Positions 1-64,000 of a stretch of 64,000 nucleotides of DNA are shown in pieces. Numbering within the stretch: the first letter of the stretch is position 1; every line of letters begins with the position of its first letter. Both the position numbers and the translations under genes were made by a program. The notes beneath the pieces were generated by a model. It was not told where the DNA came from. It made no database searches and saw only the letters and a program-made list of their open reading frames with translations. The stretch lies in NCBI RefSeq assembly GCF_030123245.1, contig NZ_CP126101.1:2416501-2480500 (forward strand). Direction: 5' to 3'. Origin of the DNA: Lysinibacillus pakistanensis (lineage in GTDB: Bacteria; Bacillota; Bacilli; Bacillales_A; Planococcaceae).

Positions 1-51
1 CGCGGTTTATTTGAATTTGATCCATCATATTTCGGAACGTTATTTGCATAG
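1..51 (+). CDS. C-terminal end of an upstream tail gene (partial)
   Basis: Frame 1 is open from the window edge and ends at TAG 49-51, giving a 16-residue tail that finishes FDPSYFGTLFA. A strong ribosome site (GGAGG) for the next gene follows directly. In P2-like tail operons the gene before the tube is the sheath (FI), so this is probably the sheath C-terminus; the identity rests on gene order only. Confidence 0.5.
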   Translation, partial: RGLFEFDPSYFGTLFA

Positions 52-63
52 GAGGCTTAATCG

Positions 64-582
64 ATGAAAAAAATTGATCAAATCTTAACTAACTTCACAG
101 CATGGGAAGATGCGACAAATTATTTAGGTGTTGTTGATGTCGAACTACCAAATTTCGAAGCATTATCTGAAACCATTAAAGGTGCAGGTATATACGGCGA
201 ATCAACAGCTCCTGTGATTGGACATTTCGGTTCACAAACAACCAAATTAAACTGGCGTACATTATCAGCAGATGCTATGAAATTAGCAGAACCAAAAGTA
301 CATGCATTGGACTTTCGAGGTAATCAACAACTTTTTGATCCATTGAAAGGGTATGTTCAACAGGAAGTTGTTGTAAAGACACGTTGTGTACCACTCAACT
401 TTACACCAGGTAAATTTGCCGTAGCAGCTGCTACAGAAACAGCTAATGAATTTGAAGTGCATTACATCAAAATTATGATCGATGGTAAAACAACCATTGA
501 ATTTGATAAATTTAATGGCGTTTATAGAGTAAACGGTAAAGACATGATGGATGAAGTACGAAAAAATTTAGGATTATCTTAG
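64..582 (+). CDS. Phage major tail tube protein (P2 FII-like)
   Basis: A 172-residue protein resembling the P2 FII family, which polymerises into the inner tube of contractile tails inside the sheath. The N-terminus (MKKIDQILTNFTAW...YLG) and the stretch running from the IKGAGIYG region through a GHFGS motif are typical of the family, and the length matches. GGAGG lies about 8 bases before the ATG. It follows a probable sheath gene and precedes the tail assembly chaperone, the usual P2/PBSX order. Confidence 0.88.
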   Translation: MKKIDQILTNFTAWEDATNYLGVVDVELPNFEALSETIKGAGIYGESTAPVIGHFGSQTTKLNWRTLSADAMKLAEPKVHALDFRGNQQLFDPLKGYVQQEVVVKTRCVPLNFTPGKFAVAAATETANEFEVHYIKIMIDGKTTIEFDKFNGVYRVNGKDMMDEVRKNLGLS

Positions 583-595
583 GGAGGCATTTTAG

Positions 596-949
596 ATGAC
601 TAAAAATGAAGTAGTTTTAAATAAAAATCAAAGCGAAGTGCAAGAGGAAGGGTTAGAAAAGTTAATTACTTTATCTCGCCCTGTTACTGTAGAAGATGTA
701 ACTTATACAGAACTAGTATTAGATTTTGAAAATTTGACGGGTGCTGATATTGAAAAAGCAGAAATGCAGTTCAATGCAGAGAGTCCCCAAAATTCCATAG
801 TGATGGTCAAAGAAATGGCGAAAGGTTTTGTTGCAATTGTAGCAGCGAAAGCAGCAGGTGTACATGTAGGTGTTATTCGTAAATTGTCAGCTTCTGATTA
901 CTCAAAGGTGACAATGCGAACAACACTTTTTTTAATGGGTGGAAAATAA
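596..949 (+). CDS. Tail assembly chaperone, short form (P2 gpE-like)
   Basis: A 117-residue zero-frame product with GGGAGG eight bases before ATG. It lies between tube and tape measure, the position of the E/41/14 family of tail assembly chaperones, which bind the tape measure while the tube forms. Sequence such as SRPVTVEDVTYTELVLDFENLTGADI is typical of the family. Near its 3' end is a run of seven T residues (927-933) that forms a slippery heptamer, so some ribosomes should make a longer E+E' product. Confidence 0.82.
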   Translation: MTKNEVVLNKNQSEVQEEGLEKLITLSRPVTVEDVTYTELVLDFENLTGADIEKAEMQFNAESPQNSIVMVKEMAKGFVAIVAAKAAGVHVGVIRKLSASDYSKVTMRTTLFLMGGK

Positions 950-1113
950 ATAGTCAACCAGCAATGACAATTCAGTTGATTTGTTTGTACTGTGCTAATC
1001 ACAGTCGTTCATCAGCTGATTTTTTTTCAAACATGACATTGCGGCGTTTGTTTTCCTGGAAGGAAACCATTGAGTTTGCACAAAAAGCAGCTAAAAAAGG
1101 GGGCGAAAGTTAG
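596..1113 (+). CDS. Tail assembly chaperone, extended -1 frameshift product (E+E'-like)
   Basis: The -1 frame is open from the T-run to TAG 1111-1113. A shift at heptamer T TTT TTA (928-934) would join 113 codons of the short form to 59 codons of a second frame, giving about 172 residues. The extension ends FSWKETIEFAQKAAKKGGES and has no good start of its own. The stop overlaps the GTG start of the tape measure gene. Conserved -1 frameshifting at exactly this position is established for P2 E/E' and lambda G/GT. The heptamer and open frame are seen directly; frameshift efficiency is inferred. Confidence 0.75.
928..934 (+). promoter_or_regulatory. Programmed -1 ribosomal frameshift site
   Basis: The heptamer T TTT TTA is in the correct zero-frame phase (X XXY YYZ) five codons before the zero-frame stop, and the -1 frame beyond it is open for 59 codons. 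Both tRNAs (Phe on TTT, Leu on TTA) can re-pair one base back. Confidence 0.75.
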
Positions 1114-1961
1114 TGTCTAAAGTATTTGATATTGCTTTCAAATTAGGTGCTGAACTAACGAGTAGCTTTAAAGGAGCATTTAGCGAAGCAAGTAGTTCCA
1201 TGAAGTTCTTAACTGGAGCAGCTGCTGCAGTAGGAGGTATAGGTGCTTTTACAGCGGTAGTTGGCCAAATGTCTGAGATGTCTGATTCATTATCAAAATT
1301 ATCGGCGCAAACAGGCACATTTGGGGCTGATATGGAAGCCTTAGAGGGCGTAGCTAAAAATGTTTTTCGTAGTGGATATGGCGAATCATTTGATGAAGTA
1401 ACAGAAGCCCTTGCAAATGTAAAACAAAATATGCACAACTTGGACAATGGCGAATTAGAACGCATGACAGGTGATGCATTGATGTTTGCAGATACATTTG
1501 ATGCAGACATCAACGAGGTAACCCGAGCAGCTAATAATATGATGAGTAGCTTTGGTGTTACCTCTACAACAGCAATGGACCTTTTTGCAGCAGGCGCGCA
1601 AAGAGGTCTTAATTTTTCTGATGAAATGCTCGATAATGTGGCCGAATATGCACCGTTGTTCGGAGAAATGGGTTATTCAGCAGAAGAATATTTCGGCATT
1701 CTTGAACGTGGAGCAAAAGCAGGCGTATACAACTTAGATTACGTGAATGATGTCATGAAAGAGTTCCAAATACGCTCAAAAGATGGCTCTAAAGCAACAA
1801 AAGATGCAATGGGTGATCTCTCAAAGGAAACACAAAATGTATGGAAAGAATTTTTAAAAGGAAATGGCACTGTTGCGGATGTAGCAAGTACTGTAGTGGC
1901 TGAATTACAAGGTATGGATGACCAAGTAGCTGCCAATCAAATTGGTGTAGGGTTATTCGGT
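1113..1961 (+). CDS. Phage tail tape measure protein, exon 1
   Basis: GTG start directly overlapping the E' stop, with AAAGGGGGCGAAAG as ribosome site. Exon 1 gives 283 residues: an N-terminal alpha-helical segment with Ala/Ser-rich membrane-like stretch (about residues 25-50), then the conserved TP901-type tape measure core (SAQTG..., ATRAANNMMSSFGV, DLFAAGAQRGLNFSDEM). It ends ...GVGLFG. Read without splicing the frame would stop two codons later at TGA 1965. The next conserved residues, TKWEDLE, begin at 2212, so the gene is interrupted, not ended. Confidence 0.85.
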
Positions 1962-2211
1962 AGATGATAAATTGTGCCGAATTAAAATCGTTCAAAATCG
2001 GTGAAGGCTAAGTTTAATGAAATATGCTAATACCGAGGTAAAGCATGACTTAAAAATCATGGCTCACCGTAGAGCATAGAGGTTGAAACTCATCATTTGA
2101 GAATAAAATACCTCCACGAGTGAACGACACTATTATTAGTGAAAATGTATGCCGAACTCACTGGAAACGGTGAGAGGTAGGGGATAAAAAGCCTTTACGA
2201 TAACAAAATTG
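1962..2211 (+). ncRNA. Candidate self-splicing group I intron (250 nt, no ORF)
   Basis: Removing 1962-2211 joins ...LFG to TKWEDLE in frame. The last exon base is T and the last intron base is G, as group I splicing requires. An internal guide GCCGAAT (1976-1982) pairs with exon ATTCGGT (1955-1961) with a G.U at the splice site (P1), and TTGT just before the guide (1972-1975) pairs with ACAA at the start of exon 2 (2212-2215; P10). Possible core helices: CTAATA 2027-2032 with TATTAG 2134-2139 (P3), GAGGT/ACCTC around 2080-2114 (P6), and a GAAA-capped hairpin at 2157-2174. P7 was not resolved by eye. Confidence 0.82.
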
Positions 2212-4605
2212 ACAAAATGGGAAGATTTAGAAGCCACCGCCATGTATGCCATGCTCGGATCAACAGAAGCCATGGAAGGCTTTGAGGGAGCTATGGCAAA
2301 AGTAAATGAAGTTCGTTTTGATACATTCGGAAAAGCTATTCAAGGAATTGGCCGAATTCTATTTATGGATCTTGTTTATCCCATTGGAGATGCTGTTTTA
2401 CCAGTATTAAATTTATTTGCTAACTATTTATCCAACAATTTACCTGGTGCAATTAAAAAAGCAAAATCAATCCTAAGTACGATAGCTCCTATATTGATAG
2501 GGATGGTATCGGCTTTTTTAATTTACAAAGGCACATTAGTGGCCGTTGCAGTGGCACAAAGTATTTTTAATACTGTTCAAAAAACTAGTATTGCTCTCTA
2601 TAATGCTCATCGAGCAGCCATGATAGCCTATTCCCTATACGGTGGTGGGGTTAAAGGCATTACTCAAGGTATGGCAGCAGCTATGCGTGTTTTAAATATT
2701 ACAATGTTGGCCAATCCATTTGTAGCTGTGGTAGCTGCAGTTATTGGCATAGGTGTGGCTTTTTATGCAGCTTATAAAATGTCTGATAAGTTCCGTGGAG
2801 CTGTAAACAATCTGTTTAGTGCATTAAAGGATTTTATGAGCAATTCAATTAGCTATGTAGCATTAAATGCGCCTCTCATCTGGAACAATTTATTACTTAG
2901 TTTAAAAATAATGAAGATACGATTGATTATAAATATGCAAAATATGGCAAGACAAGCCATGGAAGCCTTTGGAAATAGTCTTTCAGGAAAAGTAGGAACT
3001 GTGATAAGTGGCTTTATTGCTAGTTTTAAAACAGGACTTTCTAGTTTACCAGGTATCATTTCACTTATTGCGCCAATGATGACCACAATGGCACTTGGAT
3101 TCTTAGGTGTAAGTGGACCTATTGGTTGGTTAATTGGAGCAATAGTAAGTATAGGAGGATTTTTATTCAGATTATCCCAAACGAATGATAAAGTAGCTGG
3201 AGCTTTAAAAGGAGCATGGGAAAGTCTTTCATCTGCATTTGCACCAATTATCCAAGTATTTAGTGATGGTTTTAGTCAATTTGCTACTGAAGTAGGGCCA
3301 CAATTAAGTGACACTATATCAATGATCGCTACAAGTATTACAGAAATGGGACCAATGTTTGCAGAGGTTGGGAGCTCCTTGGCTCAATTAGCTGTAACAA
3401 TGCTTTCCTTATGGTCAGGTTCTATTTCAACCTTAGCAACAACATTGTTACCAATACTACTCCAGGTATTCAAAATGGTTTTTCCGATGATCTTACAAGT
3501 GATTCAAATGGTTTTACCATTGGTAATAAATTTATTGGCTAGTATCATTCCAGTCATTTTGCAGTTAGCACAGTTGATTATTCCGATGATTTTACAAGTA
3601 ATACAGTCGGTATTTCCAATTATTTTAAGTATCATTCAAATGGTTTTACCGATATTTGCTACGCTTTTAACAACAGTTATTGGGGTTATTCTACAGTTAG
3701 CGCAAACGGTTCTTCCAATGGTGCTTAGTGTAATACAGATGGTATTTCCAATTGCGCTTGCAATTATTCAAGCCATCATCCCGATTATTGTTTCTGTTTT
3801 GGAAATTTTAATAAATATTGTTAATACCGTTCTTATTCCAGCGATAAATGGCATTTTGGCAGTCATTGAGTTTGTATTCCCATATGTACAGTCAATTATA
3901 GAAACAGCCCTAACAATAATTAATGGCATCATCCAAACGGCAATGTCTCTTTTACAAGGTGATTGGGATGGAGCCTGGAATACAATACTTTCAACTGCTG
4001 AAACAATCATGAACAATATCATTAGTTTTTTCCAAGGAATTAACTTATTTGACGTAGGAAAGGCCATTATTACAGGATTAATAGATGGTATTAAATCAAT
4101 GGGCGGAGCTGTTTTAGGAGCAATTGGTAACTTAGTACCCGAGCCCTTAAAAGGAGCTGCTAGTAAGCTCTTAAAGAATCTACCTGGCTTTGCTGAAGGT
4201 GGTATTGTAGGCAATCCAACATTAGCATGGATTGGTGAGGGTGGCGATACAGAGGCTGTTATCCCTTGGAATAATTCACAGCGTTCTAAAGACTTATGGT
4301 TACAAACAGGACAAGCATTAGGCATGCTACGCGATAATGGTGTATTTGATAATATGCAAGATCAAATATCTATGCAGATGCAAGCGAATGACAGCCCTGC
4401 TATCAGCCCTAATCAAGTGGCACAATCTGTACCAAACCAAAATAATTCGCAGGTGATTCAGCTAACTTATAACCCACAATACAACGTACAAAGACCAGAG
4501 GACTTAGACCAGGTAAAACAACATGCTGATCAAGATAAAGATGACTTAGAAGCACGGCTAGCTGAAATTGCACATAACGAAAGGAGGAAGTCGTTTGGCG
4601 ACTAA
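2212..4605 (+). CDS. Phage tail tape measure protein, exon 2
   Basis: 797 residues; with exon 1 the spliced protein is about 1,080 residues. It opens TKWEDLEATAMYAML, the conserved continuation of the tape measure domain, passes several hydrophobic segments, then a remarkable run (nt about 3430-3830) of short repeats of the type PMILQVIQMV(F/L)P, and ends with a GGIVGNPTLAWIGEGG motif typical of tape measure C-termini. The protein sets tail length and is ejected with DNA. A TTG at 2209 keeps the frame open into the intron but has no ribosome site, so independent translation is unlikely. Confidence 0.88.
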   Translation, partial: TKWEDLEATAMYAMLGSTEAMEGFEGAMAKVNEVRFDTFGKAIQGIGRILFMDLVYPIGDAVLPVLNLFANYLSNNLPGAIKKAKSILSTIAPILIGMVSAFLIYKGTLVAVAVAQSIFNTVQKTSIALYNAHRAAMIAYSLYGGGVKGITQGMAAAMRVLNITMLANPFVAVVAAVIGIGVAFYAAYKMSDKFRGAVNNLFSALKDFMSNSISYVALNAPLIWNNLLLSLKIMKIRLIINMQNMARQAMEAFGNSLSGKVGTVISGFIASFKTGLSSLPGIISLIAPMMTTMALGFLGVSGPIGWLIGAIVSIGGFLFRLSQTNDKVAGALKGAWESLSSAFAPIIQVFSDGFSQFATEVGPQLSDTISMIATSITEMGPMFAEVGSSLAQLAVTMLSLWSGSISTLATTLLPILLQVFKMVFPMILQVIQMVLPLVINLLASIIPVILQLAQLIIPMILQVIQSVFPIILSIIQMVLPIFATLLTTVIGVILQLAQTVLPMVLSVIQMVFPIALAIIQAIIPIIVSVLEILINIVNTVLIPAINGILAVIEFVFPYVQSIIETALTIINGIIQTAMSLLQGDWDGAWNTILSTAETIMNNIISFFQGINLFDVGKAIITGLIDGIKSMGGAVLGAIGNLVPEPLKGAASKLLKNLPGFAEGGIVGNPTLAWIGEGGDTEAVIPWNNSQRSKDLWLQTGQALGMLRDNGVFDNMQDQISMQMQANDSPAISPNQVAQSVPNQNNSQVIQLTYNPQYNVQRPEDLDQVKQHADQDKDDLEARLAEIAHNERRKSFGD

Positions 4606-4816
4606 CACATACACAACCATTTCAGGTGATGAGTGGGACGGTATTTGTTTTAAACATTACGGTGAAAATGGTGAGATGTTATTAGATAAAGTCATGTATG
4701 CGAATCCTTCACACATGAAAACAGTAGTTTTTTCAGCAGGTATTGTACTAAACATGCCTGCTTTTAATTTAGAAGAAAAGCAAAGTTTAGACGATTTACC
4801 ACCTTGGATGAGGTGA
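4595..4816 (+). CDS. Tail protein X (LysM-like, P2 gpX-like)
   Basis: About 73 residues starting at TTG 4595, chosen because AAAGGAGGAAG lies 5-7 bases upstream; an ATG at 4568 has no such site. The fold signature TTISGDEWDGICFKHYG...VMYANP is that of LysM-like gpX/XkdP tail proteins that bind the hub. The start lies inside the last codons of the tape measure gene (11-base overlap), indicating translational coupling. Confidence 0.82.
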   Translation: MATNTYTTISGDEWDGICFKHYGENGEMLLDKVMYANPSHMKTVVFSAGIVLNMPAFNLEEKQSLDDLPPWMR

Positions 4817-4821
4817 TTCTA

Positions 4822-5832
4822 ATGACAAATACAAGGCGTGCCATCGCTAATATTACGTACATGGGTGTGAATATTACACAGGATATTGCACCATATTTAA
4901 AGTCTTTCAAATTCAACGACAATGAGGGTGAAAGTGACGATATTCAAATCGATTTGGAAGATCGTAACCGGAAATGGCAAGGACCATGGTTGCCGAAAAA
5001 AGGCGACAAAATTAATGCCTCAATTGAGTTACGAAATTGGTACAAGGAAGGTGCAACGGCCAAATTAAACTGTGGTACATTTTTTGTCGATGATGTCAGT
5101 TTTAAAGGACCACCAGACAGCATTTCGATTAAGGCTTTATCTGTTCCCTTTACCAAAGGCGGTAAGGATACAAAGAAAACAAAAGCCTGGGAGAATACTA
5201 CACTTCAAAACATATTGACAGACATTGCAAAAGAAGCTGGCTTGAAATTGGTGTATGATGCACCCACATTTTTGTACGATCGTGTGGAACAGGATAAAAA
5301 AACACCTCTTGCATTTGCAAAATCTTTAGCAAAGCGCGAAGGGTTAGCAACAAAAGTTACAAAAGAACAGCTTGTTGTTTATGATGAACTGAAATACGAA
5401 AAGAAAGCTGAAGTGCGGACCATTACACGTGGAGAAGATGATGTAAAAAGCTACGATTTTAAAGTATCAGCAGCTGAAGAGCAATACTCAAAAGTAGAAT
5501 TGTCGTACTTTGATAGTAAGACAAAGAAAAATATCAAGTATACGTATAAGGTTCCAGGTGTAAAAGATGGTCCAACTTTAAAGATAAACAAGCGTGCTAA
5601 AAATTTAGAGGAAGCAAAACGTTGGGCACAAGCTGAAGCACGTAATAAAAATAAAGGTTCCAAGAGTGGGAAAATTACACTGATGGGGAATGAAAAGATG
5701 GTTCAAGGTGTAACTGTGAACATCAAAAATTTCGGAGCTTTTGACGGAAAATATTTCATTGAATCATCAAGTCATAACGTAACAGGAGGCTATACAACAG
5801 ATATTAATTTGCGGGAGGTGCTAAGCTATTGA
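4822..5832 (+). CDS. Tail hub protein / late control protein D-like (P2 gpD)
   Basis: About 336 residues. ATG 4822 is preferred because GAGGTGAT precedes it; an upstream ATG at 4804 lies within the preceding gene. Motifs such as ADIQIDLEDR-like (DDIQIDLEDR), KGPPDSISIKA and a C-terminal beta-rich part match the gpD/XkdQ hub family, equivalent to T4 gp27, which connects tube to spike. The stop overlaps the TTG start of gene V by four bases. Confidence 0.85.
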   Translation: MTNTRRAIANITYMGVNITQDIAPYLKSFKFNDNEGESDDIQIDLEDRNRKWQGPWLPKKGDKINASIELRNWYKEGATAKLNCGTFFVDDVSFKGPPDSISIKALSVPFTKGGKDTKKTKAWENTTLQNILTDIAKEAGLKLVYDAPTFLYDRVEQDKKTPLAFAKSLAKREGLATKVTKEQLVVYDELKYEKKAEVRTITRGEDDVKSYDFKVSAAEEQYSKVELSYFDSKTKKNIKYTYKVPGVKDGPTLKINKRAKNLEEAKRWAQAEARNKNKGSKSGKITLMGNEKMVQGVTVNIKNFGAFDGKYFIESSSHNVTGGYTTDINLREVLSY

Positions 5833-6287
5833 GTAAAGGCGGAATGGAAAATACACCATTTGAAGCTATTCGAAAAGGGCTTGTATCTTCTGTAAATAGA
5901 GAAAATTGTACAGTGAAAGTTTATTTTCCAGATTGGGATGAAAAAGTATCGTTCGATTTACCTGTAATGCAAAAAAATACACTAAATTCCAAGTATTATT
6001 GGATGCCTGAACCAGAAGAACAGGTGATTTGTGCATTTTTTGCAAATGGTACACAAGAAGGTGTTGTACTAGGTGCAATTTATTCTGAGGCAGATAAAGT
6101 TCCACAAGAGTTTCTGGAATCTGATGATTGTGATGGTGTACTTTTTTCGGACGGTACATTGATACGTTATGATGTGAAAAATCATAAATTAACAATTGAT
6201 GTTAAAGGAGAGATTGAAATCCTCGCTGAAAAAGAGATCCGTGTGAAATCAGGTAAAGAAAACGGTCATAAAATCTATTTAAACTAG
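5829..6287 (+). CDS. Baseplate assembly protein V (spike, P2 gpV-like)
   Basis: 152 residues from TTG 5829 with GGGAGGTG eight bases before. An OB-fold region near residues 15-90 (VSSVNRENCTVKVYFPDWDE, EEQVICAFFANGTQEGVVLG) is characteristic of gpV/gp45 spikes, followed by a repetitive C-terminal beta segment that would form the trimeric spike stem. The PAAR tip gene follows directly. Confidence 0.85.
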   Translation: MSKGGMENTPFEAIRKGLVSSVNRENCTVKVYFPDWDEKVSFDLPVMQKNTLNSKYYWMPEPEEQVICAFFANGTQEGVVLGAIYSEADKVPQEFLESDDCDGVLFSDGTLIRYDVKNHKLTIDVKGEIEILAEKEIRVKSGKENGHKIYLN

Positions 6288-6298
6288 GAGGGAGTAGT

Positions 6299-6589
6299 AT
6301 GCCAGAAGCAATCCGTTTTGGTGATATATGTAAAGGACATGATTGTCATGTACCTCGGCCAAACGATGAAGCATCATCCGATGTCATTATAAACGACTTA
6401 GGGGCTCATCGATTGGGTGATCATTGGGAAACGCATTGCTGTGGATCATCATGTCATGATTCAGTTGCAGCAGAGGGTAGCCCTGATGTTATTGTAAACG
6501 GAAAACCTCTATGTCGTGTAGATGACTTAACAGTATGTGGCTCACCTATGGGTTTAACCCATAGCCCCGATGTCATTGTAAATGGTTAG
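6299..6589 (+). CDS. PAAR-domain spike tip protein
   Basis: 96 residues with repeated PDVI(I/V)NG strands (SPDVIVNGKPLCRVDD, SPDVIVNG), cysteines and histidines suited to metal binding (GHDCHVPRP, CCGSSCHDS). PAAR proteins cap the membrane-piercing spike. GGAGGGAG precedes ATG. Small size shows that it carries no toxin extension. Confidence 0.88.
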   Translation: MPEAIRFGDICKGHDCHVPRPNDEASSDVIINDLGAHRLGDHWETHCCGSSCHDSVAAEGSPDVIVNGKPLCRVDDLTVCGSPMGLTHSPDVIVNG

Positions 6590-6602
6590 GAAGTGATGCA
6601 AT

Positions 6603-6992
6603 ATGATTGGTGTATGGGGTGACGTAGTATTTACAGTGTCAGATAAAAAAATAAATACGTTTGATGCTTTTAAACGTACTGAAACGGCTCGTTGGTCGAA
6701 ACATGACATCCATGGTCAGAAATCCAAAGCTGAATATATTGGATTGGAAGCAGGAAAAGTTTCGTTTACAATGCATTTTTCAGCCTTTCATGGGGTTAAT
6801 CCAATTGTGGAATTGGATAAATTCATTAAATACGCAAGAAGTGGCGTAGCGCATACTTTAATAATTGGTACAAAACGTGTGGGCGTTTGCAAATGGTACA
6901 TGCCTGGAACAGATCAATCATGGAATCATATTGATAATCGAGGAAACATTTTAACTGCAGGTTTAAATATTACAATGGAGGAATACGTATGA
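6603..6992 (+). CDS. Phage tail protein U (P2 gpU-like)
   Basis: 129 residues, opening MIGVWGDVVFTVSDKKINTF, the hallmark of the P2 GpU family, with LEAGKVSFTMHFSAFHGVNP and a C-terminal NITMEEYV. In P2 this protein terminates the tail; in Gram-positive P2-like operons it sits within the baseplate genes as here. The last codons overlap the start of gene W (ATGA overlap at 6989). Confidence 0.8.
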   Translation: MIGVWGDVVFTVSDKKINTFDAFKRTETARWSKHDIHGQKSKAEYIGLEAGKVSFTMHFSAFHGVNPIVELDKFIKYARSGVAHTLIIGTKRVGVCKWYMPGTDQSWNHIDNRGNILTAGLNITMEEYV

Positions 6993-7315
6993 ACGAACAG
7001 TATACACTTACTTACAATCCTTCAAAAATCAATTTTAGACCAGCAGATGAACTTGAGGAAATTTTTCAAAACATCAATACAATTTTAGGTACCTATAAAT
7101 TTAGTGTGCCATTGTTCAGGGACTTTGGTTTTCAAGCTGAATTTATTGATCGGCCAATGAGCATTTTACATCCACTATATGTACGCGAAGTCGTGGAAAC
7201 TGTAGAAAAATACGAACCGCGTGTCATGGTAGAAGAAGTAAAAATGACAGCTGAAATTGACGGTACAGCTTATCCAATTATTATTTTTAGTTTGAAAAGT
7301 GGGGTGAAGGTATGA
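6989..7315 (+). CDS. Baseplate wedge protein W (gp25-like)
   Basis: 108 residues with the gp25/gpW pattern: an N-terminal region ending in FSVPLFRDFGF, a central helix and the conserved EKYEPRVMVEEV motif, then short beta strands. gp25-like proteins are sheath-initiating baseplate components. ATG overlaps the end of gene U and the stop overlaps gene J by four bases. Confidence 0.87.
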   Translation: MNEQYTLTYNPSKINFRPADELEEIFQNINTILGTYKFSVPLFRDFGFQAEFIDRPMSILHPLYVREVVETVEKYEPRVMVEEVKMTAEIDGTAYPIIIFSLKSGVKV

Positions 7316-8430
7316 CACAAGTTGTTTTGCCTGAAATAAATTTTTTAACCACTGATGCACAAGAATTAGTCAATGAATTTATTACAATATATGAGCAAAC
7401 GGAAGGGAGAAAACTCAGTCAAGCTGACCCACTAAGGCTCATTTTTTTATCAGCTGCTTCTGTCATAACCAAGCAAAATGTTGCAATTAATGACGCTGCC
7501 AAACAGAATTTATTGTATTATGCACGTGATAAAGTGTTGGATCATAAAGGTGCTGAAATGACGACTTCGCGTTTGGAAGCAACAGCAGCTACGACAACAT
7601 TACGTTTACATTTATCGGTACCTCTTACTTCATCACGAATAATCGAAAAAGGTTCATTGGCTACTTCTAACGAAGGGGCTATTTTTTTTGCCACAGTTGA
7701 AGAAACGGCTATTAGTCCAGGTGTAGATTATGTAGATGTGGAGCTAGAATGCACAACAAAAGGTGAAATCGGAAATGGCTTTGCGGTTGGTCAAATTAAC
7801 ACCTTGGTTAAGCCGTTGCCTTATATCGGTCATATTGAAAATATAACTGTGTCTGATGGTGGGGCAGAGCGTGAGGAAGATGCTCCATATAAAGAACGTA
7901 TTTATATGGCACCTGAAAAGCTTACGAATGCAGGGAGCGATGGTGCCTATAAATACTTTGCCAAAAGTGCTTCTGCATTAATCAGTGATGTTTATGTATA
8001 TATGCCAACACCAGGTTGTGTTGATATTAAAATTCTAATGAAGGATGGAAAGCTTCCTTCTCCAGAAATTATAGATAAGGTTCTTAACGCTGTTAGTGGG
8101 AAAAGAGTACGCCCATTAACAGATCGTGTAACTGCAGGGGCTCCTACAATTACTGCATTTGATTTAGATATGTCCTATTTTATTGAAACAGATGCAGTTG
8201 ATAAAACAATTTTACACAAAAAAATTCAGGCTGCTGTTGATGAATGGTTAGTATGGCAACAATCTAAAATTGGGCGTGATATTAACCCTTCAAAATTAAT
8301 TTCTTTGTGTATCAAAGCAGGGGCTAAACGGGTGGATGTTAGAAGTCCTGTATTTATGGTAGTTGAACAGGGAGAAGTAGCACAATTGGATATGTTAAAT
8401 GTGCATTTTGGTGGTGTAGAAGATGATTGA
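7312..8430 (+). CDS. Baseplate wedge protein J-like
   Basis: 372 residues of the baseplate J family (T4 gp6 / P2 J): N-terminal helix LVNEFITIYEQTEGRKLSQADP, then LLYYARDKVLDHKGAEM, the beta-rich centre (GALFFATVEE-like, GEIGNGFAVGQINTLV) and the conserved EREEDAPYKERIYMAPEKLTNAGS segment. Translationally coupled on both sides (overlaps W and I). Confidence 0.88.
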   Translation: MTQVVLPEINFLTTDAQELVNEFITIYEQTEGRKLSQADPLRLIFLSAASVITKQNVAINDAAKQNLLYYARDKVLDHKGAEMTTSRLEATAATTTLRLHLSVPLTSSRIIEKGSLATSNEGAIFFATVEETAISPGVDYVDVELECTTKGEIGNGFAVGQINTLVKPLPYIGHIENITVSDGGAEREEDAPYKERIYMAPEKLTNAGSDGAYKYFAKSASALISDVYVYMPTPGCVDIKILMKDGKLPSPEIIDKVLNAVSGKRVRPLTDRVTAGAPTITAFDLDMSYFIETDAVDKTILHKKIQAAVDEWLVWQQSKIGRDINPSKLISLCIKAGAKRVDVRSPVFMVVEQGEVAQLDMLNVHFGGVEDD

Positions 8431-9286
8431 TTTAAAAAAGAATACTCTTATACGCGAAATTCCCGATAATTTATTGGTTGACGAGAAAGTGAAGAACTTA
8501 GCAACAGCCTTGCAAGCATCCCTGGATAAAATGCTAGAGTGGACAGACAAAATCAACTATACAATGAACCTCGAAAACTTAGATGATGCGGTACTAGATC
8601 ATTTATTGTGGGAAAAACATATTACCTGGGCCGAGGGGCTAGCCCTAGCCACAACACGGCAACAAAAAATTAATTTAATTCGATCTGCTATAGATTTACA
8701 TCGCACAAAAGGCACACCATATGCGATTGAAAAAGTACTAGAAGCAGTTGGATTAAAAGGCGAAGTTTTAGAATGGTGGCAATATGATGTTGATCCTTAT
8801 CATTTTAGTGTTGAGTTGCAATCGAGAGGTAAGTTTACACCTTTAAAAGATGTGCGAGGACTGATTCTACATTATAAAAATACACGTTCCTGGTTTGATG
8901 GATTTGTTCTCTTAGCCATCAACAACGAGATTTTATTTCTTAATGACAGTTATCAGTATCCTGTTTTTTATGAAACATGTGGCGAATTTGGTCCAGAAGC
9001 ATTATTTTGGGGTACCATTGAACAATTATTAAATTTAAATAATGACAGCTATCAATATCCAGTCGAATACGATGTTTTTGAGGCACATCATACACAGTTA
9101 ATTGATGATGAGATTAGGCCACAGAATGACAGTTATCAATACAAGGTTGTATATCCAACTATTGGTGAAATGGAACCACTAGAGATGACTTCTCATGTAA
9201 ATACATGTGGATTAAGGATTTTACCTAACGACTATCATTATCCATATATGTACCCAATATGTGGCGAATTTTATTGTGAAGAATAA
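8423..9286 (+). CDS. Tail protein I-like, with C-terminal NDSYQY repeats
   Basis: 287 residues. Residues 1-170 match the P2 I/tail_P2_I family that links baseplate to fibres (LDDAVLDHLLWEKH, RSAIDLHRTKGTPYAIEKVLEAVGL). Residues about 175-287 are an extra segment with four imperfect repeats beginning NDSYQYPV, NDSYQYPV, NDSYQYKV, NDYHYPY and often followed by CGEF. The repeats are seen directly; a fibre-docking role is inferred. Confidence 0.82.
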   Translation: MIDLKKNTLIREIPDNLLVDEKVKNLATALQASLDKMLEWTDKINYTMNLENLDDAVLDHLLWEKHITWAEGLALATTRQQKINLIRSAIDLHRTKGTPYAIEKVLEAVGLKGEVLEWWQYDVDPYHFSVELQSRGKFTPLKDVRGLILHYKNTRSWFDGFVLLAINNEILFLNDSYQYPVFYETCGEFGPEALFWGTIEQLLNLNNDSYQYPVEYDVFEAHHTQLIDDEIRPQNDSYQYKVVYPTIGEMEPLEMTSHVNTCGLRILPNDYHYPYMYPICGEFYCEE

Positions 9287-9300
9287 AGGAGGGAAAAATA

Positions 9301-9639
9301 GTGACTGAAAATGAACGTTTAACCGTTATTGTAGAAGCCAACGAAGCATTTAGAGAGCTGATTTTAATCGATGCAGCTAAACATATTAAACAAGCATTAG
9401 TAACCGTTAATGGAGTAGAAACTGTTTTCCCAATCACGAAAACAGTTATCCGTGACGGTTTTTTTAAACACTATATTGAGCTAGAGGACGAACCTGTCGG
9501 GACAGTTGAAAAAGTCGTTGTAACAAATGAAAACGGCATACATCTGGGTGTGGCATTCCCTGAATATGAAAAAGATGATGACGGCTGGCAAATGGCTTTT
9601 AAATGGTTAGTGGATATAAAACAAAAGATGGAGGGATAA
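9301..9639 (+). CDS. Small phage tail-region protein, unknown
   Basis: 112 residues from GTG 9301 with AAGGAGGG upstream. I do not recognise a family. The composition is soluble and beta-rich (VTVNGVETVFPITKTVIRDG, VVTNENGIHLGVAFPEYE). It lies between the fibre-linking protein and fibre genes and is probably a fibre or fibre accessory component. Confidence 0.6.
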   Translation: MTENERLTVIVEANEAFRELILIDAAKHIKQALVTVNGVETVFPITKTVIRDGFFKHYIELEDEPVGTVEKVVVTNENGIHLGVAFPEYEKDDDGWQMAFKWLVDIKQKMEG

Positions 9640-9641
9640 CA

Positions 9642-10007
9642 ATGGCATTTAATTTTCAATCATTAAAAGATGCAATTTACGATTATATTCCTACTTTTTG
9701 GCGTGCGAAAGTAGATGATCCAGAAGGAGATAATTCAAGTAAAGGCACAAAATTCACACCATCACGTGCAAATAATATTGAAACAGGTATAGATAAAGCA
9801 CATGAGCGTATTACGCAAATAGTTGAATACCTTGAAGGCGAAGAACAGACCATAAAAAAGTTATTCTTTGAATTTTTACTATTGAAAGCATCTGTTACAA
9901 GTGGATTAACAACCAATATTTTATCAGAAGATTTTTCAAATGCTAACAGCTTCAACTTAAAAGAGGGCGTGTTTGATGCCCAAAATAAACGAATCTATTT
10001 ACCTTAA
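9642..10007 (+). CDS. Small tail-fibre-region protein, unknown
   Basis: 121 residues. ATG 9642 is chosen because GGAGGGATAACA precedes it and it starts just after the previous stop. The N-terminus MAFNFQSLKDAIYDYIPTFWRAKVDDP and the middle SRANNIETGIDKAHERITQIVEYLEG look like phage structural proteins with a short coiled coil. No confident family. Confidence 0.55.
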   Translation: MAFNFQSLKDAIYDYIPTFWRAKVDDPEGDNSSKGTKFTPSRANNIETGIDKAHERITQIVEYLEGEEQTIKKLFFEFLLLKASVTSGLTTNILSEDFSNANSFNLKEGVFDAQNKRIYLP

Positions 10008-10023
10008 AAGGAGGGTGGTATAG

Positions 10024-12309
10024 ATGGCACTCTATTATTGGAATAAGTATAATAATTCTTCTCGTATAGTAAAGCGAGAAAAAATAGATTATTACGTGGA
10101 TAAAGTAGGACAAGTTCAAGTTAACGGATATTCTGGTTACAAGCAAGTTCTAGACGCTAAAGGTGAAATTGTTGGTTTTACATCTACGGGTACTTATATT
10201 GATGGAAATTGGAATCAACTTGTATATACATTTATATCAGACAGTAGTGGTAGATTTATTATTGTGAATGAGCACCAACCTTTGGGTTCAGGATATTTCG
10301 ATGTGCATAAACATTATATAGCAGAAGAAACAGTAAATGAAAGAGGATCATTAATCGGCACTATCCAAGCTGACTACTCAGCTTATACCGATAATACTCG
10401 AAATGCTGATGGATTTTGGTATGTACGAGGGGGAATTGTTAATACAGCACCAAATTATACTCAAATACCAACACAAAATGTAAAAAAGAATACTACAGCA
10501 ACCGTTGCACTAGGAAACTATTTTAGTGATGCTGAAGGCAATCCTTTAACATATACAACATCATCTAACAATAACAATATTGCTACAGTTTCCATTTCAG
10601 GTAGTACATTAACGGTAACAGGAAAAGCGATTGGTACAGCAACAATTACCGTCACAGCTAACGATGGGAGTTTATCTACATCCCAAACATTTAATGTGGT
10701 AGTGGCCAATACTGCTCCAAATTACACGCAGATTCCAACGCAATCAACTAAAAAAGATGTTTCTATTACTGTTAATCTAGCAAATTATTTTAGTGATCCT
10801 GATGGAGATACTTTATCTTATACTGCATCCTCAAATAATACTAGTATTGCTACAGTTTCTATCTCAGGTAGCAATTTAGTATTAACAGGTAAATCGATGG
10901 GTAGTGTAATAATTACAGTAACGGCTAATGATGGCAAGCAATCAACATCTCAAACATTTACATTAAATATAACTAATACAGCTCCAACCGTATCAGTTAT
11001 TGAACCAAAAGGTAATTTATCAGATTTGGCCATTATTGATACATTATCGCCTGTATTTGTCTGGACATTCCAAGATACAGATGTCGGAGATGTACAATCT
11101 GCATATCAAGTATTGATTTATGATACAAATAATCAATTGGTCCATGATTCTAGTAAAAAGACAGGAACAGCATCTTATTACACCGTACCAGAAAACATAT
11201 TGCAATGGGGTGTACGTTACAAATGGCAAGTCCGTGTATTTGATCGTTACGATGTGGCGAGTGAATATAGCTTCCAAGAATTCTTTTTACCAAATAGAGC
11301 ACCGATGGCGACAGATTTATCGCCAGGTTCTAACGATGCTGAAAATCCAGCAGGAACAGGTGTGTCACCAGAATTTACTTGGACATTTACAGATTTGGAC
11401 TTGGAAGCTCAAGCATCTTATCAATTAAAAATTTATAAGACAACTGATAATTCTTTGGTGTATAACTCTAATCGAATTTATCAAAATGTACAACGGCACC
11501 AAATCCCTGCAGGAGCATTGGAAAGTGGAAAGGCTTATTATGCTATTTTGGATGTATGGGACCCAAATGGCTTAACAGCTCAAACGCCAAAGGCTTATTT
11601 TCAAACCAATGCAACACCGTCAACGCCTGTTTTGACTTTGCCTGTAGATAATTATCGTGTATCTGCAAAACCAACACTACAAGCGATTGTAGGGAAAGAC
11701 CCTGAAGGAGATAAACAGCACTTCGTTATTCAAATTGCAAAAGATGCACTATTTACACAAGACTTATTAGAATTTGCATCTAACGTCAATCGTACTGGTT
11801 GGAAGGTCGGTGGGGTAGATATACCTCAAACAGGTGTTTCGAACAGTGCTGAAGGACAGACAGTAGCTTATACATTACAAGTGAACTTGAATAAATGGAC
11901 AACTATGTATTGGCGTATTGCTGCAATCGATGCGACAACGAATGCACGTGGAGTATGGTCCAATTCTCGGCGTATTCGTGTGGGTAATGTGTTGGATTAT
12001 GATACATTGGCCAAACCAATTTACACAGGGGCAGTAGCAGCACGCCGTATATTAATTGCTTTAAATTATGCTATGGCTCAAGATGGTGCGATCCCTGCAG
12101 ATATAAAAGTATTTGTTACTAATAATGGTGGAGATGCTTCACCGACATGGGAAGATGCAACAAATAAATTTATAAGCCAGGACTATTATGAATTTACTAA
12201 TACGAATAAAACATCTCCAAATTTTGCAGTTGCATTTAGAGTAGTGATTAATTCAAATGACTCGATGGGTGAAATTTGGATTGATGGTGCAGGTATGACA
12301 TTTGATTGA
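10024..12309 (+). CDS. Large tail fibre / adhesin with Ig-cadherin-like repeats
   Basis: 761 residues with AAAGGAGGGTGG before ATG. After a 140-residue N-terminal domain come two near-identical modules of about 88 residues starting NTAPNYTQIPTQ and containing FSD(A/P)(E/D)G..LTYT and (T)ATITVTANDG, the cadherin/Ig-like pattern, then a third NTAPTVSVIEP module and fibronectin-like modules (about 330-610), ending in a beta-rich C-terminus. Such proteins are receptor-binding fibres. Repeats are visible at nt 10439-10980. Confidence 0.82.
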   Translation: MALYYWNKYNNSSRIVKREKIDYYVDKVGQVQVNGYSGYKQVLDAKGEIVGFTSTGTYIDGNWNQLVYTFISDSSGRFIIVNEHQPLGSGYFDVHKHYIAEETVNERGSLIGTIQADYSAYTDNTRNADGFWYVRGGIVNTAPNYTQIPTQNVKKNTTATVALGNYFSDAEGNPLTYTTSSNNNNIATVSISGSTLTVTGKAIGTATITVTANDGSLSTSQTFNVVVANTAPNYTQIPTQSTKKDVSITVNLANYFSDPDGDTLSYTASSNNTSIATVSISGSNLVLTGKSMGSVIITVTANDGKQSTSQTFTLNITNTAPTVSVIEPKGNLSDLAIIDTLSPVFVWTFQDTDVGDVQSAYQVLIYDTNNQLVHDSSKKTGTASYYTVPENILQWGVRYKWQVRVFDRYDVASEYSFQEFFLPNRAPMATDLSPGSNDAENPAGTGVSPEFTWTFTDLDLEAQASYQLKIYKTTDNSLVYNSNRIYQNVQRHQIPAGALESGKAYYAILDVWDPNGLTAQTPKAYFQTNATPSTPVLTLPVDNYRVSAKPTLQAIVGKDPEGDKQHFVIQIAKDALFTQDLLEFASNVNRTGWKVGGVDIPQTGVSNSAEGQTVAYTLQVNLNKWTTMYWRIAAIDATTNARGVWSNSRRIRVGNVLDYDTLAKPIYTGAVAARRILIALNYAMAQDGAIPADIKVFVTNNGGDASPTWEDATNKFISQDYYEFTNTNKTSPNFAVAFRVVINSNDSMGEIWIDGAGMTFD

Positions 12310-12324
12310 TTGGAGCTGAAAAGA

Positions 12325-12561
12325 ATGATACCTTTTGTACAAAAATCACTTGAAGAAATTAGACAGGAAGAAGAAGCATTACGACAAAAAGAGCTACAGT
12401 TAGAACAAGTTGTAGCACTCAATAAAAGTTTGATGCTGACAGTCACAGAGTTATATGAGGAAAATCTTGCATTTCGTGAATTGAATCGGAATGTGATGCT
12501 TGTAGTGACTGAATTATACGAAACAATTTATGCTGCAGAGGAAGTAGGTGAAACGAAATGA
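12325..12561 (+). CDS. Short coiled-coil phage protein
   Basis: 78 residues from ATG 12325 (GGAG nine bases before; an in-frame TTG at 12310 is less likely). Residues 8-45 are rich in Glu, Gln and Leu in heptad spacing, and two related segments (MLTVTELYEENLA and MLVVTELYETIYA) repeat. It sits directly after the fibre gene and overlaps the next start by four bases. Probably a fibre accessory protein; no family assigned. Confidence 0.55.
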   Translation: MIPFVQKSLEEIRQEEEALRQKELQLEQVVALNKSLMLTVTELYEENLAFRELNRNVMLVVTELYETIYAAEEVGETK

Positions 12562-12683
12562 GTCCAATCGTAATCATTTATGCACAACTTGTAAAAGATG
12601 GGGATAAAACAATTGAACAAGTACCTGCCCATATAAAAAAAGAAGTGAAAAAACTTTTAAACGCTGGTGAGCCAAATGCGTAA
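12558..12683 (+). CDS. 41-residue phage protein, paralogue of the next gene
   Basis: ATG 12558 overlaps the previous stop (ATGA). The product starts MSPIVIIYAQLVKDGDKTIEQVP, and aligns with the product at 12739 over its whole length ((M)xPIxVIYxxLxxDGDKTxxQVPxxxKxEVKxxL). It resembles the short CD1375-like phage proteins found after tail fibre genes; function unknown. Confidence 0.65.
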   Translation: MSPIVIIYAQLVKDGDKTIEQVPAHIKKEVKKLLNAGEPNA

Positions 12684-12738
12684 GCTCATTCAAGCGTTTT
12701 TATTATGGCTTTTGTCCATTTTGAAAGGGGGTGAGATT

Positions 12739-12870
12739 ATGCCAATCGCAGTAATTTATGTTGCTTTAATCATGGACGGTGATAAAACATATGCACAAGT
12801 GCCGAAGAATGTTAAGCCAGAAGTAAAGCGTCAGCTAGAAATTTTAGGGTATGAAGATTTAGCTGAATAA
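12739..12870 (+). CDS. 43-residue phage protein, paralogue of the preceding gene
   Basis: Starts MPIAVIYVALIMDGDKTYAQVP with AAGGGGGTGAG ahead of ATG. Clear tandem duplicate of the 12558 gene, but with its own ribosome site and a 55-base spacer. Function unknown; last gene before a terminator hairpin. Confidence 0.65.
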   Translation: MPIAVIYVALIMDGDKTYAQVPKNVKPEVKRQLEILGYEDLAE

Positions 12871-12911
12871 TCAATATTCCCAAGCGTTTGGGAATTTACC
12901 TCAAACGTAAA

Positions 12912-12940
12912 AAAGAGGCTTGCAAATGCGAGCCTCTTAA
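12912..12940 (+). terminator. Terminator hairpin after tail genes
   Basis: AAGAGGCT and AGCCTCTT form an 8-10 bp stem around a short loop and lie between the tail operon and the methyltransferase gene. A smaller palindrome (TTCCCAA...TTTGGGAA) precedes it at about 12877-12894. The following A/T tract is short, so strength is uncertain. Confidence 0.55.
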
Positions 12941-13004
12941 ATACTGAATAAGAACATGTGTTCCTACTCGATATTCATTATAGTATATCGGGAGGGAAAA
13001 AGAT

Positions 13005-14285
13005 ATGCGTTTTTTAGATTTTTTTGCGGGAATTGGTGGTTTCAGGCTAGGCATGCAACAAGCAGGGCACACCTGTATAGGTTTTGTCGAATGGGATAAG
13101 TTTGCTCGCAAGTCTTATGAAGCTATACACAACACAGAAGGAGAGTGGACTGCACATGACATTACAACAGTCTCAGATGAAGAATTCAGCAAATTTAGAG
13201 GAACAGTCGACATTATCTGTGGAGGATTTCCATGCCAAGCATTCAGTGTTGCTGGAAAGCGACAAGGATTTGAAGATACTAGAGGAACATTGTTCTTTGA
13301 AGTTGCAAGGGCAGCTCAACAAATCCAACCACAGTATTTATTCCTTGAAAACGTTAAAGGGCTATTATCTCACGACAAAGGGGAAACGTTCGGAATTATC
13401 CTCCATACGTTGGATGAACTTGGGTATGACGTTGAATGGCAAGTGCTTAACACTAAAGATTTCTCAACAAAAGAACGCCCAACACCACAAAATCGAGAAC
13501 GAATTTTCATTGTCGCACATCTTAGAGGATCAGGTGGACGAAAAGTATTTCCTATCGGACGAGAAAGTGAAGGCCTTAATAGCAAATCAAAAATAAAAAT
13601 TTATGGTAGTACACAGAAAGATTTTCATAAATCGCAGAGCCAGAGAGAACTAGTATATGATTCTGAAGGGATTGTAGGCTCCTTATTGGCATCAGATGCG
13701 AAAAATCCTAAACAAATTGTTATTCGTACTGTAGGAAGATTACCTGGTAATCACAATCAAAGTAATCAAGTTTATCATGTTAAAGGATTAAGTCCAACAT
13801 TGACTACAATGCAAGGTGGGGGAACACAACCAAAAATTTATTTACCAGTTCTTACACCAGACCGATTAGAAAAAAGGCAAAATGGTAGACGTGTCAAAGG
13901 ACCAGATGAACCTATGTTTACAATCACAGCACAGGATCGTCATGGTGTGGCTATTAAAGAGGCTACTACAAAGGGCTTTGATATGGCTTATCCAGGCGAC
14001 AGTGTGAATTTTAGCGTGCCAACATCAAAGACACGTAGAGGCAGAGTGGGGAAAGGTATTGCAAACACGTTAGATACTGGATGCCAGCAAGGTGTATTAA
14101 CGGATGAATTTCGTATCAGACGACTTACACCGTTAGAATGCTGGAGACTTCAAGGGTTTCCAGATGAAGCATATGAGAAGGCAGCAGCTGTTAACACAGA
14201 CTCACAACTGTACAAGCAAGCAGGAAACTCGGTGAGTGTGCCAGTGATATATGAAATAGCAAAAAGAATTTATGCATCTTCTTAA
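13005..14285 (+). CDS. DNA (cytosine-5-)-methyltransferase
   Basis: 426 residues with all key C5-methyltransferase motifs: FFAGIGGFRLG near the N-terminus (SAM binding), GGFPCQAFS with catalytic Cys77, ENV at 115-117, PQNRERIF at 161-168, and the C-terminal QAGNSVSVPV. The region 180-360 is the target recognition domain. GGGAGGG precedes ATG. No restriction partner is adjacent, so it is probably an orphan enzyme protecting phage DNA from host restriction. Target sequence cannot be told from the sequence. Confidence 0.93.
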   Translation: MRFLDFFAGIGGFRLGMQQAGHTCIGFVEWDKFARKSYEAIHNTEGEWTAHDITTVSDEEFSKFRGTVDIICGGFPCQAFSVAGKRQGFEDTRGTLFFEVARAAQQIQPQYLFLENVKGLLSHDKGETFGIILHTLDELGYDVEWQVLNTKDFSTKERPTPQNRERIFIVAHLRGSGGRKVFPIGRESEGLNSKSKIKIYGSTQKDFHKSQSQRELVYDSEGIVGSLLASDAKNPKQIVIRTVGRLPGNHNQSNQVYHVKGLSPTLTTMQGGGTQPKIYLPVLTPDRLEKRQNGRRVKGPDEPMFTITAQDRHGVAIKEATTKGFDMAYPGDSVNFSVPTSKTRRGRVGKGIANTLDTGCQQGVLTDEFRIRRLTPLECWRLQGFPDEAYEKAAAVNTDSQLYKQAGNSVSVPVIYEIAKRIYASS

Positions 14286-14321
14286 TAGGGTGCTTTTTAT
14301 TATGCAAAAAGGAAGTGTTGT

Positions 14322-14609
14322 ATGAGTATAGAAATGTCGTTGCTGTTTGGCGCAATAGGTACAGTATTAGGTGTGCTTGGAGCAATTATAACAATGAAAA
14401 AAGATAGTAAAAATCAAGGAGCATCAGAAGCCAGTATCACGACAAAGGTTGATTATATCGCTCGTGGGGTGGATGATATTAGGCTAGATCAACGTGCTCA
14501 GGCTTCGAAAATCGAATCGATGAATGAAAAGTTGATTCGAGTTGATGAATCAAGTAAACAAGCTCATAAACGTATCGATAAATTGGAGGGAATATCACAT
14601 GAAAGTTAA
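14322..14609 (+). CDS. Small membrane-anchored coiled-coil protein, lysis region
   Basis: 95 residues: an N-terminal membrane segment (LLFGAIGTVLGVLGAII) followed by a charged helical part ending in LDQRAQASKIESMNEKL...HKRIDKLEG. Position just before the holin suggests a lysis accessory role like XhlA, but the topology (membrane segment first) is reversed from XhlA. Overlaps the holin start by 11 bases. Confidence 0.65.
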   Translation: MSIEMSLLFGAIGTVLGVLGAIITMKKDSKNQGASEASITTKVDYIARGVDDIRLDQRAQASKIESMNEKLIRVDESSKQAHKRIDKLEGISHES

Positions 14610-14859
14610 CTGGAAAGTTCGTTTACAACACAAACAATTTTGGGTGTCATTAATTGCATTATTACTAGTGCTCGCTAATCAAATAGCGGGCATTTTTAAT
14701 GTCGATATTACGATTTACAATGCTCAAATTACAGCCATTTCAGAGACTTTATTAAGCATTTTAGGCTTACTGGGCATTATTATCGACCCAACCACAAAAG
14801 GTGCTTCAGACAGTGAACAAGCCATGAATTATGACAAACCAAAAGGTGATGTAAAATGA
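14599..14859 (+). CDS. Phage holin (phi LC3 family)
   Basis: 86 residues starting MKVNWKVRLQHKQFW with two membrane segments (about 15-32 and 50-66), the motif GIIIDPTTKGASDSEQAM and a charged tail (YDKPKGDVK). This is the phi-LC3-type holin that forms membrane lesions to release or activate the endolysin. ATG 14599 is preceded by GGAGGG. The stop overlaps the endolysin start. Confidence 0.92.
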   Translation: MKVNWKVRLQHKQFWVSLIALLLVLANQIAGIFNVDITIYNAQITAISETLLSILGLLGIIIDPTTKGASDSEQAMNYDKPKGDVK

Positions 14860-15521
14860 CAAGCATTACTACAACATGCCGAGATATTTCTGAACTTTTA
14901 CCAGCTGCACAAACAGCCTGTAGATTACTATTCCAAGAGTGTTTTAAAGCAGGAATAAAAAATATCTTCATAACTGAAACGTACCGTAGCCAAGAACGAC
15001 AAATTTACTTATACGCTCAGGGTCGTACTAGACCTGGGCAGATTGTTACTTGGACATTAGATAGCAATCATAAGTCACGGTTAGCTTGGGATATTGCTGT
15101 AGGACCTCCACAGTCTTTATATGATGTAACTACTCTAAATCGAGTGGGGACTATTGCACATAAGCTTGGCATTACATGGGGTGGCGATTGGGTAGGCAGT
15201 ATTGATCGACCCCACTTTGAAGTTAAAGTAAACTGGAAAATACCTGCAGGTTATAAGCTAGAGGGCAAATTAAATGTGCCTACTAATAGTAAAGGACAAG
15301 TACAACTAATTGTAGAAGGCAAACCGAAGGAGGAAATCAAAGTGACTCAAACATGGAATCCAGAATCACCAACTATGAAAACTGAAGCAGAGAACTTTAT
15401 TACCCAAGCTGTTAAAGATGGCATTATTCAGGAATCGCACTTGAAGGATTTACAGAATGGAGTAATGACCACTGATCGTTTAATTGGATTGTATATTACG
15501 ATTCAACAAAGACGAAATTAA
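14856..15521 (+). CDS. Endolysin, M15-family peptidase
   Basis: 221 residues. Residues 1-130 form an M15C-type peptidase: TETYRSQERQ, SNHKSRLAWDIA (metal-binding His and Asp) and DRPHFEV (second His). This family cuts the L-Ala-D-Glu or D-Ala bond in peptidoglycan peptides. A linker (about 130-165) leads to a C-terminal helical region (WNPESPTMKTEAENFI...) likely to be wall-binding. A closely related copy lies at 44849. Confidence 0.9.
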   Translation: MTSITTTCRDISELLPAAQTACRLLFQECFKAGIKNIFITETYRSQERQIYLYAQGRTRPGQIVTWTLDSNHKSRLAWDIAVGPPQSLYDVTTLNRVGTIAHKLGITWGGDWVGSIDRPHFEVKVNWKIPAGYKLEGKLNVPTNSKGQVQLIVEGKPKEEIKVTQTWNPESPTMKTEAENFITQAVKDGIIQESHLKDLQNGVMTTDRLIGLYITIQQRRN

Positions 15522-15529
15522 TAAAAAAT

Positions 15530-15572
15530 AATGACCAAGACAGTTTAATTGCCGTCTTGGTCATTGGTCATT
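15530..15572 (+). terminator. Terminator after lysis cassette
   Basis: AATGACCAAGAC (15530-15541) and its exact complement (15554-15565) form a 12-bp stem with a 12-base loop, between convergent genes. The following bases are not a strong T tract. Confidence 0.65.
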
Positions 15573-15617
15573 CGTCTTAGTCGTTATGGGATAATGCTTT
15601 AACAAAATTCAAAAAAT

Positions 15618-16070
15618 TTATTTAATAATTTCCTGTAGAGTGTCTAATCCTCTCTTCAGATAAACATAAGTTTCAAACGTCACGATATTTGCATCAGCTT
15701 TACTTGCTGTAGTTAAATATCTTTGTAGTTCTTTTATATATGCTGTTAAAAATTCTGTGAAGTTGAAAGAATGTAGATAATCACTATTTTCCCCAATTTT
15801 TTTAGAATGTGAAATTATAAGTTTAGATCCATTTTTTTCTAAAGTTAGAATATCTGCATTACCAAAAGGGTCTAATAATTGACTTTTTCCTGTTTGATAA
15901 AGTGTTTTCAATATACTAGTGAATTCACCTAAAATAGTACTGTGTCCAGTGGTCGTAAAGAAAAGTAGCGCGTCTTCATTGTTATCATTTGCAATCACTT
16001 TTATATAGCCGTCAAAATATAGATTATCCAAAATAGAAGTGTCATCCTCTAGTTCAAATCTAATTTGCAT
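15618..16070 (-). CDS. Putative immunity protein
   Basis: 150 residues, soluble and acidic, beginning MQIRFELEDDTSILDNLYFDG. I do not recognise a family. It lies 18 bases downstream of a toxin-like gene on the same strand, the standard toxin-immunity arrangement in polymorphic toxin loci. Immunity function is inferred from position only. Confidence 0.55.
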   Translation of the reverse strand: MQIRFELEDDTSILDNLYFDGYIKVIANDNNEDALLFFTTTGHSTILGEFTSILKTLYQTGKSQLLDPFGNADILTLEKNGSKLIISHSKKIGENSDYLHSFNFTEFLTAYIKELQRYLTTASKADANIVTFETYVYLKRGLDTLQEIIK

Positions 16071-16088
16071 ACAGTATCCCTCCTAATA

Positions 16089-16907
16089 TTATTTCAATTT
16101 TTTCTTTTCTAATTCAGATTCTCTCTTTGTTAGGACAGACGTACCCTTAGTTGGATAAGACGTTTTGATAATATTATCTTTTGTTACGACAGTAGTCATT
16201 TCGGATATTCCGTACTTATTCGGATTATATGTATATACTTTTGTGCCATCGGCGTGGGTACTTTGAAGTGTTCCTTTTTCTAAAGACTCCATAATTAAAT
16301 TTTTAATTTTTGCTTCCCCTAGATGTTTAGGAAAAAGGGTTGTGTTTTTATCTGCGGAAGTCCCGGAAATATGCCTTTTATTAATATGTTTCCATCCAGT
16401 TGAACTATTTCCATCCATCAAAATACCCTTTTTATTAAACTTTTGGATGCTACCCAAACCAGCGAAAGCATCAACCACATCATTCTTTCCAGATTTCTTT
16501 AATAAGCCGTAGATTTTCCCGGACTTTACAACCTTTCCTGCAGGGAATAAGGAAATCGCAGCTAAACTTTTATCCAATGCTCCTGCGTTCGGATCAAAGA
16601 TTGTTTTCACGTCATCTAAAACTAAGAAATCTATTCCTGCTTTTACAGCATCCTTCACAAAATTCCCAGCATCTTTCAACCACTGAACACTGGAATTTGA
16701 CCAATCTTTTACCTTATCTAGTAAATTGGAAGAAGACTGTTTAGCTGTTTGTTGTTTTTGTCTAGAACTATCTGAAATGGTTACAGAGTCATTAGTGTTT
16801 GGGTTTTCCCTTTTATATCGATCTGCGTCGACAACAATTCTATCATAATCGGAATAAGAAGTTGTAATATAAGTGTTAGTAGAATATCTGTTAATATTAG
16901 AAACCAT
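16089..16907 (-). CDS. Polymorphic toxin-like protein with EndoU/BECR-type C-terminus
   Basis: 272 residues. No LXG or signal peptide. Residues 55-130 are helical with an AAISLFPAGKVVKSGK segment like the pre-toxin region of Gram-positive polymorphic toxins. Residues 170-255 resemble BECR-fold RNases of the EndoU type: GWKHINKRHI (His), LFPKHLGEAKIKNLI, DGTKVYTYN and a terminal KTSYPTKG motif. Followed by a candidate immunity gene. Opposite strand to the phage late genes, as for a lysogenic-conversion module. The RNase call is by motif pattern only. Confidence 0.6.
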   Translation of the reverse strand: MVSNINRYSTNTYITTSYSDYDRIVVDADRYKRENPNTNDSVTISDSSRQKQQTAKQSSSNLLDKVKDWSNSSVQWLKDAGNFVKDAVKAGIDFLVLDDVKTIFDPNAGALDKSLAAISLFPAGKVVKSGKIYGLLKKSGKNDVVDAFAGLGSIQKFNKKGILMDGNSSTGWKHINKRHISGTSADKNTTLFPKHLGEAKIKNLIMESLEKGTLQSTHADGTKVYTYNPNKYGISEMTTVVTKDNIIKTSYPTKGTSVLTKRESELEKKKLK

Positions 16908-17190
16908 TTAAAAATCTACCTTTATTTGTTAGTTTATAAAATAATTATATTTATTAGCAAAAAAATATTCAATAGTTATTTTATGTAAAATATTATTATG
17001 AAATAAATATGGTATAAATTAATTACAGATGTTATTTAGATTCTAAGAACGATTGGAGAGTCGTTTTGAATAATAAAAATGTTTTATTATCCTCATGCAA
17101 CGAGGTATTTGAAATACAACAATTCATTGGCTTTTTATTTCTGATTGTTGGAATTAACCATTTGTTAGATTTTGGTAAAATACTTGTTGG

Positions 17191-17267
17191 TATAATAATT
17201 CAGATGCAACTTTTCCCTTCTGCACAAAGGGTTAATGCGCCATTCTTCAACTACACACCAAAGGCCT
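17191..17267. repeat. Intergenic repeat A, copy 1 (in 16,908-17,516 gene-poor stretch)
   Basis: From TATAATAATTCAG through GCAACTTTTCCCTTCTGCAC and AAAGGGTTAA to about 17267 this nearly matches 49221-49296. It contains a small CCCTT...AAGGG inverted repeat. The rest of the 16,908-17,516 stretch is A/T-rich with no convincing gene; a 67-codon open frame from TTG 17066 runs into the repeat and is not supported. Confidence 0.7.
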
Positions 17268-17516
17268 AGAATCTCGATTTTTAAAATGAGTACCTGGACT
17301 TTTTACTATTATTTTTGTACTTAGTAATTCCATTTTTTAGGTGTGTAACGACCCGAACTTTAACACCACTTCGTTACACAAAAAAGTCACCAAAATCACG
17401 AAAAAGTCACATTTCCCCCGAAAACCTGCGAAATTAGATAAAAGCATGTTTTTGTACATTCTTGAGAAACCTTGCTATAATAAGCTTTGCGAATACATAT
17501 GAAAGAGGGTAAAAGC

Positions 17517-17948
17517 ATGAACGCTTACGATGAATATATGAAGCAGGTTGTAAAACCGATGCGTGAGGAGCTGGTTGGGGCTGGCTTTACGGAGCTGACG
17601 ACGGCTGATGCGGTGAATGAATTTATGGCGGAGACGAAGGGGACTTCGTTGGTGGTGATTAACTCGGTTTGTGGTTGTGCGGCGGGGCTGGCACGTCCAG
17701 CAGCTCGTGAGGCTGTGGCGGCGGTGAAGCCTGATCATCTGGTAACGGTTTTTGCAGGTCAGGATCCAGAGGCGACTGCAGCGATGCGTAGTTATTTTGA
17801 GGATGTCCCACCAAGCTCACCTTCAATGGCGATTTTAAAGGATGGGGAATTAGCATACTTTATTCCACGTGAACAAATTGAAGGGTTTCCAGTGGAACAA
17901 ATCGTTACTCATTTAACAGGTGTTTTAGAGCAAACATGCGAGAAATAA
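17517..17948 (+). CDS. brxA: Bacilliredoxin BrxA (YphP family)
   Basis: 143 residues from ATG 17517 (GAAAGAGGG upstream). It has the CGC active site in NSVCGCAAGLARPAA and the family motifs TVFAGQDPEATAAMR, PPSSPSMAILKDGE and IEGFPVEQIV. Bacilliredoxins remove bacillithiol from protein thiols after oxidative stress. It resembles BrxA (YphP) more than BrxB. Overlaps the next gene by 13 bases, so the two are co-transcribed. Confidence 0.93.
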   Translation: MNAYDEYMKQVVKPMREELVGAGFTELTTADAVNEFMAETKGTSLVVINSVCGCAAGLARPAAREAVAAVKPDHLVTVFAGQDPEATAAMRSYFEDVPPSSPSMAILKDGELAYFIPREQIEGFPVEQIVTHLTGVLEQTCEK

Positions 17949-18730
17949 AGACTATTGTTACGACAGCGGGCAGACCAGACGATGTATCGATGGCGCTCGC
18001 TGCTTTTGCTTGTAATGAATTAGGGGCTTTCTTTGAGCCACGAAAAAAACGTTCTATTCGTAAAATCTCGGAGGAACATCAGGCACATGTAATAGTTGCT
18101 GGAAAAAATCGATTTAAATACTATGCTTTGGGCACAAATGTACCGTTTTTCTTTCATCCCAATTCAGCAGCATTTCGCTTAAAGCGTATAGCTCGTGGAG
18201 AAGAGGAGCCATTTTTAGAAGCGGTGCAGCTGGAAATAGGCGATTCATTGCTTGATTGTACACTTGGACTTGCTGCGGATGCTATGCTTGCCGCATATAC
18301 AGTTGGTGGAAAAGGGCGTGTCGTGGGGCTTGAGGCAAATCCAAATGTGGCGTTTATTGTCAAACAGGGGATGCAAACCTATGATACAACAGAGCTACCA
18401 TTAACGGCGTGTATGCGTCATATTGAGGTAGTTCAAGATGAAGCCACTCGTTACTTGAAAAAATTGCCGGACAAATCTTTTGATGTTGTCTATATGGACC
18501 CAATGTTTGAGGAGATTATTGATGAAGCTACTAATTTTGAGGCGCTCCGAATAGCTGGAGAGCATGCTTCATTAACAGATGAATGGGTATGTGAAGCAAA
18601 ACGTGTGGCGAAAAAACGGGTTGTGTTAAAAGCTCATTTTCGTTCAGAATGGTTTGCCAAGTATCAGTTTCAACGATATGAGCGATTGACGGCAAAATTT
18701 CATTATGGTGTGGTGAATACCTCTAACTAA
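17936..18730 (+). CDS. Class I SAM-dependent methyltransferase, YpiP-like
   Basis: 264 residues. Motif I-like region LLDCTLGLAADAMLAAYTVGGKGRVVGLEANP binds SAM (about 103-134), and VVYMDPMFEE (about 184) looks like the D-P-P-Y-type catalytic motif of nucleic acid methyltransferases. The product resembles B. subtilis YpiP, whose substrate is unknown to me. Coupled to brxA by overlap; ends just before a terminator. Confidence 0.75.
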   Translation: MREIKTIVTTAGRPDDVSMALAAFACNELGAFFEPRKKRSIRKISEEHQAHVIVAGKNRFKYYALGTNVPFFFHPNSAAFRLKRIARGEEEPFLEAVQLEIGDSLLDCTLGLAADAMLAAYTVGGKGRVVGLEANPNVAFIVKQGMQTYDTTELPLTACMRHIEVVQDEATRYLKKLPDKSFDVVYMDPMFEEIIDEATNFEALRIAGEHASLTDEWVCEAKRVAKKRVVLKAHFRSEWFAKYQFQRYERLTAKFHYGVVNTSN

Positions 18731-18731
18731 T

Positions 18732-18779
18732 AAAGAAGGAGCATTTAGTAATATTTTTGCTAAAGCTCCTTCTTTTTAT
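18732..18779 (+). terminator. Rho-independent terminator after brxA operon
   Basis: AAGAAGGAGC and GCTCCTTCTT form a 10-bp stem with a long A/T loop, followed by TTTTTATTTT. Confidence 0.8.
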
Positions 18780-18869
18780 TTTATAATTCAAAATATGGTA
18801 ATATAAAGAATAAGAGAATCCCATTCTTTATAAAGAAATTGCTTGAAAATAAATACGGAGGTGATTTCT

Positions 18870-19082
18870 ATAGATTCAAAAGATACACCACAAGAAAAAA
18901 GAGAACAATTAAGACAAAAAGAGTTAAAAAATAATCCTTTAGGCTCTTTAAATGAAGGATTAAATCGTGCAGAAAATGGAAATCTAGTGGATGCATCTGG
19001 CGGTATGGGTTGGAAAGGTATGGTTTTTTTAATTGTAATGCTGTTTATTGGCTATATTATTTATAGTTACTTCTATACGTAA
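18870..19082 (+). CDS. DUF6366 family small membrane protein, apparent ATA start
   Basis: About 70 residues. It contains SKDTPQEKREQLRQKELKNNPLGSLNEG-type sequence and a C-terminal membrane segment (WKGMVFLIVMLFIGYIIYSYF), matching DUF6366. A perfect GGAGGTGAT (18857-18865) is placed for ATA 18870, exactly where relatives begin, so ATG has probably mutated to ATA. The nearest canonical alternative is TTG 18843, which would put the ribosome site inside the gene. Function unknown. Confidence 0.65.
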   Translation: MDSKDTPQEKREQLRQKELKNNPLGSLNEGLNRAENGNLVDASGGMGWKGMVFLIVMLFIGYIIYSYFYT

Positions 19083-19121
19083 AAAAACTTCCTATTATAA
19101 AGATGAAAGGAGAAATTAACT

Positions 19122-19193
19122 ATGACACCAGAGAAAATTCCTCGTTAAGCTCGTGGACCACCTTGGGCAATTATCATCGCCATCCTATCCTAA
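19122..19193 (+). pseudogene. Small 24-codon frame with internal stop
   Basis: GAAAGGAG precedes ATG 19122. The frame reads MTPEKIPR, a TAA at 19146-19148, then ARGPPWAIIIAILS and TAA. The proline-rich motif followed by a hydrophobic stretch looks like a tiny membrane protein disabled by one stop codon. Alternatively only the 8-residue peptide is made. Confidence 0.4.
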
Positions 19194-19215
19194 ATTTAAA
19201 AGGAGAGACTTGATA

Positions 19216-19974
19216 ATGGGTCCAAGTAAAATGACTAGAGAAGATAAAATGAATATTGTAATGATGATTGTTGATCAGCTTTTAATGAAATATGGTACAA
19301 AGGTAAAAGCAATTGGATTGTATGGTTCTTTGGCTAGAAAAACAGATGGGCCATATTCTGATATTGAAATGAAATGTGTACTCCATTCTTTAAAGGAGAG
19401 TTTTTCCTATGAGTGGACGGCAGGGGATTGGAAAGCAGAAATAAACTTTGATGATGGGGAATCGATTTTAGCAGAAGCAGCGAGTGTAGATGAAGAATGG
19501 CCACTAACACATGGTCAATTTTTTGATATTCTTCCTCTCTATGACCCGGATTCATTTTTCCATAGCCTTAAAGAAAACATAAATACCATAGATTCATCTG
19601 TTTTTAAAGAAGTGATTTGCCAGACATTAGTGGAAGAAATGTATGAGTACATGGGAAAAATCCGAAATATACAAGTTCAGGGCCCTGACTCATTTTTACC
19701 AATTTTAGCGATGAATCTAGCAATGGGTGGTGCCATGATTATTGGCCTACACCATCAACGATGCTATACTACCTCTGCCCAGGTTCTTCCAGAAGCCCTA
19801 ACATTTACAGATCAGCCAAAAGAATTTACTAGTTTATGCGAAATGGTGATGACCGGCAATCTTTCGAATCCGCAGCATATTATTATAGTCTGCGAAAGAT
19901 TTTGGGAGTCACTCGTATCATGGTCTACACAGCACGGATATAAGATGAACGTTTCACAGGGTATACCCTGGTAA
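19216..19974 (+). CDS. Aminoglycoside O-nucleotidyltransferase, ANT(4')-like
   Basis: 252 residues aligning along its length with the staphylococcal ANT(4')-I (KNTase) family: MTREDKMNIV, GLYGSLARKTDGPYSDIEM (nucleotidyltransferase GS...D.E motif), LTHGQFFDILP, EEMYEYMGKIRNIQVQGP, GLHHQRCYTTSAQVLPEA. The enzyme adenylylates the 4'-OH of kanamycin-type drugs. Good ribosome site (AAAGGAGAG). Clearly diverged from the clinical enzyme, so activity is likely but untested. No mobile element is adjacent. Confidence 0.88.
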   Translation: MGPSKMTREDKMNIVMMIVDQLLMKYGTKVKAIGLYGSLARKTDGPYSDIEMKCVLHSLKESFSYEWTAGDWKAEINFDDGESILAEAASVDEEWPLTHGQFFDILPLYDPDSFFHSLKENINTIDSSVFKEVICQTLVEEMYEYMGKIRNIQVQGPDSFLPILAMNLAMGGAMIIGLHHQRCYTTSAQVLPEALTFTDQPKEFTSLCEMVMTGNLSNPQHIIIVCERFWESLVSWSTQHGYKMNVSQGIPW

Positions 19975-19983
19975 TTTTAATTC

Positions 19984-20012
19984 TTTACTCTTTGGAAATA
20001 ATATGTTATAAT
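19984..20012 (+). promoter_or_regulatory. Sigma-A promoter for the downstream RNA
   Basis: TTTACT (19984-19989), 17-base spacer, perfect TATAAT (20007-20012). Expected start near 20019. No coding frame with a ribosome site begins just downstream. Confidence 0.65.
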
Positions 20013-20018
20013 TAATAC

Positions 20019-20240
20019 CGTGCTATTTTAGGTAGCATATTTCCGTAATCTGGCATTCTGCTTTTTGTTTTTGAGGATACTTATTCACACTGGCGCATGC
20101 TTTGGGGCTGCAAGGACGCAAAAGAAGGTTGGGTTTGCGTTGCTTAAGTTAGAAGGCACACAGTGGAATTTTACCGCGGTGATGAAACAATCATGTTTCA
20201 AGATAATATTCCCCAGATGATTGGGTTGAGACTTTTTACA
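20019..20240 (+). ncRNA. Candidate structured small RNA (possibly 6S-like)
   Basis: No ORF fits this stretch, but there is a strong promoter upstream and several long-range pairings: ATCTGG (about 20048) with CCAGAT (about 20213), CACTG (20088-) with CAGTG (about 20162), and ACGCAAA/TTTGCGT at about 20114-20139. The rod-like layout and size of about 200 nt recall 6S RNA, but I cannot confirm the family. It begins CCGTGCTA like SRP RNA, yet lacks the SRP Alu and S-domain motifs. Confidence 0.4.
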
Positions 20241-20270
20241 ATTTACGAAAATGTTACCTATTAAATACTA

Positions 20271-20304
20271 AAGGGGTGGCTTCGCAATCGCGAGGCTACC
20301 CCTT
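20271..20304. terminator. Long GC-rich hairpin
   Basis: AAGGGGT...GC.TCGC pairs with GCGA.GC.ACCCCTT around a 3-4 base loop. Stable, but without a T tract; could stop or protect the upstream RNA. Confidence 0.5.
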
Positions 20305-20318
20305 GTCCAATTTAGAAG

Positions 20319-20348
20319 CCTTTCGCTCAGATGAACGAAAGGTTTTTT
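20319..20348 (+). terminator. Rho-independent terminator
   Basis: CCTTTCG and CGAAAGG (7 bp) followed by six T residues, ending the small RNA transcription unit before the AbiEii-like gene. Confidence 0.75.
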
Positions 20349-20445
20349 GATGTTTGTTGGTATATATTACCGTTTACTCCAATTCTACTTTACGTCATAA
20401 TGTAGTTAGAATTTTAATAAAATTTTGATAAGGGTGAGGATGACA

Positions 20446-21285
20446 ATGAGAGTTGTAAACACAATATCAATGAATATTATTGAGCAATTAACAAAGAAGG
20501 CACAGGATCTAGAGGAAAGCATTGACACACTTATAGCACTATATTGTCAAGAAAGGATGATTTATCGATTATCGATTTCTTCCTATCAAGATCAATTTTG
20601 GCTTACAGGAGATTCTTTATTGTTCGCTGAAACAGAAGGTTTTATAAAACCACCAAAAAATACTAAACTTGCAGCTAAACCAGTTGCTTATCAAATAGAT
20701 ATTATAAAGCAAGCATTCAAGGAGATTTGTTCAATGGAGGGGCAAGAAGATGGAATTGAATTTTTATGGGATGAAGTGATGATCTCTTCAGAAAATGAAG
20801 GTCTGTTTATTAAAATACCAGCGATCCTGGCTCATCTGAAAACATACATAACATTACAGATTAACTCTAGGGAAAATACTCCTGTGGCATTAAAAACAAT
20901 GGCTTATCCAACATTGCTCCAAACGGCTTCCCCTGTACTAATAATAGAAGCTCCTGAGCATGTGATTGCATCTAAATTTGTAGAAATATATAAAACCCCT
21001 ACTTTAGATACGACAATAAATGCCATTCAGACAATTTTTGCATTGATTAATACACAGACAATAGAGGGGCGTGTCCTACAGGAATGTATTGATACTTTAT
21101 TTGATCAACAGCGACTCACTATAGAAAAGGACCATGCATTTTTTATGAGACAATTCCTGCAACAAGCCACATCTGAAATAGTTACAAGGCAAGTACAGAA
21201 ATTCCTAAATCCCGTCTATGATGTGATTTTACAGGAAGAAGAATTTTTCAAGCATTGGGATTGTAAACAACTAAAATGGCATTAA
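20446..21285 (+). CDS. AbiEii/AbiGii-like nucleotidyltransferase-fold protein, orphan
   Basis: 279 residues from ATG 20446 (GGGTGAGG upstream). MIYRLSISSYQDQFWLTGDSLLF, MAYPTLLQTASPVLIIEAPEHVIASKFVEIYK match the frame of AbiEii toxins (abortive infection, type IV toxin-antitoxin). The usual GG is GD and the RxTxDID metal-binding motif is not recognisable (KNTKLAAKPVAYQIDI), so catalysis may be lost. No AbiEi antitoxin gene is adjacent. Confidence 0.6.
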   Translation: MRVVNTISMNIIEQLTKKAQDLEESIDTLIALYCQERMIYRLSISSYQDQFWLTGDSLLFAETEGFIKPPKNTKLAAKPVAYQIDIIKQAFKEICSMEGQEDGIEFLWDEVMISSENEGLFIKIPAILAHLKTYITLQINSRENTPVALKTMAYPTLLQTASPVLIIEAPEHVIASKFVEIYKTPTLDTTINAIQTIFALINTQTIEGRVLQECIDTLFDQQRLTIEKDHAFFMRQFLQQATSEIVTRQVQKFLNPVYDVILQEEEFFKHWDCKQLKWH

Positions 21286-21289
21286 AAAA

Positions 21290-21320
21290 GGAAAAGTCCG
21301 TGATTTTGCGGACTTTTTTG
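21290..21320 (+). terminator. Terminator after AbiEii-like gene
   Basis: AAAGTCCG and CGGACTTTTTT form an 8-9 bp stem with T tract. Confidence 0.85.
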
Positions 21321-21480
21321 TATAGGAGATAATGAATTATTTTGTGTAACGTTAAATAAAACATAAAAGTTTAATAGCCCCACCTTTAACCGTTTCCAAT
21401 ATCTATGATGCTACCAAAAGCCCCAGTACTTATAACCAAGCAATATGAGCAACGAAATTTTTTTTATTGGAATAATGAGG

Positions 21481-21530
21481 AAGTCCGATTTCTTGATTTT
21501 AATGTTGAGAGATTGGGCTTTTTTATTTTT
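21481..21530 (+). terminator. Terminator-like hairpin
   Basis: AGTCCGATTTCT pairs imperfectly with AGAGATTGGGCT and is followed by TTTTTTATTTTT. The gene it served is not visible; 21,321-21,480 has no supported gene. Confidence 0.6.
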
Positions 21531-21658
21531 AAAAAATAAATCCTAAAGTGACAACATTAATTCAAGCACATTAAGAAAATGTTTATCTTCAGAGTTTTTG
21601 CTACTATGTTTTGTTAGAATAGATTTACCAAACTTTTGAATTTTTGGAGGGGATACAA

Positions 21659-21837
21659 TTGAAAATTAACAAAGGAAATGTCTAAAAGTTTTTAGATTGG
21701 ACATATGATAAGGTCTTAATGGAAATATTAGGTCAGATCCTTCTATAGACAAAGCAATTGATCGTTTATTTCGTTATTTTTTCGATTTGCCTGTCCAAAA
21801 CTATATGAATCTGACGTCAGAAGAGCCCACCTATTAA
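21659..21837 (+). pseudogene. Gene relic, EcsC-like N-terminus (tentative)
   Basis: A TTG with GGAGGGG upstream opens MKINKGNV, then a stop; the same frame continues KFLDWTYDKVLMEILGQ, and a shifted frame reads SIDKAIDRLFRYFFDLPVQNYM to TAA 21835. FLDWTYDK resembles the start of EcsC-family proteins. Multiple disruptions within 180 bases mark a dead fragment. Confidence 0.4.
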
Positions 21838-21862
21838 AGATAAATAATAAGGAGCCTATATA

Positions 21863-22555
21863 ATGAATGAGAAAATACTAATTATTGAAGATGAAAAAGA
21901 AATTACTGATTTAATAGAAATGTTCTTACAAAATGAAAATTTTCAAGTATTTAAGTGCTATTCTTCACGGGACGCTCTTATGCTTATTAAAAACGAAAGC
22001 TTTGATTTGGCAATTTTAGATGTGATGTTACCAGATGGAAATGGATTTGAATTGTGTAAATTAATCCGTGAAAAACATACCTATCCTATCATTATGCTTA
22101 CTTCTAAAACAGAGGGAATAGATCGTGTTACAGGACTATCATTGGGAGCAGATGATTACGTTACAAAACCTTTCTTGCCACTTGAATTAGTAGCAAGGGT
22201 AAAGGCTCAATTAAGGAGAGTGCATCATTATGACGGGAAAGAAAACAATACATCGGAAACCATTATGGTAATGGGCCTTTTTCTAAATAAAACTTCCCAT
22301 GTATGTAATTTAAACGACAAAACAATTAAGTTGACACCGACAGAGTTTTCTATATTATGGCTTTTGTGCAAGAACAGAGGAAAAGTTTTTAGCGCAGACG
22401 AAATTTTTCGCCAGGTATGGGGTGAGAAATATTTTAAAAACAGTAGAAATACAGTAATGGTTCAAATTAGGCATATAAGAGAGAAGCTAAATGATACTGG
22501 AAATAAGCCGAAATTTATAAAAACTATATGGGGAGTAGGATATATCATTGAATAA
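21863..22555 (+). CDS. OmpR-family response regulator, VanR-like
   Basis: 230 residues: receiver with ED (9-10), phospho-acceptor Asp53 in ILDVMLPDGNG, Lys102 in DDYVTKPF, then a winged-helix DNA-binding domain (LTPTEFSILWLLCKNRGKVFS, VMVQIRHIREKL, IKTIWGVGYIIE). Strong resemblance to VanR regulators. AAGGAG precedes ATG. Overlaps the kinase gene by eight bases. Confidence 0.88.
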   Translation: MNEKILIIEDEKEITDLIEMFLQNENFQVFKCYSSRDALMLIKNESFDLAILDVMLPDGNGFELCKLIREKHTYPIIMLTSKTEGIDRVTGLSLGADDYVTKPFLPLELVARVKAQLRRVHHYDGKENNTSETIMVMGLFLNKTSHVCNLNDKTIKLTPTEFSILWLLCKNRGKVFSADEIFRQVWGEKYFKNSRNTVMVQIRHIREKLNDTGNKPKFIKTIWGVGYIIE

Positions 22556-23657
22556 GAGGTTTTCAAAAAAATATAAACAAACATTATTGCTTCGGCATTT
22601 AATATGGGCAATTACTGTATTAGTTATTTTTGCAATTGGTTATTTCATCATAATGATTGCATGTTCAGACAATTTCTATATTCTTCTTGAAAAAGTGGTA
22701 GGCTACAATTTAGCGTATTTAATTCATAGCTATGAACCGGCAGTTATTCTTTTTATTATTGTAACATCACAATTATTGGTATGGATTGGAGTTGAATGGC
22801 ATTCCTCACGGAAGATTATGAAAATCATGGACAGTCTGGACTCTATATTAGATAATTCTGCAGACGATATCGTATTACCTACAGAATTTTTGGATTTGCA
22901 AAATTGGCTCAATCTTTTAAAAACTCGAAATAGAGAACAACAGCATTTAATGGAAATTGAGGTGCAGAAAAAATCTGATACTCTTACCTATCTTGCTCAT
23001 GATATAAGAACCCCGCTTGCTTCTGTTGTCGGATATCTAAGCCTTTTATGTGAAGCACCAGATATGCCACCGGAAAACCGGAAAAAGTTCATAAGAACAG
23101 CTTTTGAAAAAGCACTGAAATTTGAAAATTTGATAGATGAATTTTTTGATATTACACGTTACAGCTTATCAGACAAAGCATTAGTAAAAAAAGAAACTGA
23201 TTTGTGCTTTTTAATTGAACAAATAGCTGATGAGTTCTATCCGTTTCTACAACAAAAAGGGCTATGCTTAAATTTAGATCTTGCTGCCGATTTATTTATT
23301 GCTGTTGAGGCGGAAAAAATTGCAAGAGTCTTTAACAATGTGATAAAAAATGCAATCGCATATAGTTACCCACAAACTGTTATCGAAGTAAAGGCAAAGA
23401 AATCAAGCGAATTTATAATCGCGAAAATTAAAAATCATGGTGAAACTATTCCGAATGATAAATTAGAACGTATATTTGATAAATTTTATCGTACAGACGA
23501 ATTTGAGAAATCTGATATAGGCGGTGCAGGACTTGGATTAGCAATTGCAAAGGAGATTATGAGAATACATAATGGAACAATCATCGCAGAAAGCTTTGAA
23601 GAAAATACTGTTTTTACGATTACTTTGCCTATCAATAATAATAGGCCAGAGGGATAA
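22548..23657 (+). CDS. Sensor histidine kinase, VanS-like
   Basis: 369 residues from TTG 22548. Two membrane segments (about 17-40 and 64-82) enclose a very short external loop, so it probably senses within or at the membrane. H-box LAHDIRTPL (His151), N-box FNNVIKNAI (about 262-270), and G-box GGAGLGLAI (325-333) are intact. Paired with the VanR-like regulator and followed by a VanZ gene. Confidence 0.87.
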   Translation: MNKRFSKKYKQTLLLRHLIWAITVLVIFAIGYFIIMIACSDNFYILLEKVVGYNLAYLIHSYEPAVILFIIVTSQLLVWIGVEWHSSRKIMKIMDSLDSILDNSADDIVLPTEFLDLQNWLNLLKTRNREQQHLMEIEVQKKSDTLTYLAHDIRTPLASVVGYLSLLCEAPDMPPENRKKFIRTAFEKALKFENLIDEFFDITRYSLSDKALVKKETDLCFLIEQIADEFYPFLQQKGLCLNLDLAADLFIAVEAEKIARVFNNVIKNAIAYSYPQTVIEVKAKKSSEFIIAKIKNHGETIPNDKLERIFDKFYRTDEFEKSDIGGAGLGLAIAKEIMRIHNGTIIAESFEENTVFTITLPINNNRPEG

Positions 23658-23771
23658 GAAAAAAATAAGATTTTCAAAAGAAATATAAAATCAACGGTTT
23701 ATTTTTATGGAGTATGATTGTACCAAATAAAAGTAAACCGTTTCTAAATGGTACTTTCATGTGGAGGAATT

Positions 23772-24704
23772 ATGGGTCATAAGATGAGTAAAAAAGAAAG
23801 AATATTGAGGTATTGTATTTTTGGGCTTTTTATACTTTATATCATTATTTTGCTTCGCATTACGCTTTTTAAACAAGCAAGCATGTATAACTTATTCGCC
23901 GCCATTGGTGCAAGTGAGCGGACAATAAGTATCATTCCTTTCAAGTCAATTTTTGATATGATTAGATCTGACATTTCATTAATACGAATTTTGGAAAATG
24001 TCCTTGGGAATATTATTATTTTCATTCCTTTTGGATTACTACTACCAATTATTTTGAAAAAGGAATATAAGAATATTGTTTTGTGCGGTGTTATTTTTAG
24101 TGCCTTTATCGAAATAATACAGTTTATTTTTGGATTAGGAAGCACAGATATTGATGATTTACTATTAAACACAATAGGTGTTATCATCGGATATCTGTTG
24201 TTTATAAAGATAAAGAACAAAGCAAAATCAAATTTATTATTTCTTGTTTCCGTAACAGTGTTAGTATTTATATCAGGAAGTATTACCTTGGGCATTTTGT
24301 TTGTAAACAATACGGATTTGTTTTTAATATCTCCTAAGGAAACTACTGTTGAAAACAGAGAACTCGTTCAAGATTTTATCGATACTCCAAATTATCTTAG
24401 CGGAAAGTTTGTTGAAGTAAAGGATTCTATACTTACGGTTGAAAAAAGTATTCAAAATGCTACTGAACAGAGGGAATTTTTGGACATTGAAATAACGTCA
24501 GAAAGTCGGATATATGTTTGCTATGATAAAATAGATTATTTTTTCAATACAATTTCTGGAGAACATCAACGTTATGAGCAAATATCGTATTCTGATTTTA
24601 TTTCAAATGAAAGCGAAGCATTTAGCAAAGATAACAATGTTGTTATTTGGAGTTTAGATGGAAAAAAAGTTGACAGCTTAATTGTAATTGAATGGGTTGA
24701 ATAA
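23772..24704 (+). CDS. vanZ: VanZ family membrane protein
   Basis: 310 residues from ATG 23772 (GTGGAGGAATT upstream). VanZ-like domain with membrane helices: IPFKSIFDMI, ENVLGNIIIFIPFGLLLPII, FSAFIEIIQFIFGLGSTDIDDLLLNTIGVIIGYLLF. A C-terminal extracytoplasmic region of about 130 residues follows. VanZ proteins give low-level teicoplanin tolerance by an unclear mechanism. Together with VanR/VanS homologues this is a regulator-effector trio, but no vanHAX or other ligase gene is present here. Confidence 0.85.
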   Translation: MGHKMSKKERILRYCIFGLFILYIIILLRITLFKQASMYNLFAAIGASERTISIIPFKSIFDMIRSDISLIRILENVLGNIIIFIPFGLLLPIILKKEYKNIVLCGVIFSAFIEIIQFIFGLGSTDIDDLLLNTIGVIIGYLLFIKIKNKAKSNLLFLVSVTVLVFISGSITLGILFVNNTDLFLISPKETTVENRELVQDFIDTPNYLSGKFVEVKDSILTVEKSIQNATEQREFLDIEITSESRIYVCYDKIDYFFNTISGEHQRYEQISYSDFISNESEAFSKDNNVVIWSLDGKKVDSLIVIEWVE

Positions 24705-24780
24705 CCAAATGGCTGCCGAATGCTGTAAAAATTCATGAATAATTTATTATACAATGAAAGAATTATATATTAGTTTAAAA

Positions 24781-24830
24781 AAAAACGGACTTGAAGGATA
24801 TAAAGTTTCCAAATCCGTTTCTTTTTATTT
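24781..24830 (+). terminator. Terminator after vanZ-like gene
   Basis: AAACGGA.TTG pairs with CCAA.TCCGTTT around an A/T loop and is followed by CTTTTTATTT. Confidence 0.75.
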
Positions 24831-24951
24831 GATAAAAAATCGCTCCTGTTTGGAGTTACAAGATAGAATCCTACTGGAACTGACAATGATACTTCATCAT
24901 TCATTTCTGCTATAGAAAAAGCAGGTAGTTTTCATCCCTTTCCTTCCCAAA

Positions 24952-26016
24952 CTATTTTTTAGCTTCAGCAATAATATCTTTTATTAATAATTCCACGGTT
25001 TGACATTGGGCTAATCGTGGACTTTGACCAGACCAAAGTGACATGTAATCTTGATTGTTTTCTGCACTAGAAGTCTTTCTAATATCCTGTGTTAAAGTAT
25101 TTTGAATAGGGAAGTCTGGTAATAATTGTTCGTGTTTTTGCATTTCTAAAATAAATTTATTTTCTAGTCCTCTTGCCCATTTTCCTGAAAATGAACGAGT
25201 TAAAACGGTTTGATCTTCGGAAGCATTTAGGATGGCTTCTTTATGCACCTTATGTGCGCCACTTTCAAAGCAAGTCAAGAAAGCTGTACCCATTTGCACG
25301 CCCTGTGCTCCTAAGCAAAGAGAAGCATTTAACCCTCTTCCGTCCATAATTCCTCCAGCAGCAACAACAGGAATGCGTACATTATCAACTACCTGAGGAA
25401 TCAATGACATTAAACCGATCAAACTTTCTGTAGGTTTATTGATAAAGTTTCCACGATGCCCACCAGCTTCACTACCTTGAACAACAACAATATCCATTCC
25501 TGCTTTTTCATTTTCGATTGCTTCTCTAACAGTTGTAGCAGTTCCTATTAGAATAATGTTAGATTGTTTTAATTCAACAATCATTTCTTTAGAAGGAATA
25601 CCAAAAGTAAAAGAGCAAATAGGAACCTTTTCTTCAATAACAACTTTAATTTGTTCAATAAATGTTTCAAAAATATCATTTAAACTAGGAATTTCAAAAC
25701 TATCTTTTGGTTGTAGATTCAATTGCTGACGGATAGGGTTTAAGCTACGGTTAGCGGTTTTAACTTCATTCTCTGTCACATTAAATTCGTTTGGAACAAA
25801 TAAATTAACCCCAAAAGGATTTGACGTTAACTCCTTTATTTCCTTTATTTGTGCTCTCATTTGAATTGGTGTCATATAACCAGCACCAATCATTCCTAAA
25901 CACCCAGCATTTGAAACCTCAGCAACTAAGTTTGAAGTGGTTACTCCGCCAGCCATTGGAGCTTGTATAATCGGATACTCAACTTTCAAAAGTTCTGTTA
26001 AGTTATTATTTAACAT
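24952..26016 (-). CDS. Nitronate monooxygenase (NMO / 2-nitropropane dioxygenase family)
   Basis: 354 residues, ATG at 26016 chosen because AGAGGTGTG precedes it. TIM-barrel FMN enzyme: YPIIQAPMAGGVTTSNLVAEVSNAGCLGMIGAGYM at the N-terminus, VVQGSEAGGHRG (catalytic His, FMN phosphate), PVVAAGGIMDGRGL and GAQGVQMGTAFL. Oxidises nitronates to carbonyl compounds; some members are enoyl-ACP reductases (FabK-like), a possible alternative. Monocistronic. Confidence 0.9.
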   Translation of the reverse strand: MLNNNLTELLKVEYPIIQAPMAGGVTTSNLVAEVSNAGCLGMIGAGYMTPIQMRAQIKEIKELTSNPFGVNLFVPNEFNVTENEVKTANRSLNPIRQQLNLQPKDSFEIPSLNDIFETFIEQIKVVIEEKVPICSFTFGIPSKEMIVELKQSNIILIGTATTVREAIENEKAGMDIVVVQGSEAGGHRGNFINKPTESLIGLMSLIPQVVDNVRIPVVAAGGIMDGRGLNASLCLGAQGVQMGTAFLTCFESGAHKVHKEAILNASEDQTVLTRSFSGKWARGLENKFILEMQKHEQLLPDFPIQNTLTQDIRKTSSAENNQDYMSLWSGQSPRLAQCQTVELLIKDIIAEAKK

Positions 26017-26247
26017 GATTTCACACCTCTTTGTTATTTTCATCTAGTATTCTCTTAGATTTCTAAATTTCCTTATGTGTCTTTGTTAAAAATATTAACC
26101 TACACAAAAGGGTAGGATATTTAAATCATATTACTTTTTTGTCAGAGGGTATAATCCTTAATAATGATATTTGATATCACAATTATTGATGGCTAAAGTT
26201 TTAAGGAATTTTTTCAACTACGATTCAGTAGCGTAGACGTAAATAAT

Positions 26248-26292
26248 AGGTAAGCTCAGGTGCTCATGAAATGTGGGTACCTGTTTTATTGT
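26248..26292 (+). terminator. Hairpin in the 26,017-26,384 gene-free stretch
   Basis: CAGGTGCTCATG...GGGTACCTG followed by TTTTATTG. The same GGTGCTCA...GTACCTGG motif occurs in terminators at 46482 and in related form at 45856. The remaining stretch holds no gene that I can support. Confidence 0.5.
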
Positions 26293-26384
26293 TTATTTAA
26301 ATGAACGGAAAATGTTTTTGTTTACAAATTAATAAACATATTATATATTGTTTATTAAATAATGGGTATGGAGGAATTTTGCTT

Positions 26385-27119
26385 GTGAATATAAATGATT
26401 TGACAATAGAGGAATTATCTAATGGTTTTGTAAACAAGGGGGAAGCATATGAATGTTTATTTTGTAAAAAAACATTTGATGCTGAAGAAGTATTCAAAAT
26501 AAATGATCGTTTTTTTACAGCTAAAAAAGCTTTACAGCTCCATATTGAGAAAGAACATGGCTCTGTGTTTGAAGCTTTAATTCAATTGGATAAGAAATAC
26601 ACGGGGTTATCAGATATTCAAACGGAATTACTTAAGCTATTTGCAACAGGGGCACCAGATAAAGAAATTATAAAAAACACTTCTGCAAATAGCATTTCAA
26701 CGATTCGGCAACATCGATTTAAATTAAAAGAAAAAGAAAGGCAAGCAAAAGTTTTTCTAGCGATTATACAGGCTTTAGAAACAACAAAAGTATACGAGCC
26801 TATTCATAAGGGGGCAACTCAGGTGGATGAGCGTTATGCAATTACAGTAGAAGAGAAAGAAAAAGTATTAGCAACGTATTTTAAAAATGGCTTAGATGGT
26901 TCTATTGAGAGCTTTCCAAGTAAGGAAAAAAGGAAAATAATTTTACTGAAACACATTGTAATGAAGTTTGAGGTAGGTCATAAATATAGCGAACAAGAAG
27001 TAAATGAAATTTTAAAGCCTATTTATAGTGATTATGTTTCCATTAGAAGATATTTAATCGAATATGGTTTTTTAGAGCGAAGCGAAGATTGTACAATGTA
27101 TTGGGTGAAAGAAGATTAA
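26385..27119 (+). CDS. DUF2087-domain transcriptional regulator with zinc finger
   Basis: 244 residues from GTG 26385 (GGAGGAA upstream). Residues 20-55: C2H2-like finger (ECLFCKKTF ... LHIEKEHG). Middle: LuxR-type helix-turn-helix (GLSDIQTELLKLFATGAPDKEIIKNTSANSISTIRQHRFKLK). C-terminus: DUF2087 (FPSKEKRKIILLKHIVMKFE.G.KYSEQEVNEIL...DYVSIRRYLIEYGFLER). A cytoplasmic regulator of unknown target. Confidence 0.82.
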   Translation: MNINDLTIEELSNGFVNKGEAYECLFCKKTFDAEEVFKINDRFFTAKKALQLHIEKEHGSVFEALIQLDKKYTGLSDIQTELLKLFATGAPDKEIIKNTSANSISTIRQHRFKLKEKERQAKVFLAIIQALETTKVYEPIHKGATQVDERYAITVEEKEKVLATYFKNGLDGSIESFPSKEKRKIILLKHIVMKFEVGHKYSEQEVNEILKPIYSDYVSIRRYLIEYGFLERSEDCTMYWVKED

Positions 27120-27305
27120 AGAGATTCTAAGGTAAAGTTGATAGACCTTGGGGTTTTCAAATAACCATACAGGGTGACAAGATGGATAAATAAAAACTTT
27201 ATGAAGTTAGAACTTTAATATTTTTGGTGATTATAGGGCAGGTTAATGAAACAAATATGTGTTTGAAAATATTCTGATTAATAGGAATGATGGAGGTATA
27301 AACAA

Positions 27306-28079
27306 ATGATTAAAGTACCAAAAGAACATTTTAATATTATAAAGAAGAAAATGAAAGAAGGGCCAACATTTGTATTTAGTGTGTTAGATTCTACTGTTAA
27401 AGGTACTGTACATGCAGATTCGACTAATTATAAATCTCTTTTTATTCAAACGGATTCAGGATTGTCTTATGTTGCAGGGCAATTAACTGATGAGCTATTT
27501 CTTAAGAATTTAGTTAGAGTTTTTGAGGCATCAGTAAATCAAGGGAAAAGATTTACATTATTTTCTACTACTCCGGCTTGGAGTTGTGCAATTGAAAATC
27601 TCCTCAACATGAAAGTAAGAAAAATACAACGTTATGCTTTTTCTTTCGATTTAATGACCTATAAAAATAGAAAAAGAAATGTCATTAGCGAGTATGATAT
27701 AACAATAATTAATCAAAATCTGATTGAACATTGTTTGGAATTTGATAAAAAATATTATGACGAATATTGGGATTCTATCGATAACTTCCTTGAAAATGGT
27801 ATTGGTTTTTGCGTGAAGGATAAAGAGAAGGTTATTAGCGAAGGCGTTTCAATTTTTAAATCTAAAAATTATGCCGAAATAGATATAATCACCGACTCGA
27901 ATTACAGAGGGAAAGGGTTAGCAAGTATTGTTGCTGAGCAATTTATAGATTATTGCCTATCCGAAAATATTCAACCACGCTGGGATTGTGATGTTGATAA
28001 TAGTGCTTCAATTAATTTAGCTAGTAAATTAGGTTTTATAAATCCCGAAAAATATGATGTCTATACTATTAAAATATAG
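27306..28079 (+). CDS. GNAT family N-acetyltransferase
   Basis: 257 residues with GGAGGTATAAACAA before ATG. Architecture of the GNAT_acetyltran group: an N-terminal FR47-like half and a C-terminal GNAT core with acetyl-CoA loop YRGKGLASIVAEQFIDYC and WDCDVDNSASINLASKLGF. ZmaR-type antibiotic resistance enzymes share this layout; the substrate is unknown. Confidence 0.82.
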   Translation: MIKVPKEHFNIIKKKMKEGPTFVFSVLDSTVKGTVHADSTNYKSLFIQTDSGLSYVAGQLTDELFLKNLVRVFEASVNQGKRFTLFSTTPAWSCAIENLLNMKVRKIQRYAFSFDLMTYKNRKRNVISEYDITIINQNLIEHCLEFDKKYYDEYWDSIDNFLENGIGFCVKDKEKVISEGVSIFKSKNYAEIDIITDSNYRGKGLASIVAEQFIDYCLSENIQPRWDCDVDNSASINLASKLGFINPEKYDVYTIKI

Positions 28080-28103
28080 TTCATTATCCTTCTTCATCTT
28101 CCA

Positions 28104-28143
28104 AAAGAACTTAATCATCTTTCATTTTCTGTGGTGAAGTGCC
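28104..28143. repeat. Intergenic repeat B, copy 1
   Basis: AACTTAATCATCTTTCATTT and following TCTGTGGTGAAGTG nearly match 60396-60435. A looser similarity (ATGGGG...TTAGTT...ACTTCAT) continues about 60 bases in both places. Confidence 0.7.
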
Positions 28144-28324
28144 GGTTTTTACGTTTTATTCATGGCTAATGGGGTCCTTCAGTTAATTAATCCGTAAAAC
28201 CACTTCATGATGGATGTTTTTTTTGCTTGTTATTAATGCATAAAGGACAATGAGTACAGAGAAAGTAATGGGCGGGGATGTGAATAGGTGATTTAATTAT
28301 ACTAATAACATAGGAGAGATAAGT

Positions 28325-28795
28325 ATGTTTACCTTGATTAAAAACGATATAATATTTATGGATATAGAAAAGGAAATTATGAACTCGAATATCGAATATA
28401 ATTTAATTGCATATGATAAACAGGTTTTTGAGAATGAGGATATTATAGAAACATTTAAAGAAGCTGATAAATTACAAATTAAGAGATATTTAGTAAAAAA
28501 AGATGAAGAATATATAGCCATTTTGGATTACGGTATGTCAAGTCCTCGTCATCAAAAACCTTGGTTAAGTTTACTGGCCCTACATAAAAAATATCAAGGT
28601 TTAGGATATGCTAAAAACATATATATAACTTATGAAGAATTAATGAAAGACCAACAAGTTGACTGTATTCAAATAGCGGTTCATTCCACGAATGAGAAAG
28701 CCTTAAACTTCTGGACTTCACTTGGCTTTATTAAATTTAATGAGAGAACTTATGAGAGTAAAGTAATCTTTAGTTTTGAGAAGAAATTAAGTTAG
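28325..28795 (+). CDS. GNAT family N-acetyltransferase (small)
   Basis: 156 residues, TAGGAGAG before ATG. GNAT core: YIAILDYGMSSPRHQKPWLSLLALHKKYQGLGYAKNIY (acetyl-CoA P-loop variant Q.G.G.A) and VHSTNEKALNFWTSLGFIKF. Substrate unknown; the second acetyltransferase gene in 500 bases. Confidence 0.8.
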   Translation: MFTLIKNDIIFMDIEKEIMNSNIEYNLIAYDKQVFENEDIIETFKEADKLQIKRYLVKKDEEYIAILDYGMSSPRHQKPWLSLLALHKKYQGLGYAKNIYITYEELMKDQQVDCIQIAVHSTNEKALNFWTSLGFIKFNERTYESKVIFSFEKKLS

Positions 28796-28826
28796 TAATG
28801 TAACCAACACAATTTGAAAGAAATGG

Positions 28827-29015
28827 TTGAGGAATAAATTAGAAGGGGGAATTAGTTTTTTCTTAATACTTATAGACCTTTTTATTCTATGGAAAAAGGG
28901 AATTCTATATTTTTCTATTTTTATAATAATATTACTTATATTTATGGAAAAACACACTATTTTTGTTTGGTTTTTGACATCATTGATTTCAATTGCTAAA
29001 ATAATACCTTATTAA
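28827..29015 (+). CDS. Possible 62-residue membrane protein
   Basis: Open frame from TTG 28827 with two hydrophobic segments (FFLILIDLFILW and ILYFSIFIIILLIFM...). No good ribosome site for this start; AGAAGGGGG lies inside the frame at 28841. It may be a relic with a lost start. Confidence 0.3.
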   Translation: MRNKLEGGISFFLILIDLFILWKKGILYFSIFIIILLIFMEKHTIFVWFLTSLISIAKIIPY

Positions 29016-29034
29016 GCTGAGTAGGGAGAGAATA

Positions 29035-29781
29035 ATGAAAAAATTATTGATTGTGTTACTAGCAGCATTTGTATTTGCGGTAGTAAATCCAACAAAATCA
29101 GAAGCGAAAGTGATGTATGATGGAGCAGAGGTTGTAAAAGGGCAAACAGGAAAAATGACCTTTAAAAAAGACATCAAGGTATACAAGAAAAATTCAGATG
29201 GTACGTTTGATTCTTTAATGGTTAAGCGAAATAATTTTTTTAAAACGTATGAAATTGAGAAATATGATGGCAAAACATTCTATCAAATGGGGCAATATCG
29301 GGTACAAGCAACTGATTTGGTAGTTTTTAAAGAAGTGCCAATAAAAATTCGTTCATCTTTCTATAACGAACCAACTTATATTATTATTAATCGTGATGGT
29401 ATTTATAGTCACGGATCATACGGATTTAACTTCAGAAGTAGATGGGGTATTTCTTTCTTGGATACAAACAGTGGACAACTGCTGGAGTATTGCGAGAGTG
29501 ATGATGGTAGTTGGATGAAGTGTTATCAGTATCCTGGTACAGATCTTAAAATCGCTGAGACTATACATAGTAAATCCGGAGAACGTTTTGAGTTAACAAA
29601 CGATGCAGGTGGGAAAAGGACTCCATTAGATGGAGCTAAATCTGAAACAATGTATGAAAAGGGAAGCGTTTTTTCATCGTTAGGTACTGAAATTAATGGT
29701 TATCTAGAAGTATTAAATGAATCCGACTCAAAAATTTCTTGGCTTCCGGTGAATTTATTAAAGCCAAGTGGAGATAAGTGA
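29035..29781 (+). CDS. Secreted protein, unknown
   Basis: 248 residues, AGGGAGAG before ATG. Signal peptide MKKLLIVLLAAFVFAVVNPTKSEA with cleavage after AEA/KSEA. The mature part has two SH3-like stretches (VYKKNSDGTFDSLMVKRNNFFKTYEI, near 40-90, and VFSSLGTEINGYLEVL...ISWLPVNLL at the end). Possibly wall-associated; no family assigned. Confidence 0.65.
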   Translation: MKKLLIVLLAAFVFAVVNPTKSEAKVMYDGAEVVKGQTGKMTFKKDIKVYKKNSDGTFDSLMVKRNNFFKTYEIEKYDGKTFYQMGQYRVQATDLVVFKEVPIKIRSSFYNEPTYIIINRDGIYSHGSYGFNFRSRWGISFLDTNSGQLLEYCESDDGSWMKCYQYPGTDLKIAETIHSKSGERFELTNDAGGKRTPLDGAKSETMYEKGSVFSSLGTEINGYLEVLNESDSKISWLPVNLLKPSGDK

Positions 29782-30010
29782 TAGATTATGAATTTTATTT
29801 AGCTCTCTTATTTATTTAATAGGGGGGGCTATTTTAAGGTAGACATGGGGATAGGATGTTTGTCGATGGCTTTGGTTGAATAAACAATAGCAGACTATGT
29901 TGTGGAAGGGTAAATGGAAATAATTGTTCAAATGAAAGTGGTAAGAGGGTATTATTGAATTACAAAGCAGATTAATGGAAGTGAAGTATGACCTAATAGG
30001 TGGCTTAAGT

Positions 30011-30097
30011 ATGAAGCGTATAGTTATAGTTGGTATAGCAGTAATTTGATTGATTTTATTAGCTATGTTGTTTTTAACAACAGGATCACCAACTTAA
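30011..30097 (+). pseudogene. Tiny membrane peptide with internal TGA
   Basis: ATG 30011 opens MKRIVIVGIAVI, TGA 30047, then LILLAMLFLTTGSPT and TAA 30095. The two halves form one plausible single-helix membrane peptide. No other gene is supported in 29,782-30,168. Confidence 0.4.
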
Positions 30098-30168
30098 GTT
30101 ATATTGTGCAGGTTAGTTCAATAAGGACATTGAATAAATCAATAAAAATAATATTAAAGAGGGATAAT

Positions 30169-30426
30169 ATGGAGCACTTTAAAATTGTAAAAGAAGTAAT
30201 TGATAATTGGGATCCGAAGCAATTTTTACATCATACACCTGACGATGAATATAACCCAGAAATAAGACTTATTGTAGAACTATTACCAACAGCAACTTCT
30301 GTTGAAAAATTAGCTGTTGTGATACATGAGGTCTTTGTAAAAATGTTTTCGGTTGATGAAGTATATTCGGTTAATAATTGTTATCCAAGTGCGGTGAAAA
30401 TTTGGAACAAAATCAATAAAAGTTAA
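30169..30426 (+). CDS. DUF1871 family protein
   Basis: 85 residues from ATG 30169 (AAAGAGGG upstream). Motif IVKEVIDNWDPKQFLHHTPDDEY near the start, and a C-terminal IHEVFVKMFSVDEVY...A.KIW match DUF1871, a small cytoplasmic family of unknown role sometimes found near toxin loci. Confidence 0.75.
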   Translation: MEHFKIVKEVIDNWDPKQFLHHTPDDEYNPEIRLIVELLPTATSVEKLAVVIHEVFVKMFSVDEVYSVNNCYPSAVKIWNKINKS

Positions 30427-30540
30427 TTTACAAAAAATGATTTCGCGCCAACTATGCAGGAGGAGTGATGAATGCGGTTTTGGTTCCACTTCGTGTCCAA
30501 ACACCTACCGAATGAAGATAAAGCCTCCGACAGATGTTAC

Positions 30541-30585
30541 GGATTTTTGAATTGGGCAGGCACAATTCAAAAATCCATTTTTCCC
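30541..30585. terminator. 14-bp perfect hairpin
   Basis: GGATTTTTGAATTG (30541-30554) and its exact complement (30563-30576) with an 8-base loop, followed by ATTTTTCCC. A second inverted repeat, TGTGTGAAT...ATTCACACA, lies at about 30650-30706. The 30,427-31,189 stretch otherwise holds only the small reverse-strand peptide at 30879. Confidence 0.6.
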
Positions 30586-30878
30586 AAGGTTTAACAACTC
30601 TTTTATAGGAAACGGCAAATACCTAAAGACTGAAGAGGGTTCTTTACAATGTGTGAATAATAACAAAAAAAGATTGAAGCAATTTGCCCCAATCTCATTC
30701 ACACATTCCTATGCACAACTTCGCCGTATTTTATTAGCCCCTTTGCAGCCCCATAAGCCCCAATTGGAAGCATTATTTTACATCATATTGCATTAAAAGA
30801 AATTCGGAAATAATAGCAAAAACCTTGATAACACGGTGTTTTGCATAAGAACGGTTATCATTATGCATTTTAACTAAA

Positions 30879-30950
30879 TTAGTTCGTGAAGCATAAAGAT
30901 GATAAGTAACCTAACATTAATAAAAGACCAATACCCATTGCGATTTCCAT
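30879..30950 (-). CDS. 23-residue membrane peptide
   Basis: On the reverse strand AAAGGAGGT is spaced seven bases before ATG, opening a 23-residue frame (MEIAMGIGLLLMLGYLSSLC then FTN) that is almost entirely one hydrophobic helix. The strong ribosome site argues for translation. Tiny membrane peptides can be toxins, regulators or protein-complex subunits; no function can be assigned. Confidence 0.5.
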   Translation of the reverse strand: MEIAMGIGLLLMLGYLSSLCFTN

Positions 30951-31189
30951 GCTTGTACCTCCTTTTAAAAAACGACACTTTTATCTGAAATACTTCATCT
31001 TCCAGTAAGTGCAACATTGCTTTAACTTACATTCATAGGCGACTGATAATTCTACCAGTGCATGAAGTTTCACTTTATACATAAATATTGTACAATGAAT
31101 TTTAGAAATATGAAACCTTTTATTAGCTTGTACGTATATATTAGTAGCAGAATTACCAATTTGTACATAAAGAGAGAAGGTGTTAATTA

Positions 31190-31798
31190 ATGAAGAAGTG
31201 GGTTAAAAAGAGTATTGTCATCATGGTGGCGTTTTTAACATTTGGATTAATTACGCCAACACATGAGATATGGGAAGCATTTGATTATAATCCTTCCAAT
31301 CGAGCTTCAATAGGCCCAGATCAAGGGACAGGCACTGCCCTTGCAGCAGCACCAGATGACACCCAGATAGTGCAAACAGAAATACAGCAAGACCCAGTTA
31401 ACTATAATGCGTTGCTTTTAGATGCTGCAAAAGAACAATCCTACATAAAGTTCGGCACAAAAATTGGACCAAAAATTAGCAATGAATTTGATGCTATTAT
31501 TTTTCCGAAAATGGAGGAAGCCATTGAGATGACAGTGGCTGGCTTAGATGATTCATCTTTAGCATCTTTAACAATCTCAGAAAGACCAAGTGGGAATTAT
31601 GGAGAAAAAATCTTTAATATCATTAATAATGAAACGGGTAATGATTTAATTCGCTTCCATGTGCGAACTGAAAAAAGACCACAGGAAGGCTATTATTATA
31701 ACTTCCATTACCACAGTGCCGAGGATAACTTTATGGCACACTACAATTTAGGGGATATCTATTGGGAAAAAAATACTCCTCCAAAATGGTTGTCATAA
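31190..31798 (+). CDS. ypjP: YpjP-like secreted protein
   Basis: 202 residues with GAGAGAAGGTG before ATG. N-terminal membrane/signal segment (SIVIMVAFLTFGLI), then EIQQDPVNYNALLLDAAKEQSYIKFGTKIGPKI, IFPKMEEAIE, and C-terminal YYNFHYH...HYNLGDIYWEKNTPPKWLS, the YpjP family pattern. Its last 36 bases form the left copy of a prophage attachment repeat, so the phage insertion preserves the coding sequence but replaces the original terminator. Confidence 0.85.
   Translation: MKKWVKKSIVIMVAFLTFGLITPTHEIWEAFDYNPSNRASIGPDQGTGTALAAAPDDTQIVQTEIQQDPVNYNALLLDAAKEQSYIKFGTKIGPKISNEFDAIIFPKMEEAIEMTVAGLDDSSLASLTISERPSGNYGEKIFNIINNETGNDLIRFHVRTEKRPQEGYYYNFHYHSAEDNFMAHYNLGDIYWEKNTPPKWLS
31763..31798 (+). repeat. 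attL: 36-bp direct repeat at 3' end of ypjP
   Basis: Identical over 36 bases to 49789-49824 (begins TGGGAAAAAAATACTCC, ends GGTTGTCATAA including the ypjP stop). An integrase gene lies just inside. Flanks differ outside the 36 bases on the inner sides, as expected for attachment-site cores. Confidence 0.9.
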
Positions 31799-31806
31799 AA
31801 ATTTTG

Positions 31807-31838
31807 AAACACTCGTAAAAAATACGAGTGTTTTTTTC
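31807..31838 (+). terminator. Phage-supplied terminator behind ypjP
   Basis: AAACACTCGT and ACGAGTGTTT form a 10-bp stem followed by TTTTTC. It replaces the host ypjP terminator, now 18 kb away at 49832. Confidence 0.85.
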
Positions 31839-31955
31839 TTTGTAAACGTTGATATATCAAGCTTTGAGGAAGGTAACTAAGTTATTGAATTATGACACCA
31901 TTCCAACGGAGTAGGGGAGAGAAATACATGTACCCCAAAATGTACCCCAATTTCA

Positions 31956-33032
31956 TCATTTTTTGATTTCTTTGGTTTTTTCAAATGAACTCAGGTTAAT
32001 AATTTCATCCATAAGATTAGATGCATGTACCTCATCTTTTGCAAATGAATGAGCATACACTTTATAAATTGTTTCCGGAGTATCACCAACTAAAGCTGCA
32101 ACTGTTGAAACAGGAATATTATTTGATAATTGTATCGTTACAAATGTGTGCCGCAAGAAGTGAGGGGTAAAGTAAGTTATATTTTCTCTTTCACATATTA
32201 AATCAATGATGCGTTTCAAATAACGTTCACCAATTGGTTCACCAGCATACGTAATAATCACATGACCTTCAGGATTCCTAAACTTACAGGTTTCCATTAT
32301 TTCCTCATACCACTTTCGATAATCAAGTAAAATACTTTTGATACTTTCATTCATTGGGAATTTTCTGTAACTATTTTTCGTTTTAGGAGACCTTGAACCA
32401 AAGCGATCCTTAGTTTTGTTAATATGAATTAAATTATTTTCAAAATCAATATCAGTTCCCCATTGCAAAGCTCTTAATTCACCAACACGCATTCCTGTTA
32501 AAAATAATAGGCTCAAACAAGTATAATGAGTTATTTTGTATTTAGTACGTGCGATTTCTAGTATTTCTGTTACCTCACTAATAGTAAGTGCGTTTCGTTT
32601 AATACTTTCACTAGCTTTTTTCAAATTAGGAGAGGTGAATCTTTTCCTATCTAAAAATTCATTTTTAATAGCGAATGAAAAAATAGCATTTACTCGTCTA
32701 TATATATTTAAAAGAGTACCTTCTTTAAATCCTTCATTTATCAAAGGATCGATTAATTCTCTTTGTATTATCAAGTTATTCACACTTTTTATTTTGAAGC
32801 GTCCAATATAATCTAAAACATATTTATTCATCACATAAATATGATTTCTTTCAGAAGTTGGCTTCCAATTCGTTTTATTAGCTTCAATATATATTTCGTT
32901 CAGTTGTTCAACCGTTAAATTATCATTTTCAACAAAACTTGCATTTCCATCTAATATAGCAGCCTTAACTTCAATCAATGCTCGTTCGGCTTTTTCGATC
33001 GTATCAAAGTTTCGTTTGAACCCATGGAACAA
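31956..33032 (-). pseudogene. Tyrosine integrase, N-terminally truncated
   Basis: Open for 358 codons. Catalytic domain intact: TGMRVGELRALQW (Arg), TKNSYRKFPM, FTPHFLRHTFVT (His-x-x-Arg), VGDTPETIYKVYAHS (Tyr). The N-terminal Arm-binding beta-sheet (usually 30-40 residues before GFKRNFDTIEKAE) is missing: the frame enters from an unrelated gene read on the other strand, with no ribosome site. A deletion of the early phage region most likely removed its 5' end. Confidence 0.75.
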
Positions 33033-33263
33033 ATCGAACTGAATTTAGGTGTTCCAATCGATGAAAGTAAACTAGATCCTAACCCAATGGTGAATTTAAA
33101 TGGCTATGGTCCAGAAGGTAAGCGTTGTAAACATTGTAAGCATCTATTTGCTTGGAAATATGCAGGGACCTATTACAAATGTGGTCAACGACAAAATACA
33201 AATGGCGCTGCTACAGACCAAAGAGTGAATTGGAAAGCTTGTAGTAAATTTATAGAACGATAA
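33024..33263 (+). CDS. Phage zinc-ribbon-like protein, possibly 5'-truncated
   Basis: 79 residues: CKHCKHLFAWKYAGTYYKCGQR and a final KACSKF supply four cysteines for a zinc site, as in small phage proteins found before rusA. It begins at the same junction where the integrase loses its 5' end and has no ribosome site, so the N-terminus may be lost. Confidence 0.5.
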   Translation: MEQIELNLGVPIDESKLDPNPMVNLNGYGPEGKRCKHCKHLFAWKYAGTYYKCGQRQNTNGAATDQRVNWKACSKFIER

Positions 33264-33338
33264 TATACACGCTGCTGGTAGAACGACATTAGGTTGTTTT
33301 ATCAGCAAACTTCTAAGAGTGCTAACAGGAGGGCAAAC

Positions 33339-33740
33339 ATGAACATACTCACATTTGAAATACCAGGGGATGTGCAGGCGCAACAAAGACCGCGAGTGAC
33401 TAAGTTTGGCACATTCGATCCGAAAGAATCCAAAGACTATAAATCATTCGTGAGACTGGTAGCTTCACAAATAGCACCTGATGAACTAATTACTGAGGAA
33501 ATAAAACTTAGCATCATTGTTTATCGAAAGATACCTAAATCATTCAGCAAGAAGAAGCATCAGCAAGCTGTAGATGGCGTTTTGAGACCAACAACCAAAC
33601 CAGACATCGACAATTTAGTAAAGGGCATTAAAGACGGTCTAAGTAAGTTTTTATGGTATGACGATAGCCAAGTAACAGAGTTGGTTGCTCGAAAGTTGTA
33701 TTCAGATAATCCGAGGGCAGAGGTGACGATTGAATGGTAA
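33339..33740 (+). CDS. rusA: RusA-family Holliday junction resolvase
   Basis: 133 residues from ATG 33339 (AGGAGGG upstream). PGDVQAQQRPRVTKFG, RPTTKPDIDNLVKGIKDGLSKFLWYDDSQV carry the conserved acidic residues (D-x-D, D, D) of RusA. Resolves recombination or replication intermediates of phage DNA. Appears intact. Confidence 0.9.
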   Translation: MNILTFEIPGDVQAQQRPRVTKFGTFDPKESKDYKSFVRLVASQIAPDELITEEIKLSIIVYRKIPKSFSKKKHQQAVDGVLRPTTKPDIDNLVKGIKDGLSKFLWYDDSQVTELVARKLYSDNPRAEVTIEW

Positions 33741-33761
33741 ATTGGGGGGATTAAAATCAAA

Positions 33762-33790
33762 AACCGGCAGATTTAATCTGCCGGAAAAAA
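33762..33790. terminator. Bidirectional terminator between rusA and SASP gene
   Basis: CCGGCAGATT and AATCTGCCGG, 10-bp perfect stem with one-base loop region, with A-rich left and A-rich right flanks giving T tracts on the reverse strand. Confidence 0.75.
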
Positions 33791-34045
33791 TTAATTTAAG
33801 TTATTTCCAAAACCATAATTTGCTTTAGGGCCAGAAGCTCCTTGGAGGTACTCTGTTTCCGGATTTTGAATTTGTTGTCTTACTTGGTTCGCATCAGTCT
33901 CAGTTCCGAATTCTACGTTGTTCGTTGAATTCATTAAATTTTGATTTGAAAAACGACCAGAAGCTTGAATTTTGTTAGCTTCAGCTTGCTGGATTTTTTG
34001 CCTAATTTGGTCAGCAGTTCGGTTCTTGTTTCGATTTTTTGACAT
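33791..34045 (-). CDS. Gamma-type small acid-soluble spore protein
   Basis: 84 residues, ATG at 34045 behind GAGGAGGTGAAATCC. Two repeats of the gamma-SASP type: QIRQKIQQAEANKIQASGRFSN and VEFGTETDANQVRQQIQNPE. These proteins are amino acid reserves degraded by the GPR protease on germination. Finding it inside a prophage, on the strand opposite the phage genes, points to a lysogenic cargo gene expressed in the forespore. Confidence 0.82.
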   Translation of the reverse strand: MSKNRNKNRTADQIRQKIQQAEANKIQASGRFSNQNLMNSTNNVEFGTETDANQVRQQIQNPETEYLQGASGPKANYGFGNNLN

Positions 34046-34327
34046 GGATTTCACCTCCTCAAATTAGTCTGTTCAGAAGAGGTTTTATTATCACTAGGAA
34101 TTATTATGTAATACGCATGAAGTTACTGATCTTTACCAACAACACTAGTAAATGATCAAAAAAGAATCTAAACCTTACAAGGAGCCATGGGAAGTGCCGT
34201 ATTAAAGGATTAGCTAAAGTATTTATCTCAAGCAATTTAAGGTACGGTTTATTCTATGTATTAAATAGCAATGGGATTATGTTTTTATACAAATAATAGA
34301 AAGATATTGTGAAGGTGGTTGTTATAA

Positions 34328-34723
34328 GTGAATGCTATTAAATTTCGAGCAAAAATTACGAATCCTAACCATTTAAGTTATGGGGAAATTGTAGAAGTTG
34401 AATGGCTTGATTTAAAAAACAAACGTATTACTTTCAATGGAGTTGCAACAGCATTAGGTTTTGGAATTGTTGAGCAAGCCAATGATGGAGAATTTAAATT
34501 ACTACAATACAGTGGACACAACGATTTAGATGATAACGAAATATATGCTGGGCATATTGTCCGTATTTATGATGATGAAGAAAATGATGACGGATGGAAC
34601 GAAGAAGTTATCTTTCATCAGGGAGCATTTTGTGCAGGGGATGAAAATTTTATTGGTAACGTGCACTTTAGATCACGAATCATAGGTGATGTTTTTAAAG
34701 ATAAAAAGCTATTATCCAATTGA
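34328..34723 (+). CDS. YopX family phage protein
   Basis: 131 residues from GTG 34328 (GAAGGTGG upstream). IKFRAKITNPNHLSYGEIVEVEW, QYSGHNDLDDNEIYAGHIVRIYDDE and HFRSRIIGDVF fit the YopX domain common in phage early regions. Function unknown. Confidence 0.78.
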   Translation: MNAIKFRAKITNPNHLSYGEIVEVEWLDLKNKRITFNGVATALGFGIVEQANDGEFKLLQYSGHNDLDDNEIYAGHIVRIYDDEENDDGWNEEVIFHQGAFCAGDENFIGNVHFRSRIIGDVFKDKKLLSN

Positions 34724-34809
34724 AAGAAATTGTTCAGTAGGATGAAAAATGAAAAAACAAAATTCTATAAATTGAAGGAATCGACTATAAAATTAAAAAT
34801 TTTAATGAA

Positions 34810-35223
34810 TTATTCTGGTGGATATTTATACGTCTTTAGATGAGTGTGATTTATCAATTTAACCTCAGGTCCAAAAGATATTTCATAAGTCATTCGATCC
34901 TTTCCTAATGAAATATTGTGACCGCCATCAGTTGGTTCAATTTCAAAAGTAATTTGCAAATCAAAGCCTCGAAAATGATTTCTTTTAGTTTCAATCAATT
35001 CAATTTTCCACGGAGTTACACGAGGTGAAACATCCTTAAAAATCTTCGGGTAATAATAGTTAGTCAAATCTTTTTCGATATAAGGGGTAAGTATTAAGAT
35101 TAGCATATCCTGTAATCTAAGTTCGTTAGAATCCTGAGTGGGTCCAAACCCTAATACTGTCCTTGGTAGGAAAAATAAAACAAGAGTAATTGATATTATT
35201 AAAGCAGATAGGCCCTTTTTCAT
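34810..35223 (-). CDS. DUF3888 secreted protein
   Basis: 137 residues with signal peptide MKKGLSALIISITLVLFFLPRTVLG and the DUF3888 pattern LRLQDMLILILTPYIEKDLTNYYYPK...SPRVTPWKIELIETKR. AAGAGGTG precedes ATG. Monocistronic cargo gene of unknown role at the cell surface or in the spore. Confidence 0.75.
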   Translation of the reverse strand: MKKGLSALIISITLVLFFLPRTVLGFGPTQDSNELRLQDMLILILTPYIEKDLTNYYYPKIFKDVSPRVTPWKIELIETKRNHFRGFDLQITFEIEPTDGGHNISLGKDRMTYEISFGPEVKLINHTHLKTYKYPPE

Positions 35224-35369
35224 TTATAAAATACACCTCTTTTATAATATTTTATAAATTTATTATTAACCATCCATTTAAAAGTATGTAGTTTTAAAAA
35301 GAGAAGATGGAAAAATACTCGAAATAATTCAACAGTAGTTTACTGCACAATATGTAAAAATAAACCGTT

Positions 35370-35413
35370 AAAGGGTCACTTTGGATAGGGTGACCCTTAG
35401 TAACTAAATTCGA
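35370..35413. repeat. Intergenic repeat C, copy 1 (terminator-like)
   Basis: AAGGGTCACTT.GGAT..GGTGACCCTT hairpin plus AGTAAC.AAATTCG, shared with 62372-62415. Just before it (35339-35358) is TTTACTGCACAATATG, also found at 54873 and 61703. Confidence 0.7.
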
Positions 35414-35445
35414 AGGTTCTTAGTTTATAGCCTCAGAAATAGGTT

Positions 35446-35640
35446 TTATGTATTTTGTGGTCTCTCGAAAATTAGTTCATAATAAGTACCCATCCCAGGT
35501 GCAGTAGTAAAGTCAGGAGTTAAGATTTGAATAAATCTCCAACCTTCTTTTGCGTGATTTTTAATTACTTCTCGGTAATCTTCGGTAGGTCTACCTGATA
35601 TTTTTTTAAACTCAATTTTAACAAACTTATATTCGTACAT
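35446..35640 (-). CDS. DUF4177 protein
   Basis: 64 residues, ATG at 35640 behind AAAAAGGAGC. MYEYKFVKIEFKK, GRPTEDYREVIKNHAKEGWRFIQI, YYELIFERP are the DUF4177 signature. A reverse-strand TATAAT sits just upstream at about 35665-35670. Function unknown. Confidence 0.8.
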   Translation of the reverse strand: MYEYKFVKIEFKKISGRPTEDYREVIKNHAKEGWRFIQILTPDFTTAPGMGTYYELIFERPQNT

Positions 35641-35674
35641 TAGAAACAGCTCCTTTTTAACCAGATTATAACAT

Positions 35675-35707
35675 AAAAAAGCTGCAGCGTTTGCAGACGC
35701 TACAGCT
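35675..35707 (-). terminator. Reverse-strand hairpin with T tract
   Basis: AGCTGTAGCGT and ACGCTGCAGCT (read on the minus strand) form an 11-bp stem followed by TTTTTT. It separates the 35446 gene from the forward late-regulator gene. Confidence 0.65.
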
Positions 35708-35775
35708 CGAATTGGTTTATGCCCTTTGACGGTGCTTAACAACTCCATTATATCACACCGTAGGAGGGCAAACCT

Positions 35776-36186
35776 ATGAAATTACTAACACAAGACAAGC
35801 TAGACGCAATGATTACAGACTACCACTGGATGGTTAACGCCATCAAAGAAATGCGTGCAGAAATGGTCGTTGGGGCAAAGACGGCACAGTATGGTATCGA
35901 GGCTACATTACCGAAAGCAATTGGTGGAGTAGGCGATCCGATTATGCAGGAGGCTATTCGACGTTCGAAGAACATCAAACGTGTTGCTGAGTATGAGAAG
36001 AAGCTTTTAGAGGTTCAGAGACTTTTAGACAGAGTTTCAGGCGATAGAGAGGTGCAAGTCCTTAATTGGATGCTAGACGGTAAATCACAGCGTTGGATAG
36101 GCCAACACATGGCTTTATCCGCAACGAGCATTAAGCGGATTAAAGATAATATTGTGAAACAGATGATGAGGGACCTTTGCTCTTAG
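35776..36186 (+). CDS. Phage late regulator / sigma-like DNA-binding protein (ArpU-like)
   Basis: 136 residues, AGGAGGGC before ATG. N-terminal helices (LDAMITDYHWMVNAIKEMR), C-terminal helix-turn-helix VLNWMLDGKSQRWIGQHMALSATSIKRIKDNIVKQM of the sigma-70 region 4/ArpU type. In similar phages this gene precedes cos and terminase and switches on late genes. Confidence 0.75.
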   Translation: MKLLTQDKLDAMITDYHWMVNAIKEMRAEMVVGAKTAQYGIEATLPKAIGGVGDPIMQEAIRRSKNIKRVAEYEKKLLEVQRLLDRVSGDREVQVLNWMLDGKSQRWIGQHMALSATSIKRIKDNIVKQMMRDLCS

Positions 36187-36319
36187 GAAATATAGAGAGT
36201 GGGAAAGAGTTGTTTGAGGTACAAAAAATTTTAAAATATTTAAAATATATAATTAGGAAAGACAAAATTTACTTTAAACTTAGATTGTTTAGTTTTTATT
36301 GTATATGAAAAACAAAAAT

Positions 36320-36352
36320 AAAGAGTTTGGATCAATTTCCAAACTCTTTATA
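36320..36352. terminator. Bidirectional terminator
   Basis: AAAGAGTTTGG and CCAAACTCTTT (11 bp) between convergent genes. Confidence 0.8.
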
Positions 36353-36357
36353 AATAA

Positions 36358-36696
36358 TTACTCTAAAAATCGTGATATATTACCAGCATATGTAACTTTA
36401 TAGAACTTGCTGGAATAATCTTCGGTTTTTACTAGAGGTATATTCCCACCATATTTATATCCATTTCTTTCTTCAGTTGTAAAATAAGTACTAGGAATCG
36501 GTTTCCCTTTTTCGACGAAATCTATCCTTGTGACATAAATTGAGGCAGCATAAGGAGTAATAATATTAGAAGATTTCACCTGAATGGGCTCTTGAATTGG
36601 TGAAGAAGGTTGAGTAAGTTCTGCTGCATTAGCAGTACTAATAATCCCAACTGATAATGCTAATGTTGCTACACCTGCAGTAATTTTTTTAAACAT
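36358..36696 (-). CDS. Secreted protein, unknown
   Basis: 112 residues; start at ATG 36696 behind AGAAGGGATG. Signal peptide MFKKITAGVATLALSVGIISTANA with AxA cleavage. The mature part has RIDFVEKGKPIPSTYFTTEERNGYKYGGNI. Similar short secreted proteins (partly YIIYS-like) are common in this group; role unknown. Confidence 0.6.
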   Translation of the reverse strand: MFKKITAGVATLALSVGIISTANAAELTQPSSPIQEPIQVKSSNIITPYAASIYVTRIDFVEKGKPIPSTYFTTEERNGYKYGGNIPLVKTEDYSSKFYKVTYAGNISRFLE

Positions 36697-36963
36697 GTTA
36701 TAACATCCCTTCTTTGTCAATTGGTAGTACAATTAACAATATAATACATTTTTGGGTAAAAGTAAATACAATTTTCTGTTAATTGGAATACTTAGTTTGA
36801 ATGTGGCGATTTTGTGTCTGAAAATAAGAGCTTTTGTCTACTATTCTTTGGTTAAAAAGGTTATTTTCTTTAGGTTCGTGAAAACTACAATTATTATTTT
36901 ATATGATATAAGGAAACTGTAATTAAATCTCATTATTTTGTCGTATATTTCGTTATGGAATAA

Positions 36964-37015
36964 GTAACAAATGTTACAAATGTGATAGAAGTTACAAACG
37001 TTACATTCGTTACAC
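36964..37015. repeat. TTACAAATG-type short direct repeats
   Basis: Five GTTAC(A/n) units at roughly 10-12 base spacing (GTAACAAAT, GTTACAAAT, GTTACAAAC, GTTACATTC, GTTACAC). They lie ahead of the cos-like tract and could be binding sites for a terminase or regulator. Confidence 0.5.
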
Positions 37016-37107
37016 ATTAGGTATTTAAAAATTTATCTTGTAAAATTGGAGGTAGGACGGTGCGGCAATGTTTTCCTCTCTTGGCGTTTATAAATTACTA
37101 AATATTA

Positions 37108-37175
37108 GGGACAGACAGACCGACGACCGACCCGCGCTTGACAGACTAGTTCGGAGCGTGACACACGGCCGGCTC
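37108..37175. other. GC-rich cos-like tract in the 36,697-37,561 gene-free stretch
   Basis: A sharp GC-rich island in A/T-rich DNA: GGGACAGACAGACCGACG, ACCGACCCGCGC, TTCGGAGCG and ACACACGGCCGGCTC. Position after the ArpU-like gene and before late genes is where cos sites and small terminase lie. The terminase itself is absent. Identity as cos is inferred. The rest of this 865-base stretch shows no coding frame. Confidence 0.4.
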
Positions 37176-37415
37176 ATATTTTTTAAGAGATTAGGTATCT
37201 TAATTAATATAAAAGGCTAAAAAACGGAAAAAGGAGTGGTTATTATGTGAACTTCGTCCACTTTCCATAATTCAGTCAAACTAACTACAGCAATAAAGTG
37301 CACGGAAATGCACTATAAAACTAAAACACTTTTCTGCCTACACAATAAACACGTCCGGCTCAACGTGTGTGAGAAATGAGCTAACTCGACAATTAAATAT
37401 TTTACCGCAGTAGAC

Positions 37416-37448
37416 GAGCCTTATCCTTAGCACGGTAAGGCTTTTTAT
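37416..37448 (+). terminator. Terminator hairpin
   Basis: AGCCTTA.CC and GG.TAAGGCT followed by TTTTATTAT. Confidence 0.7.
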
Positions 37449-37561
37449 TATGAAAATGCCAAAAAGGTTTCGTGTTTTTCGATTTACACAACAATATTGA
37501 TTTGTTAAAATAGGAACGTAAGTTCGTATTTTAATTATATTAAGATTGGAGAATGATACAT

Positions 37562-37880
37562 ATGACAAACCCTACCTACAGCAACAAAAGAAGAAAAGTA
37601 TTTAGCGTTTTATGGTTTTTTATCACAATTATCTACTGAGGATAGGTTAGATCATTTGTATAAGAATACATTTAATAAAATGTATAATGTTATAACTGAG
37701 AACACCAAGCCTAATGATCCTCAAACTCTTAATGATGTATTTACAACTATGGAGCCATACATTAAAAATGACACTTTTTATTATGTAGGAAAGATTAAAC
37801 AACTTATAGAATCTGATTTATGGCAATACATGCTAACAGAAAAGGCAGATTTTGATGCAAGTGGATGGGAACCATATTAA
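37562..37880 (+). pseudogene. Phage gene broken by a 4-bp tandem duplication
   Basis: ATG 37562 with TTGGAG upstream reads MTNPT, but CCTA is present twice (37571-37578). Removing one copy gives one frame of about 104 residues: MTNPTATKEEKYLAFYGFLS, then QLSTEDRLDHLYKN..., to GWEPY at TAA 37878. Downstream codons from ATG 37656 remain open (74 residues). Function unknown; probably near tail fibre genes. Confidence 0.65.
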
Positions 37881-37979
37881 TAGATGCCTTAACGACTTAA
37901 CGAACTTACAAAGTCTATCCTTTTTAGGTAGATGCCATTATGGTGTTTTTTTGTTCTTAAAATTAAGGAGGAATAAAAA

Positions 37980-38677
37980 ATGGAGAAACAATTTATTGAA
38001 GAAAAATTAGAGTCATTGTTGAGTGGAAAAGAAGTTCAATTCGGATTAAGTTCAGTAAACCTTACTGGAACAACAAGATTGGTGACAGATGGTGATATCA
38101 ATACTGGAATGGTAATGAAACCGGCTTCTCATAGTACGGACCCATCTGCAATAGATACACTACTATATGAGTTTTCATCTCCTCAGAATATTGATGCTAT
38201 TAAAGTACATATTGAAAATAATAATAATGCAACTTATGACTATTTCTGTAAAGACAGTAATAACAGAGACTGCGGAAGTGGTCGAATTGAGCTTATAGAT
38301 AATGTAACCAATATTTATTTTTTGCCTAATAGAATTGCAGATGTAAAGAAAATTTTATTCAACACTCAAACAAAGATAGTGTAAAAGTTCTAGAGTGGGA
38401 TGTTTACACTGATCGTTCACTTGATCCAAAACCAACGGCTAATAGAGCAATATTGACTATCACATTGTTAAATGAAGTGCAAAAAGAATATGACTTATCT
38501 ACTGAAGAAGTACAAGCGTTCCTTACATGGTTTGATGAACGTACTAAGGGAAATGGACTAGAAGAATATGCATTTGAAAAAACATGGAATAAAGGACCAT
38601 TCTCTAATCGAACTGAGTGCATTATCTACAGTAAAATAATTATGTTTGAAGTTGATGAATATGTTATTGAAATGTAA
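37980..38677 (+). pseudogene. Surface/tail protein split by a frameshift near 38370
   Basis: The first frame (134 codons from ATG 37980, GGAGGAAT upstream) ends at TAA 38382. A -1 shift in the A-run just before GATAGTGTAAAAG continues as KDSVKVLEWDVYTDRSLDPKP..., to TAA 38675. The N-terminal part resembles a beta-sandwich (LVTDGDINTGMV, as in F5/8-type discoidin-like domains). The C-terminal 80 residues match the end of the 46526 protein. Confidence 0.7.
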
Positions 38678-38698
38678 TTAGTTATAATAGTAATTAAG

Positions 38699-38730
38699 AA
38701 GTCACACTCTAAATGAGTTGTGACTTTTTA
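38699..38730 (+). terminator. Terminator
   Basis: AAGTCACA.CTC and GAG.TGTGACTT followed by TTTATTAT. Confidence 0.8.
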
Positions 38731-38875
38731 TTATGAAAATAACCTAATAAATATTTCCATAAACACGATTGCAGATACATATAGAGTAAGTTTATTTTAC
38801 TAAAATTATAAATTTATGGTAATATCTATAACATAACTTTATTAAGTTTATAATTTCATAGAAAGAGACTAAATT

Positions 38876-39415
38876 ATGACAGAAAACATTATTGTTCAAA
38901 AAGTTAAAGAAACTATATCTGGAATTGAAATAGGTTACTTTGACACTGCGAAATCCTATATTTATGATGAGTACTTTAAATATTTTGATGATGATGATCG
39001 AGAGACTAAAAAATATGCGTTATTTCTTTTTGCTTGCATGTTAGGAAACTGGTATAGTAAATCAACTTTTGTCTTCAAACCGGAGAAGGAACGTTTAAAA
39101 TACAATATTGGTAAAAATGAAAACTTTTATAATTTTGAGGACTATTTAACTTCATTGTTAGATCACCATCAAAAAGTTAAACAAGAATTTCCTTATATAT
39201 TTGAAACTATTATATTGTACTTAATTTTGATTGAGGAAGAAAAAGGTCTGACTTATGAAGATTGGTTTCCTGAAATTAATTCGCAAATATTTAAAGAACT
39301 TAGGGAGAAAATTTTAATTCCCAACAGTAATTATGTCCATGATTGTCATCCAATTAAATACTTATTTAGAGAAGTTGGAATCGAACCTTTTTTCAAAGAT
39401 GATTTTTTTGATTAA
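38876..39415 (+). CDS. Hypothetical acidic protein, possibly immunity-like
   Basis: 179 residues, AAAGAGAC upstream of ATG. Soluble helical protein with many aromatics and acids (YIYDEYFKYFDDDDRETKKY, GLTYEDWFPEIN). I do not recognise a family; composition recalls immunity proteins of polymorphic toxins, but no toxin gene is adjacent. Confidence 0.55.
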   Translation: MTENIIVQKVKETISGIEIGYFDTAKSYIYDEYFKYFDDDDRETKKYALFLFACMLGNWYSKSTFVFKPEKERLKYNIGKNENFYNFEDYLTSLLDHHQKVKQEFPYIFETIILYLILIEEEKGLTYEDWFPEINSQIFKELREKILIPNSNYVHDCHPIKYLFREVGIEPFFKDDFFD

Positions 39416-39483
39416 TAATATCTGTAATGAGTGATTCATTTCACAATGAGTTATAACTTTTTATATGGAAGAAACAAGCAATT

Positions 39484-39513
39484 GAGACTACTAAATTGGT
39501 AGTCTCTTTTTAT
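39484..39513 (+). terminator. Terminator
   Basis: GAGACTACT..GGTAGTCTC with TTTTTAT following. Confidence 0.8.
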
Positions 39514-39559
39514 ATTGATAATACATTCCATCTAATCTATCATTATAGGTAGATGGGGG

Positions 39560-39757
39560 ATGATTAAAGTGGCAAAAGTAAGAACCAAAATTCTTGAAGC
39601 CAATGATATACATGATATAGAAAATATAGAAGACAAAATAAATGCATACTTGGATTCTTTACAAGAAGGAACATTCATTGATATAAAGTTTTCTACTGTT
39701 TTGCATCCTAACTACAGTAAAACATACACAGCACTTATTGTTTATAAAACTAATTAA
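39560..39757 (+). CDS. Cse60-like small protein
   Basis: 65 residues; GGGGG six bases before ATG. KTKILEANDIHDIENIEDKINAYL-like start, then FIDIKFSTVLHPNYSKTYTALIVYKTN at the end, the pattern of Cse60-type sporulation proteins (sigma-E-controlled, unknown role). The IS1182-like element begins two bases after its stop. Confidence 0.55.
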   Translation: MIKVAKVRTKILEANDIHDIENIEDKINAYLDSLQEGTFIDIKFSTVLHPNYSKTYTALIVYKTN

Positions 39758-39758
39758 G

Positions 39759-41305
39759 GGGGCTGTCCGAAAAGTCGATGTTAATCGATTTTTCGGTACA
39801 GCCTTATTTTTATATACCAAAAAATCGTCCTTTTTTGTAAAATGAAGTTACCACACCACATTAACAGAAAGGACGATTTTTAATGAATAACCAAATGATT
39901 ACTCAAACAAATTATAACATGCAAATGGAGATGATTCTAGAAGGAATTTTAGAGGAGAACATCTCTCAGAAACCTCGTAAACCACTTGTGTTCAAACCTT
40001 ATACGAATCGTCAAAGTATGATGATTCCCGATATCGAATCCTTTATTCCTGAGCATCATGTAGCACGTTTAGTCGATGAAATGGTAGAATCCATTCCAGA
40101 TAAACTGCTATTTTCCCATTATGTAGGTGGTGGTCGTGCCCCTTATCATCCTAAACTGTTACTAAAAGTCATTTTATATGCCTACACACAAAAAATATAT
40201 TCTAGCCGAAGTATGAAGCGAATGGTTGAAGAAAATTTGCCTGCCATGTGGTTAGCAGGCATGCAATCATTAGAAAGTCGATATGAACAGGCTTCGAACA
40301 AAGAGGAAAGAAAACAGCTTCGAATGGAGAAATCTAAACGTCAAAAACACATCAAAACGATTGAAAAGGATTATCTGCCAAGACTAGCTCGTTATGAGGC
40401 ACAAAGAGAAATTTTAGGTGAACGTAATAGCTATTCGAAAACAGACCACGATGCCACATTTATGCGAATGAAAGATGATCATATGAAAAACGGTCAGTTA
40501 AAAGCTGGATATAATGTACAAATTGCCACACAAAATCAATTTATTATCGGGTACAAATTATTTCAGCGACCAGGAGATACCCGTTGTTTCCAGCCATTTA
40601 TGAATCAACTAATTGAAGCATTACCCAAAGTGCCAACACAGGTAATAGCGGATGCAGGTTATGCAAGTGAAGAAAATTATTTATTTGCGATGGGCGAAGA
40701 GCAGGAACCACTATTTGAATTACTAGCCCCTTATAACACGTATGTAAAGGAACAAACAAAAAGTTTTAAACAGGATATTTCGAAGGTACAAAACTGGCCC
40801 TATCGCGAGGAAGAGGATGTCTTTATTTGTCCGAACAATCGAAAGGTGCTATTTAAACGCTATAGTCAACGAAAAAATACGGGAGGATACGAACAAGACT
40901 ACAAAATTTATGAATGCGAGGATTGTACAGATTGTCCGTTGAAAGCACTTTGTACGAAAGCTAAAGGCAATCGTCAAGTTCACTGGAATCCCGTCTATGA
41001 AGAAATGAAAGCAAAGGCAAGAGCAGCCCTTGATGACGAACAAAAGGCAGCCCTTTATGCGAAGGCGTAAAGTGGATGTCGAAACTGTGTTCGGAGACAT
41101 CAAGGGCAATCGGTCGTTCACACGATTTTTATTGCGTGGACTTGCCAAGACCCAAACAGAATTGGGCTTGTGGCAATTGCCCATAACCTATTGAAAGTAG
41201 CAGGCATCCGCCTCGCTACTTTCAGCAAAAAGGAAAAAGTGCGATTTGGAAAACGGCCCGTTCTCCAAATCGCACTTTTTATTTAGGGACTTTCTGGACA
41301 GCCCC
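39759..41305 (+). mobile_element. IS1182-family insertion sequence, defective
   Basis: Imperfect terminal inverted repeats GGGGCTGTCCGAAAAGTC (39759-) and GACTTTCTGGACAGCCCC (to 41305). 1,547 bp, shorter than usual for this family because the transposase has an internal deletion. No clear target duplication. Confidence 0.85.
39883..41265 (+). pseudogene. IS1182-family transposase, internally deleted and frameshifted
   Basis: MMIPDIESFIPEHHVARLVDEMVE... and FSHYVGGGRAPYHPKLLLKV start a typical IS1182 DDE transposase. Between ENLPAMWLAGMQ and SLESRYEQ more than 100 residues (including the first catalytic Asp region) are missing. SYSKTDHDATFMRMKDDHM, VIADAGYASEENY follow. An extra base near 41062 brings a stop at 41068; the frame then reads RKVDVETVFGDIKGNRSFTRF and shifts again near 41165. 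Confidence 0.85.
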
Positions 41306-41479
41306 TTTTTATTATGAGAGCAAATTTTCGTAGTATATTTTTAGTTCATCTGTAATATTTGGTATAATTTTGTTTAAAATTGTAGATAATTTCCTTTTGT
41401 GATAGTAAGTTTTTTCCTGTATAATTTTTATTGTAAGTAATTGTAAAATTAAAAACTAATGATGAAGAGAGGGAGACTC

Positions 41480-41809
41480 ATGACTTGTACAAAAGGTGAA
41501 CAAGGACGCAACATGGGACAAACAAACAAAGAATTAAGAAAAGAAATACAAGACGACATCATAGAAAAAATCAATAATATAAATGATATTAGAAGAACTG
41601 CAGATAGTATTTATACATCAGCTAATTTTCATTTAGATTCTAAACAATTACCTAATACGAAAAACTTCAAAGTGGAGATACAGTATAGAACAGGAAAGAA
41701 ACAAACGGTCTCTGTAATCGAGGTAAAAGATACGGCTACTATTACTGCAGAAGTTCATCAGGCATTGACTAACAGTTTGAAGGATGGGTATAAGTGGATT
41801 GTTTCATAA
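41480..41809 (+). CDS. Hypothetical phage-region protein
   Basis: 109 residues from ATG 41480 (GGGAG upstream); ATG 41513, with AAGGA six bases before it, is an equally good start (MGQTNKELRKEIQ). Contains a helical start and a beta-rich end (FKVEIQYRTGKKQTVSVIEVKD). No family recognised. Lies between two insertion sequences. Confidence 0.5.
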   Translation: MTCTKGEQGRNMGQTNKELRKEIQDDIIEKINNINDIRRTADSIYTSANFHLDSKQLPNTKNFKVEIQYRTGKKQTVSVIEVKDTATITAEVHQALTNSLKDGYKWIVS

Positions 41810-41906
41810 AAAATCAATGTAGTGATCTAGTGAATGTAGAATGGAGTCATGGACACATCCTGGTTAAGTAAGTATTATTATAACCAAGAGAGGACGTGTC
41901 TTTTTT

Positions 41907-42167
41907 ATGAGTCAAAAAAGATTTAATAAAGAATTTAAACAAACTGTTGTGGAGCTTTATCACTCTGGTACACCAGTCAGTCAACTGTCTAGCGAATATG
42001 GCGTTTCTGAAGTAACTATTTATAAATGGATTAAGTTACATTCTCCAATCGAAGGTGCAGAAGAATTAACTGCAGCGGAAGTTTCTTCGATCCAAAAAGA
42101 AAATCTTCGGTTAAAGCAGGAGATTGAAATCTTAAAAAAGGCTATGACCATATTCGCGAAAAAGTAA
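41907..42167 (+). CDS. IS3-family transposase OrfA
   Basis: 86 residues: helix-turn-helix (KEFKQTVVELYHSGTPVSQLSSEYGVSEVTIYKWIK) and a C-terminal leucine zipper (IQKENLRLKQEIEILKKAM). Ends at TAA 42165 just after GAAAAAG, the normal -1 shift site into orfB. Intact. Confidence 0.88.
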   Translation: MSQKRFNKEFKQTVVELYHSGTPVSQLSSEYGVSEVTIYKWIKLHSPIEGAEELTAAEVSSIQKENLRLKQEIEILKKAMTIFAKK

Positions 42168-43050
42168 CAGAACAAGAACTCATTGACCATATTGAAAACG
42201 AAAGCGAACATTATCCTATTCAATTAATGTGTCGCGTTTTAAAGGTACCCAAAAGTACGTATTATCAGTCTTTCCACAAGAAACCAAGCGTGTACGAAGT
42301 TGAAAACAAAAAAATTACAGGACGTATTTGTGCCATTCACAAAGAAAGTGATGGACGATACGGTGCGCCGAAAATACATGCACAGTTACTCAAAGAAGGC
42401 GTGAAAGTTAGTATTAAACGCGTACAACGACTCATGAAAAAAGCTGGTATTCGCTCGAACATCACAAAAAAGTACCGTCCGACGCCAACACAAAAGCCCG
42501 TGGAAGAACGTGAAAATATACTTGAACAAGATTTCCATACAACGACGATTAGACGATTAATGAAAAATGGGTAGCTGATATTACGTATATCCATACAATC
42601 CGCGATGGATGGTGCTACTTGGCGTCGGTTCTTGATTTACATTCGAAGAAAATTGTAGGGTATAAATTCGGACGAAAAATGACCGTAGATTTGGTCGTTG
42701 AGGCATTGGATCACGCTGTACAAGCTCAAAATCCATCCTCAGGATTAATCATCCATACCGATTTAGGTACGCAATATACGAGTGAAACATTTCAAGAAAA
42801 ACTAAAAAAACACGAAATGATTCCGTCGTTCAGCCGTAAAGGATGCCCGTATGATAACGCATGTATCGAGTCTTTTCATGCAACATTGAAAAAAGAAGAA
42901 GTCTATCGAACACGCTATGAAAATGATGAAACAGCTAGAGTTGCACTATTTCTATACATTGAAGGTTGGTACAATCGCAAACGAATTCACGGTGCTATAG
43001 GCTTTCTAACGCCTGATGAATGTGAAGATATGTGCCAAGCTATGGCGTAA
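42162..43050 (+). pseudogene. IS3-family transposase OrfB, disrupted by an 8-bp tandem duplication
   Basis: The -1 frame enters KVTEQELIDHIENESEHYPIQ and continues with SDGRYGAPKIHAQL to EQDFHTTTI. Here GACGATTA is duplicated (42544-42559), which brings a stop. Beyond it the frame resumes NEKWVADITYIHTIRDGW (DDE Asp), IIHTDLGTQYTS (second Asp), and CIESFHATLKKEEVY (Glu). The catalytic triad is present but split, so the copy is inactive. Confidence 0.88.
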
Positions 43051-43231
43051 CATTTTGGGATACAAGAAATGTTCCTCTTCACATTTTTGATGCGCAACCT
43101 CCATGGATTTCTCGCTCTACATCCCGAGTAGTCTGTCAAAGGCTCTTTTCACTTTGACTGGCTACTCGGGATGTGGAACACTCCATAAATGGTGGTTGCC
43201 ACAAAACAAAAACTTAACTTTAATGTGTCCA

Positions 43232-43586
43232 GAATCTTGACTTAGATCCAATAAACCTTAATGGTGCTGTGATAGTCAATGGCAGTATTAGTGGGGCTAC
43301 AGACATAAATGTGAATAGAAACATAAGTATAGGTAATCAAATAAGATTTTCAGATATGACAACTATTACAACCGGTGACGGCGGAATAGAAATACAAGCA
43401 TGGAATGGCATTGACATAGTTTCTAACTTTACAAGATTCCAAGGCGGAACAGTAGATTTCAGTGGTGTATCTGTAACAGGGCTTAACATTAGTGATGGAA
43501 TTAGTTTTTTTCAAAGTTCTAACAATCCTAAAGTTTTAGTTGTTAGAAAAAACGGTTCAGATATTGGGTATCTATCTATGAATTAA
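43232..43586 (+). pseudogene. C-terminal remnant of a phage tail/fibre protein
   Basis: The frame is open from the IS3 boundary: NLDLDPINLNGAVIVNGSIS, then GATDINVNRNISIGNQIRFSD, ending GSDIGYLSMN. Short beta-repeats (NGAV.VNGSISG) are typical of tail-spike or minor structural proteins. The N-terminal part is lost to the IS insertion and/or earlier deletion. No start codon with ribosome site. Confidence 0.65.
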
Positions 43587-43615
43587 AATAATATAAGGAA
43601 CGGAGAATGATAACT

Positions 43616-43804
43616 ATGAATTATCAAGTACAATTAAACAATGGGCAGGTAATTAATTTAAAAAATGCGGAGTTTGATGCGGGTGTATTCACGACAACAT
43701 TAAACGATCAAAAAATAAATTTTGTTAATATTGGCGGGGCAATCATTAATAAGCATATCATCATTAGTGTATTACCGGTAGATGATACAAAAACGCAAGC
43801 GTAG
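43616..43804 (+). CDS. Small phage protein
   Basis: 62 residues from ATG 43616 (GGAACGGAG upstream; ATG 43607 is too close to the site). MNYQVQLNNGQVINLKNAEFD and a hydrophobic end (GGAIINKHIIISVLPV). Position after a tail gene and before the lysis genes suggests a minor structural role; no family assigned. Confidence 0.5.
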   Translation: MNYQVQLNNGQVINLKNAEFDAGVFTTTLNDQKINFVNIGGAIINKHIIISVLPVDDTKTQA

Positions 43805-43883
43805 GCTTAGCGTTATTTTTATAATTTAATTTAGCAGGGATTCCTTTTCTTTTGTCGAATTTAGTAAATAGAGGAGTGATTTA

Positions 43884-44168
43884 TTGCTAACCAAAATTAG
43901 AAAAGTTAAGTTTGAGCCAGAAAGAAAAAATCCAATGTATAATGTTATTATGGAATGTCCAGATGGAAAGGAACTATATGTGAAATTTGATTATACTTAT
44001 GCAACCAAAAATTTTTGGCCATTAAGAGTTAATTATAATAAAAAAAATTATGGTGCAAAACTTGCATGGTATACAAGAGAAGTCGAAAACATGACTGTTG
44101 AATTGTTTTTAGAAACAATTGCAAATAAAATAAATAAAAAATATAACTTTGATTTACTACAAAATTAG
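43884..44168 (+). CDS. Hypothetical protein
   Basis: 94 residues from TTG 43884 (GAGGAGTG upstream). Basic, with DYTYATKNFWPLRVNYNKKNYG. Not recognised. Appears intact among phage genes. Confidence 0.45.
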   Translation: MLTKIRKVKFEPERKNPMYNVIMECPDGKELYVKFDYTYATKNFWPLRVNYNKKNYGAKLAWYTREVENMTVELFLETIANKINKKYNFDLLQN

Positions 44169-44329
44169 TAATAATACATTTTGTTTTATGCCTTCCACAA
44201 CCATCTGTGGAGGGCTTTTATTATACGCTATGAGAGCAATCGAGATGGGCAACTGTACATGTTACTGGTTCTCGATGCTTCTCATAGCTTTCAATTTTCC
44301 AATAGTGCATGAAGGCGAGGGAATAGGGC

Positions 44330-44587
44330 ATGAGTCAAGAAACAACCTTTCAACAAGCTGTCACGATGGCTGACCATGAAAGGCGATTGCAGGAACTTGA
44401 AAAGGACGTATCAACGATTAAACCGATTGTATATAACACAGCTTCGAGCGTTAAACAAATCGAAAAATCTGTTGAAAAAATGGAAAAGAACAGTGACAAA
44501 ATCAAAGGTTATTTTCTAGCTGCAGCAATCAGTGGCGTCATAGGTATTGTATTTATAGCATTACAAAATTCAATTCTCGGAGGATAA
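44330..44587 (+). CDS. xhlA: XhlA-like lysis protein
   Basis: 85 residues: an N-terminal coiled coil (DHERRLQELEKDVSTIKPIVYNTASSVKQIEKSVEKM) followed by one membrane helix near the C-terminus (GYFLAAAISGVIGIVFIAL), the XhlA topology. XhlA works with the holin in PBSX lysis. GAGGGAATAGGG precedes ATG. Confidence 0.8.
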   Translation: MSQETTFQQAVTMADHERRLQELEKDVSTIKPIVYNTASSVKQIEKSVEKMEKNSDKIKGYFLAAAISGVIGIVFIALQNSILGG

Positions 44588-44591
44588 CATT

Positions 44592-44852
44592 ATGAAAATT
44601 AACTGGAAAGTACGTTTAAAGCATAAGCCTTTTTTGGTGGCCGCCTTTGCATTATTGCTTTTACTGGTGCAACAGATTGGGTCATTAATTGGCTACGATA
44701 CAACAATTTATAACGAGCGAGTTACAGAGTTATTTAACACTGTGCTCGCTTTTTTAGTTCTCATTGGTGTAGTTGTTGATCCAACGACAGAAGGCACTAA
44801 TGACAGCTCTCAGGCATTAAAATACGACAAACCAAAGGATGATGTTAAATGA
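44592..44852 (+). CDS. Phage holin (phi LC3 family)
   Basis: 86 residues, close relative of the holin at 14599: MKINWKVRLKHKPFLVAAFALLLLL, VVDPTTEGTNDSSQALKYDKP. Two membrane segments. CGGAGGA precedes ATG. Overlaps the endolysin start by four bases as in region 1. Confidence 0.92.
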   Translation: MKINWKVRLKHKPFLVAAFALLLLLVQQIGSLIGYDTTIYNERVTELFNTVLAFLVLIGVVVDPTTEGTNDSSQALKYDKPKDDVK

Positions 44853-45529
44853 GCTCAAGCGTAACAACTACATGTCGAGATCTTTCCGAACTATTACCAG
44901 CTGCACAAACTGCCTGTCGATTGCTATTTCAGGAGTGCTACAAGGCTGGCATTCGCAACATCTTCATTACAGAGACATATCGCTCTCAGGAACGGCAGAA
45001 ATACCTCTATGCGCAAGGTAGAACTAGACCAGGACAAATTGTTACATGGACACTAAATAGTAACCACAAATCACGCCTATCATGGGATATCGCGGTAGGT
45101 CCTCCACAATCTTTATATGATGTTACCACTTTAAATAGAGTCGGTGCCATCGCTAAAAAGTTAGGCATTGAGTGGGGCGGAACATGGACAAATGCTATTG
45201 ACCGACCGCATTTTGAAATTAAAGCAAATTGGAAAATACCTAAAGGTTATGTATTAGGAAAAGTAGTTGTACCAAGTAACAGTAAGATGCAGGTTCAATT
45301 AATTGTGGAAGACAAACCAAAGGAGGAAGTTAAAGTGCCAGAAATTAAAAATTGGAATCCAGGTTCACCAGCTATGCAAACGGCAACAGAAAACATTATT
45401 AAATGGGGCGTACAGAAGAAACACATTCAATCTCAACACTTAACAGCTCTACAAAATAAAGAACTTACTACAGATCGAGTGCTGGGCTTAGTTGCAACTG
45501 TCATTGACCGCGGTGGAATGCTTAAATAA
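44849..45529 (+). CDS. Endolysin, M15-family peptidase
   Basis: 226 residues, strongly similar to the endolysin at 14856 over residues 1-130 (CRDLSELLPAAQTACRLLF, SNHKSRLSWDIA, IDRPHFEIK) with a more divergent C-terminal helical domain (NWNPGSPAMQTATENII). Metal ligands His and Asp/His are conserved. Intact, unlike much of this prophage. Confidence 0.9.
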   Translation: MSSSVTTTCRDLSELLPAAQTACRLLFQECYKAGIRNIFITETYRSQERQKYLYAQGRTRPGQIVTWTLNSNHKSRLSWDIAVGPPQSLYDVTTLNRVGAIAKKLGIEWGGTWTNAIDRPHFEIKANWKIPKGYVLGKVVVPSNSKMQVQLIVEDKPKEEVKVPEIKNWNPGSPAMQTATENIIKWGVQKKHIQSQHLTALQNKELTTDRVLGLVATVIDRGGMLK

Positions 45530-45640
45530 AGGTAAGTCTAAAGCCGGATGAATTATCAGTCTATCACTGTATTTACGTGCAAAATAAACTTTTGATATGC
45601 TGTTTATAGCAAATATTTCTTGTTGAAGGGAGCAATCAAA

Positions 45641-45823
45641 GTGATAAAGGGAGCGAAGAAAGTATTTTTTGCAGGAGCATTAATTATTATTATAGGAAGT
45701 GCAGTTCTGCATTATGGGGTATCCGATGAACTAGAGTATAAAATGTGTTTAGGAGCACAGGGCATTTCTAACACACTAGCAGATGTATTTGGTGATGAAC
45801 CAACTAATGCTTGTAATGAATAA
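45641..45823 (+). CDS. Small membrane/secreted protein
   Basis: 60 residues from GTG 45641 (AAGGGAG upstream). One hydrophobic helix (VFFAGALIIIIGSAVLHYGV) and a C-terminal part with two cysteines (KMCLGAQG...TNACNE). Not recognised; downstream of the lysis cassette. Confidence 0.5.
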   Translation: MIKGAKKVFFAGALIIIIGSAVLHYGVSDELEYKMCLGAQGISNTLADVFGDEPTNACNE

Positions 45824-45855
45824 AAAGAGAATTCTACATTTGTGACAGAAGAAGA

Positions 45856-45897
45856 CACCCAGGTACTCAATTAATTTTGAGCCTGGGCTTTTTTTAT
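45856..45897 (+). terminator. Terminator
   Basis: CCCAGG.ACTCAA..TTTTGAG.CCTGGG followed by CTTTTTTTATTTT; ends the lysis transcription unit. Related in sequence to hairpins at 46482 and 49293. Confidence 0.85.
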
Positions 45898-46031
45898 TTT
45901 TATTATTGGTATATTTAGTAATTCAAAGTATACTTAATATTAGTAAATAGTAGGTTGTGGTAAAATATTGGCCTGGCTAGTAAAAGACCGTACTTAAAAT
46001 ATTTTGACAGTTTTAGGAGGGGGAAAAGACA

Positions 46032-46460
46032 TTGAGGAAAATGATTAGCTTTTTCTTTATTATGTGTTTAATCTTGTCAGGGTGTTCAGAAGATATAAAA
46101 ACTGACTGGGAAAAAAGTCCGACTTTTACTAAAGATAATATGATTTTACATGGATTAGAAGAAAAATTCGGTATTATAAAAGTTAATGGGGAAAGCGATG
46201 AGCCAGAGTTTCCAGTTGGTGACGAAGGAAGACTATATCAAGTCTATTTTTTAGAAAAAGATTTTATCGGAAAAAATTTCAAAATGACAGCAACACATAA
46301 GGATACAGGAGAAACTGTAAAACTTTATGAATGGGCAATTGAAAACAAACAGAGTGAGGCGAAGTTTGGATTTGATAAAAAAGGGCTTTGGAAAATTTCT
46401 GTTTTAGTTGATGAAAAACCATATACAGATTTTATTATTGAAGCAGAGAAGAAAGAATAA
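46032..46460 (+). CDS. Lipoprotein, unknown
   Basis: 142 residues from TTG 46032 (AGGAGGGGG upstream). Signal MRKMISFFFIMCLILSGCSED with lipobox LSGC. The mature part resembles beta-sandwich extracytoplasmic domains (FKMTATHKDTGETVKLYEWAI, KGLWKISVLVDEKPYTDFII). Cargo gene of the prophage. Confidence 0.7.
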   Translation: MRKMISFFFIMCLILSGCSEDIKTDWEKSPTFTKDNMILHGLEEKFGIIKVNGESDEPEFPVGDEGRLYQVYFLEKDFIGKNFKMTATHKDTGETVKLYEWAIENKQSEAKFGFDKKGLWKISVLVDEKPYTDFIIEAEKKE

Positions 46461-46481
46461 CTTTTAAGTCATATAAACAAA

Positions 46482-46521
46482 TGACCAGGCGCTCATAAAA
46501 ATGTGAGTACCTGGTCTTTTT
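46482..46521. terminator. Bidirectional terminator
   Basis: GACCAGG.GCTCA...TGAGTACCTGGTC with TTTTTAT, between convergent genes. Confidence 0.8.
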
Positions 46522-46525
46522 ATGG

Positions 46526-47581
46526 CTAATATTCTCTTACTTCAAAAGAAGCAATTTTATCATGTACTACATACTCAGTTACCTTTTTATAAGGTGAAAT
46601 TGTTTTTGAGAATTTGAATGTTGCAGTACCTTGTGCACTATCAAACCAATTTAAGTAGTTGTTTAATACGGCATTCGTTACATCATATTCTTTTGTTATA
46701 CCATTCACCAAAGTGATACTTAGAATAGCACTTGATGATTCACTAATCGGTTTCTTAACAATAACTGTAGCAGTCGCAACTAGTTCTGTATTTTCGACTT
46801 TAGCAGTAATAATTGCTTGACCTTCACGAATAGCAGTTACATTCCCGTTCTGATCTACAGTAGCGATTGATTCATCACTACTTGTCCAAATTACTTTAGC
46901 TGTATCTGGAGTAACTGTAGCTGTTAATTTATCTTGGCTGCCTTCCAAAAGTTCTAATGTATTTCTATCTAAAGTAAGGGATTGATCATTAGGAATTTCA
47001 GTTTCAGATAATAAAACACCATCAATATCAAGTGCATTGATTTCAAAACTTTGAGTCATATCAAGATTTTTAATTACAACAATATGTGTCCCTGATGATA
47101 AATTACTTTTTTCATAAGTCAATTTCTGTGTCCCATTACTACTATTGAAACCCGGGATATTTTGGGAAAAATTTTCAATCACATTTCCATCAATGCTAAC
47201 TTCTATGTTAGCACTCCTAGCAATATAAAAGGCTCCAATAATTCTAAATTTAGTTCCATTAAAAATGAAAGTAGCAGAATTATTTTTTCCGAAAGATGCT
47301 GTTGATCCATTATAATACAATGAATTATTTGTAACAGTATAACTTGAAGGGTTTCCAATGATAATTTTGGGATTAGTGCCGTGATATCTATTCCATCCGA
47401 CTTCTGGTTTTTTTAGAACATTACCAACTACAGCACTATTTTCTGGAGTATTATTTAAATTAGTAACACCCTCTTCATAATCCACAGCTTCTGCAGCTGA
47501 AGCACTTTCAACACTAAGGCTACCCAGTATAAACAGCATTAACGCTAAATAAATAAAACCTTTTTTAAACAAATTAACCAC
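46526..47581 (-). CDS. Secreted protein with Big2 (Ig-like) domain
   Basis: 351 residues. Signal peptide to about residue 30 (FIYLALMLFILGSLSVESASAAEA). Residues 80-190: beta-sandwich (ATFIFNGTKFRIIGAF...SSGTHIVVIKNLDMTQ). Residues 200-275: Big2 domain (VIWTSSDESIATVDQNGNVTAIREGQAIITAKVEN). C-terminal 80 residues (AILSITLVNGITKEYDVTNA...DKIASFEVREY) match the end of the 37980-38677 gene. Probably wall- or surface-associated cargo. Confidence 0.75.
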   Translation of the reverse strand: MVNLFKKGFIYLALMLFILGSLSVESASAAEAVDYEEGVTNLNNTPENSAVVGNVLKKPEVGWNRYHGTNPKIIIGNPSSYTVTNNSLYYNGSTASFGKNNSATFIFNGTKFRIIGAFYIARSANIEVSIDGNVIENFSQNIPGFNSSNGTQKLTYEKSNLSSGTHIVVIKNLDMTQSFEINALDIDGVLLSETEIPNDQSLTLDRNTLELLEGSQDKLTATVTPDTAKVIWTSSDESIATVDQNGNVTAIREGQAIITAKVENTELVATATVIVKKPISESSSAILSITLVNGITKEYDVTNAVLNNYLNWFDSAQGTATFKFSKTISPYKKVTEYVVHDKIASFEVREY

Positions 47582-47690
47582 TTATGTATCCTCCTTAAAA
47601 TTGTCTAAGGTTATTTCTTTTAATAACCTATAATAACAACTTTAACCATACATATGCTTATTTACCATAATAAAAAACAGACAACTTTAT

Positions 47691-47817
47691 TAGTTATCTG
47701 TTTCACGTTCCGTATTGGGCTGTTTAGCTTGTTCAATTACTACCTCAAAGGCTGTATTAATCTCCTCTATCATATAACCAGCTTCCAGTAATTCTTGGGT
47801 TGTTTGTTCATTTAATT
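47691..47817 (-). pseudogene. Short coding remnant
   Basis: On the minus strand a 41-codon frame reads LNEQTTQELLEAGYMIEEIN, continuing to NTERETDN and TAA, with a stop directly before it and no ribosome site. It looks like the end of a small phage protein. The remaining parts of 47,582-48,150 contain only repeat D. Confidence 0.35.
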
Positions 47818-47956
47818 ATCGCCATTTAAATTTTATCTAACTCCAACATTTATAATATTGAAATTTGCTAGAAATATCAAAAAGGCATATTTGTAGAGGC
47901 ATAGGTAAGGCTATATAGCGTTTGAGTAGTAAGTCGACTTAATCATCATCTGTGAA

Positions 47957-48050
47957 GGGTAAAGTACACAGAGAGTGTCCAGTACCTTTATATTTAATAG
48001 ATCAGGTGAATTTGAAAATTGAATGGATGGTAGAGAGGGAGATTTAAGAT
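47957..48050. repeat. Intergenic repeat D, copy 1
   Basis: Shares GTACACAGAGAGTGTCCAGT, and AAATTGAATGGATGGTAGAG with 55634-55745 and, more loosely, with 62901-62997. Ends GAGAGGGAG just before an ATG with only a three-codon frame. Confidence 0.6.
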
Positions 48051-48150
48051 GTTGAAAGTATGAATTAACAAAAGAAAAAGTCGATTTTTAATTACGATTG
48101 CTTTATTACATTTCATTGATTGAAAATAAAAGCACCTATTAAGGTGCTAA

Positions 48151-48938
48151 TTAGTAATCGAATGATTTAAATTCATCTAAATATTTTCTCCAACCAAAAT
48201 CAGTAATTTTGAAATCATTATACTTTAATAGAGCATATTCTCGACGATATTTATTTCTTTCTAATTCATTATAAGCAGGATCCATGTTAACACCAATATT
48301 TTTAGAATAATCTTCGGGCTTGTCAAACCAAACGTGTTTAGTACTAATTGGTTCATAATTCGTCCAACTCATTTTTGTTTCTATTCTCAGATCCATTTTT
48401 AGATTTGGATAACGATACCAGCTATTATAGTCTTGCCCCAATATCTTTTTATTTGGTAGTTTTCCTATTACATCTTTAGCCATAGTTTCAATATAATCAT
48501 TAAGTTGCTTTTTAGCTTTAGTAACATCCTCTTTGGCTGTATCTTGATGCTTAATAGAATTTAAATGTTCAGTCATCGCAGCTTCGAAAGACATGTTATA
48601 AGGTGTAAGAGACATATTGAAATCAATAAAAAAATCATATGGTCTATTTAAATCATCGTTTTCAGTCACAATATAATTAAAATTTACTGTAACAATGTCA
48701 GTTTTTAATTCTGAATAATTTTTTTCTAAATAGTTTTTTAACTGACTAGCTGAACTAATTTCAGTTTAACTTCTTTAGCTCTGCCATTTGTATGTGGCTT
48801 CTTTAAACCAACCATGTATGTGCTCGAATTCACTTTGTTTTCGACTTCTTTAGCGTGTACAGTTTCAGTATGTACAGGTGTTAATAACATTGATAAAAGA
48901 ATACTACTAGTAACCAATGATAATGATAGTTTTTTCAT
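48151..48938 (-). pseudogene. Secreted protein split by a frameshift
   Basis: A signal peptide frame (MKKLSLSLVTSSILLSMLLT..., ATG 48938, AAAGGAGGA upstream) ends prematurely at 48738. Adding one A near 48765 (AAAC to AAAAC) gives TEISSASQLKNYLEKNYSEL, which runs directly into the second frame (VTENDDLNRPYDFFIDFNMS...) to TAA 48151. Intact length would be about 262 residues. Family not recognised. Confidence 0.7.
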
Positions 48939-49220
48939 TAATAAATCCTCCTTTTGTTCTAAATTCTACCACTTTATGAATTATATAAAAAGTGGATAAT
49001 TATTTTCTATTTGACTACTACAGAGAAAAGACATTCCATGATGGGTGGTTAATCTTTTGTATTTTCAAGTTAGTAAATAATAGTAATGGGAACAGGTTAG
49101 TGTAATTAAAGATTTTTAATTAATTGGATAATATTAGTTAAAAATGTATATTATCCAATGCTATGTGATTATATTTCTTTTTAAACCATTTGTTGGATAT
49201 TTACTGAATGTTTAAATTGA

Positions 49221-49331
49221 TATAATAATTCAGGTGCAACTTTTCCCTTCTGCACAAAGGGTTAAGGTGCACCAATCCTCAACTATACACAAAAGCCCAA
49301 GCACTCAATAATATTGAGACTGGGCTATTTA
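49221..49331. repeat. Intergenic repeat A, copy 2, ending in a terminator-like hairpin
   Basis: 49221-49296 repeats 17191-17267. It is followed by AGCCC.A...CTCAAT..ATTGAG..TGGGCT and ATTTATT, a hairpin related to those at 45856 and 46482. This lies in the 48,939-49,996 stretch, which otherwise has only an Excalibur relic and attR. Confidence 0.7.
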
Positions 49332-49581
49332 TTTGTTATAGAATAGTTTTTTTAGTTTACTTCTTGAGTTTTCTCCATTATTTTCTCTATAAAAATACCT
49401 TTTTTATTTTGAGAAAATTGATACATTTATACCAATTTAATGCTAATTATGTATAATGATTTTGAAGAAGGTAAAATATTACTAACACATTTGACCCTTA
49501 TTCTAGTAATTGCATTTGCTTTAACAAAAAACTAAGGGAAACAATGTGTTACAAAATTAAGAGGTGTACCAATGATCCCTA

Positions 49582-49629
49582 ATGACAAGAATGGATCGTG
49601 ACGGAGATGGTTGGGCTTGTGAAAGATAG
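49582..49629 (+). pseudogene. Excalibur-domain tail remnant
   Basis: MTRMDRDGDGWACER then TAG. DRDGDGxACE is the calcium-binding end of Excalibur domains that cap secreted nucleases and surface proteins. No frame leads into it, so only the end survives. Confidence 0.55.
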
Positions 49630-49788
49630 TTAAATGTTGTTGTATAGTTCGGTACCCCAGAAGTACCCCAAAATGGCATACGTGAATATACAAAAATACT
49701 AAAATTAGAAAATATGATATAATATGAATGCTTGATAATATCGTAGTCTATTTATAGAAAAGCAACCATTACGAAGTGGTTTGAACTC

Positions 49789-49824
49789 TGGGAAAAAAAT
49801 ACTCCTCCAAAATGGTTGTCATAA
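49789..49824 (+). repeat. attR: 36-bp direct repeat
   Basis: Perfect copy of 31763-31798, the last codons of ypjP. Beyond it is the original ypjP terminator. The stretch on its left (49,630-49,788) has no gene. Confidence 0.9.
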
Positions 49825-49831
49825 CAATATG

Positions 49832-49867
49832 AAAAGCCATTCACGCTAGGCCGTGAATGGCTTTTTC
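49832..49867 (+). terminator. Displaced terminator of ypjP
   Basis: AAAGCCATTCACG and CGTGAATGGCTTT form a 13-bp stem followed by TTCTC. Lies eight bases beyond the ypjP 3' end copy in attR, so it was presumably the terminator of ypjP before phage integration. Confidence 0.8.
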
Positions 49868-49996
49868 TCAGACTATACTGTGTGAATTTTAAAATAATGG
49901 TTTTAATATACAAAAATAGTAGGGTAGCTTTACTATTTTTGTTTTACATAAATAGTATTAATTAGTTTGATTTTAGGAGGGAATGCATCCTCGGAT

Positions 49997-51280
49997 GTGA
50001 AAAGCATGAAACAATTTTTTAGAAAATTAAATAAAATCGATACATTTTCACCGTATTTCTTTTTACCCTTTATTTTAGTACTCTATTTTTTCACAAGTAT
50101 GTTTGATTGGCATAAGTTTGAACAATTTAATATATCTGTATCGATTTGGCCACCAGTTATTTTAGCGGTGATTTGCTATTACATAGGTGTTTACGTTATT
50201 GACAAACTCCAATGGACTATTCCTTCATTTGGTCTGTCATTTTTAAGCAAATATGTGATTCATTTTATTGTGTTTCTTACTATTCTTGGTTTAGGTGCTT
50301 ATATATTAATGACTTTTGAAGGCGGATTTGGGATTTCAGATGAGTCTAATCGACGGAATTTAAATCCAAAGCTGAACTTCTTTAGTCAATTACTATGGTT
50401 TGGCGTTTTATTGCTATTGTCGTACAAAATGATATTAGAAAAGCATATGAACTGGAAAAAGGCATGTATATATGGTGCTATTTTTGCGGCTGCTATGTTC
50501 TTGTTTTTATTAATGGCTTACCGAACACCATTGATTATTATGTTGTTTACTGGCATCATTATTTTCCACTACGTAGTGAAACGAGTGAAGCTAACATGGT
50601 TTTTAACAACGTTGTTCGTTGTTGGTTTTGCATTCTCCATGTTTAGTTTTTTACGGGTAATAATGGAGGATCAATCATTAGCATTCAATAATCGAGATCA
50701 GCCAGATATAGCGTTGTTGGAGGAAGAAGCAAGGGAAAAGCTATTAACGGCTGAACAAAAGGTGAACTTAACCCCACAATGGATACGTGCCATTAATGCA
50801 GAAAGTGTAACAAGTCATATTGTGCTAAGTACAATTATTGAATATACACAACAGGAAGGCTATTTACACGGTCAAATCCATAAAGGAATTTTTAGTACAG
50901 TATTACCCGGTGAGCAAATTTCACCTCGAATGAAGGTATCAGAGGTTGTCAATTCGATTAGTGTAGAGAAGGGAATAATTATCACACGTGAAAACCGCAC
51001 GACTACGCCGACCTTTATTGGTCAATTGTTTTTAGATGGTGGTTATTTATTAGTAGCGATTGGTTTCTTCCTTTACGGTGCCTTAATCTCACTTATTTAT
51101 AATAAGGTGAAGCAAGAGGGTATTCGTAGCTTCCATTCAGTTGCTTATGCGTTTATCATTACGCTCTTCACAGTTTCGATGCATACAGGATTACTTGATT
51201 TAATCTTAGTTTTGATGCTAGGCTTTGTTATCATCGCATCGTCCGTTATCAAAGTGGATAAACAGACTGTCCGTTATTAA
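49997..51280 (+). CDS. Polytopic membrane protein, O-antigen/oligosaccharide polymerase-like
   Basis: About 427 residues with some ten membrane helices and a long external loop (about 230-330: DQSLAFNNRDQPDIALLEEEA...). The loop and helix layout, and YRTPLIIMLFTGIIIF and TPTFIGQLFLDGGYLLVAIGF segments, recall Wzy-type polymerases (oligosaccharide repeat unit polymerase). The start is uncertain: GGAGGG lies 15 bases before GTG 49997; TTG 49967 and ATG 50006 are alternatives. No glycosyltransferase genes adjoin it. Confidence 0.65.
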   Translation: MKSMKQFFRKLNKIDTFSPYFFLPFILVLYFFTSMFDWHKFEQFNISVSIWPPVILAVICYYIGVYVIDKLQWTIPSFGLSFLSKYVIHFIVFLTILGLGAYILMTFEGGFGISDESNRRNLNPKLNFFSQLLWFGVLLLLSYKMILEKHMNWKKACIYGAIFAAAMFLFLLMAYRTPLIIMLFTGIIIFHYVVKRVKLTWFLTTLFVVGFAFSMFSFLRVIMEDQSLAFNNRDQPDIALLEEEAREKLLTAEQKVNLTPQWIRAINAESVTSHIVLSTIIEYTQQEGYLHGQIHKGIFSTVLPGEQISPRMKVSEVVNSISVEKGIIITRENRTTTPTFIGQLFLDGGYLLVAIGFFLYGALISLIYNKVKQEGIRSFHSVAYAFIITLFTVSMHTGLLDLILVLMLGFVIIASSVIKVDKQTVRY

Positions 51281-51285
51281 AAGCA

Positions 51286-51317
51286 AAAAGACTATCCCAA
51301 CTGGAGATAGTCTTTTT
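51286..51317. terminator. Bidirectional terminator
   Basis: AAAGACTATC and GATAGTCTTT (10 bp) with T tract, between convergent genes. Confidence 0.8.
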
Positions 51318-51327
51318 ACATTTCATT

Positions 51328-51978
51328 TTATTGCGTGATGCGCTCAAAAAATGCCTGTGTCTTTTCTATATCTGTTACATGCTGATTACAGGCTTGGCTA
51401 TCTGCGCAAATATAATTACTATGATTGGTGAATGTCCCGACGATATTCCCTTTGACAGTTGTTGTCAATAGACCCACATCAGAATGCCGATTGCAAAGGG
51501 CACATATACCTCGAATGGTTGTGTTGGAGAATGTCCCTTTAATTGCTTTTAGTTGTTCCCCTTGCTCGATTACGATGTATTTTCGATGTGTGCCAGGGTC
51601 ATCCCAAGCTAAATAACTAATGTGCTGAAAATCCATCTCTTCAAGCTTTGGTAGCTTTAATTTTTTCTCTTTTTTAAATAGGTTTTTCAGTGTGCTTGCT
51701 GTAACAGCTTTAAAGGGAATAACATAGGGTATTAATTGTGATAAATACTCTTCGCCCTGTGCACGGTCCGTCACAGAAAAGACCTTTTCTATTAGCTGTG
51801 TTTGTGCCTCAGTTAGCGATAATTTTGCCGTAATTTCGCTATCGACAATACCACGTACGGCAAGGATGACATTTTTATCTTTTGTTGTAGCTAGTGCTTG
51901 CAATAATTTATTTATTTGTTGTACAAGTAAATGGTAGTTAGCGACCGTTAAAAACGGCTGTATCGTTTGATTTTTCAT
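51328..51978 (-). CDS. EF-G-binding protein, FusB/FusC-like
   Basis: 216 residues. An N-terminal helical bundle (PFLTVANYHLLVQQINKLLQAL) and a C-terminal zinc finger with four cysteines (GICALCNRHSDVG...NYICADSQACNQH) match the FusB/Far1 family, which removes fusidic acid-stalled EF-G from ribosomes. Chromosomal homologues in Bacillaceae may serve in ribosome recycling rather than in resistance. Confidence 0.85.
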   Translation of the reverse strand: MKNQTIQPFLTVANYHLLVQQINKLLQALATTKDKNVILAVRGIVDSEITAKLSLTEAQTQLIEKVFSVTDRAQGEEYLSQLIPYVIPFKAVTASTLKNLFKKEKKLKLPKLEEMDFQHISYLAWDDPGTHRKYIVIEQGEQLKAIKGTFSNTTIRGICALCNRHSDVGLLTTTVKGNIVGTFTNHSNYICADSQACNQHVTDIEKTQAFFERITQ

Positions 51979-52200
51979 ATGAAATCACTCCTGTGTATTA
52001 GGCTTTTGAAAAAATGATGGCCTAAAGAGATCATTCAAATCATTTATTTTATTTAGACCTCTTTGACCTGTAATAGGGATGGTCTAGAGCATGCATTACA
52101 ATAGAATGCTTTCATTTTGATACCTCCTTTAATAGAAACGTTGGTATATATGAGGTTTTGAGGTAGGTTAAATTAAACGAGCGACAAAGAAGCGACCATT

Positions 52201-52565
52201 CTACATTAATTTGTTAAATATCTTCAAATCCTTAATTTTATCTTCTTCATCAGTTAAGTGACCATAAGTACCTATAGATATATTAACATGAGCATGACCT
52301 AATTGCTCTTGTATTGTTTTAAAATTTACTCCATTAACAATTGCATAAGAAGCGAAGGTATGTCTAAGGCCGTGTAAATTTGTATATTTCAATTTATTCA
52401 TTTTAACAAATTTTGACCATGCTCTTGTTAATGAATTGGGTAATATGGGATAACTGAAATTGTTAGTATATAACAATTCCGTTTCAGAACCATCAGGACT
52501 ATAAGCTGGGCCATTCATTTCTTCTTTGTTTAGCAAGTTTTTGTAATCTATGATAAATGGCGTAC
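52201..52565 (-). pseudogene. C-terminal fragment of a tyrosine integrase
   Basis: About 115 codons survive: ILPNSLTRAWSKFVKMNKLKYTNLHGLRHTFASYAIVNGVNFKTIQEQLGHAHVNISIGTYGHLT-type sequence with H-x-x-R, LGH and catalytic Tyr. The N-terminal and core parts, including the first Arg, are missing; the frame runs into an unrelated forward gene near 52,565. A deletion scar. Confidence 0.8.
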
Positions 52566-52567
52566 TC

Positions 52568-52947
52568 GGTCGATGAAATGACGTTTGCGGGAAAACACCG
52601 AGGTCCAATTACAATACATGCTGGTAAGACGATTGATAAAGATGCATTCAATTCGCTAGCTATATACAGTGCTTTAATGAAAATAGGCATCAAATCGCCT
52701 ATTGATTTACCGAAAGGCGCAGTTATCGCTACAGCTAACTTAACGGAATGCCACAAGATCACATCCGATTATTACGGTATGTATGAGCAGGAAAACACCA
52801 GTACTGATAAAGGTCACTTAATCCAAGGTGATGAATGGTGGTTCGGTAATTATGAAGAAGGTCGCTACGCATGGCAGTTAAACGATGTACCCGGTACCAG
52901 CTAAAGGACAATTGAGCTTGTGGAATTGGGATGAAGAGAGCAAGTGA
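52568..52947 (+). pseudogene. ASCH-domain protein, truncated and frameshifted
   Basis: FAGKHRGPITIHAGKTIDKDAF, LPKGAVIATANLTECHKI, GDEWWFGNYEEGRYAWQLNDV are typical ASCH (RNA-binding PUA-like) motifs. The usual N-terminal 30 residues (PWA..I..G.K..E.R) are absent at the junction. Near 52892 an extra base moves the frame; corrected, it ends PVPAKGQLSLWNWDEESK at TGA 52945. Confidence 0.7.
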
Positions 52948-53042
52948 AAGAGAATGTGTAGGAAGGAAATTGATAAAATACGAAAAGCCTTATAACTGAG
53001 TATAAGGCTTCCAAGATGAACAGTTAAAATCTGTATATAAAA

Positions 53043-53290
53043 TTAAAGAATCGGAGTTAATTCTGAGTTCACAAATCTTTGGGCATCGATGATTACACCT
53101 GAAGCTGTTCGCCCGTAAACGCTGTATAATCCGCCTGTTTGATTAGGAACAATTTCAACTTCATACTGAGCTGCACTTACACTTGGAGTTACAAAAGTAG
53201 AAGCATTGGCATTAGCAGCAAAAGGAGTTGTTGATAATAATTGTCTTGAGCCGTTGAGTCTGAAAACCCTTACTACTCCTGTTAATAAAT
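53043..53290 (-). pseudogene. C-terminal fragment of a surface/spore-type protein
   Basis: Minus-strand frame without start: VVRVFRLNGSRQLLSTTPFA, then AANANASTFVTPSVSAAQYE and QTGGLYSVYGRTASG..., ending NSELTPIL. Ser/Thr/Ala-rich beta composition recalls exosporium or phage fibre proteins. The 5' end is lost at the junction with the forward gene near 53,289. Confidence 0.5.
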
Positions 53291-53717
53291 GAATTGGCTG
53301 ATTACATTTGACCGTAATTTAGAAAATCAAGTGGATACGTTAGGTGAGTTTGAATCATGGGAAACTGCAGAGAAGTTTTTGGACGAGCTTAGTTATGAAG
53401 AACTTGACGAGCTTTACAACGAGTGGTGCAATGAAAATGGTTATCTGGAAGATGAAAGAATGTCATCAGATGAATGTGAAATTGTTATTTACGAAAAAAT
53501 CGAATTTGTTCCAGATGTTGATGTCGATACGATATTAGATCATATACGAGATCAAGCTAGTGATTTTGGTGGGGAATATTCAGAAGGTTATTTAGAAAGA
53601 GTATCTGAAGCGCAGTTACAAGAATTGAATTATTTATTGAGTGATGCGTTTACGAGGTGGCAAACAAACATAAGCATGAACCTTGCTTTTATCAATATGG
53701 AAAAGAAAAAATTATGA
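53289..53717 (+). CDS. Hypothetical phage protein, start uncertain
   Basis: 142 residues, very acidic (DELSYEELDELYNEWCNENGYLEDERM). ATG 53289 has no ribosome site and lies at a junction with a reverse-strand relic, so the 5' end may be foreign or truncated. Family not recognised. Confidence 0.45.
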   Translation: MNWLITFDRNLENQVDTLGEFESWETAEKFLDELSYEELDELYNEWCNENGYLEDERMSSDECEIVIYEKIEFVPDVDVDTILDHIRDQASDFGGEYSEGYLERVSEAQLQELNYLLSDAFTRWQTNISMNLAFINMEKKKL

Positions 53718-53758
53718 TTGTTAGAAAAAAATGTGGTGTTAAAGAAGGGAGAATACAC

Positions 53759-53923
53759 ATGGAGAAATGGTAATTAGATGCTCTTAACTTTGAAGTAAAA
53801 GCGATTGAAACGTTTTTGGGTATCACGTTTGAAGGTGAAACAGTTGAACAAAAACAAGAGTTTTTAGCAGCCCATAAAGATAAGCGCACAGAGGTTACAA
53901 GCGAGTTTACGTACAGCGTATGA
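53759..53923 (+). pseudogene. Small phage gene with stop at codon 5
   Basis: GAAGGGAG precedes ATG 53759; MEKW, TAA 53771, then LDALNFEVKAIETFLGITFE...KRTEVTSEFTYSV and TGA. One point mutation disables an otherwise continuous 54-codon frame. Confidence 0.55.
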
Positions 53924-53954
53924 AGAAAAAAATCTAAATCAGGTGGCGAAAAAT

Positions 53955-54363
53955 ATGACAAAAGCACTTAAAAATCATTTCGAAGAACAATGGAATAGCA
54001 ACCGATTCCAATTTTTATATGGAAGCTAATGCAGGAGTCAATCGTGATTATGAAAGTTTAAAAGCTTTCTGTGACCAATTAAAAGAAAAGCAAGTTGGAG
54101 AATTCATTCAATTCAAGGAAAGGAAAACGAAAAACTTCGAGATTGTAGTAAAAAATGAACGTTTTATTATTGCTGCATCAAAAAGACGTAATGATTATAC
54201 AATCGTTGACACTGATTACGGAGTGTGTGGTCCATCAAACAGAACTTTTGGGATAAGTGTTAAAAGTGAAGAATCGTTAAAAGAAACACTGGAAGATTTA
54301 ACTAATGGTGAAATGTATTTATCCTATCGCAATAGTGCACCAATTGACGCAGTGTTGGTCTAA
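53955..54363 (+). pseudogene. Phage protein with early frameshift
   Basis: Frame from ATG 53955 reads MTKALKNHFEEQWNSN and ends at 54027. The overlapping frame reads NNGIATDSNFYMEANAGVNR, YESLKAFCDQLKEKQVG... to 54363. A one-base change near 53,985-53,990 probably split one gene of about 135 residues. Expression from ATG 54019 remains possible (114 residues). Confidence 0.5.
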
Positions 54364-54472
54364 GAATTATTCGAAACAAAATGTGCAGTAAATGAAAGTT
54401 TCAGCAGTTTGTAACTTTTTACTAGATTCTAAGTCTAATCTATAAAGCAAATAGGGAGAGGCCTGGGATTTA

Positions 54473-54874
54473 ATGAAAAAAATGTTTATAATATTCGTTT
54501 TGTTGTTTCTTGTCGGTTGTAATAATGAAGAGATGAAAACTTTTGAGTTTGCAGGTGAAATTCAAAAAATAATTGTGATTGGACAAGGAACAAATGCTAA
54601 GTTAGATAAACAAGAAGTTGAAAATGCCACTCAAATAAAACTTTTTGAAGATGCAATGCAAGATGCCAATATATTATCACAACCTCATACAGATGAAGGT
54701 CCTTTATATAAGCTTGAAGTGATGTACAGTGATAACTCGAAAGAAATCATTGATATATGGTATTACGCAAGTGCAAATACAGGAAGATTTTATATGAATG
54801 ATATGTATTCTTTGAATGAAGAAGCCATTCCAGCATTAATTGAATTTTTTGAGTCTTATAAAGAAGTAAAATGA
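54473..54874 (+). CDS. Small lipoprotein
   Basis: 133 residues; AGGGAGAGG before ATG. Signal peptide MKKMFIIFVLLFLVGCNN with lipobox LVGC. The mature part has KTFEFAGEIQKIIVIGQGTNAK and a C-terminal amphipathic region. No family assigned; may be a prophage cargo lipoprotein. Confidence 0.65.
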   Translation: MKKMFIIFVLLFLVGCNNEEMKTFEFAGEIQKIIVIGQGTNAKLDKQEVENATQIKLFEDAMQDANILSQPHTDEGPLYKLEVMYSDNSKEIIDIWYYASANTGRFYMNDMYSLNEEAIPALIEFFESYKEVK

Positions 54875-55034
54875 TTTACTGCACAATATGAAGAAAATGT
54901 TCAGCAAACAAATACTTTATTAGTTATAACAAAAGGTAGAATTTGTAGATGTAATTTTCAGTGAAATCACTAGTGCTATGTCTATTTCATTATTTTTAAT
55001 AACAATATTATGAAAAAAAGGGGGAGATAATCTA

Positions 55035-55547
55035 ATGAGATTTAGTTTTCAAAGAGGGTTAAACGGAGAAACAGATGTCACTAGAGAGATAGACTATCAA
55101 GGAATAACTGGAGTAACTGGTTCGACAAATCACCAAGGGCTAGCAGAAGAGATAGATTCACCTGGCTTACAAATAATAGCGGGGAAAATTAGGGCAACAG
55201 GAGCGACAGGAGCAACTGGTCTCCAAGGAGTAACGGGAACAACGGGAGCAATTGGACTACGAGGAGTAACTGGACCAAGTGGTTCAGGGTTAATGGAGGT
55301 TTTTCTTTCTACAGATCAATCAGTAGGAAACAATGACTTTCTTGGAACAGGTACTTCTTCAGCTTCTTTTGTAAGATGTTCTATAGTTATTCCTGAGAAC
55401 GCTACGATAAAAAGTATAACTTTAAATATACGTGACCACAGTCTAAGTGCTGGACAAACAGCTTCTGCCCAAATATTTACAAGTACAAACTGTGGATTTA
55501 CTGCTCCGATAGCTACTGGAATTAAGAAAGATCACTCAACTCAGTGA
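55035..55547 (+). CDS. Collagen-like spore surface protein, degenerate
   Basis: 170 residues; GGGGGAGA before ATG. Residues 50-95 keep clean G-x-y repeats (GATGATGLQGVTGTTGAIGLRGVTG). Residues 1-50 retain the spacing, but many glycines are changed (TDVTREIDYQGITGVTGSTN), and the C-terminal head domain (SIVIPENATIKSITLNIRD...) ends abruptly at KKDHSTQ. Related to BclA-like exosporium fibres; decay and truncation suggest loss of function. Confidence 0.65.
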   Translation: MRFSFQRGLNGETDVTREIDYQGITGVTGSTNHQGLAEEIDSPGLQIIAGKIRATGATGATGLQGVTGTTGAIGLRGVTGPSGSGLMEVFLSTDQSVGNNDFLGTGTSSASFVRCSIVIPENATIKSITLNIRDHSLSAGQTASAQIFTSTNCGFTAPIATGIKKDHSTQ

Positions 55548-55633
55548 AACGGAACATTTTCTCTATTTTTCAAAATAATTGAGTTCTGTCCTTGCCTCTT
55601 TTCTTTGCGAATTTGTAAATTATCTGTTGAGGA

Positions 55634-55745
55634 CAAGGTGCATAGAGAGTGTCCAGTGTGTTTCTACAATAGTCTTCCACAATAGATTGGTAGTAGACCT
55701 AATTTAGAAAATTGGCTGGAATGGTAGAGAGGGGAATAGTAGATA
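55634..55745 (+). repeat. Intergenic repeat D, copy 2
   Basis: GTGCATAGAGAGTGTCCAGT ... GTAGTAGACCTAATTTAGA ... ATTGGCTGGAATGGTAGAGA. It ends with a ribosome site for the 25-residue frame at 55745. Related copies at 47957 and 62901. Confidence 0.65.
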
Positions 55746-55822
55746 TGGGACAACAAAAACAAATGACTATGGATGAATTTGATGTGTCACCCGACTATCT
55801 AATGTTCGAAAGAAGTGTTTAA
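55745..55822 (+). CDS. 25-residue peptide gene linked to repeat D
   Basis: GAGAGGGG lies about 10 bases before ATG. The peptide is MGQQKQMTMDEFDVSPDYLM plus FERSV. A relic with DVSPNYLKLDRSV occurs at 62795-62835, also followed by the same kind of terminator, so the DVSP.YL...RSV end is conserved. Function unknown. Confidence 0.5.
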   Translation: MGQQKQMTMDEFDVSPDYLMFERSV

Positions 55823-55828
55823 TTTAAT

Positions 55829-55872
55829 AAACTATAAGACCACTCCGTATGGGTGGTCTTATAGTTTGTTTC
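55829..55872 (+). terminator. Terminator of the small-peptide unit
   Basis: AACTATAAGACCAC and GTGGTCTTATAGTT form a 14-bp stem with a TCCGTATGG loop, followed by TGTTT. A shorter version is at 62851-62877. Confidence 0.8.
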
Positions 55873-56056
55873 AATAGAAAAAATAGGCGACTTTGGGCGA
55901 CCAAAAAGCGACCGAACGATTAAATAAATACAGATTTCTTTGGATTTAAGTGTAGCGCATTGGAAAGTCAATGGACAAGAATGGGCTACAGCACACACTT
56001 TTGGATATAGAAAGACTTGTTTAGATTCAGAATTAAAATTTAACTACATTTCAAAC

Positions 56057-56821
56057 TTAGCCTTCATTTTGCATTTTCCTAATCTCAACAATTTTCTTCC
56101 AGATCGCCTTATCAATTTTGGCAAAACTACTTATGCTTGGCGTTGTATTTACTTCAAATAATAGAGGTTTTCCTTTATGATCTATTCCAAAATCAATGCC
56201 ATATTCTCTACAAGGAAAGTGGGATGCTATTACTTCCGATGCTAAAATTGAATCTTTTTTTAGAGAATCTATTGTTTTATCCTTCTTTGTATTATCCATC
56301 ATCATATAAACTGATAATAATTCATCAATCGATATTATTTGAGAACCCCGATTTGAATTGACAATCCCATGATCCTCAGTTGCAATCCTTCCGTAAATTC
56401 CACCAATTATCCATTTTCCCTTTAGATTTTGAACATGAACACGAATGGATATTGAATCGCCATTAGGGGTTAGACTCATGACCCCTTCCTGTATAATATA
56501 ATTTCCACTTAATCTACCGTGTTTCTCATATGGATGTAAAACTTGATGGAAATCCTCAATTGCTGCCACACACTTATTTATTTCTTTACCCTGCATGGTA
56601 AATCCGTTAAAACAATAGCGTCCATCTTTTCTTTTGTAGACTTTATAAATTGCTCTTCCTTGTCCAGTGCTATCATGTTTCACATAAACATACTCATACC
56701 TATTTAATAAATAGATTAGGTTTTCTAGACTGTAAAGTGTTGATTCTGGAATGCAGTTAGTTGTTAAAGGATTTTGTTTTAAAAGTAAGAATTGTTCCCA
56801 TTTTCCAAGTCCATTTTTCAA
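56057..56821 (-). CDS. YheC/YheD-family ATP-grasp protein (spore-associated)
   Basis: About 254 residues; TTG at 56821 behind GAGGTGCGATTA is preferred over ATG 56830, which lies inside that site. ATP-grasp elements: YVYVKHDSTGQGRAIYKV, YIIQEGV..., IRVHVQNLKGKWIIGGIYGRI, YGIDFGIDHKGKPLLFEVNTTPS (metal-binding Glu/Asn). YheC/YheD proteins are linked with the spore coat. It faces away from the aminoethylphosphonate operon across 237 bases. Confidence 0.82.
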   Translation of the reverse strand: MKNGLGKWEQFLLLKQNPLTTNCIPESTLYSLENLIYLLNRYEYVYVKHDSTGQGRAIYKVYKRKDGRYCFNGFTMQGKEINKCVAAIEDFHQVLHPYEKHGRLSGNYIIQEGVMSLTPNGDSISIRVHVQNLKGKWIIGGIYGRIATEDHGIVNSNRGSQIISIDELLSVYMMMDNTKKDKTIDSLKKDSILASEVIASHFPCREYGIDFGIDHKGKPLLFEVNTTPSISSFAKIDKAIWKKIVEIRKMQNEG

Positions 56822-57058
56822 TAATCGCACCTCATTTAGTAATTTTTATTCCTTTGTAATAATAGTGTAGTCCTCTCCATTTATGGAGGTTACTGTATTG
56901 TATGTAAATAGATTTACCTTGCATGGGTGGGACTTGGTAACGCGATTAATCTCTCCCATTTTTTAAATTTTAAAATCATTAGTTTCTAATGTATCTGCCC
57001 TACCAATCTTTACTTTTAGTCATATAATGTGACATGTCAAGTAAGGAGAGGGAAGATA

Positions 57059-57961
57059 TTGAAAAAAACGACGAAATTAAAAAAAATACTATATTCAGAC
57101 AAACTTGAATTTTTAATGGAAGCCCATAACGGTCTTTCCGCAAAAATTGTAGAAGAAGTCGGTTTTAAAGGGATTTGGGGGAGTGGTCTATCGATATCAG
57201 GATCATTGGGTGTAAGAGATAATAATGAAGCATCATGGACGCAGGTATTAGATATACTTGAATTTATGAGTGATACGACAACAATTCCCATCCTCTTAGA
57301 TGGGGATACGGGATATGGAAATTTTAATAATGCTCGGAGGTTAGTTAGAAAACTAGAACAATTGGATATTGCTGGAGTCTGTATCGAGGATAAAATTTTT
57401 CCTAAAACGAACTCATTTATTAATGGAGAAAAACAGCCTCTCGCATCAATTGAAGAATTTTGCGGGAAAATAAAAGCAATGAAAGATACTCAAGGGGATG
57501 AAGACTTTATGGTTGTAGCTAGAGTCGAGGCTTTTATTGCAGGCTTGGGATTAGATGAAGCCCTTAAACGTGCGGAAGCCTACAGAAAGGCTGGTGCAGA
57601 TGCCATTCTAGTGCATAGTAAAAAGTCGGATTTTAAAGAAATTGAAGCATTTATGAAGGAATGGAGTGGAAGGCATCCAGTGGTTATTGTGCCTACAAAA
57701 TATTATACAACCCCAACCGATGAATTCAGAAAAGTCGGAATAAGTACGGCGATCTGGGCTAACCATAACCTAAGAGCTTCAATCACTGCTATGCAGAACA
57801 TCTCAAAACAAATCCTTAAAGATGAAAGTCTTATTCAAGTAGAGAAATCGATCGTAAGTGTGCAAGAGATTTTTAGACTTCAAAATGCTGAGGAACTTCA
57901 AAAAGCAGAGAAGAAATATTTGCCATCAACTAATAACCAATCACAACCCGAAACGGAGTGA
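57059..57961 (+). CDS. aepX: Phosphoenolpyruvate phosphomutase
   Basis: 300 residues from TTG 57059 (GGAGAGGG upstream). [48 protein letters not shown], the signature [17 protein letters not shown] and VPTKYY identify PEP mutase, which makes the C-P bond by converting PEP to phosphonopyruvate. First gene of a three-step aminoethylphosphonate pathway; the next gene follows after four bases. Confidence 0.93.
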
Positions 57962-57965
57962 TGAT

Positions 57966-59093
57966 ATGTTAAATACAATAGAATTTGGAAATGAGCTTAA
58001 AAGACTTGGTTTTGACTTTTACAGTGGGGTCCCATGTTCATTTTTAAAGAATCTTATTAACTATTCCATAAATGAGTGTGAATATATTGCTGCAGCTAAC
58101 GAAGGTGATGCTGTAGCCATTGCTTCAGGAGCATACCTTGGGGGAAGGAAATCAGTTGTTTTAATGCAAAACTCTGGTCTAACCAATTGTATTTCTCCTT
58201 TGACTTCCTTAAACCACCCCTTTCAAATACCTATACTTGGGTTTGTTAGTCTACGTGGAGAACCCGGGTTGAATGATGAACCCCAGCATGAATTAATGGG
58301 ACAAATTACGACACAAATATTAGATCTCATGCAAATAAAATGGCAATTCTTATCTCCTGATGATAGTGAGGCAAAGAGACAGCTTGAAGAAGCTAACAAG
58401 TGGATTGAAGCAAATCAACCATTCTTTTTTGTAGTGAGAAAAGAAACATTTAAAAGTGAGAAATTAAAGATAGAGCAACGTCTTAATCATAAAAATATGA
58501 AAAAAATTGAAAAAACTGACTTAGATGAACAGCCAAGTCGTTTTGACACGTTAAAAGTAATAAACGGACTCAAAGATATGAAAACAGTATTAATGGCCAC
58601 AACTGGTAAAACAGGAAGGGAACTATATGAGGTCGAGGATTCTGATAATAATCTATATATGGTTGGCTCCATGGGTTGTGTCGGTTCTTTAGGCTTAGGC
58701 TTGGCCTATACGCGAAAAGATATAGATGTAGTTGTTATTGATGGAGATGGTTCCCTCCTTATGCGAATGGGGAGCTTATCTACAAATGGTTACTATCAAC
58801 CTGAAAATATGCTCCACATTCTTCTAGATAATCAAGTTCACGATTCAACTGGAGGGCAAAATACCGTTTCTCACAATGTTAATATTGTGAATATTGCTGC
58901 AGCTTGCGGTTATGAAAAGTCATACTATATCCATAATTTACATGAACTTGAAATGTGTATTCAAGAATGGAAAATGGCAAAAGGGCTGACTTTTATTTAT
59001 TTGAAAATCTCAAAGGGATCAAAACAAAATCTAGGACGCCCAAAAGTTACTCCAAATGAAGTTAAAACTCGTCTACAGAGATTTATTAAATAA
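57966..59093 (+). CDS. aepY: Phosphonopyruvate decarboxylase
   Basis: 375 residues. Thiamine diphosphate enzyme: FYSGVPCSFLKNLINY, AANEGDAVAIASGAYLGG, SGLTNCISPLTSLNHPFQIP at the N-terminal pyrimidine domain and VVIDGDGSLLMRMGSLSTNG (GDG...N) at the C-terminal diphosphate domain. It pulls the unfavourable mutase reaction forward by producing phosphonoacetaldehyde. CGGAGTGATG provides the ribosome site; coupled to aepX. Confidence 0.93.
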   Translation: MLNTIEFGNELKRLGFDFYSGVPCSFLKNLINYSINECEYIAAANEGDAVAIASGAYLGGRKSVVLMQNSGLTNCISPLTSLNHPFQIPILGFVSLRGEPGLNDEPQHELMGQITTQILDLMQIKWQFLSPDDSEAKRQLEEANKWIEANQPFFFVVRKETFKSEKLKIEQRLNHKNMKKIEKTDLDEQPSRFDTLKVINGLKDMKTVLMATTGKTGRELYEVEDSDNNLYMVGSMGCVGSLGLGLAYTRKDIDVVVIDGDGSLLMRMGSLSTNGYYQPENMLHILLDNQVHDSTGGQNTVSHNVNIVNIAAACGYEKSYYIHNLHELEMCIQEWKMAKGLTFIYLKISKGSKQNLGRPKVTPNEVKTRLQRFIK

Positions 59094-59212
59094 TTGTTCT
59101 GAAAAGGAATATTAGCAGGTTGATCTTGCCTATAGGTACCCTCTTTACTTAGGTGGAGGGAGATAATTCGAACCGCGTATAAAAGTGTAATAAAATTAAA
59201 GGGAGGAGTACC

Positions 59213-60310
59213 ATGAAGAAAATTAAAAGAAATATATTACTGAATCCCGGACCTGCTACTACAACAGATACGGTTAAATACGCACAAGTGGTACCAGATA
59301 TTTGCCCTCGTGAAGATGACTTCAGCCAAATATTGCAATTTGTTACCTCTGAAATTACTTGTTTAGTTTCAGAAGATAATCAATATACTACCGTTTTATT
59401 TGGTGGTTCAGGTACTGCTGCTGTGGAGGCAATCTTGAGTTCTGTAATGACTGATGGGGTTTTAGTAATCATTAATAACGGAGCCTATGGAAAAAGAATG
59501 TGTGAAATTGCAGAAGCTTATCAGCTGGATTGGATTGAGTTTGTAAGTCCACCCGATCGACCGATTAAATTAGATCAGTTACAATCATTTATTCAAAGAA
59601 TTCCACGAAAAGTTTCTTTTCTAGCTGTCGTGCATAATGAGACAACAACGGGGTTATTAAACGATATAGAATCGATTGGCTCCATTTGTGAAGAAAATGA
59701 GATTAATATGATGGTAGATGCAATGAGTTCGTTTGCGGCTATTCCAATTAATATGAGTAAAATGAATATAAGTTATTTGGCAGCAAGTTCCAATAAAAAC
59801 CTTCAAGGAATGGCAGGAGTCTCTTTTGTTATAGCTAAAAAAAGCGAACTAGAAAAAGGAAAAACAAAAAAGCAGACAAATTATTACTTGAATCTTTATT
59901 CTCAATATTACCATTTCATCGAGACAGGTCAGATGCGTTTTACTCCGCCTGTTCAAACTATCTATGCGCTAAAACAGGCAATTGTAGAATTAAAAGCAGA
60001 AGGTATGAAAGAAAGATATGAACGATATTCTAAATGTTGGGAAACCTTAATAGAAGGCCTCTCTAGACTTGGTTTAAGATATCTCGTCCCTGTCGAGCAC
60101 CATTCAAAAATTATTACAGCAATAGTAGAGCCCGAAAGTGAAAAGTATAATTTTAAAGAAATGCATGATTATTTATATGCTAACGGAATAACGATATATC
60201 CCGGAAAACTTAATCAATTAAATTCTTTTAGGGTATCCAACATTGGTGATCTTAGCAAAGATGATATCGAGCTCTTTTTAACTTTATTAGAAAAATATCT
60301 TCAAACCTGA
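59213..60310 (+). CDS. phnW: 2-aminoethylphosphonate aminotransferase
   Basis: 365 residues, GGGAGGAG before ATG. Class V PLP enzyme: LLNPGPATTTDTVKYAQVVPDICPRE, GGSGTAAVEAILSS, VVHNETTTGLLNDI, DAMSSFAAIPI, and Lys in AASSNKNLQGMAGVSF. In this operon it should run in the synthetic direction, aminating phosphonoacetaldehyde to 2-aminoethylphosphonate. 119 bases separate it from aepY, including a possible internal promoter. Confidence 0.92.
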   Translation: MKKIKRNILLNPGPATTTDTVKYAQVVPDICPREDDFSQILQFVTSEITCLVSEDNQYTTVLFGGSGTAAVEAILSSVMTDGVLVIINNGAYGKRMCEIAEAYQLDWIEFVSPPDRPIKLDQLQSFIQRIPRKVSFLAVVHNETTTGLLNDIESIGSICEENEINMMVDAMSSFAAIPINMSKMNISYLAASSNKNLQGMAGVSFVIAKKSELEKGKTKKQTNYYLNLYSQYYHFIETGQMRFTPPVQTIYALKQAIVELKAEGMKERYERYSKCWETLIEGLSRLGLRYLVPVEHHSKIITAIVEPESEKYNFKEMHDYLYANGITIYPGKLNQLNSFRVSNIGDLSKDDIELFLTLLEKYLQT

Positions 60311-60395
60311 ATTATTCACGGAACAGTGTAAAACCTGCAACTTATGTAGGTGATATTAATTACTTTTAATGCTTTTCCTTGTTCAACTCCCTTGA

Positions 60396-60435
60396 AAGGA
60401 CTTAATCATCTTTCATTTTCTGTAGTGAAGTGCTG
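60396..60435. repeat. Intergenic repeat B, copy 2
   Basis: GGACTTAATCATCTTTCATT then TTCTGTAGTGAAGTGCTG, matching 28104-28143 with few changes. The surrounding 60,311-60,656 stretch has no gene. Confidence 0.7.
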
Positions 60436-60656
60436 TTTATTGCTCTTAATGGGGCTAAAGGGTGCGTTAGTTCTATAAGAAGTAAACAACTTCATTATTC
60501 ATTTTTTAAGGAATTAATAATTAGATGGTTGTAATTTGAAACAACTTTAAAGAGTCTTGCTACGTATAGAATGTAGTAAGGCTTTTGAGGTTTTGAGGTA
60601 GTAGCAGATTTTTTAGAATCAAATGGTTTACTCGTTGAATTGGGGGGTGAATGAGA

Positions 60657-60767
60657 TTGAGTATAAATGAGCTAATTAAATTACTGTAAGATGTAGAACT
60701 ATCAAAAAAGGATTTTTATATAAACATTCAACATGATAAAGAAATAGAGCTTGTGATGATAGATTAA
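60657..60767 (+). pseudogene. 36-codon gene with internal stop
   Basis: TTGGGGGG before TTG 60657; MSINELIKLL, TAA 60687, then DVELSKKDFYINIQHDKEIE and LVMID, TAA 60765. A continuous small soluble protein apart from one stop (Gln or Lys codon changed to TAA). Confidence 0.5.
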
Positions 60768-60860
60768 TTTTCTGTTTGTATTCAATCTTAGAAACATATT
60801 GTTCAGTAAGTACAGAGTATAAATAAAAAAACCGACCAAATAGTCGGTAATATTACTTTA

Positions 60861-61240
60861 TCAATATTGGTTAATAAAGAATAAAAACCAAACTGTGTGA
60901 TTTTGTTCATCAGAAGTATTTGAACTAAATTGATTACTAATATAAGGAATATTATATTCTCTAGCAACACAATGATAAAATTCAACGGCTTCTTGTTCAT
61001 CTTTAAATGCAGGTAGGATACCACTCTTAAAATTCTGTGGTAAGTTTCGTTTATTTGTGGAGATGGTTGTTAACCAGTAAGGTAAGTATAAATAAAACCT
61101 TGGTAATGTCTCATTTCATCTTTTTGTATTTCTAGTATATGATTTTAAACCTCTTCATTTGGAGCAAGTTGTGCCAAATGTTCAAAATTGAATAGCATTA
61201 TATTCTCCGTTAATGGCTTTATTAAGGTCGAGTTAATCTA
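60861..61240 (-). pseudogene. Ferritin-like protein, disrupted
   Basis: Minus-strand pieces in order: DLNKAINGEYNAIQ, then (shifted) FEHLAQLAPNEEV, stop, NHILEIQKDEMRHYQGFIYT, then (shifted) PQNFKSGILPAFKDEQEAVE, FYHCVAREYNIPY and DEQNHTVWFLFFINQY with TGA at 60861. The E..H and DE..H pairs are ferritin-like metal sites, as in small Bacillaceae ferritin-like proteins. One stop and at least two frameshifts show it is dead. Confidence 0.75.
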
Positions 61241-61337
61241 TTGTTTAAAGTTGGTTGTACATTGTATTGCAAAGGTTGCCCTCCTTTTTGCTTATGTTTC
61301 AATATCATTTTTAAAAGTAGCTTAGAGGAGAATTTAG

Positions 61338-61601
61338 TTATCTCATCAATTTTTTTACTTGTTTTAATTCGTTTATTAAATAATCTATCTGCTTTTGAAG
61401 ATCATCTACTTCTTTAGATTGGTCATTATTTTGGACTTGAGGATTCTGGTTATTTGATTTTTCTAAAGCATTTAATGCTAAACCAGCTGCAACAGCAGAT
61501 AGACCGTCGCCCAATGTTGAGATTGAAGCCCCAATATAGGCAAGTTTTGCTATCTGAATGTCTGTTGCTTCAGAAGGTTGTTGTGGATTATTTTTAGTCA
61601 T
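61338..61601 (-). CDS. Small protein with Ala-rich helix and coiled coil
   Basis: 87 residues; AAGGGGATA upstream of ATG. Central helix IAKLAYIGASISTLGDGLSAVAAGLALNAL is weakly hydrophobic; the C-terminus (KEVDDLQKQIDYLINELKQVKKLM) is a coiled coil. Not recognised; other small spore-associated genes are nearby. Confidence 0.55.
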   Translation of the reverse strand: MTKNNPQQPSEATDIQIAKLAYIGASISTLGDGLSAVAAGLALNALEKSNNQNPQVQNNDQSKEVDDLQKQIDYLINELKQVKKLMR

Positions 61602-61724
61602 TTAAATCAATATCCCCTTTACTTTCATAGTGATGAATTACCTCAAACGTATTTTATGTATTGAAGGAGAGAAAGGTGACGAAATAAATTTATTGCAAAA
61701 TATTACTGCACAATATGAGTAAAA

Positions 61725-61765
61725 TGTTCAGCAAGGAATGAGGAATCTTGCTGAACATTACTTTA
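61725..61765. terminator. Hairpin preceded by TACTGCACAATATGAG motif
   Basis: TGTTCAGCAAG and CTTGCTGAACA, 11-bp stem. The preceding motif ACTGCACAATATG..AAAATGTTCAGCA is also at 54873-54906, and in part at 35339. Confidence 0.65.
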
Positions 61766-61805
61766 AATATGATGATAATAATTTTACTGAAGGTTGGATT
61801 TTTTA

Positions 61806-62195
61806 TTAATTAATGAAATCTTGAGGAACACATTCACGAACACCAGAATTTCTCAATGAGTTAAATAAAGCTGCACTGATTCTTAAAATAACAAAGTTAT
61901 CAGTGCCATTTTCTAATTCATAGATGACAAAGTATGAATTATCGACTGTAAAAATACATTTTCGTTCTAATTCAAATCCAGGTGGTACAGGAGGAAGATT
62001 AAAACGTGGTACAACTATAGGTGTATCTCCTTCATCTCTGATAAAATTGAAAGTTTGTTGGTCAATCTCATAGATATTCACTGGATCAATCTCCACACCT
62101 TTTTCTGGAATTGTAATTTCATCTTCAACTAATAGGAAAAAGCGTTCGTTTCGAAAATTGAAAAGACCTCTCGCCCCAATTTCAAATGATGCCAT
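61806..62195 (-). CDS. Small cytoplasmic/spore-type protein, unknown
   Basis: 129 residues; ATG 62195 chosen for the perfect GGAGGTGA site; an upstream ATG (62234) lacks one. MASFEIGARGLFNFRNERFFLLVEDE..., PVNIYEIDQQTFNFI, CIFTVDNSYFVIYELENGTDNFVILRI. The beta-rich, proline-containing sequence is not recognised. Its ribosome site style and neighbourhood suggest sporulation expression; this is inference. Confidence 0.55.
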   Translation of the reverse strand: MASFEIGARGLFNFRNERFFLLVEDEITIPEKGVEIDPVNIYEIDQQTFNFIRDEGDTPIVVPRFNLPPVPPGFELERKCIFTVDNSYFVIYELENGTDNFVILRISAALFNSLRNSGVRECVPQDFIN

Positions 62196-62371
62196 TTTAT
62201 ATTCACCTCCTATTCTATATAATATTTTATTCATATCAAATACAGTTGTTTGGACAATAAGGAAGGTGTATGAAGATATAGTAAATATTATTTTTTCACT
62301 ACTTATAATTAGCCATGTTGTTTCTAGACCGAAGTCAATCCTATAGGGTACTTTTGAGTAAAGAAACTATA

Positions 62372-62415
62372 AAAGGGTCACTTGTGATGGAGTGACCCTC
62401 AGTAACGAAATTCGG
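62372..62415. repeat. Intergenic repeat C, copy 2 (terminator-like)
   Basis: AAGGGTCACTTGTGATGGAG and TGACCCTCAGTAACGAAATT; same hairpin and flank as 35370-35413. Confidence 0.7.
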
Positions 62416-62447
62416 GAGGTGTAAGGCTAAATCAACTTACATTACTA

Positions 62448-62744
62448 TTAATATGACGTGATATTATTTGGGGCGGAAGCAGGATATACATTTAATGAGG
62501 GGCCAGGAGTCGTGAAAATAACTTTCTGCCCTAAAGTAGGTGGTGTAACTGGAGTTACACTGACAAACCTTATGGAACTGTTAAAAGATCCATATGCCAA
62601 AGACTCCTCTGATGGATCAGAAAGTTGTAAACAGGTTGTGTCAATAGCCCTGAACGGTCTAACTTCAGTACAATTGAATTTTCCATTACTACACTGTTGA
62701 CAACCACAACCTAATCGATGACATCCATTATTATTAAAATTCAT
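62448..62744 (-). CDS. Cysteine-rich-N-terminus small protein
   Basis: 98 residues; ATG 62744 follows AAAGGAGGTG. MNFNNNGCHRLGCGCQQCSNGKFNC carries five cysteines in the first 25 residues, followed by a Ser/Thr/Pro-rich part (VSVTPVTPPTLGQKVIFTTPG). Cys-rich starts like this occur in spore coat and crust proteins. Family not identified. Confidence 0.6.
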   Translation of the reverse strand: MNFNNNGCHRLGCGCQQCSNGKFNCTEVRPFRAIDTTCLQLSDPSEESLAYGSFNSSIRFVSVTPVTPPTLGQKVIFTTPGPSLNVYPASAPNNITSY

Positions 62745-62789
62745 ATTAACACCTCCTTTATTTAATATTTTATTCAAACTTGTAATCAA

Positions 62790-62997
62790 ATGGATGTGTC
62801 ACCCAACTATCTAAAGCTTGATAGAAGTGTTTAATTCAATAAGCAATAAATAGACCACTCCGTGATGGGTGGTCTTATGTGTGTTTGTAATTATTGGCGT
62901 TGCAAAGTACACAAGAAAGGGATAGCCTTCCACATAGTTAATAGACCTGGAAGTTTAGATAATTGGCTTGAATGATAGACAGAAGAATAGAAATGAA
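62790..62997 (+). repeat. Peptide-terminator relic and repeat D copy 3
   Basis: 62795-62838 encodes MDVSPNYLKLDRSV, matching the end of the 55745 peptide; 62851-62877 repeats its terminator (GACCACTCCG...GGGTGGTC); then 62901-62997 is a diverged repeat D (AAAGTACACA, AATAGACCTGGAA, ATTGGCTTGAATGATAGA). So the unit [D, peptide, terminator] seems to occur in series. Confidence 0.55.
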
Positions 62998-63089
62998 TAA
63001 AAAAATTCTTTAATTAAAGGCGGTAATCCTTAAAGTTCCCAGCTATCTTAATAACTTGAGAATATATTATTACTAGAAAATTAAAAGGA

Positions 63090-64000
63090 GCATTCCTGTT
63101 AGAAGGATTTTCAGGGGCTTGAAATCAGAAAAGCCCTCTTGTATGATGCATGAGTGTCAACAGCCATTGACCCACTATCACACAGGAGGACTCCTTTTAT
63201 GAATTCTAATAGGAACCAAAAGATTAATCAAGTCTCTGAAAAAACACTCGTCATCGGTATCGATATTGCCAAGCATACACATTATGCATGCGCGGTTGAT
63301 GAAAGAGGACGCGTGCTCCATAAATCGTTCCCTTTCTCGCAAACAAGAGAAGGTTTCGATGCTTTTTATGAAAGATTACTGGCTTTACGTGCTACCCATG
63401 AAAAAAGTGAAATTCTTGTCGGTTTCGAGCCCACAGGTCACTACTGGATGAATCTCGCTGCCTATCTGCAAGCACACGGAATTCCATTTATCATGGTGAA
63501 TCCTCATCATGTCAATCGTTCCAAAGAGCTAGATGACAATCTTCAAACAAGAATGACCAAAAGGATGCGCTCGTCATTGCACGTTTAATGCGAGATGGAC
63601 GGTTTAGTTACCCACGTATTCTAGAAGGCGTGGAAGCTGAATTGCGTAATGGTACAACCTTGCGTGCCAAAATCCAAGAAGATGTAAATGCCTTACAAAA
63701 TCGAATGATCCGTTGGTTAGATCGCTTTTTTCCTGAGTTTACACAGGTATTTAAAAACTTCGGGAAAATGGCGTATGCGGCGCTTGAAAAGACACCACTG
63801 CCGATGGACATTCAAGGGAAAACGCCAGAAGAATTATTACTTTTATACCGCCAAGTAGATGGGATGAAAAGTCCACAGCTACCAAAGGCAAAACAATTAG
63901 TCGAGGTGGCACAAAGCTCGATTGGACTGACAGAAGGCTTAGTGATGGCACGCATTGAAATCGCTACACTACTTTCCCAGTATCAATTGATGCAAGCTCA
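63090..64000 (+). mobile_element. IS110-family insertion sequence (runs off window)
   Basis: About 110 bases of structured non-coding DNA (63090-63198, with AGGGGCTT...AAGCCCT-type pairing) precede an IS110-type transposase gene. The left boundary is estimated. The right end lies beyond the window. Confidence 0.7.
63199..64000 (+). pseudogene. IS110-family transposase, frameshifted, partial
   Basis: ATG 63199 with ACAGGAGGA. DEDD (RuvC-like) N-terminal domain: LVIGIDIAKHTHYACAVD (Asp), ILVGFEPTGHYWMNLAAYL (Glu), VNPHHVNRSKELDDN. One base is missing near 63556, sending the frame to a stop at 63586; the true frame continues NDQKDALVIARLMRDGRFSY (DxxD) to the window end. The C-terminal catalytic Ser domain is not in view. 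Confidence 0.85.

Follow-up and report, generated by a model that had tools for sequence, protein, structure and literature searches.

A putative self-splicing group I intron at a conserved codon pair of the tape measure gene in a Lysinibacillus prophage and its relatives at the same junction

Results

An insert of 250 nucleotides interrupts the tape measure gene

We analysed a 64,000-nt stretch of Lysinibacillus pakistanensis DNA (contig NZ_CP126101.1, positions 2,416,501 to 2,480,500; hereafter the window), in which the tape measure protein (TMP) gene of a prophage is interrupted, on direct reading, by a 250-nt insert at 1962-2211. The TMP gene is preceded by genes for a tail tube protein (Pfam Phage_tube) and a tail assembly chaperone and followed by a baseplate J gene and, at 14856, an endolysin gene. 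The TMP frame opens with GTG at 1113, reads ...GVGLFG and then meets AGA TGA inside the insert, the in-frame TGA standing two codons past GGT 1959-1961. It picks up again as TKWEDLE... at ACA 2212 and remains open until the stop codon at 4603-4605. As had been predicted, splicing after T1961 and G2211 restores the frame, and does so exactly to the base (the 250 nt removed leave a remainder of one on division by three). The joined exons, with GGU followed by ACA, would encode a TMP of 1080 residues.

Exon 1 (1113-1961, plus strand, 283 codons) and exon 2 (2212-4605, plus strand, 797 codons and a stop) are both in the list of open reading frames, and both match PHROG tape measure families. Exon 1 also matches PF10145 (E = 6e-24, profile positions 7-201 of 201), ending at the last position of that profile, and in the unnamed family phrog_5218 exon 1 stops at profile position 498 and exon 2 restarts at 502. 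The insert between them (plus strand, last base G2211) contains no ORF of 60 codons or more in the same list, so the element carries no endonuclease gene. Elsewhere in the window, at 20065-20153 on the minus strand, there is a match to the BsrC small RNA (57.1 bits, cut-off 38).

The site is empty in most homologous genes

The original prediction took the step from LFG to TKW to be the normal continuation of this family and placed the insertion at a conserved codon pair. Both points were borne out. Aligning 12 uninterrupted TMPs showed the junction residues, G276 and T277, to be invariant. Searches with this alignment gave 114 homologous loci, 34 from genomes and the best 80 of 177 from viruses, and 103 of them are uninterrupted exactly at this junction. 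Because some prophages are present in both collections (e.g. L190 and L240), the counts refer to loci and should not be read as numbers of independent phages. All 103 have G before the junction; T follows it in 102 and S in one. Two loci carry inserts at the junction, of 238 nt in L212 (Niallia nealsonii) and 250 nt in L234. A match to exon 2 is absent in eight more: L284, which has an intron at the TMP junction and whose sequence ends inside it, the distant homologues L218-L223, and L236, which is cut by a contig end. L235 was considered as an intron-bearing locus and rejected, as it has a deletion and not an intron.

The insert folds as a group I core

The pairings drawn for the window intron (all coordinates are on the plus strand) comprise the P3-P7 pseudoknot, P4-P6 and P8 of a group I core, and every named pair is standard. 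The two interactions with the exons were confirmed pair by pair as originally proposed. In P1, the exon strand AUUCGGU (1955-1961) pairs with the guide GCCGAAU (1976-1982), with a U.G wobble at the 5' splice site; in P10, UUGU (1972-1975) pairs with ACAA of exon 2 (2212-2215). The core had been predicted less accurately: the GAAA tetraloop hairpin at 2157-2174 is correct and corresponds to P9, while the P3 placed at 2027-2032 and 2134-2139 has to be replaced by UCGUUCA (1988-1994) pairing with UGAACGA (2121-2127).

We counted paired cells in an alignment of 46 introns. A profile built from 10 introns gave 194 matches in 160 loci; 64 candidates had both ends, 45 were left after removal of near-copies, and the window intron was added. 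P3 is paired in 96.9% of cells, with two-sided changes in all seven of its pairs. P7 (GCAUA, 2074-2078, with UAUGC, 2148-2152), which crosses P3, is paired in 100% of cells; four of its pairs are invariant and the fifth is A-U in 36 introns and G-C in 10. P4 (1998-2002 with 2032-2036; 71.3%) encloses P5, which comes from the local fold only and was outside the covariation count. It is followed by P6 (2037-2039 with 2066-2068; 87.0%) and the variable and gappy P6a (2044-2048 with 2057-2061; 45.2%). In P8 (2128-2141) the outer four pairs are paired in 95.6% of cells and the fifth in 28.6%. P9 has 90.2-100% in its three counted parts, and P9.1 (2177-2198), a hairpin with an invariant GGAUAAAAAGCC element (GGGAUAAAAAGCC in the window), has 97.8%. 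P1 and P10 reach 51.7% and 46.7% over all 46 introns, a count in which the 5' ends at other sites are estimates. P7.1 (2079-2083 with 2110-2114; 99.6%) and P7.2 (2089-2092 with 2098-2101; 78.0%) complete the structure. In group I introns, P7.1 and P7.2 between the 5' strand of P7 and the 3' strand of P3 mark subgroup IA, and because both elements are present here the intron is probably of IA type.

Taken as a whole, the P1-P10 model is paired in 82.2% of cells as against 64.2% in shuffled alignments, and 56 of its 64 pairs show two-sided changes; none of 500 shuffles scored as high on any of five measures. Sliding the structures by 1-3 columns reduced pairing to 34-42% of cells, although we drew the counted structure by eye on the window intron, which somewhat favours it over the slid versions. 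The stretch 1950-2225 has a folding z-score of -3.70, and none of 200 shuffled sequences was as stable.

A covariance search had been proposed as a check on the original prediction. A scan of 301 nt with the Rfam group I model (RF00028) gave a match at 1952-2174 with 37.6 bits (E = 2.5e-8), which is under the 50-bit cut-off. The intron was not listed in a 6-kb scan by E-value, in a scan of the whole window at the gathering threshold or in a search of its own genome, i.e. Rfam picks it up solely when a short stretch is scanned. The divergent same-site intron in L212 gave no RF00028 match at E values up to 1. The general Rfam model thus under-scores or misses both members of the lineage scanned at the TMP site, the window intron and that of L212. 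The central prediction, an ORF-less group I intron in a TMP gene, is upheld by the RF00028 match (under the cut-off), the covariation, the empty sites and the relatives at the same site described below.

A separate observation concerns the region G000:C1:3313297-3315562 (minus strand; L002, L006, L007), where a putative ribonucleotide reductase gene of the chromosome contains candidate group I introns. Two match RF00028 with 39.6 and 25.5 bits, both below the cut-off, and one of the introns in this gene has a 303-aa ORF with LAGLIDADG-like motifs (read by eye). A third stretch resembles the 3' end of the window intron and has no Rfam match; its downstream exon recurs beside the same intron end in other genomes of the family.

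Relatives occupy the same junction in other phages

The original prediction also proposed looking for further insertions at the LFG/TKW codons, and this search was productive. When viral contigs were scanned with a pattern for the 3' element of the intron, at least 120 stretches were found, and among the matches listed the intron profile reaches its 3' end in 119 of 120 and the downstream exon has the same TMP motif in 29, on 29 different contigs; for 26 of these 29 the upstream exon was also found. Since the search pattern was derived from the window intron, the TMP share is biased. After removal of 12 of the 119 downstream exon proteins that were shorter than 40 aa, we scanned the remaining 107: 37 match phrog_1272 and 37 match phrog_28, both TMP families (the two counts do not form a union). 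Beyond the pattern-matched stretches, introns at the TMP junction are present in L234, L212, L284 and Caldibacillus phage CBP1, giving 33 relatives (29 plus 4), although CBP1 may also be among the viral contigs. Five pairs of near-copies (>98.5% identical) occur among the same-site introns. A pattern of the 26 bases spanning the 5' splice site, allowing up to three mismatches, was searched in 398 genomes of the class and found in the window's own genome only, a result that counts against wide spread.

Both ends are available for 29 same-site introns (the window, L234, L212 and 26 others). All 29 have U at position -1, a best P1 run of six or seven pairs and, near the end of the profile, a G preceding ACA; all also have an in-frame stop with 100 open codons downstream. 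In the Niallia intron (L212) the exon reads TTACGGT and the guide GCCGTAG, a two-sided change of exon and guide. Among the 29 introns whose length was measured, 24 fall at 225-299 nt; the other five, at 1145-1212 nt, each have an ORF of 259-260 codons. HNH-type ORFs are found in six same-site introns (L079, L117, L155, L174, L088 and L284): those of L079 and L155 have an HNH match in Pfam, those of L079, L155 and L284 match the HNH family phrog_1271, and those of L117, L174 and L088 are similar to HNH-type ORFs by eye. The cut ORF of L284 has no Pfam match.

Some of these genes are interrupted more than once. A second interruption with a P7-like motif lies 84-86 codons upstream in seven of the 29 same-site loci; the upstream DNA of L107, L120 and L081 is too short to judge. 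The one second interruption scored with RF00028, in L076 (3087-3314, minus strand, near GTWN|ID), gave 95.2 bits, above the cut-off. A different group I intron interrupts the same TMP family at YNLD|YVNDV in L245 (5622-5851; 27 bits, E = 3.6e-5, below the cut-off). An upstream frame break in L167 was set aside as not intron-like in appearance. Phages phiCDKH02, IMEP5 and LIS04 share the 3' end of the intron outside the TMP gene and were likewise excluded. In the last of these, Listeria phage LIS04 (L309), a terminase gene has as neighbours an endonuclease gene, annotated intein pieces and a similar intron end.

The intron differs in history from the gene around it

The window and L234 introns differ at two of 250 bases, 2098 in P7.2 and 2181 in P9.1. 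Their exons are far apart: dS is 0.98 for exon 1 and 1.86 for exon 2 (537 aligned codons; near saturation). No intron is present in L231-L233, the closest TMPs among the loci compared (91-95% identity in exon 1). Because it is nearly identical to that of L234 despite the exon dS, and the closest TMPs lack it, the intron is mobile and has moved recently, by lateral transfer, between diverged TMP genes.

To describe the flanks we used as diagnostic those sites at which L231-L233 agree and differ from L234 in an ungapped comparison. The window has the intron-less type at 15 of 16 diagnostic sites 51-300 nt upstream. Downstream, where the first diagnostic site lies at 45 nt, it has this type at 75 of the 77 sites within 1-300 nt. 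Over both flanks it has the L234 type at none and neither type at three. No co-conversion tract was seen, with no diagnostic sites within 50 nt upstream and one, of the intron-less type, within 50 nt downstream. This pattern implies that the transferred stretch was the intron with at most about 50 nt of upstream and 44 nt of downstream exon. A three-way comparison with L232 alone had indicated L234-like exon near the intron; this was dropped, as most of those bases are shared by the intron-less L231. In the comparison with L232 only, the window also matches L234 at some more distant sites.

In a tree of 46 intron cores, ten of them from the TMP junction, four changes of site label are required, at least three of which are forced by well supported branches, and a single clade for the ten same-site introns is rejected (AU test, p = 3.3e-5; the bootstrap was not fully settled). 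The window and L094 introns fall in different clades, with 115 of 189 aligned core columns identical; their first 29 bases are all identical. We infer that cores may have been swapped under a fixed guide. The guide and the P10 strand are constrained because the exon is shared; the constraint is weaker on the remainder of the P1 loop.

Discussion

Proposed mechanism and alternative readings

Our interpretation, which we hold with high confidence, is that the insert is a self-splicing ORF-less group I intron, a mobile parasite of the Gly|Thr codon pair of the TMP gene. In the pre-mRNA the guide GCCGAAU would pair with the end of exon 1 to form P1, and a guanosine held by P7 would attack after U1961. 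The freed exon 1 would then attack after G2211, aligned by P10, and GGU would be joined to ACA. Splicing in the cell, catalysis, and the route and direction of transfer are all inferred from the DNA sequence.

The insert could be a dead remnant that has lost splicing, leaving a truncated TMP and a tailless prophage. The intron does sit in a chromosome-resident prophage, with splicing predicted from its sequence, and it differs from that of L234 within two helices. These differences, however, leave the window with the standard pairs A-U at 2098 (A-C in L234) and G-U at 2181 (A-U in L234), and all its other named pairs are standard too. Moreover, both exons are open and have dN well below dS in the pair formed by the window and L234, although dN/dS in such TMP pairs mostly reflects the long past of both lineages. 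We therefore regard decay as improbable. Still less credible is that the insert stays unspliced and the two TMP parts are separate proteins. Exon 1 does end where PF10145 ends, and the records of phiJH1301-1, CBP1 and 6ec give the TMP parts as separate CDS. On sequence reading, however, the 20 bases preceding TTG 2209 contain no purine-rich stretch resembling a ribosome-binding site, covariation in the insert follows a group I core, and an uninterrupted TMP is the rule among the homologous loci.

For the self-splicing intron that we favour, spread would most simply be explained by endonuclease-driven homing from an HNH-bearing relative. Reverse splicing of the RNA is an alternative route that we consider unlikely, though less so than either reading above. 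It would fit the lack of visible co-conversion of the flanking exons (less than 51 nt upstream and less than 45 nt downstream transferred) and the result that no homologue of the L284 ORF fragment, i.e. no related endonuclease, was found in the window's genome, in a search run without a positive control. The HNH-type ORFs in six introns at the same site argue against it.

Relation to known introns

The suggestion that no TMP intron had been described does not hold. According to Barth et al. 2023 (PMC10448857), the TMP transcript of phage ICP1 consists of four exons and three introns, as determined by RNA-seq and RT-PCR, and the TMP gene is called frequently interrupted; a 2021 review (PMC9040626) had already supposed as much for ICP1. 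The window intron is therefore a further case, spliced TMP introns being known from ICP1. ICP1 resembles our system in that its TMP gene carries introns, and HNH genes are present in some alleles whereas other alleles have an empty intron (PMC10448857); it differs in being a Vibrio phage with three introns per gene. Other phage tail genes with introns have been described as well (PMC3706429).

The introns of Twort and the Bastillevirinae are similar in that they too come from phages, have mostly been linked to the IA subgroups and occur with or without endonuclease genes, but they are described in nucleotide reductase, polymerase and terminase genes, and orf142 of Twort is named as a tail tube gene (PMC11878797). 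By blastn, related TMP introns occur in Streptococcus phages phiJH1301-1, MissB1 and Javan355, Staphylococcus phages DH5 and 6ec, and Arcanobacterium phage TPWB06; the intron profile, applied to all of these but 6ec, matches each of the five. They differ from the window intron in lying at other TMP positions, ..EAI|EDLG.. and ..LG|NNMA.. (exon ends read by eye), and in Javan355 and 6ec an endonuclease gene lies between the TMP parts. We recognised no description of an intron at the Gly|Thr junction in the literature searched, a set with most subscription papers outside it.

Significance

Relatives inserted at the identical position in other phages indicate that mobile group I introns have repeatedly targeted the TMP gene, whose product determines tail length, in Firmicutes phages. 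We lean, with modest confidence, towards the view that the Gly|Thr junction is a convergent hotspot for at least three group I lineages, two of which would combine an identical P1 loop and guide with different cores, and that TMP genes of Firmicutes phages are a major and largely unannotated intron target. Public records split such genes into false protein pairs: the two TMP parts are entered as separate proteins in the phage records L305 (CBP1), L005, L053, L055 and L306. If true, the TMP hotspot runs against the preference of phage group I introns for nucleotide and DNA metabolism genes that is reported in PMC11878797 and PMC12350094. The occupied, empty and endonuclease-bearing alleles of this one site also provide a ready system for studying how introns colonise a structural gene.
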